Source of the DNA: a virus
Length of the DNA stretch: 22,276 nt
Virus record (IMG/VR): IMGVR_UViG_3300035698_005782
Location: 1-22,276 of that record
Reading direction: 5' to 3' (one strand)
The stretch's first letter is position 1. Each line of letters begins with the position of its first letter. The translations under genes and the position numbers were made by a program. Of the stretch, positions 1 to 22,276 are shown one piece after another. The notes under the pieces were generated by a model that was given only the letters and a program-made list of their open reading frames with translations, ran no database searches and was not told the origin of the DNA.

Positions 1-860
1 ATGTAGGTATTGGTGTAACTAACCCTGGATTTAGATTAACAGTAGCAGAAGCTAATGCTGGAAATGTGCAAGACATACTACAAATTAAAAATAATGCAGT
101 AGGAACAGGGACAGGTGCAGCTTTAGTATTCACAACAAGTACAAGTGATTCAGTAGGAAGCAGTATTCATAGTGAACGACTTACACCTTATGCCGATGGT
201 AACTTAGTATTTAAGACAAGAACAGATGGGAACTCTTTAACAGAGAAATTAAGAATAGACAGCGAGGGTAATATAAGGCATGGAACTGCGACAAATAATG
301 CAACATTTGCAGCAGATGGAGAATTAACATTAACAGGAACAGCTAAAATATATAGGTCTAAGACATTTACTTTTAATTATTCCAGAATAACTGCACAAGG
401 TAAGCCTACATTAGTTAATAGAGGGTTATTCTTTGGATGGAGTTTGCCTATTTTTAATAATGACGATGAAGAATTGTTTACTTGTAATTGTATACCTGAA
501 GATTGGGATGGAGCTGCAGACCCTGTGGTAACATTAGCAGGTTGGTTAGATACTGCTAATACTGATAAGAAATTTAATTTACAAGTAAGTGTAGAATATT
601 ATGATCCTGCAACTAACCAAGTTGTACCTATAACTACCAATGATTATACAACAGAAACAGATACTGGAACAGCCGCACAATACACTTCATTTGCTGTTAG
701 TTTTACTTTAGATGCTTCCGCTATTGCGGTAATTGCAAGGCAACCTTTAGGAATAAGAGTTAGAAGAATAGCAGCTACTACTAATGAAATCACAGGAGAA
801 TTTGTAGTCGAGGGGATGGTTATAAGATACCTTTCAGATAGATTAGGCGGAACTACATAG
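1..860 (+). CDS. Tail fibre/spike-like protein, C-terminal part (5' truncated)
   Basis: The reading frame is open from the first bases (codons in phase with position 3) to the TAG at 858-860, so this is the last ~285 residues of a longer gene; the GTG at 66 is unlikely to be the true start. The visible N-terminal part has VGIGVTNPG and later LRIDSEGNI, the pattern typical of the beta-stalk of phage tail fibres and tail spikes that often precede an intramolecular chaperone. Here no peptidase S74-type chaperone follows. Instead residues ~120-285 look like a beta-rich domain without recognisable catalytic motifs. The likely role is host attachment or a structural fibre on the virion. Its position upstream of the head genes is unusual. 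The stop is followed 8 bp later by the next start. The fibre-like call is fairly safe; the exact role is inferred. Confidence 0.65.
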   Translation, partial: VGIGVTNPGFRLTVAEANAGNVQDILQIKNNAVGTGTGAALVFTTSTSDSVGSSIHSERLTPYADGNLVFKTRTDGNSLTEKLRIDSEGNIRHGTATNNATFAADGELTLTGTAKIYRSKTFTFNYSRITAQGKPTLVNRGLFFGWSLPIFNNDDEELFTCNCIPEDWDGAADPVVTLAGWLDTANTDKKFNLQVSVEYYDPATNQVVPITTNDYTTETDTGTAAQYTSFAVSFTLDASAIAVIARQPLGIRVRRIAATTNEITGEFVVEGMVIRYLSDRLGGTT

Positions 861-868
861 GAGATATT

Positions 869-1219
869 ATGGAGAAAACATTTACAGGTATAATATACGC
901 AGAAGGAGGAGAAGCCAAGATATATACAGAACCAATAGATGGTGAAATAATAAAGATACAAATAAAGAATAATCACGTCAATAACGAAGAGACACACTTA
1001 TTGATAGAAACTATTGAGGGTGAGAAAATAGTAAACAGAGTAATTGGCAATAAAGATATTGTATTAAAACCAAAGGACTTTAGCGTAGAAGAGGGAGAAA
1101 TATCTTTGGCTAACAGTATATGGTCTTACTTTGTCTCAGTGGGCGCACTATACATAACTCTATCCAATGCAGGTGAAGAGGGTACTATAAATAACATAAT
1201 AATTACTTGGAGACGGTAG
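869..1219 (+). CDS. Small beta-rich protein of unknown function
   Basis: A 116-aa protein with a good ribosome site (GGAG about 7 nt before the ATG). It lies 8 bp after the fibre-like gene and 1 bp before the zinc protein, so it is almost surely co-transcribed with them. The sequence alternates short hydrophobic and charged stretches (FTGIIYAEGG, ALYITLSNAG), as expected for a small beta-sandwich. There is no signal peptide, membrane segment or catalytic motif. Its place directly behind a fibre gene suggests a fibre accessory or virion decoration protein, but that is context only. An antisense frame overlapping it is not credible. Confidence 0.6.
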   Translation: MEKTFTGIIYAEGGEAKIYTEPIDGEIIKIQIKNNHVNNEETHLLIETIEGEKIVNRVIGNKDIVLKPKDFSVEEGEISLANSIWSYFVSVGALYITLSNAGEEGTINNIIITWRR

Positions 1220-1220
1220 A

Positions 1221-1646
1221 ATGGGAACGATGGGTAAGTCTAAATCAGATAAGGAGTTTGAAAAGACCATAAGACATATGTACCGTGATGGTACTGCAGG
1301 CTCTAGGTTAAAAAAGATGGAACAAAAAAGAAAGCCAAAAACAGAATGTTATAAGTGTGTTAAACTAGCTGATGAGACCTTTCCAAATATGATGTGGGCT
1401 TGCGCAAAATGTGTAGACCGCATATCAAAAAAGTACGGTAAAATATATATTCAACAAAGAATAAACAGTATGTTCAAACCACCATGTGAGCTATGCGGAG
1501 ACTTAGCTATTACACACTTCGAGATAAATATACGCCTATGCAGAAAATGCCTTAAACGATTAGGTAAGAAGAATCAATATGACAATAGAGAACCAACCAG
1601 GCAATACCAAGAAAGAGTTAAACAACAAGCTAGAGTTGTTGCTTGA
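1221..1646 (+). CDS. Four-CxxC zinc-binding protein
   Basis: A 141-aa, Lys/Arg-rich protein with four CxxC knuckles in order: CYKC, CAKC, CELC and CRKC, at about residues 43-46, 61-64, 90-93 and 107-110. The spacing suggests two four-cysteine zinc sites, each made of two knuckles. The first ~40 residues are basic and probably helical. The start could be ATG 1221 or ATG 1230, and neither has a strong ribosome site. The 3' end overlaps the next gene by 68 bp in another frame. Zinc-ribbon proteins in virus genomes are often nucleic-acid binding, but a regulatory or packaging role here would be a guess. Its place inside the virion gene block is odd for a regulator. Confidence 0.65.
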   Translation: MGTMGKSKSDKEFEKTIRHMYRDGTAGSRLKKMEQKRKPKTECYKCVKLADETFPNMMWACAKCVDRISKKYGKIYIQQRINSMFKPPCELCGDLAITHFEINIRLCRKCLKRLGKKNQYDNREPTRQYQERVKQQARVVA

Positions 1647-2031
1647 GGAAGCTACAGAGTTTTTGTTTACTAAAACCCAAGAGAACTTAACCAAGCCAAT
1701 CAAGTGGGAAACAGGAGCTAGGGATATGCTACCTTCTGCTATTACAAATTCAGGAGAGTTACTACAATCAGGTAGAATAGAAAAGACAGCAGAGGGGTAC
1801 TTAATTATTTATGATGCAGAACATGCTAGTTGGATAGAGTTTGGAACACCACCACATTACCCACCTTTAGAGCCTATAGTAAAATGGTGCATGAGAAAAT
1901 TAGGCAAGAAAAGACTAGAAGCAATCAAAATGGCTAGGAACATAGCTAATGCTATTGCCCAATGGGGTACTGACGCTCACCCATATGTACGTCCAGCGAT
2001 AAGAGAAACAGAAGTTAAGTACTTAAAATAA
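1579..2031 (+). CDS. HK97 gp10-like neck/tail completion protein
   Basis: A 150-aa protein. The stretch HASWIEFGTPPHYPPLEPI, followed by a helical segment and a C-terminal HPYVRPAI, is the characteristic pattern of the HK97 gp10 family. That family forms part of the neck or tail completion structure linking the connector to the tail. The N-terminal ~45 residues are helical and charged, also as in the family. The start ATG overlaps the zinc-protein gene by 68 bp and has only a distant AGGT upstream; no later in-frame ATG would keep the domain whole. In most tailed phages this gene follows the head-tail adaptor, whereas here it precedes the protease. An untranslated 47-bp gap with a promoter follows. 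Confidence 0.75.
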   Translation: MTIENQPGNTKKELNNKLELLLEEATEFLFTKTQENLTKPIKWETGARDMLPSAITNSGELLQSGRIEKTAEGYLIIYDAEHASWIEFGTPPHYPPLEPIVKWCMRKLGKKRLEAIKMARNIANAIAQWGTDAHPYVRPAIRETEVKYLK

Positions 2032-2048
2032 TAACTTTTTCTTTAAGG

Positions 2049-2058
2049 TTTATAACTA
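2049..2058 (+). promoter_or_regulatory. Archaeal TATA box for the protease-capsid operon
   Basis: The motif TTTATAACTA begins 30 nt before the protease ATG at 2079. With archaeal initiation about 25 nt after the TATA centre, the transcript would start at or next to the ATG, so the message is probably leaderless. In agreement, no Shine-Dalgarno site precedes this ATG. The same 10-mer occurs at the same distance before the gene at 4541. Confidence 0.7.
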
Positions 2059-2078
2059 ACCAGTAGGCTAATTAAATC

Positions 2079-3254
2079 ATGTACGTATTAAAAGAGACAG
2101 CTATAAACGATAAAGAACAAAGAATTATAACCGGATGGGCAACAGTTGAAAAGATTGATTCTGATAATGAGATAGCAGACATAGAAGAGATGGAAGCTAA
2201 CTTTTACAAATTTATGGATAGAGGCGGAGTTCTTATAGACCACCACTCTAACAGACCAGTGGGTAAGGTTTTAAACTTTGTACCTAAAAACAAAACAATA
2301 TCAGGTGAGGAAGTACCTGGAATATTTGTTACAGTTAAAGTATTTGATGATTATAAAACAGACGATGATACATGGGAAAGGATAAAGTCTGGAGAATATA
2401 CAGGGTTTAGTTTTGGTGGAGCTTCTCATAATAAAGAGATAGAAGAGACAGCCGACGGAGTAGCTAGAAGACTAAAAGACTTAGAATTACACGAGCTATC
2501 TGTTGTTAAAGACCCTGCTAATGACGAGGCATTGTTTGAAGATATAAACATGCTCGCAAAGTCAAAGAACCCTTCTAAAGAATTACTAAAAGCACTTGAA
2601 ATAATAAAGTCGCTTATTCATGCTTCGGACACTGCTAGTTCAGTGGATGACTATACAAAAGAAAACGGTGAAAATATGGAAACAAATGAAGATGACAAGA
2701 AACCTAAAGTAGAAGTTGAAGACAAGAAACCGATGGAAGATGAGAAGAAGAAAGAAGACGAGAAAAAGCCAGAAGATGAAAAAAAGCCTGAAGAAAAGAA
2801 AAAGTCTTTTGAAGACAGTACCAACGAAAGATTTGAAGCAATAGAAAAGGCTCTAGCTGACATCTCTAAATCTATCTCAACCTCAGAAGAAGACGGTAAA
2901 ACACTCGCAGCTTCCCCAGAAGGTGGAAAAGTCAAACTCCCAAAAGACCCAACAACTGAAGATACCCCAATATCAGACGGAGCGGACGACGCAGTTTCCA
3001 GCCAATCAGGCTCAGAGGTTATGGAAAAAATGAAGGAACTTGTTAAAGATGTTTCAGAACTAAAGAAATCACAGGAAACAATAACAAAGTCCACAACTCC
3101 ACGTCCATTTGAGGGTACAACTGATGTCTTCAATGAAGACTCAAAAGACCCAGCAATGGCTGTAATCAAGGCAGGTAAGGCAGGCAAAGATGTCGGATGG
3201 AACACTATCATTGATAGCGTTCAGAAAGACAGAGATGCACGTATAGGAGAATAA
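2079..3254 (+). CDS. XkdF-like prohead serine protease with scaffold-like C-terminus
   Basis: A 391-aa protein. Residues ~1-155 match the capsid maturation protease fold (XkdF/U35 type): ITGWATVEKIDSDNE near the N-terminus, LIDHHSNRPVG with the presumed catalytic His at 55 or 56, GFSFGG with the presumed Ser at 111, and LHELSVVKDPANDEA at ~137-151. The protease cleaves scaffold and capsid proteins during head maturation. Residues ~205-245 are an extreme Glu/Lys/Asp/Pro-rich tract, followed by a coiled-coil-like segment and a low-complexity Ser/Thr region. This resembles a fused delta/scaffold domain, which would explain why no separate scaffold gene precedes the capsid gene. Transcription is probably leaderless. 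One base separates it from the capsid gene. Confidence 0.85.
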   Translation: MYVLKETAINDKEQRIITGWATVEKIDSDNEIADIEEMEANFYKFMDRGGVLIDHHSNRPVGKVLNFVPKNKTISGEEVPGIFVTVKVFDDYKTDDDTWERIKSGEYTGFSFGGASHNKEIEETADGVARRLKDLELHELSVVKDPANDEALFEDINMLAKSKNPSKELLKALEIIKSLIHASDTASSVDDYTKENGENMETNEDDKKPKVEVEDKKPMEDEKKKEDEKKPEDEKKPEEKKKSFEDSTNERFEAIEKALADISKSISTSEEDGKTLAASPEGGKVKLPKDPTTEDTPISDGADDAVSSQSGSEVMEKMKELVKDVSELKKSQETITKSTTPRPFEGTTDVFNEDSKDPAMAVIKAGKAGKDVGWNTIIDSVQKDRDARIGE

Positions 3255-3255
3255 T

Positions 3256-4431
3256 ATGGCTCTATTCGACAAAGTAAGCACAATAGAAGACATGGAAAAT
3301 ATCTTTTACGGTTCTGCTCCTGGCTCTGAACTTGTTCAGAAGGATGCACCTGTTATAACAAGTACAACTGGAGTTTACAACCAGATATATGGTGCAAAGG
3401 TTTGGGCAGCATTAAACCAAGAAGCTAACGCTTTTGGAATACTACCTAAAACACCTTGGACAAAATCAGGATGGAGAATAATAACCACACGAGCAGCAGC
3501 AAGTGGCGGCGGACTAGCAGAAAATGCAGCATTGCCTTCAACTATAAAGCCTACATTTGCAACTGAGGTCGCAACCCCAAAGACAATCGCACATACATTC
3601 GATGTCTCAGAAGTTCAGGAGTTCCTCGCAACAGAGTCACAAGATGACGCTTTTGGTGGAATGGAACAGATGAGAGCATTAATGGCTACACACCACAGGG
3701 AAATGATTAACGTCATGCTCCTTGCGGACGTATCAGCAGAAGCTGATGGTGCAGGTGCAGCAAGGACAACCACAGACAAATATCCTGTAGAGTCTCTTGA
3801 CAGAGTTTGTGCAAGTGATTCTGAAGAAGATGCCTTTGGTGGTTCATACAGCAGTTGGTTTGACATTTACGGAAGTGGTGACAGAGATGCAGCGTTAGCA
3901 GGGTATGATGCCTATGTTAGCCATGCTTCTGGAACAGACAGGTCACTAACTGACCTGCTCATTCGAACAATGTTATACCAGACAAAGACCTATGGCGGAA
4001 ATACAAGCGTTATCCTAACCGGATTGGATACATACAGCAAGTGCCAAGGACTGTACGATTCTTACGTGAGGTATAGCCCTCTCGGAGAGGCAACAGCACA
4101 GTTCGGCGTAAACGGTATTCAAACAGCAGATGGTATCAACACAGGAATCCACATATCAAGCCTGTACGACAAACCTTTAGTAACATCAAAGAATGCTCCA
4201 GCAGATACAATAAGTAGAATGTATTTTTTGGACACAACTGACCCTGAAGGATTTGGAGAACCTAGACTCGGAATGATGATAGCAAAGCCTACTCAGTATT
4301 TCGAAGCAGGTATGCGTACAGGATTGCCTCATGCAATAGACAGACTCGGAACAGAGGGTATGTTTAGAACCATGGGAGAAACAGTATGTAGATTCTTTGT
4401 TGGACAGGGTAAGCTCAGAGACTTACTTTAA
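3256..4431 (+). CDS. Major capsid protein, HK97 fold
   Basis: A 391-aa protein directly after the protease, with AGGAG well placed before the ATG. Features expected of HK97-fold capsid proteins are an N-terminal region ending near a TTGVYNQIYGAKVW segment, a central region (VATPKTIAHTFDVSEVQEFLA, then an EM-rich long helix) and a C-terminal P/A-domain-like part with TGLDTYSKCQGL and an end rich in Gly and Arg. It would form the icosahedral shell. The call rests mainly on gene position, size and general pattern, not on a specific catalytic signature. The codons are somewhat richer in C/G than those of neighbouring genes, consistent with high expression. A hairpin lies downstream. Confidence 0.85.
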   Translation: MALFDKVSTIEDMENIFYGSAPGSELVQKDAPVITSTTGVYNQIYGAKVWAALNQEANAFGILPKTPWTKSGWRIITTRAAASGGGLAENAALPSTIKPTFATEVATPKTIAHTFDVSEVQEFLATESQDDAFGGMEQMRALMATHHREMINVMLLADVSAEADGAGAARTTTDKYPVESLDRVCASDSEEDAFGGSYSSWFDIYGSGDRDAALAGYDAYVSHASGTDRSLTDLLIRTMLYQTKTYGGNTSVILTGLDTYSKCQGLYDSYVRYSPLGEATAQFGVNGIQTADGINTGIHISSLYDKPLVTSKNAPADTISRMYFLDTTDPEGFGEPRLGMMIAKPTQYFEAGMRTGLPHAIDRLGTEGMFRTMGETVCRFFVGQGKLRDLL

Positions 4432-4467
4432 GTCTTTGTGGTTAAGAACATCAAATTTACCATTCGA

Positions 4468-4489
4468 ATGGCATTATTTGTTATGCCAT
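4468..4489 (+). terminator. Hairpin after the capsid gene
   Basis: A perfect 7-bp inverted repeat, ATGGCAT / ATGCCAT, with an 8-nt loop lies 37 bp after the capsid stop and before the next promoter. It could end or stabilise the abundant capsid mRNA 3' end. It is followed by only a weak T-rich stretch, so termination is uncertain. Confidence 0.4.
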
Positions 4490-4510
4490 ATCATAATTTC
4501 AGATCAAAAG

Positions 4511-4520
4511 TTTATAACTA
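4511..4520 (+). promoter_or_regulatory. Archaeal TATA box (leaderless) before the HhH gene
   Basis: TTTATAACTA starts exactly 30 nt before ATG 4541, the same motif and spacing as at 2049, with purine-rich AAAAG just upstream as a possible BRE. This selects ATG 4541 as the start over an upstream in-frame start at 4397 that lies inside the capsid gene. Confidence 0.7.
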
Positions 4521-4540
4521 GCGAGGGAGAAAGTATAACT

Positions 4541-4978
4541 ATGACAAAGTTTAAAAAGACAATTATGGGTATGCCAAGTATAACTTATGAAGCTAGACCT
4601 ACAGGGAATCGTTACCCTTTTTGGCAAGATAGACCTACTAAGATATTAATAAAAGAAGATATTGATTATTTTAAGAATAACCCCGATTTTGAGGAAATAA
4701 CCTTAACAGAATCAGTAAAAAGTAAGGTAGCCTCAGTAAAAAAGAAAGTAGAGAAGAAAGCAAATAAAGAAATTTCATATAAAGATAAGCTAATTGTGTT
4801 AAAGAGTATAGACATAGAGCTTGCTGACATCATAGTATCTAAATACAAAACTTGGGATTCATTCCTAAAAGATACAAACCTCATAGACCTTAGGGCGATA
4901 TCAGGTATCGGAGATAAGAGAGCAAAGAGTATAATCTCTCAAATCGAGGCTATGAAATCAGATGACATTAAAGACTAA
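4541..4978 (+). CDS. Small head-region protein with helix-hairpin-helix domain
   Basis: A 145-aa protein; the start is fixed by the promoter 30 nt upstream. Residues ~1-55 contain PFWQDRPTKI and DYFKNNPDFEEI, a pattern seen in small proteins that follow capsid genes in tailed phages. Residues ~60-80 form a Lys-rich linker. The C-terminal ~60 residues carry a helix-hairpin-helix motif, LRAISGIGDKRAKSI, preceded by a helical repeat (ELADIIVSKYKTWDSFL). HhH domains bind DNA backbone non-specifically or mediate protein contacts. A role in the capsid interior or connector is inferred from position only. AGGTGA of the next gene overlaps the stop region. Confidence 0.65.
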   Translation: MTKFKKTIMGMPSITYEARPTGNRYPFWQDRPTKILIKEDIDYFKNNPDFEEITLTESVKSKVASVKKKVEKKANKEISYKDKLIVLKSIDIELADIIVSKYKTWDSFLKDTNLIDLRAISGIGDKRAKSIISQIEAMKSDDIKD

Positions 4979-4987
4979 GGTGAAATC

Positions 4988-5251
4988 ATGACAATCGTAA
5001 CTACAATCGACCATAGGATGCCAGTAGGCAATAGAATTTGTGTATATGGAAATTCAGTTTTAAGTGGATCAACAGCAACAGGCGAAGTAATAACAACTCT
5101 GGAAAGAGTAGAACAGTTCTTCCTCGTAGTTGCAGGCGCAACCCAAAAAGGTGTATCGGTAAATGAGACACTTCCACTATCAAGCGGTACAGTTACCGCA
5201 GTAACTGAAACAAACGATCAAACATTCTATTGGATGGCAATCGGTCAATAG
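4988..5251 (+). CDS. Putative head decoration protein, copy 1 of a tandem pair
   Basis: An 87-aa protein with AGGTGA 4 nt before its ATG. It aligns without any gap to the next gene product over the full 87 residues, with about 53 identical positions counted by eye (roughly 61%). Shared blocks include GNR near residue 15, SVLSG at 23-27, VITxLER at 34-40 and QKG/SVN around 53-59, then TLPL, SGTV and an AIG end. The sequence looks wholly beta-stranded, with no signal peptide. A small, highly expressed-looking gene just downstream of the capsid gene fits a capsid cement or decoration protein; this is inference. Confidence 0.65.
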   Translation: MTIVTTIDHRMPVGNRICVYGNSVLSGSTATGEVITTLERVEQFFLVVAGATQKGVSVNETLPLSSGTVTAVTETNDQTFYWMAIGQ

Positions 5252-5259
5252 GTGAGAAT

Positions 5260-5523
5260 ATGGCAATCGCAACGACAGTAAATCACATAATGAATTTCGG
5301 TAATAGGAAATGGATAGAGGGAACATCAGTACTATCTGGCGGAGTATCTACTGCGAATGTAATAACAGGCTTAGAGAGAGTAGATCAATTCTTTATATTT
5401 GTAAAAGGCGGAACACAAAAAGGTTGTTCTGTTAATGCAACATTACCTTTAGCAAGTGGAACAGTATTAGCGGTAGTTGAAACAGCTAATGGTACATTTG
5501 GGTGGATAGCAATAGGTGCATGA
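5260..5523 (+). CDS. Putative head decoration protein, copy 2 of a tandem pair
   Basis: An 87-aa paralogue of the preceding gene, same length, ungapped. The start is ATG 5260 with AGGTGAGA just upstream; an upstream in-frame start at 5230 would overlap copy 1 and add residues not found there. Differences cluster at residues 17-20 (CVY against WIE), 28-33 and 73-81, which may be surface loops. It carries one Cys (position 56) not present in copy 1. Two diverged but length-conserved copies suggest both are kept by selection, perhaps for different capsid positions such as penton and hexon, or for a hetero-oligomer. Confidence 0.65.
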   Translation: MAIATTVNHIMNFGNRKWIEGTSVLSGGVSTANVITGLERVDQFFIFVKGGTQKGCSVNATLPLASGTVLAVVETANGTFGWIAIGA

Positions 5524-5524
5524 T

Positions 5525-6772
5525 ATGAATTTAAAAATACTAATAGTAATCGCAGCAGTTATTTTAATAAGTTCACTTTTAGCACTATCAACTCTAACCG
5601 CAGGAACACCATCTCTTTCAGCATGGGTTACACCGGCAACAGACCCAATTTATACTGCAATTAACTATACACATTTTAATGCAACTTTTACCTTGGATAC
5701 AGGTAATTCAACAGATATAATTGAATTTAATTTAAGCGGTACAAATACAACACTTCTTGCAGGAAATGTCACAAATACCTCAAAAACAAACTTTGTCGTA
5801 GAATATAATACTACAGGAAACCTCGGAGCAGATGGAAATTATACTTATATAATATGGCTAAATCAATCAGATGGTACTCAATTTCAAACACCATTAAGAA
5901 CAGTTATTTATGATTCAACCGATCCGGTGGCAGCTACCGAAGTACAGACCGAGCAAAATGGGTCTAGTGCTAGTATGACATTAAATTGGGCAGGTAATGT
6001 TACAGACTTAAACCCACATACATGCTGGGCAATATTATTTCCTACAAATACCTCAATTAATTATACAAATGTTACAGGTACACTTGCATTAATATCAGCA
6101 GGAGAATATTATTGTACTATATCTATAACAGAAAGTTCTATAACTGAAAGAGGAACATTTATATTACAACCATATATGAACGATTCAACAGGAAACGAAG
6201 CAGTAGGAACAAATGTAACCCTTGTTGTAAATACATTATATGGTGATTCTTGGAATATGATAGGCGCAACTAGGAACACAACTACTTATGATATAGGAGC
6301 TTTAACTACACTAATTACTCATGTAAGTGTATGGGATTATGATAATCAGAACCATACAAACTATGTAGTAGGCGCAGGAACAAATAATGATACTGATATA
6401 GAAGAGGGACACCCAATGTATATTTATTTAGCCGGAACTAGAGGAACAGAATATTATATATTTAGGGAAATAAAGGAAAATAGGAATGTAGCAAATGTTA
6501 CAAACCTAACTTCTGGATGGAATCAAATTAGTTTATTCAATAAAACAGGACTAACACTCGAATATGTGGCAGACCAAGCATTAACTAAAACAACAGGTTT
6601 AGACCAAAGAATAAACTATGTATCGCTTTATGATTCAGAAAACCAAATATACATTACCCACAGAAATGACTTTAGTATATTCGATGATTACAGACTAGAG
6701 TATGGCGAAGCGGTATGGGTTTTCGTAAATAACAGCGCAGGTAACTGGTCGACAATAAGTATGGAGAGATAA
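5525..6772 (+). CDS. Secreted, sequon-rich surface protein with GWN-type repeats
   Basis: A 415-aa protein. The start is ATG 5525 (GGTG 6 nt upstream), 1 nt after the previous stop. Residues ~4-26 are a hydrophobic signal peptide or N-terminal anchor (ILIVIAAVILISSLLALSTL). The mature part has about 25 N-x-S/T sequons, so heavy N-glycosylation outside the archaeal cell is expected. Residues ~30-235 look like two Ig/fibronectin-like domains. Residues ~240-412 contain two copies of a repeat: WNMIG then VSVWDYDNQ, and WNQIS then VSLYDSENQ, each followed by an Asp/Glu-Gly segment and a Tyr/Trp-rich strand. Similar GWN repeats occur in archaeal surface proteins. It may cover the virion or modify the host envelope. 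Confidence 0.7.
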   Translation: MNLKILIVIAAVILISSLLALSTLTAGTPSLSAWVTPATDPIYTAINYTHFNATFTLDTGNSTDIIEFNLSGTNTTLLAGNVTNTSKTNFVVEYNTTGNLGADGNYTYIIWLNQSDGTQFQTPLRTVIYDSTDPVAATEVQTEQNGSSASMTLNWAGNVTDLNPHTCWAILFPTNTSINYTNVTGTLALISAGEYYCTISITESSITERGTFILQPYMNDSTGNEAVGTNVTLVVNTLYGDSWNMIGATRNTTTYDIGALTTLITHVSVWDYDNQNHTNYVVGAGTNNDTDIEEGHPMYIYLAGTRGTEYYIFREIKENRNVANVTNLTSGWNQISLFNKTGLTLEYVADQALTKTTGLDQRINYVSLYDSENQIYITHRNDFSIFDDYRLEYGEAVWVFVNNSAGNWSTISMER

Positions 6773-6774
6773 CT

Positions 6775-7419
6775 ATGAAAAGAATACTAATAACATTGGT
6801 AGCATTGATGATTATGTTAATACCTTTAGCTGCGGCACAGCAAACACCTATGCCTATAGCTGTTAAGCTGACTGCTGATTATCCAGGCAGTAAGATGATT
6901 ACAATAACAAACATAAGAACATCGGAGTCATTTTTAGGTATGACTAACCAACTAGGAGAAGCTATATTTGATTGGGCAAACTCTAAGTCAGGTTATGAAG
7001 TAGGGGATAATTTCAGGATATCAATACAAGGAATAGAAGAGAGGGTTATAACATATAATGGAGCGCCATTTGGTTTAATTACATTTATGGGAGATAATGC
7101 GTGTGGCGCATGTCCAGGTTGTCCTATATGCCCAGACCCAATAGTATGCGAAACTTGTGAGGTATGCGAAGAACCAGAAGAATGCCCTGAATGTCCAGAT
7201 GTTACAATAATTTATATTATAACACTTATAGCAGGTGCTATATTGGCTATGGGAACAAGGGCAGGGTTAAAGATATACAAAAAAAGAGACGGAACAGTAG
7301 CAATACAACACTATCATAACGGTATAAGCTCATACCATGACCCTAATATTACCCACAGAAACCCTTTATACCGACATAAAAAGGGAGAATTACAGCCAGT
7401 ATTACCTAATAAACTATGA
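6775..7419 (+). CDS. Single-pass membrane protein with Cys-rich stalk
   Basis: A 214-aa protein with a clear signal peptide (residues ~1-21, ending LAAAQQ). An Ig-like extracellular domain of about 90 residues follows. Then comes a stalk at ~110-142 with eleven cysteines, mostly in CxxC or CP pairs (ACGACPGCPICPDP, CETCEVCEE, CPECPD). A transmembrane helix (~147-165, IIYIITLIAGAILAMG) and a basic cytoplasmic tail with KKRDG complete it. The topology is outside, Cys stalk, membrane, inside. The stalk could be disulphide cross-linked or bind metal. GGAGAG precedes the ATG. It is adjacent to the secreted glycoprotein gene, so the two may work together at the cell surface. Confidence 0.7.
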   Translation: MKRILITLVALMIMLIPLAAAQQTPMPIAVKLTADYPGSKMITITNIRTSESFLGMTNQLGEAIFDWANSKSGYEVGDNFRISIQGIEERVITYNGAPFGLITFMGDNACGACPGCPICPDPIVCETCEVCEEPEECPECPDVTIIYIITLIAGAILAMGTRAGLKIYKKRDGTVAIQHYHNGISSYHDPNITHRNPLYRHKKGELQPVLPNKL

Positions 7420-7427
7420 GTGATTAT

Positions 7428-8003
7428 ATGACCGAAACCCCATACCCAGTGAGCGGAGTAGTATACGATATAGGTGGATCAGCCCTATTAAACGCAGTAG
7501 TTACACTTAGAAATGTAACACAGGCAAAGTGGTTACCATCTGACAAATCTTCTACAACCAATTCTTCCGGACAATATACAGTAGACCTAGCTAATGTTCC
7601 TGGCGGATGGACAGCTAATGATAAGATACAGGTAGTAGCGTGGAACTCAGAGAGAACACACTCTATGGATCACAGGTTTACAGCAGTAGCCGCAACAGGT
7701 GTTGAAGCAAAAGATATTTATCTTCATATAGGCGCTCCGTTACTAGGTTCTACTATGGTAAATAGTATTACAACCACAAATAACACAGGTGGTGGTCTTT
7801 ATGCTCATATATATGATAGAACAAACGATCATAAGGTAATGACAATAGAAACACCTACTGGAGACAGTAAGCATATTTATTTTGGTTATGGAAACGCTGG
7901 AAAATTCTTTGATGGTGGTCTTTGTATAGTTTATGAGAGCGAAACCACTGGGGAGTTAGAAGTCGTAATTACCTCAGCAGACGATGTAAAACATGAGGCG
8001 TAA
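7428..8003 (+). CDS. Ig-like (carboxypeptidase regulatory-like) domain protein
   Basis: A 191-aa protein. ATG 7428 is chosen over ATG 7416 because GTGAT lies just upstream and because the N-terminus then aligns with the paralogous start at 8285 (MTETPYPVSG against MTTTPYPISG). Residues ~1-95 are a CarboxypepD_reg-type beta-sandwich with the typical NSSGQYTVDLAN strand-turn. The C-terminal ~95 residues are a second beta-rich domain (GGLYAHIYDR, HIYFGYGNAG) that I do not recognise. There is no signal peptide, so it is cytoplasmically made, unlike the two genes before it. It is plausibly a virion decoration or neck fibre (whisker) protein. Confidence 0.65.
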   Translation: MTETPYPVSGVVYDIGGSALLNAVVTLRNVTQAKWLPSDKSSTTNSSGQYTVDLANVPGGWTANDKIQVVAWNSERTHSMDHRFTAVAATGVEAKDIYLHIGAPLLGSTMVNSITTTNNTGGGLYAHIYDRTNDHKVMTIETPTGDSKHIYFGYGNAGKFFDGGLCIVYESETTGELEVVITSADDVKHEA

Positions 8004-8005
8004 TT

Positions 8006-8275
8006 ATGATGACTACACTCACACAACTTGGCGAAAAGATGGACAAGTTGTTTGAAATTTCACATGAGAATAAAGAAAATATAGCAGTAATAGAAGAACA
8101 CTTGAAAAACCAGAATGATAAAATCATGAATACAATAACATCATGTTCCAATTCAAATACTCGTATAGGTAAACTAGAAAGAACTGGTTTCAAAACTAGG
8201 GGTATTTACATTGGAGCTACTGCTGTAATAAGCGTTTTAGCTACAATTACAGTGATAGTAACAGCAGGTATTTGA
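8006..8275 (+). CDS. Coiled-coil plus C-terminal TM protein, XhlA-like
   Basis: An 89-aa protein. Residues ~8-58 are a charged heptad-like coiled coil (LGEKMDKLFEISHENKENI onward). A short basic turn (KLERTGFKTRG) and one transmembrane helix at ~66-87 (YIGATAVISVLATITVIVTA) follow. This layout is that of XhlA-type haemolysin/holin accessory proteins, which sit on the inner membrane face and help lysis. ATG 8006 or 8009 may be used; GAGG lies about 8 nt upstream. A lysis-type protein between two Ig-domain structural genes is unexpected, so a structural or membrane-anchoring role is an alternative. Confidence 0.55.
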   Translation: MMTTLTQLGEKMDKLFEISHENKENIAVIEEHLKNQNDKIMNTITSCSNSNTRIGKLERTGFKTRGIYIGATAVISVLATITVIVTAGI

Positions 8276-8284
8276 AGTGATTAA

Positions 8285-9226
8285 ATGACAACAACACCAT
8301 ACCCAATAAGTGGGTATATCTACGATACAGATGGTTCTACAGCCTTAGCAGGCGCTCTAGTTGGGGCACATAATGCTACAAAAAACGAGTTTTTAGCAGC
8401 TTCCAATCAATCAGTTTCAAATTCAAGTGGTGAATACACTATAGATTTAGCTAATTTTAGTACAGAATATGACGATGGTGACCAAATAGAGGTTTTAGTA
8501 TATCATCCTACTGGATTATTTAATATTTATGAGACGTTAGTAAATACAACAAACGCACTAGAAGAGAAGAATATAACAACACTACCATTTACATACACAA
8601 CTCCTATTAAAATATCAAGGTTACTAGGTGGTATAACCTTTGACATGGTTTCAATGCCTACACTTTCACACTTAGCTCAGATGATAGTAGAGGCAGAAGA
8701 TGATATAAACCGAGATACTAACCATGCCTGGAAGGAAGTAACAGTAACAAATGAATACCAGACACCTATTCCTGATAATACCAGAGGCGGTAAAACAGTA
8801 TTTCTAAGACATCGTTCTGTTAAGGATTTTGATACAGCCGAAAGTGACAAGTTAGAAGTATTTGATGGTGGTTCATGGGTCGACTGGATTACAGATAAAA
8901 CAGAAGGTAGGAATACTGACTTTTGGGTGGAATATACAGACGGAATAATACATCTGAATAGTATATCATTTTTAAGGCATAGAACATCAAGCTCGAGGAT
9001 TACATATAGATATGGAGAAACAACTATACCTGGAGATATAACAAAGGCTTGTTCACGTTATGTTGCTATAGAGTTTTTAACTAGCGAAGACCGTAGTAAT
9101 AAATTACCAGAAGGATCAGTTAACCTCAATTACGATCAAAAGATAACCCAATGGAAGGAAGATATAGCGGAGACAACAAGCGCAAGAGCTGCAATAGTAC
9201 CTGCATCAGACTATGGTGGTGATTAA
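8285..9226 (+). CDS. Ig-like domain fused to a head-tail adaptor
   Basis: A 313-aa protein with AAGTGAT before its ATG. Residues ~1-97 are a carboxypeptidase regulatory-like Ig domain, paralogous to that of the 7428 gene (PYPISGYIYD, NSSGEYTIDLAN). Residues ~105-313 resemble the mostly helical head-completion/adaptor family (HK97 gp6 or SPP1 gp15 type). These include a helix with VEAEDDINRDTNHAWKE at ~135-151 and later ACSRYVAIEFLTSEDRS at ~258-274, separated by a beta insertion (~152-245). The adaptor part would sit under the portal, and the Ig domain would project from the neck. The fusion is directly visible; the adaptor assignment is from pattern and position. Confidence 0.6.
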   Translation: MTTTPYPISGYIYDTDGSTALAGALVGAHNATKNEFLAASNQSVSNSSGEYTIDLANFSTEYDDGDQIEVLVYHPTGLFNIYETLVNTTNALEEKNITTLPFTYTTPIKISRLLGGITFDMVSMPTLSHLAQMIVEAEDDINRDTNHAWKEVTVTNEYQTPIPDNTRGGKTVFLRHRSVKDFDTAESDKLEVFDGGSWVDWITDKTEGRNTDFWVEYTDGIIHLNSISFLRHRTSSSRITYRYGETTIPGDITKACSRYVAIEFLTSEDRSNKLPEGSVNLNYDQKITQWKEDIAETTSARAAIVPASDYGGD

Positions 9227-9643
9227 ATGGATGCGGTAAGCTCAATAGTTACAATGTTAAGCGATAATTGGACATCAGCGAATACAAACGACTTAACACC
9301 TACCATAAGTGCAGGATTTGAGAGAAAAAGAGAAGATGTCCGAGGAGAACGAAGCAGTATAAGAGTATATCAAAAGACACCCCACACAACCGAGTTTATG
9401 GGCTTGGGCACAGCCGATGAGAGCACGAATGATGAGGTAATAATTGACATATTGACAATGAAGAGTCGTGTACATAGCGTACTCTTACATACCGAAGTAA
9501 AACGAATAATGGATGCTAAAATAATAGCGCCAGATGATGATTACCAACTGTTAAAACCTATAAGACTACACGATAGGAACGGAGTAGGGTTTTTTCACTG
9601 GATATGGGATGTCCAATTGGTAAATATAGCGAAATCAAGGTGA
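9227..9643 (+). CDS. Probable tail terminator/neck protein
   Basis: A 138-aa protein whose ATG follows the adaptor stop directly, with GGTGAT inside the end of that gene as ribosome site. The N-terminal helix (VSSIVTMLSDNWTSANT), a beta-strand with IRVYQKTP, a DEVIIDILT strand, a long central helix and a final WIWDVQLVNI strand give the alpha/beta order of tail terminator (gpU-like) proteins. These cap the tail tube and join it to the neck. The position between adaptor and tail tube supports this strongly. No motif is diagnostic on its own. Confidence 0.6.
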   Translation: MDAVSSIVTMLSDNWTSANTNDLTPTISAGFERKREDVRGERSSIRVYQKTPHTTEFMGLGTADESTNDEVIIDILTMKSRVHSVLLHTEVKRIMDAKIIAPDDDYQLLKPIRLHDRNGVGFFHWIWDVQLVNIAKSR

Positions 9644-9647
9644 TAAC

Positions 9648-9749
9648 ATGAAAGGTCTAATAAAGAAGATTGAAAACACCACAAGTGGTGTAGATATGTT
9701 GCATCTCAAGACAGATATTCTTGAGGCGCTAAAGAAGAAGGGTGTTTAA
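9648..9749 (+). CDS. 33-aa basic peptide between terminator and tube genes
   Basis: A short ORF with an excellent ribosome site: AAGGTGATaac directly before ATG 9648, 4 nt after the previous stop. It ends 1 nt before the tail tube ATG at 9751. The product (MKGLIKKIENTTSGVDML and onward, ending LKKKGV) looks like two amphipathic Lys-rich helices. It fills the whole gap between two structural genes, which favours real translation. The function is unknown; it might act in translational coupling for the tube gene. Confidence 0.55.
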   Translation: MKGLIKKIENTTSGVDMLHLKTDILEALKKKGV

Positions 9750-9750
9750 T

Positions 9751-10701
9751 ATGGTAACAGGAGCACACTCATATGTAACATACGGAATCGAAGATTCAGC
9801 TTATGGTACTGAAGCAGGTACATTGGAATCAGCCTTTGGTAAGGGTCTTAGAATAACACCTAGAATGGCGAATAATCTAATAGTAACCAGAGGTCTAGGT
9901 AGTAGAAATGCACAGGCTCTAACACCAGGAAACTTTGAAGGATCACTAGATATAGAATTTACTCTAGGAACTTCTCACTGGTTAGCTGCTGTAATGGGCA
10001 CATCAGTAAGTACAAGTTCAGCGCCTTATATACACACATACACTGAAGCTAACGATATCCCAAGTATCACAATAGAAAATGGTATAGACCTTTCAACAGA
10101 CTCAGTTAGAAAATATTTAGGGTGTAAGATAAATACATGTACAATAACAGCAAATGTAGGAGAACCAGTACGCATAAGCCTTAGTGTATTATATAAAACA
10201 GAAACAGAGGGAACAACTTTAGATGCTACACCTGCAGTTGATGCCGAAAGTCCTATGATTTTTGCACACGGAGATTTGGAAATACCAAATGCTACAGACG
10301 TAGCAAAGGTACAAAGTTTTACACTAACTATAAACAATAACTTAATACCTACACGTGGACTAGGTAGTAGGTTTAAGCAAGCTGAAACACCAGGAAACAG
10401 AGAATATACATTTAGCCTAACTAAAGCAATAGAAAATGCCACACAACTAGAGAGGTTTTATGGTGGGGCAACAACACCAGTCGCAGCCCCAGCAGAAACA
10501 GCAACACTAGAGATAAACTTCACAAATGGTTTGGCAGCAGCTAATGAAAGGCACATATACTTCTTAGGCACAGGTGTCCAGTTTGATGACCACAGTGATC
10601 CTCAGGAAGCAGGAGCTAGAACAGACGAAGAAATAAGCGGTACAATCAGGTCTGGAAGCATTATAGGAGAAGATGCGACGGCGACCACGATTTTTGATTG
10701 A
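9751..10701 (+). CDS. Tail tube protein with internal duplication
   Basis: A 316-aa protein. ATG 9751 is preferred to GTG 9742 because GGGTGT precedes it. Two similar segments are seen: residues ~41-63 (NNLIVTRGLGSRNAQALTPG then NFE) and ~196-218 (NNLIPTRGLGSRFKQAETPG then NRE), each followed by beta strands. This indicates two tandem copies of the tube-type beta domain. A C-terminal beta-rich part (~240-316) completes the protein. The place between tail terminator and tail assembly chaperone genes is the canonical one for a tail tube/major tail protein. With two domains per chain, rings might be trimers rather than hexamers, as known for T5 pb6. Confidence 0.7.
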   Translation: MVTGAHSYVTYGIEDSAYGTEAGTLESAFGKGLRITPRMANNLIVTRGLGSRNAQALTPGNFEGSLDIEFTLGTSHWLAAVMGTSVSTSSAPYIHTYTEANDIPSITIENGIDLSTDSVRKYLGCKINTCTITANVGEPVRISLSVLYKTETEGTTLDATPAVDAESPMIFAHGDLEIPNATDVAKVQSFTLTINNNLIPTRGLGSRFKQAETPGNREYTFSLTKAIENATQLERFYGGATTPVAAPAETATLEINFTNGLAAANERHIYFLGTGVQFDDHSDPQEAGARTDEEISGTIRSGSIIGEDATATTIFD

Positions 10702-10710
10702 ATAGAGTAC

Positions 10711-10719
10711 TTATTTAAA
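10711..10719 (+). promoter_or_regulatory. Possible TATA box for the HNH gene
   Basis: TTATTTAAA lies just after the tail tube stop, about 40 nt before ATG 10754. Initiation ~25 nt downstream would leave a short leader holding the ribosome site. No other evidence supports it. Confidence 0.4.
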
Positions 10720-10720
10720 C

Positions 10721-10745
10721 CCTCACCAATAAAATAAAGGTGAGG
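10721..10745 (+). promoter_or_regulatory. Hairpin overlapping the HNH ribosome site
   Basis: A perfect 7-bp inverted repeat, CCTCACC / GGTGAGG, with an 11-nt A-rich loop. The right arm is the start of the GGTGAGGTGAT element that precedes ATG 10754. In read-through transcripts from the tail operon the hairpin would bury part of the Shine-Dalgarno region. In a transcript starting near 10740 it could not form. It could also act as a terminator for the tube gene. Confidence 0.45.
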
Positions 10746-10753
10746 TGATAAGT

Positions 10754-11314
10754 ATGCACATTTGGTCAAAAAAATGTAATAAGTGTGGAATATTCATAGG
10801 AAAGAAAGAACATAAATGTAAACGTCCATGGAATGAAGGAAAAGAGTTCCTTAAAGGAGAAGATAATCCAAGATGGAAGGGTGGAATAAGTAAACAATGG
10901 TGCTATAAAATAGCAAAACAATTACCAATGATATGTAATAAGTGTGGAAGTAAGAATAATCTTGTAGTACATCATAAAGATAGAAACCCAGAAAATAATA
11001 AGTTAGAAAACCTTGAATGGTTATGTGTAAGATGTCATACAGTAATAGAGCATGATGCATCATATAAAAAAGGACACATACCATGGAACACTGGAAAAAA
11101 ACTAACAGAAGAACATAAGAAAAATATAGGTATTGGGTGCAAAGGTAAAACATACTATAAAAGAACACTTAAAATAAAAAAGAAAATGAGTAAAAGTGCA
11201 ATAAATAGGTGTAAAACAACACCAGTATGGAATAAAAATAAAAATCATCCAAAATATAAAGAGTATATAGAAAAAATGAGTATATTAGCAAAGCAGAGAA
11301 AATTAAGGAAGTGA
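10754..11314 (+). CDS. Free-standing HNH endonuclease with NUMOD-like motifs
   Basis: A 186-aa, very Lys- and Asn-rich protein (GTG 10745 is an alternative start; GGTGAT favours ATG 10754). A CNKC knuckle at residues 61-64 and LVVHHKDRNPENNKLENL at ~70-87, closing with CVRCH at 91-95, make the HNH fold with its zinc site. H73/H74 and N87 are the likely catalytic residues. An N-terminal CNKC...HKC knuckle (8-22) and the segments WNEGKEFLKGEDNPRWKGG and WNTGKKLTEEHKKNIG resemble NUMOD DNA-binding motifs of homing endonucleases. It would nick or cut DNA to spread itself. Base composition is much more A-rich than in the tail genes on both sides, so it is a likely mobile insertion. Confidence 0.85.
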   Translation: MHIWSKKCNKCGIFIGKKEHKCKRPWNEGKEFLKGEDNPRWKGGISKQWCYKIAKQLPMICNKCGSKNNLVVHHKDRNPENNKLENLEWLCVRCHTVIEHDASYKKGHIPWNTGKKLTEEHKKNIGIGCKGKTYYKRTLKIKKKMSKSAINRCKTTPVWNKNKNHPKYKEYIEKMSILAKQRKLRK

Positions 11315-11318
11315 TTTA

Positions 11319-11714
11319 ATGAGAGTAACTAAAGACCTTGGTGTCTTTAAGTACACTGAAGAGTTTGGTGAGATAAACGACGATGGATTAAAAAGAAAAG
11401 GAAAAGTAATAATACAACGTCTTAATGCAGGAGAAGAAAACCAATTAAATCAGGCGTGTATAGACACAGTAGATAATGTTTCCATTCAAAATTTTGCGAG
11501 ACATAAGGAACTTATGGTTGTAGTTTCAACTATAGAAGCGCCATATAAGGGTATAAGTAGAAAAGAAACACATACAAATGTTCAGAGAATGCCTAGACAT
11601 ATATTCCTTAAATTAACAGAAGAAATAGAGAAAATTCATAAGATAGACGAAAAAAAAGACAAAAGCTCCGGAGTGCAGCAGTTAGGGGAACAGAAACAAG
11701 CGATCCCTTCATAA
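11319..11714 (+). CDS. Tail assembly chaperone, short (G-like) product
   Basis: A 131-aa protein with AAGTGAT before its ATG, made when no frameshift occurs. It has an N-terminal beta/alpha region (VFKYTEEFGEINDDG, VIIQRLNAGEENQL), a helix pair, and a Lys-rich C-terminus that contains the slippery A-run. By position (between tail tube and tape measure) and by its frameshift extension it is the G partner of a lambda G/GT-type chaperone pair. Those proteins bind the tape measure protein and recruit tube subunits. The tail after the slip site (DKSSGVQQLGEQKQ) is polar and probably unstructured. Confidence 0.75.
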   Translation: MRVTKDLGVFKYTEEFGEINDDGLKRKGKVIIQRLNAGEENQLNQACIDTVDNVSIQNFARHKELMVVVSTIEAPYKGISRKETHTNVQRMPRHIFLKLTEEIEKIHKIDEKKDKSSGVQQLGEQKQAIPS

Positions 11715-11863
11715 AAATGCAAATGATTTACCATAGGTTTATAAAATACGGTATATCACCGGAGCAGGTAGATAAGTGGGATATGGCAACTGTCATAAGC
11801 CAATATGAAATGCTAGGAGAGTACGAGCGTGTCAGAGCTAAAAGTCCAATTGGGAGTAGATAA
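11319..11863 (+). CDS. Tail assembly chaperone, -1 frameshift (GT-like) product
   Basis: The joined product reads 11319-11657, then re-reads base 11657 and continues in the -1 frame to the TAA at 11861-11863. It has 113 + 68 = 181 residues. The -1 frame is open over its whole length from the A-run to that stop. It encodes a T-like domain with SDPFIKMQMIYHRFIKYGIS and PEQVDKWDMATVISQYEML. This sort of helical segment follows the slip site in many phage chaperones. An internal ATG at 11717 exists but lacks a ribosome site, which argues for frameshifting. The last 35 bases overlap the tape measure gene. Confidence 0.75.
11651..11657 (+). promoter_or_regulatory. -1 ribosomal frameshift slippery heptamer
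   Basis: A_AAA_AAA in the zero frame (codon starts at 11652 and 11655), inside a run of eight A and followed by G. It matches the X_XXY_YYZ rule for simultaneous -1 slippage of two Lys tRNAs. A short palindrome CTCCGGAG lies 9 bases downstream at 11666-11673; no strong pseudoknot is obvious by eye. Confidence 0.75.
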
Positions 11864-12782
11864 GCAAAGTCTATCAGAGACAGCAAATAAGATAGCCTCA
11901 GCACTAAAGGGTGGTAGCGGTGGACTGATGGGTGGGTTCTCCTCTTTCATGGAAGGCGCATCCGGTGGCGGTGCAGGCGAGAGTAAGGGTTTAATGGGTA
12001 CTTTCGGTAAAATGGCGGGCACTTTAAGTATCATTTCTGCGGGAATAAACCAAGGAATAGAATTAACAAAGAAATTAGTAAGTTTTATGACACAATCATC
12101 ACCGTACCTAAAGGGTATATTAGATATATTTAATAGGTCATTTATGCTTTTCTTTAAGCCTGCGGGTGACTTTCTAGCTTACTTACTAAGACCGCTAGCT
12201 ATATCGTTACTTAGAATGTCTATAGGATGGATAAAATGGTCACAGGAGTTCGGTAAATCATTCGGGAAACTTATGCAAGGAGATTTAGCGGGGTTCTTAA
12301 AAGACCTAGTAGGTGGTACGATAGCAATAGGTACAGCATTTAAAGACTGGTTATTAGACACATTATGGTATGTTGTAGTAGGCAGTAAGCTAGACCTAGC
12401 TAAATGGATAGTAACTGCAGCAGATTCTATACTCAATAGTACGGACTTATGGGATTTTGCTATGTGGATAGGAGATACTGCTAACGATTTTATAACAGGT
12501 ACATGGGATTTTGGTAAATGGATAGCAGAAAGTATAATGAATTTCATTAGTTCAAGTAGCCCATTTAATTTATCTACATGGATAGCTGAAAATATATGGA
12601 ATTTCGTAACAGGAGATACTGGCACTACAAAAAGTAGTACACCGACAAAGAGTGTTAAAGTTACGAATAATATAACAGTTAGCGGTATAATTGATAACCT
12701 AGGTAGCGCAACACAAGGTAATGTGTTATTTGATATAGCTACACGGTTAGGATCAATGCTAACTTCATATTTAGAGGGTTAA
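11829..12782 (+). CDS. Tape measure protein (short)
   Basis: A 317-aa protein starting at GTG 11829 with AGGAG about 9 nt upstream; it overlaps the chaperone -1 frame by 35 bp. Residues ~28-62 are Gly/Ser/Met-rich. Residues ~64-130 are hydrophobic helices. Residues ~190-262 contain four copies of a W-I repeat, with Trp at 193, 213, 231 and 251 (period 18-20). The C-terminal ~50 residues are Thr/Ser-rich with a final helix. A hydrophobic helical protein directly after the chaperone genes fits a tape measure protein. By the usual ~0.15 nm per residue it would give a tail near 50 nm, short for a siphovirus. Confidence 0.75.
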   Translation: MSELKVQLGVDKQSLSETANKIASALKGGSGGLMGGFSSFMEGASGGGAGESKGLMGTFGKMAGTLSIISAGINQGIELTKKLVSFMTQSSPYLKGILDIFNRSFMLFFKPAGDFLAYLLRPLAISLLRMSIGWIKWSQEFGKSFGKLMQGDLAGFLKDLVGGTIAIGTAFKDWLLDTLWYVVVGSKLDLAKWIVTAADSILNSTDLWDFAMWIGDTANDFITGTWDFGKWIAESIMNFISSSSPFNLSTWIAENIWNFVTGDTGTTKSSTPTKSVKVTNNITVSGIIDNLGSATQGNVLFDIATRLGSMLTSYLEG

Positions 12783-12783
12783 A

Positions 12784-12918
12784 ATGAACGAAGAAACAGA
12801 AAAGAAGTTAATGACATTCATGTCGAACATAGAACATAATTTGTTTATGTTAAAAACTATAGGAACGACTCAAATAAAATTATTAAAAAAGATAGAGGAA
12901 AACACTAGGAAGGGTTAA
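12784..12918 (+). CDS. 44-aa helical peptide after the tape measure gene
   Basis: ATG 12784 comes 1 nt after the tape measure stop, with GAGGGTT upstream. The stop at 12916-12918 is 1 nt before the next ATG, so the ORF fits the gap exactly. The product (MNEETEKKLMTFMSNIEHNL and onward, ending EENTRKG) is one long amphipathic helix and may form a coiled coil. The function is unknown; a small tail-assembly factor is possible. Confidence 0.55.
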   Translation: MNEETEKKLMTFMSNIEHNLFMLKTIGTTQIKLLKKIEENTRKG

Positions 12919-12919
12919 T

Positions 12920-13303
12920 ATGGCTTGGAAATTAAATGGCATTACAGGAACAAGTTTAGGACATATACTAAGCGAAACAGATAGATTGGAGAGTAGTATA
13001 ACTATTATGGGTATGCCTACACTCGGTAGTGATGAGTCTATGGCTTTTGACTTTGGTGGTATAATTCAATTTATAGACCTTACAGTTAGGTTAGAAGGTA
13101 CTTTAGCTAGTATGAAAACAAGTTACGATGCGATAAAAGCATTACTATCAGGTGACCAAACAAAGACAATAGAGTACGAATCAGATAGATTAGGTACACT
13201 AAATGTTAAGATTCTGGAGCTAAGTAGCTCTTACGAGGCAGATGTCTCGACAAATACCTTTGATTATAATATAAAGCTTGTTCAGGCGAGTACGGTGGTT
13301 TGA
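12920..13303 (+). CDS. Probable distal/minor tail protein
   Basis: A 127-aa protein with a GGAAGGG ribosome region before ATG 12920. It is beta-rich with a central ETDRLESSITIMGMPTLG segment, then FDFGGIIQFIDLTVRLEG, a helix (MKTSYDAIKALLSG) and an ending YNIKLVQAS. This order resembles small tail proteins that follow the tape measure and connect the tube to the baseplate (distal tail-like). The position supports it, but no signature motif is present. Its TGA shares bases with the next start (TGATG). Confidence 0.5.
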   Translation: MAWKLNGITGTSLGHILSETDRLESSITIMGMPTLGSDESMAFDFGGIIQFIDLTVRLEGTLASMKTSYDAIKALLSGDQTKTIEYESDRLGTLNVKILELSSSYEADVSTNTFDYNIKLVQASTVV

Positions 13304-16300
13304 TGGTAGATAAAAAATATATCGGAGTATTACTATTCGTTTTGTTAGCTTCAGGTGTAATTTATGTTTCTATGGGTAATGATGTTAGAATAAGAGTTGA
13401 CAATGATAAGTCTACATTTTATATTTATAACGGTGGTTGGAGAATATCAGGAATTGAGTATAATAAATTGTTTAAAGGAACTAGCTTATGCTATCGGTCT
13501 GCGCAAAACATTAATATAGAATATATTATTGAAGATAAAAATATAACTATAATAAGAACCACACCATACATAGGTCAATGTGAATCAGCAGAGATTATAG
13601 ACATATACACATTTGATGGAAATATAAATGATGTTAACCTATTCCCAATATCTCATACAGTAGAGGTAAATGGCGCAGAGGGATTAATATATCAATATGA
13701 AGTAAGAAACCTTGTTTATGATGGAGAAACAGAACCAGTAACAGGTACATCTATGTCCTTTGGTATGAACATGAAAGTAGAATGGGATGATGATTATTAT
13801 TGGGGTAAGGTTTACAAATCAGGAATACTAAAAATAAGATACCGACCAGAAGGTAATGAGACTTATAACCTAAGACTATTTGATCCTATAGATGATTGGG
13901 CAGATGAGAATTTTGGTTGTCGTATTCCAATACCTGTAACAAATACTGCTAGCCTGTCTCAGATAGTGACAATAGATAATGCAGATTATTCTCTATTTAT
14001 AGGTAATATGTCCGATACTGGTGATGATATAGTATTTTTCAGCAACGACAATGCGACAACTTATGACCACTTACCCGTTTTTATTAACAAAACAAACACC
14101 AGCCTGTTTTTGGTCAATCCAACAAGTGAATCAATACTTTGGCTATATGGGTGTAACTCAACTGCAATACCAGATAATACAAGTGTAAATGTAGCTAAGT
14201 TCTGGGATACTTTTGATAATGATACATACTGGAATGATGGCGATGATTCTGGTTGTACGAGTTATGTAGCCAACGGTTTCATGAATCTTAATGCAACATC
14301 AAGCGGTGGATATGCTTTAAGAATAGGTAATGTAGCAATGTGGGGAACAACAGATGATATAACTGTTCTTGCAGGATACGATACAGTTGATTTGAGTGAA
14401 CATTCCTCAGACAGAGATTTTAACATGGTATTAAGAAATGCTAACTATAATGGAGATTCTATGGAATTTATATCAAAGGCATTTGATCCTAATTGGTATT
14501 TTGCGAGCCAATACTATGACGGTAGTTCACAGTGGTATAAAAATTATGCTACTCCTCAATTAATTAATAAAGTTTATTTTATGGAATTCATAGTACAACC
14601 TACTACAGATGATATGTTTTCTAATCTATATAATTCTGATTATACTGCATTAAATGATACTCTTTCGTGGACAGGTTACACAGACAATACAATAGATAGA
14701 ATAGCAAGATTAAGGGCTAGAGATAGCCAAAGTGCAGCTGTTGACTCAAGAGTTTATTTTGTAGTAGTATATGACAATAGCACAATATCATTCACACCTT
14801 CGACAATAGAATATTTTGTAGCTGCTGAAGCTCCTAGTGATGATCCACCAACTTCAACATTATCAACTCCAGCAGACAATGCAATAACAACAACATACAC
14901 AGTAAACTTCACATATACCCCAACAGATGACCATTTACTTAGTAGTGCTAACTTGTATTATAAACCAAATGAAGTCCTTAAAATTGCTACTGTGGGCATA
15001 ATATATAATGCAAATGAATCTGTTGGAAGTGATTATCAAGATAATACAACTAATCGTTTAGGAAGTGCTATAACTGAAATAGATGCTTGGGGAGCAGATG
15101 TTCTTGTTAACGGTGGTGATTCTGTTTCTGCTAATTATGGTGGCGGTTGTGATACAGGAGAAAGTGCCCAGGTAAAATTAGATTTACAAAATGTTACCAA
15201 TATCCTTAATGACACATCAGCTAGTCTTAATCATGTTTTTGGTAACCATGAAATATGTAATCTTGTTGTAGCTGATGTTTTAGAAATTTGGGATAGAGAT
15301 GATAGTTATTACTACCAAGACATAAAGGGTTATCGTTTAATCTATCTGGATGCTCTTGTTACAGCTAACTCGCCTTGCCATTATACTGATGGTGATTGTC
15401 ATAGAGCATTAGGATCAACACAATTAGCATGGGTAGGAGAGCTTGTTACAAATTCAACAATGCCTGCAATATTGTTCATAGGTAAGGTAGCCTCTAACTT
15501 CACATCTACAGGTGGTTGGTATATAACAGACAGAGCAGATTTCCAGACAATTATCCAAGCAGATAATTCCTCTGCTATATTAGTAATAGAAAATGATATG
15601 CACGGTATGTATAATGATACTTCCGAAAGTGTCTGGTATGTTAGTCCAGGTAGTTTCCTTGATGGTTTAATGGGTAGATCAGGTGAAGGTGATTGGGTCG
15701 AGATGTCAGCATACCTAAAAATGACCTTATACCCAAATAACAATACAATACACTTTAACCATACAACAATTACTAATAGCTGGTATCAGATATATAATTA
15801 TGGTGACTTTAAAACTAACTCTACCTGGGAATGGAATGCTAAGGCAACAAATGGTAGTGTAATGACAAATAATAGTGTCAATGGTATAGAAGATACACTA
15901 CCTAGTGAGTATGGAGATATAAACTATACCTGGGCAATAGCAGTTACAGACAACGCAAGTCAGACAACTTTTTCAGCTAATAGAACACTTACATTAAATG
16001 TTTCAGGAGATTTAGACCCACCAGTAATAGAAGTATTGTTACCAGAGAATATATCATATACAACAACTTCACTAATATTATCATGGTCAACTAATGAAGA
16101 ACCAAATTGGGTAGTATATAGTTTAAATGGTGGATCAAATATAACTTTAAACGACTCTTTCTGGACTTATCCATATTATCAGGAAGATGCTGATGAAACA
16201 ACCACTTCTGGACATTGGGGCAACCCTGTAACACGACTTTATGATGGTGATTGGGGAACAAGTTCTATGCCGAGTAGTGAAAGTATTGTTTATTTATATC

Positions 16301-17094
16301 AAAATTATACAAATAGTTCTTTTATTGATTCTATTTTATGGGAAGTTAAAGATACAGATTCAAGAAGAAATTTAACTGTTATATCATCATGCATAAATAA
16401 TGGGGTTGATTTTAGATTAAAAATTGATGCTTCTGTAAGTCCAGATGAAGTTGAATGGAGTTGTTATAATGGAAGTGATTATGAGGTTATATCATTAACA
16501 ACTGGTCCAGATGGGGGAACACGTGCGTATGAAGAAGCTGTTTGGTGGTTTTATAAAACATCCTTTACAGCACAAGTGGGGCAGAATTACATTACAGTCT
16601 ATGCAAATGATTCAGCAGGCAATCTAGGTGCTACAACAGTATACTTCTGGGTAGGTGATTATAATATAAGCTATGATTATCCAACAAATACATCAGACTT
16701 TGAGCTTAACTTTAGTTCAGGAACGTATAGCTTTAATTATACACATCAGACAGTAACATGGGTGAATATAACACCTGAGAATCAGACAAGTTCAATAGGA
16801 ATACATAATGTTACTGTATGGGAATATACAGGATTAACAGGCAATGTATCAATAGATGTGTTATTAAATGATTCTGTACCTGCGTGTATGAGTTTTTATC
16901 TTACAAATAGCTCTTCTACTTACTTAGCAAAGGATACATCAACAGCACTTACATTAAGTGATTCGCAACAAACAATATACACATCTACAGAAGTTAGTAT
17001 CAGTAGACAGTTTTTTGAATGGGTAGAATTTATAAATTGTACTGTTTCACAGACATTTGACCATCTAATAAACTTCACATTTACGGTGTTATAA
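13303..17094 (+). CDS. Giant multidomain surface protein with nested phosphoesterase-like module
   Basis: A 1263-aa protein; ATG 13303 overlaps the previous TGA. Residues ~4-22 are a signal peptide or N-terminal membrane anchor (YIGVLLFVLLASGVIYVSMG). Residues ~25-195 form an archaeal surface-type beta domain; ~200-450 are DUF2341-like (NFGCRIPIPVTN, ILWLYGCNST). An Ig-like domain starts at ~514 (DPPTSTLSTPADN). A calcineurin-like module (~557-827) interrupts it, and its last strands resume at ~833-903 (TWAIAVTDNAS, TLTLNVSG). In the module GD (D606) and GNHE (647-650) are present, but D-x-H reads I-I-Y, the next His reads G-K (727-728) and GHxH reads NDMH (H767). A second Ig domain (~905-1120) has an insert at ~951-1086. 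Sequons are very frequent. It may be a host-contact fibre or secreted protein. Confidence 0.7.
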   Translation: MVDKKYIGVLLFVLLASGVIYVSMGNDVRIRVDNDKSTFYIYNGGWRISGIEYNKLFKGTSLCYRSAQNINIEYIIEDKNITIIRTTPYIGQCESAEIIDIYTFDGNINDVNLFPISHTVEVNGAEGLIYQYEVRNLVYDGETEPVTGTSMSFGMNMKVEWDDDYYWGKVYKSGILKIRYRPEGNETYNLRLFDPIDDWADENFGCRIPIPVTNTASLSQIVTIDNADYSLFIGNMSDTGDDIVFFSNDNATTYDHLPVFINKTNTSLFLVNPTSESILWLYGCNSTAIPDNTSVNVAKFWDTFDNDTYWNDGDDSGCTSYVANGFMNLNATSSGGYALRIGNVAMWGTTDDITVLAGYDTVDLSEHSSDRDFNMVLRNANYNGDSMEFISKAFDPNWYFASQYYDGSSQWYKNYATPQLINKVYFMEFIVQPTTDDMFSNLYNSDYTALNDTLSWTGYTDNTIDRIARLRARDSQSAAVDSRVYFVVVYDNSTISFTPSTIEYFVAAEAPSDDPPTSTLSTPADNAITTTYTVNFTYTPTDDHLLSSANLYYKPNEVLKIATVGIIYNANESVGSDYQDNTTNRLGSAITEIDAWGADVLVNGGDSVSANYGGGCDTGESAQVKLDLQNVTNILNDTSASLNHVFGNHEICNLVVADVLEIWDRDDSYYYQDIKGYRLIYLDALVTANSPCHYTDGDCHRALGSTQLAWVGELVTNSTMPAILFIGKVASNFTSTGGWYITDRADFQTIIQADNSSAILVIENDMHGMYNDTSESVWYVSPGSFLDGLMGRSGEGDWVEMSAYLKMTLYPNNNTIHFNHTTITNSWYQIYNYGDFKTNSTWEWNAKATNGSVMTNNSVNGIEDTLPSEYGDINYTWAIAVTDNASQTTFSANRTLTLNVSGDLDPPVIEVLLPENISYTTTSLILSWSTNEEPNWVVYSLNGGSNITLNDSFWTYPYYQEDADETTTSGHWGNPVTRLYDGDWGTSSMPSSESIVYLYQNYTNSSFIDSILWEVKDTDSRRNLTVISSCINNGVDFRLKIDASVSPDEVEWSCYNGSDYEVISLTTGPDGGTRAYEEAVWWFYKTSFTAQVGQNYITVYANDSAGNLGATTVYFWVGDYNISYDYPTNTSDFELNFSSGTYSFNYTHQTVTWVNITPENQTSSIGIHNVTVWEYTGLTGNVSIDVLLNDSVPACMSFYLTNSSSTYLAKDTSTALTLSDSQQTIYTSTEVSISRQFFEWVEFINCTVSQTFDHLINFTFTVL

Positions 17095-19361
17095 TGGCTA
17101 CTTCAAGTTCAAGAACAAAAAGAAGAACAATAGTCGTACCTTATGGTCAGGACAAACGTTATTCTATATGGGTAAAAGATGAAACCAGTACACTTAACCC
17201 TGGAAAATATAACTTTTCAAATAAACTTTTTACATTTGAAGTAACCGAAAGATTAAATAATGTATGGTCATTTCGAGCCAAGATTATAGGTGTTACTACA
17301 GCTGATTTGGGGTATATTAAAAGAAACAATGTTGTTAAGTTCTTCGTAAACAATACCTGTTGGTTCGTAGGACAGATTAAATCAGCGCCGGTACAGAATA
17401 ATAATGTAGACATAGAAGCAGTTGGTAAGGTAGCCTGGGAACTAAATAATGATGATATGACAGGAGTCGAGTATTCAGCTACAGTACACTCTACAATTAA
17501 TACAAATATAACAACAGGTTCAAGCGTATCTATGAACAATAATGAGAGCTATGGAACAATATCTAAGATTCGTTTTGAAGACGGAGATACAAAGCTAGGT
17601 GCTATAAGGGAGAATGTAGAAAATGTAGGCTATGAGTGGTACGAAGATTGGGGAAACCATAAAGATAACGATTATGATTCTTACAATATAAATTGTGTAG
17701 CACAAAAAGGTTCAGCTAGTTCAGTCTATACTTTTGCTAAGACGGGTTCAGGGGCTAATATAATAGAGTCTAAAAAGGAAGAAGATGTAGGCAGAATGGC
17801 TAATTATATAACAGTTAAAGGCTTCGGTGACGGTGACTTACAACTTCAAAGCGTATGCTATCATGCTACAATAGTTAGATCAACCCTAGCGACTGCATTG
17901 ACAGCCTCAGCTACAAGCGTAGTCCTTACAGATGCTAGTGATTTTGATTCTAGCGGAGATGTCTGGGTAGGGTGCGAGAAGATAACATATACAGGTAAGT
18001 CTTCAAATACCCTTACAACTTGTACCAGGGCTGTAGATTCACTTGGTAATGCTGATAAACTCCCAGGATGGGAAACAGATACAACAGGCTATGCTCATGA
18101 CACAGGAGTAGTAGTATTTGACGCACAACATACGACAAGCTCACCAGAGGCAAGTTCTTCAATAAGCGACAACGGTTTAATCAAAGGTAGAGCAATAAAC
18201 CGAACAGTAGTAGACCAGAACGCCTTAGATAAAATAAGTCAGAACCTTATAGATGAGTTTAAAACACCACCTGAGTATAATACTCTTAGACCTACAGACC
18301 CAAAGACAGTAATAGAAGCAGTAACCCTTGGGGATTATGTCACAGTTACAGATACAACAAGTGGTCTTACAGGTACACATAGAGTCAAAGGTATGATATT
18401 AAAGCGAGGTAGTGACGGTGTAGAGAACCTAACGTTAGAGCTTAACAATGTAAAAAACGATGCAGTAGATATAATCTCTAATCTAGCAGACAGTTTAAAC
18501 AGCGAAGCTTCTAAGATACAAGGTTCTCCGACTTATATTAACTTAACAGTACAAGAAAATGGTGATGATTCTAACTATGTCACAATAAGGGCAACTATAC
18601 CTGCTGAAATAGTAGCTATAAAGTCTGCAGTATTAAAGTTTGAACTTACAGACTTTAGAGCTTATACATCTTCTAGTCAGACAGCAACAAATGATGGTGG
18701 TTCAACGATAGTAGAACAATCAACAGATACATTTACAAGCGAGACATTTGACGGAGAGAGTTGGGAAAAGGCAGACGATGTAACCTTTAATTCAACAGAT
18801 ACAGCAGGTGCACACTTCTTTATTAATTTTGAGAGTGTATTAGCAGGGGCTTTTGGTGGAAGTGCAGATGTACCAATATATTTTAGAATAAAACGTGGTA
18901 GCGATTATTGGCCTGACTCAGGTGGTATTAAGATTTACAAATTTGAAAACACAACGGAATGGACTAATATTCATATATTTGTTCCTGAAAATACAGCGTC
19001 AAATACTTATGATATAGAATTTTATGTAGACAATTCTGATGTTAGTACAGATGATGTAACTGCTGGAATGTATTGGAACGCATATTCAATAGCACAGCAT
19101 TCTCACTCAATATCATTAACTTTTGGTATATACAAAGAGACACTAACAAGCCCTTCTGTAGATGTATATGTAGGTGAGTACGCCGGATCATTCGCACAAG
19201 TAGGGTCTTCATTTACAGCAGTAGATACGACACAAACACTTGATATAACAGACAGGTTAAAGTCACTCGGAAGTGATAAAAGAATTGAGATACAGTTTCG
19301 TTGTAATAAAAATATGAGGGTTGAATGCGACGGATATATTCTAGCACACTTAAAACCCTAG
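17094..19361 (+). CDS. Baseplate hub/tail-associated protein
   Basis: A 755-aa protein; ATG 17094 overlaps the previous TAA by one base. Residues ~1-260 have the beta-rich pattern of siphoviral hub (gp27/gpD-like) proteins: FSNKLFTFEVTERLNNVWSF, CWFVGQIKSAPV, then DIEAVGKVAWEL. Residues ~263-350 are an insertion with LTDASDF, VWVGCEKITYTGK and TTCTRAVDS, the familiar small beta module found in such proteins. The hub resumes at ~370 (QNALDKISQNLIDEF, LGDYVTVTD, HRVKGMILKRG). The C-terminal half (~475-755) is beta-rich with an AQHSHSISLTFGIYKET element seen in tail proteins. It would form the tail tip and carry host-binding domains. There is no peptidase motif that I can see. Confidence 0.65.
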   Translation: MATSSSRTKRRTIVVPYGQDKRYSIWVKDETSTLNPGKYNFSNKLFTFEVTERLNNVWSFRAKIIGVTTADLGYIKRNNVVKFFVNNTCWFVGQIKSAPVQNNNVDIEAVGKVAWELNNDDMTGVEYSATVHSTINTNITTGSSVSMNNNESYGTISKIRFEDGDTKLGAIRENVENVGYEWYEDWGNHKDNDYDSYNINCVAQKGSASSVYTFAKTGSGANIIESKKEEDVGRMANYITVKGFGDGDLQLQSVCYHATIVRSTLATALTASATSVVLTDASDFDSSGDVWVGCEKITYTGKSSNTLTTCTRAVDSLGNADKLPGWETDTTGYAHDTGVVVFDAQHTTSSPEASSSISDNGLIKGRAINRTVVDQNALDKISQNLIDEFKTPPEYNTLRPTDPKTVIEAVTLGDYVTVTDTTSGLTGTHRVKGMILKRGSDGVENLTLELNNVKNDAVDIISNLADSLNSEASKIQGSPTYINLTVQENGDDSNYVTIRATIPAEIVAIKSAVLKFELTDFRAYTSSSQTATNDGGSTIVEQSTDTFTSETFDGESWEKADDVTFNSTDTAGAHFFINFESVLAGAFGGSADVPIYFRIKRGSDYWPDSGGIKIYKFENTTEWTNIHIFVPENTASNTYDIEFYVDNSDVSTDDVTAGMYWNAYSIAQHSHSISLTFGIYKETLTSPSVDVYVGEYAGSFAQVGSSFTAVDTTQTLDITDRLKSLGSDKRIEIQFRCNKNMRVECDGYILAHLKP

Positions 19362-19366
19362 ATAAC

Positions 19367-19377
19367 TTTATAAACTA
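19367..19377 (+). promoter_or_regulatory. TATA box (leaderless) for the small membrane gene cassette
   Basis: TTTATAAACTA starts 29 nt before ATG 19396, nearly the same motif and distance as at 2049 and 4511. No Shine-Dalgarno site is present before the ATG. It lies just after the hub gene stop. Confidence 0.65.
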
Positions 19378-19395
19378 TTAAATTGTTTATTAAAC

Positions 19396-19599
19396 ATGAA
19401 ATATGAAAATAGAGTACAATGGTTATATACTATTATACTTAAAGTCCTAGATAGAATAATTATAGGACATACCCTTAATGAAGAATTTACAGAAGAAAAT
19501 ATAGAACAACAAAAAATAACAGCAAACAAGTATCTAGGATACATGAAACGTTTATTTGTAATATCTTTAACCTTAACAACATTAGCTAAGTTTATATAA
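19396..19599 (+). CDS. Small protein with C-terminal hydrophobic segment
   Basis: A 67-aa protein behind its own leaderless promoter. The first half has a helix WLYTIILKVLDRIIIG, the middle is charged (NEEFTEENIEQQKI), and the end (RLFVISLTLTTLAKFI) is a possible short membrane segment. It is next to a holin-like gene and may belong to a lysis cassette, but no family is recognised. Confidence 0.5.
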   Translation: MKYENRVQWLYTIILKVLDRIIIGHTLNEEFTEENIEQQKITANKYLGYMKRLFVISLTLTTLAKFI

Positions 19600-19619
19600 A
19601 CAAAAAACGAAGTAATTCT

Positions 19620-19808
19620 ATGTCATACAGCTTTATCACAGGTCTTTGGAAGTCTGTTAAGAACACCACAATAGTCCTACTCCCAGCATTGGGTGCAGGA
19701 TGGATAGCTTTTACACAGAAGGTACCAGAAGAGTATACACCTATTGTACTAGCTATTGGTGGTTTCCTTGCATACTTTGTAAAGAACTATCTACAATTTG
19801 AAGATTAG
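19620..19808 (+). CDS. Holin-like small membrane protein
   Basis: A 62-aa protein with two hydrophobic stretches: ~14-30 (NTTIVLLPALGAGWIAF) and ~41-55 (PIVLAIGGFLAYFV), separated by a charged loop KVPEEY. The size, two membrane helices and position at the end of the tail genes fit a holin that permeabilises the cell membrane at the end of infection. No ribosome site is obvious. The family cannot be told by eye. Confidence 0.6.
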   Translation: MSYSFITGLWKSVKNTTIVLLPALGAGWIAFTQKVPEEYTPIVLAIGGFLAYFVKNYLQFED

Positions 19809-19826
19809 ACCCTACCCCTATTTCTC

Positions 19827-19922
19827 ATGGAACTATATGAGAGGGAGTTTAAGGCTAACATCTTAAAACAATACTTTTTATTATCCATAGGAATAACCAT
19901 ATATACCTTTATAAGTAATTAA
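19827..19922 (+). CDS. 31-aa single-helix membrane peptide (uncertain)
   Basis: ATG 19827 to TAA 19922, 18 nt after the holin-like gene. The product (MELYEREFKANILKQYF and onward) has a charged N-terminus and a hydrophobic C-terminal half (FLLSIGITIYTFIS). No clear ribosome site is present. It may be a third lysis-cassette peptide or chance. Confidence 0.35.
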   Translation: MELYEREFKANILKQYFLLSIGITIYTFISN

Positions 19923-20127
19923 TATACCTATAACTAGGTTGACCACCTATGAATACCCATGAGGGTGATGCGTAAAACGCATCCTTTATTTTACAAATAA
20001 AATCACATATAGATAGCTAGTATAACCAACTAGTATAAAGGTTTCGTTTACATCTTACGTACCTCTTAGCTAGGCTTCATAGAGGGTTCAGATCATTGAC
20101 TACATCTAGGTAGGTTAGTTATACTTG
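19923..20127. other. Convergent intergenic region
   Basis: About 205 bp without a convincing gene, between rightward late and leftward early genes. It holds a TATA-like CCTATAACTA at 19927-19936 and small hairpins (ACCC/GGGT at 19955-19966, GATGCGT/ACGCATC at 19967-19983, ATTTTA/TAAAAT at 19988-20003). It also has a direct repeat CTAGTATAA at 20017-20025 and 20030-20038. A 13-codon frame at 19959-20000 is too short to call. Confidence 0.5.
19967..19993 (+). terminator. Hairpin plus T-rich tract ending the late operon
   Basis: A perfect 7-bp stem, GATGCGT / ACGCATC, with an AAA loop, followed by CTTTATTTTA. This is the strongest terminator-like structure in the window, and it sits where rightward and leftward transcription meet. 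Confidence 0.55.
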
Positions 20128-20140
20128 TTACATAGTAACA
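20126..20140 (-). terminator. Hairpin at the end of the leftward cluster
   Basis: A 6-bp inverted repeat TGTTAC / GTAACA with a 3-nt loop spans the stop codon of the leftward nuclease gene. It may help end leftward transcription, but is short. Confidence 0.3.
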
Positions 20141-20526
20141 CTATTTAATACTCTATTTGTAAAAGCATGAATCCATTGTTTGAAATAAGGGTATGTTATT
20201 ACTTCACATTTACCGTACTTGTCTTTATACTTATTTTCTATTTTCCCGCTTGTGACTACAATATACTTGTCGGGATTCGTCTTCGCTATGGCGTTGGTCA
20301 AGCCCCGCAGTGGAACAGGTACAAGTCTCCTTTCTCTCCACACAAACAACTGGTCGTTCTGCACAGCCAATGTACTTTTAGGGTAATCTTTACACTCTAT
20401 AAGTAGGGTAAACCCAGCAAGTTTTGCGAGCACATCAACAGGTCTTCCGTTAGAATCTATTACATTCCACCCAATATCCCTTAAAATAGCCTTAATTATG
20501 TTCTCAAACTCTAGCCCGTTATTCAT
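20128..20526 (-). CDS. PD-(D/E)XK nuclease-like protein
   Basis: A 132-aa protein. The start at 20526 is chosen because a TATA box lies ~26 nt upstream and because the domain begins there (MNNGLEFENIIKAILRDIGW); an upstream in-frame start would add 16 residues lying over the promoter. The nuclease core is seen as a helix with E6/E8, then RPVD (D31), then LLIECKD (E44, K46). This is the D-x(12)-E-x-K arrangement of restriction-endonuclease-like folds such as Holliday junction resolvases and Mrr-type enzymes. It would cut or resolve DNA in replication, recombination or host-DNA degradation. It is the last gene of the leftward cluster. Confidence 0.7.
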   Translation of the reverse strand: MNNGLEFENIIKAILRDIGWNVIDSNGRPVDVLAKLAGFTLLIECKDYPKSTLAVQNDQLFVWRERRLVPVPLRGLTNAIAKTNPDKYIVVTSGKIENKYKDKYGKCEVITYPYFKQWIHAFTNRVLNSVTM

Positions 20527-20547
20527 AGACTTATAATTACCCTGGGG

Positions 20548-20557
20548 TTTATATAAA
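20548..20557 (-). promoter_or_regulatory. TATA box for the leftward nuclease gene
   Basis: TTTATATAAA (self-complementary), centred 26-27 nt from the start codon at 20526 on the minus strand. The leaderless spacing is the same as for the late promoters. Confidence 0.6.
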
Positions 20558-20586
20558 ATAAGCCTGTTATACACCGGTAAAATAAT

Positions 20587-20871
20587 CTAATCTCCAGGTA
20601 AAATATATGGTTTTCTATCAGATAATACTACCTTGTTTACAGGAAGATTATGTAAATCCCATTCATATACCTCAGATGAGATTACAATATTCCCATATAT
20701 TGCCCATAATGGCAATTTTATATTATCTTTTTCTTGTATTATCCTGTTAAAGTCTTCTGAACTACTTCTGCCGACAACAAACAAGTCGGCATCTTTAAAA
20801 TCCTGCTTCAACACAATTGCTTTTTCATGTTCTGGTTCTTCAACAGCACCTTTACCTGCACCTTCAACCAT
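20587..20871 (-). CDS. Unknown small acidic protein
   Basis: A 94-aa protein with no recognised family. The N-terminus is Gly/Glu-rich (MVEGAGKGAVEEPEHEKA). The middle is alpha/beta-like: DADLFVVGRSSSEDFNRII, then LPLWAIYGNIVISSEVYEW. No signal peptide, Cys pair or catalytic motif is seen. It lies 44 bp after the upstream leftward gene, with a TATA-like AAATATAATA about 28 nt before the start, so it may have its own leaderless promoter. Early-region position suggests a takeover or anti-defence role, without direct evidence. Confidence 0.55.
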   Translation of the reverse strand: MVEGAGKGAVEEPEHEKAIVLKQDFKDADLFVVGRSSSEDFNRIIQEKDNIKLPLWAIYGNIVISSEVYEWDLHNLPVNKVVLSDRKPYILPGD

Positions 20872-20895
20872 AATACCACTTCTGGTTAGATTACC

Positions 20896-20905
20896 TATTA
20901 TATTT
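20896..20905 (-). promoter_or_regulatory. Possible TATA box for the 94-aa early gene
   Basis: AAATATAATA on the minus strand, centred about 28 nt before the start codon at 20871. The region is AT-rich, so chance occurrence is possible. Confidence 0.4.
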
Positions 20906-20915
20906 GTTTTTGTTT

Positions 20916-21194
20916 TTAAATATTATACCCAGCATTAACACCATTAAACAATTTCCCCTGTATAGCCCCATGTAAGTTAATATGAGCTATTTCCTCAAAA
21001 TTATGTTCATCAGCTTTAAGCCCAGTAAAATCAAATATAGCATACCTTTTAATTTCACCACCCTCTTTCATACTTATATCATATATAGAGCAAAATATTT
21101 CACCGTCTATAAACTTCTCCATTATATAAGGTATCTCTCCCATTTGACTGTTTCCTAAGAAATCTACTACTCTATTCATGTTTTCGTCTATCAT
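20916..21194 (-). CDS. Unknown small early protein
   Basis: A 92-aa protein whose ATG overlaps the upstream leftward stop by 4 bp (ATGA), so translation is probably coupled. The sequence begins with an acidic helix (MIDENMNRVVDFLG) and continues with beta-like segments (EIFCSIYDISM, IKRYAIFDFTGL) and an AHINLHGAIQGKLFNG end. I do not recognise it. It probably works with the 104-aa partner encoded just before it. Confidence 0.55.
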   Translation of the reverse strand: MIDENMNRVVDFLGNSQMGEIPYIMEKFIDGEIFCSIYDISMKEGGEIKRYAIFDFTGLKADEHNFEEIAHINLHGAIQGKLFNGVNAGYNI

Positions 21195-21505
21195 AGGTCA
21201 TATACTCCCAATAGGTCTATTATTCTATCTTGTGCAACTTTTCTTATTTCAGGGTCATTCCAATACTTCTTTGTCATTTTTTTAATAGTCTCTTCACTCT
21301 CGTCTAATTTAATATAATTCAGAACTTCATGTAGAAGAGTATTACATAAGTTACCGTAGGTATAAGTTATACCTATACCCCATTCGTTAGTAGTTGGGTG
21401 TTGTAGAAGAATACCTGCTAAATCCTGACCAGTATAGGGATTGTACAGTTCAGGTCTGAGTACGACTCTAAAATCCCTTAGGTTTTCTATTATTTTGCCC
21501 TTCAT
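21191..21505 (-). CDS. Unknown early protein with HEVLN motif
   Basis: A 104-aa protein, the first gene of the leftward cluster. Residues ~12-50 are beta-like (FRVVLRPELYNPYTGQ, EWGIGITYTYGN). Residues ~55-70 hold LLHEVLNYIKLDES, which resembles the HExxH helix of zincin peptidases but with Asn63 where the second His would be. The C-terminus is helical and charged. The shape is like small SprT/ImmA-type metallopeptidase domains, with the active site incomplete, so a binding role is more likely than catalysis. A weak TATA-like TTATTAAAAC lies ~24 nt upstream. Confidence 0.5.
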   Translation of the reverse strand: MKGKIIENLRDFRVVLRPELYNPYTGQDLAGILLQHPTTNEWGIGITYTYGNLCNTLLHEVLNYIKLDESEETIKKMTKKYWNDPEIRKVAQDRIIDLLGVYDL

Positions 21506-21619
21506 ATTAATAGTTATTTTAAGTTTTAATAACTTTTGTTTTACAGCCGTAAAATAGTATACCTTTAAATAGTACCAGTTTAATTAAGTATTAAGTGATT
21601 AATTAAATGGGGTGAAAAT
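21506..21619. promoter_or_regulatory. Divergent early promoter region
   Basis: A 114-bp gap between leftward and rightward early genes. It contains an AAGTT/AACTT inverted repeat (21521-21535). Two direct copies of AAATAGTA lie at 21552-21559 and 21567-21574, 15 bp apart. A TATA-like TTTAAATAGTA lies at 21564-21574, and TTAAGTATTAAGTGATTAAT follows at 21584-21603. The repeats could be operator sites for an early regulator. Confidence 0.5.
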
Positions 21620-21790
21620 ATGATTGAAATAACACCTATATTGATAGCTCAGGTAACACTAGGAAGTATGTTATTACTCAGGAGGTTATTTTATAATTTC
21701 AATATAGGGATATTCAAATGTGGTGAATGGGACACAATAAGACCAGAAGAATGTAGTTGTTACATACAAGAGAGGAGAAATCGTGATTGA
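21620..21790 (+). CDS. 56-aa early protein, hydrophobic N-terminus and Cys cluster
   Basis: ATG 21620 with a strong GGGGTGA ribosome site. The N-terminal ~25 residues are hydrophobic then basic (ILIAQVTLGSMLLLRRLFYN), a possible membrane anchor. The C-terminal half has three cysteines (KCGEW, CSCY). The 3' end overlaps the next gene by 8 bp and contains its AGGAG. The function is unknown. Confidence 0.5.
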   Translation: MIEITPILIAQVTLGSMLLLRRLFYNFNIGIFKCGEWDTIRPEECSCYIQERRNRD

Positions 21791-21875
21791 ATTATTAATG
21801 ATAGCAAAGTTCATTTGTATTTTGTTACTATTAGTTAATAGAACGAAAGAGAATAGAGGAGAAAGCTTTATATAG
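21783..21875 (+). CDS. 30-aa membrane peptide
   Basis: GTG 21783 with a textbook AGGAG about 5 nt upstream, overlapping the previous gene by 8 bp. It has one hydrophobic helix (MIAKFICILLLLVN) and a short charged tail (RTKENRGESFI). The ribosome site and overlap support translation; the role is unknown. Confidence 0.45.
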   Translation: MIELLMIAKFICILLLLVNRTKENRGESFI

Positions 21876-21877
21876 TA
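21867..21877 (+). promoter_or_regulatory. TATA-like box sharing an extended motif with 21564
   Basis: TTTATATAGTA, followed 7 bp later by TTAAGTATTAA, matches TTTAAATAGTA with TTAAGTATTAA further downstream at 21564. It lies 38 nt before ATG 21905, leaving room for the GGTGAT ribosome site in a short leader. Confidence 0.5.
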
Positions 21878-21904
21878 TTAAGTTAAGTATTAAACGGTGA
21901 TATT

Positions 21905-22009
21905 ATGGAAGAAAATTATTTTGACCATCCAAGCGGTGAAAAGATGGTAAGAGTAGGAAACAAGGCTTATAGAGCAGACAAGCTTTGGAAACCAAAGGGT
22001 GGAAAATAA
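21905..22009 (+). CDS. 34-aa basic protein
   Basis: ATG 21905 preceded by GGTGATatt. The product (MEENYFDHPSGEKMVRVG, then NKAYRADKLWKPKGGK) is hydrophilic and basic at its end. It abuts the next ATG directly (TAA then ATG). Unknown. Confidence 0.5.
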   Translation: MEENYFDHPSGEKMVRVGNKAYRADKLWKPKGGK

Positions 22010-22153
22010 ATGGAACTGATACTAGAACACCACTTTAGGTGTGCAATCTGCAACGAGTTAAGAGTAACAACAGTACAGAGCGAAATGGATAACCTAATAT
22101 GTGACGAGTGTAATGAAAAACATTTAAGAGAAGTCCTAGAGGGGGAAGCATGA
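22010..22153 (+). CDS. 47-aa zinc-finger-like protein
   Basis: ATG 22010 follows the previous stop directly. Two knuckles, CAIC (residues 11-14) and CDEC (31-34), make one four-Cys zinc site, with a helix (KHLREVLEG) at the end. Such mini zinc ribbons are common in archaeal viruses and often bind nucleic acid or protein. It overlaps the next gene by 4 bp (ATGA). Confidence 0.55.
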   Translation: MELILEHHFRCAICNELRVTTVQSEMDNLICDECNEKHLREVLEGEA

Positions 22154-22276
22154 ATATTCCAAAAAACCATAAGACATATTTAGTAGTTACATATAGAGGA
22201 ATGGTATTAACTTGTAGTGATGGTGACGAGACACTTTCATTCGAAAGGAGAATTGGACGATGTGGAAGCATACAAT
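22150..22276 (+). CDS. Early ORF running off the window end
   Basis: ATG 22150 overlaps the previous stop and the frame is open to the window end (at least 42 residues, starting MNIPKNHKTYLVVTYRG). Near the end, AAAGGAG and ATG 22260 in another frame may begin a further gene, so this one could stop shortly beyond the window. Unknown. Confidence 0.45.
   Translation, partial: MNIPKNHKTYLVVTYRGMVLTCSDGDETLSFERRIGRCGSIQ

Follow-up and report, generated by a model that had tools for sequence, protein, structure and literature searches.

A programmed -1 ribosomal frameshift most probably yields the G and G-T tail chaperones of the siphovirus-like archaeal virus analyzed here. Its whole IMG/VR virus record, which is linear and 22,276 bases long, we refer to as the window. 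In the mechanism that we propose, most ribosomes would stay in the zero frame and produce G, a protein of 131 aa. A fraction would slip back by one base, with two tRNA-Lys on the heptamer A_AAA_AAA (11651-11657), and these slipped ribosomes would continue in the -1 frame to the TAA at 11861 to give a G-T fusion of 181 aa. By analogy with lambda G/GT, G would coat the tape measure protein, the T domain would recruit tube subunits, and both G and G-T would depart before completion of the tail. The analysis itself shows the reading frames, the gene order, the homology of tube, G, T and tape measure, the conserved slip site and -1 relation, and a chaperone-like predicted fold of G; we infer the occurrence, the ribosomal nature and the efficiency of slippage, as well as what G and T would bind. 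The features concerned are as follows.

9742 to 10701, plus strand: major tail tube protein (PF18906, Phage_tube_2; Pfam E 1.9e-34).
10745 to 11314, plus strand: HNH endonuclease open reading frame (PF13392, HNH_3; E 3.2e-6), outside the chaperone unit.
11319 to 11714, plus strand: G, predicted tail assembly chaperone, zero-frame product of 131 aa (ATG at 11319, stop at 11712-11714).
11650 to 11657, plus strand: A8 run, seen in the sequence, holding the slip heptamer A_AAA_AAA (11651-11657).
11657 to 11863, plus strand: T, putative -1 frame extension of 68 codons and a TAA (11861-11863), recognized by its open frame and by the T profile of relatives.
11829 to 12782, plus strand: candidate tape measure protein of 317 aa (GTG start with GGAG upstream), overlapping the end of T.

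Across the A8 run the zero-frame codons are GAA AAA AAA GAC, and this codon reading bears out the claim of an earlier, sequence-only reading that A_AAA_AAA stands in the zero frame at 11651-11657, where it has the X_XXY_YYZ form that serves as the heptamer criterion for -1 frameshifting. The same reading had proposed a -1 frame that remains open for 68 codons after the slip and ends at the TAA at 11861-11863, together with a 181-aa fusion, and both hold: the frame is free of stops across 11642-11863, and 113 plus 68 residues give the expected length. The remaining two plus-strand frames carry 6 and 7 stops within 11642-11860, and a stop-free frame of equal length was obtained in 20 of 5000 dinucleotide shuffles (a chance of about 0.4%). 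From the window alone, the heptamer by itself is not significant. Any X_XXY_YYZ heptamer falls in the overlap with P 0.41 when the same protein is recoded synonymously at the same codon usage, and AAAAAAA is matched seven times in the window versus 12.6 expected; in Lys-rich sequence of 36% GC the heptamer is unremarkable. It is the comparison with relatives that decides.

Alignments of the MCP and the tube retrieved well over 100 related contigs, and these were searched for modules with a G open reading frame downstream of the tube and T in a frame overlapping it. Initially, only T frames at -1 were taken; L062 and L102, which this first scan had filtered out, were found on inspection to be -1, and a later scan, with +1 also permitted, covered the tail relatives from L123 onward. 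Removal of T frames at least 80% identical left 43 non-redundant modules, a tally that excludes the low-similarity tails from L140 on and describes modules with an overlapping T rather than an unbiased census. With the first scan confined to -1 and +1 permitted later, T lies at -1 in 42 of the 43, and in 41 the overlap contains an X_XXY_YYZ heptamer, where synonymous recoding predicts 15.2. Alignment of homologues had been put forward as a check on the sequence-only reading, and it finds both the slip site and the -1 frame conserved. L123 is the sole module with T at +1/-2, and L050, with T at -1, has no heptamer but simply a T-run that runs into a stop.

Judged from these alignments, the slip lies at a conserved place, but its sequence differs between relatives. 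A_AAA_AAA is found in the window, L126, L061 and L129, and A_AAA_AAC/G in L128, L130, L058 and L124; 26 modules, almost all of them marine in type, have C_CCT_TTA, preceded by a residue that varies. The closest tail relative, L126, has an identical GAA AAA AAA at identities to the window of 48% in G and 30% in T. An unannotated -1 G/T pair with C_CCT_TTG is also present at 5095-5720 of a methanogen virus, of Methanomassiliicoccales (L007; vir335, BK063680.1).

Homology of the window T frame to the T frames of relatives is supported by a profile built from six relatives with the window excluded, which recovered window T at E 9e-9 among 379 window open reading frames, the next scoring 1.6. An earlier profile dominated by marine relatives had missed it (rank 3 at E 1 and rank 6 at E 2.6), and the homology was seen only after closer tail relatives had joined the profile. 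Window T is predicted to be all-helical (AlphaFold pLDDT 85) and is similar by alignment to the T of halovirus L038. The helical, T-like domain proposed from the letters alone agrees with the predicted fold and with homology within these viruses; no named T domain of lambda type proved similar, and a fold search of BFVD with the T model gave no match. An accidentally open and untranslated -1 frame could take comfort from the probability of 0.41 for the heptamer, but the profile match of T, the arrangement in 42 of 43 modules and the small chance of so long an open frame leave this reading a negligible probability.

It is also conceivable that T is separately started inside the -1 frame and that the frameshift is absent. 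The first ATG, GTG or TTG of that frame is the ATG at 11717, just past the G stop, where reinitiation could be imagined, and L123 has an ATG with a Shine-Dalgarno-like GAGGG at the corresponding place. Nevertheless, no Shine-Dalgarno-like sequence precedes 11717, as had been remarked before, whereas one is present for G (ggaagtgat) and for several further genes of the window. A start at 11717 would moreover remove an N-terminal part of T that aligns with L126 and L038, and in most relatives the first ATG of the T frame lies far within or past the conserved core. We consider separate initiation very unlikely; T would instead exist solely within the 181-aa G-T fusion.

The A8 run itself suggests a different step, namely slippage of RNA polymerase: the host enzyme would add or drop A's, and some mRNAs, with A9 (or A6), would hold G-T as a single frame. 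Chaperone and fusion would be unchanged and only the step would differ; sequence alone does not tell a slipping ribosome from a slipping RNA polymerase on A8. This run is the sole stretch of at least eight A's in the 22 kb, both strands considered, and is longer than the heptamer requires, which counts against the ribosomal reading. The junction run is likewise the sole such run in L126 and L061 (A8) and in L123 (A9), and in L128, L129 and L124 the longest run, A10, lies exactly at the junction. Runs of nine A's are prone to slippage in many bacteria (PMC1088944), but eight fall below the usual bacterial length, and A8 arises simply from Glu-Lys-Lys (GAA AAA AAA) joined to the heptamer. Relatives with C_CCT_TTA, G_GGA_AAN or A_AAA_AAC have no long run; among them, L058 and L130, both with A_AAA_AAC, have runs shorter than polymerase slippage typically needs and so support ribosomal slipping. 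All long-run relatives but L123 keep T at -1, as ribosomal slipping needs, and the persistence of the -1 relation despite changing heptamers argues for the ribosome. The T frame of L123 is beyond the reach of a -1 shift, again counted against a ribosomal step, and its A9 with T at +1/-2 fits a slipping polymerase directly. On balance, polymerase slippage in the window appears unlikely, and it is similarly doubtful that the A-run lineage as a whole (the window, L126, L061, L123, L124, L128 and L129) makes G-T by this route on A8-A10. Were it to do so, transcription would fix the tail chaperone ratio of an archaeal virus, leaving G and T free to drift in their frame relation, as in L123.

L123 merits a comment of its own. 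This closest tail relative but one combines, within 7231-7477, the A9 run, T at +1/-2 and the ATG with GAGGG upstream; it may reflect a changed mechanism, an assembly (homopolymer) error in A9, or T started at that ATG.

As regards stimulators of the proposed ribosomal frameshift, RNA folding showed nothing unusual around the window slip and no stimulatory structure 3' of it (z 0.04 and 0.57), and none of the eight members of the A-run group has a Shine-Dalgarno-like element upstream of the slip. Among modules with C_CCT_TTA, a Shine-Dalgarno-like 5-mer lies 7-16 nt upstream in 16 of 26, versus 4.9 expected. In marine-type loci this element is a possible frameshift stimulator, and one open to test. 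The marine-type L024 carries a Shine-Dalgarno-like GGAGGT upstream of C_CCT_TTA at 16345-16377.

The predicted fold of the zero-frame product supports its assignment as a tail assembly chaperone. The AlphaFold model of window G (pLDDT 85) scores Z 8.6 with YqbN (3klu; 91 residues aligned), Z 6.4 with the tail assembly chaperone of HK97 (2ob9; 86 residues aligned) and Z 5.1 with the PICI protein 5ir0, all further rows being at Z 2.8 or less; the Foldseek E-values were weak (0.013 for 3klu and 0.42 for 2ob9). Three relatives of G match PF08890 (Phage_TAC_5; XkdN/YqbN-like), relatives also match the PHROG tail-chaperone families 389/344, and matches to the G model in BFVD include annotated tail assembly chaperones. 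The assignment follows from Z scores clear of the rest, these Pfam and PHROG matches of relatives, the BFVD annotations and the position of the gene. Direct sequence searches returned no such matches: window G and T alone had no significant match in Pfam or PHROG, the G protein found nothing among viral contigs, nor did the 181-aa fusion among phage records, and the alignment of G proteins, searched against PDB sequences, gave chance matches only.

That position had been described as exactly between tube and tape measure. G does lie between the two, but it is not directly adjacent to the tube, because the HNH open reading frame intervenes. In L126, which lacks this frame, G starts 49 nt past the tube stop; given its absence from the same place, we read the HNH gene (10745-11314) as a probable later insertion between tube and G. 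The window tube is 66% identical to that of L126 and 51% to that of L123. The candidate tape measure matches TMP-position open reading frames of L007, L012, L015, L054, L061, L123 and L124, and in L126 the start region of the tape measure gene is as in the window.

The structural genes of the virus appear closest to those of archaeal viruses. Among 50,697 annotated phage records, the window MCP matched only haloviruses (Druskaviridae) and one Methanofastidiosa virus and no bacterial phage, which lends support to the archaeal affiliation proposed at the outset. The best matches of the tube were HCTV-1 and HCTV-16, with bacterial phages also present at weaker similarity. No host provirus emerged from two scans of genome contigs based on MCP alignments. 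The MCP (3256-4431) is closest to that of L049 (62%) and the tube (9742-10701) to that of L126 (66%), so that the head and tail modules may differ in history. Elsewhere, a nuclease-like open reading frame on the minus strand (20128-20574) matches Mrr_cat (E 6e-5) and has weak similarity to archaeal Hjc.

The arrangement invites comparison with known tail chaperone systems, foremost lambda G/GT (reviewed in PMC5009743). As in lambda, the order is tube, G, T and tape measure, the -1 slip lies near the end of G, and T occupies the -1 frame without a start of its own. Unlike lambda, the window has A_AAA_AAA as its slip heptamer and an HNH gene between tube and G. The solved structures of XkdN/YqbN-like (PF08890) and HK97 chaperones match the predicted fold of G, which differs from its XkdN/YqbN-like relatives in having no significant sequence match itself.

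Nearer at hand are the archaeal tailed viruses, for which predictions of tail-chaperone frameshifts date back to 2013 (see the reviews PMC5009743 and PMC8211752), with Hardycor1 described likewise (PMC7911831); as the frameshift was already predicted in haloviruses, the present case is less new than the sequence-only reading had hoped. The Druskaviridae HCTV-1, HCTV-5, HVTV-1 and HCTV-16 likewise carry, downstream of the tube, a chaperone annotated as joined by a -1 shift; the MCP of these haloviruses is homologous to that of the window (30%), as is the tube in HCTV-1 and HCTV-16 (35-36%). HCTV-1, HCTV-5 and HVTV-1 use G_GGA_AAN, unlike the window, and there as here the frameshifts are predictions; A_AAA_AAC is reported for HCTV-2 (PMC5009743). 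The magrovirus-like marine contigs (about 25 modules, for example L012, L024 and L028), whose MCP type suggests a possible link to the magroviruses of Poseidoniales, have homologues of the window MCP (at about 45%) and of its tube, G, T and tape measure, with T at -1 as in the window, but carry C_CCT_TTA as the predicted slip site.

We found no measured frameshift in an archaeal virus in the open-access papers covered. In an archaeon, slipping on A_AAA_AAT has been demonstrated for Saccharolobus fucA, the only case for which archaeal -1 frameshifting was described in 2021 as unequivocally shown (PMC8037382), and the sites identified here can therefore be used to ask what archaeal ribosomes need. 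Our analysis carries the predicted chaperone frameshift beyond the haloviruses, into a separate lineage of archaeal-type viruses and dozens of uncultured relatives, among which the slip site changes, from an A-run to C_CCT_TTA or G_GGA_AAN, at one conserved place.
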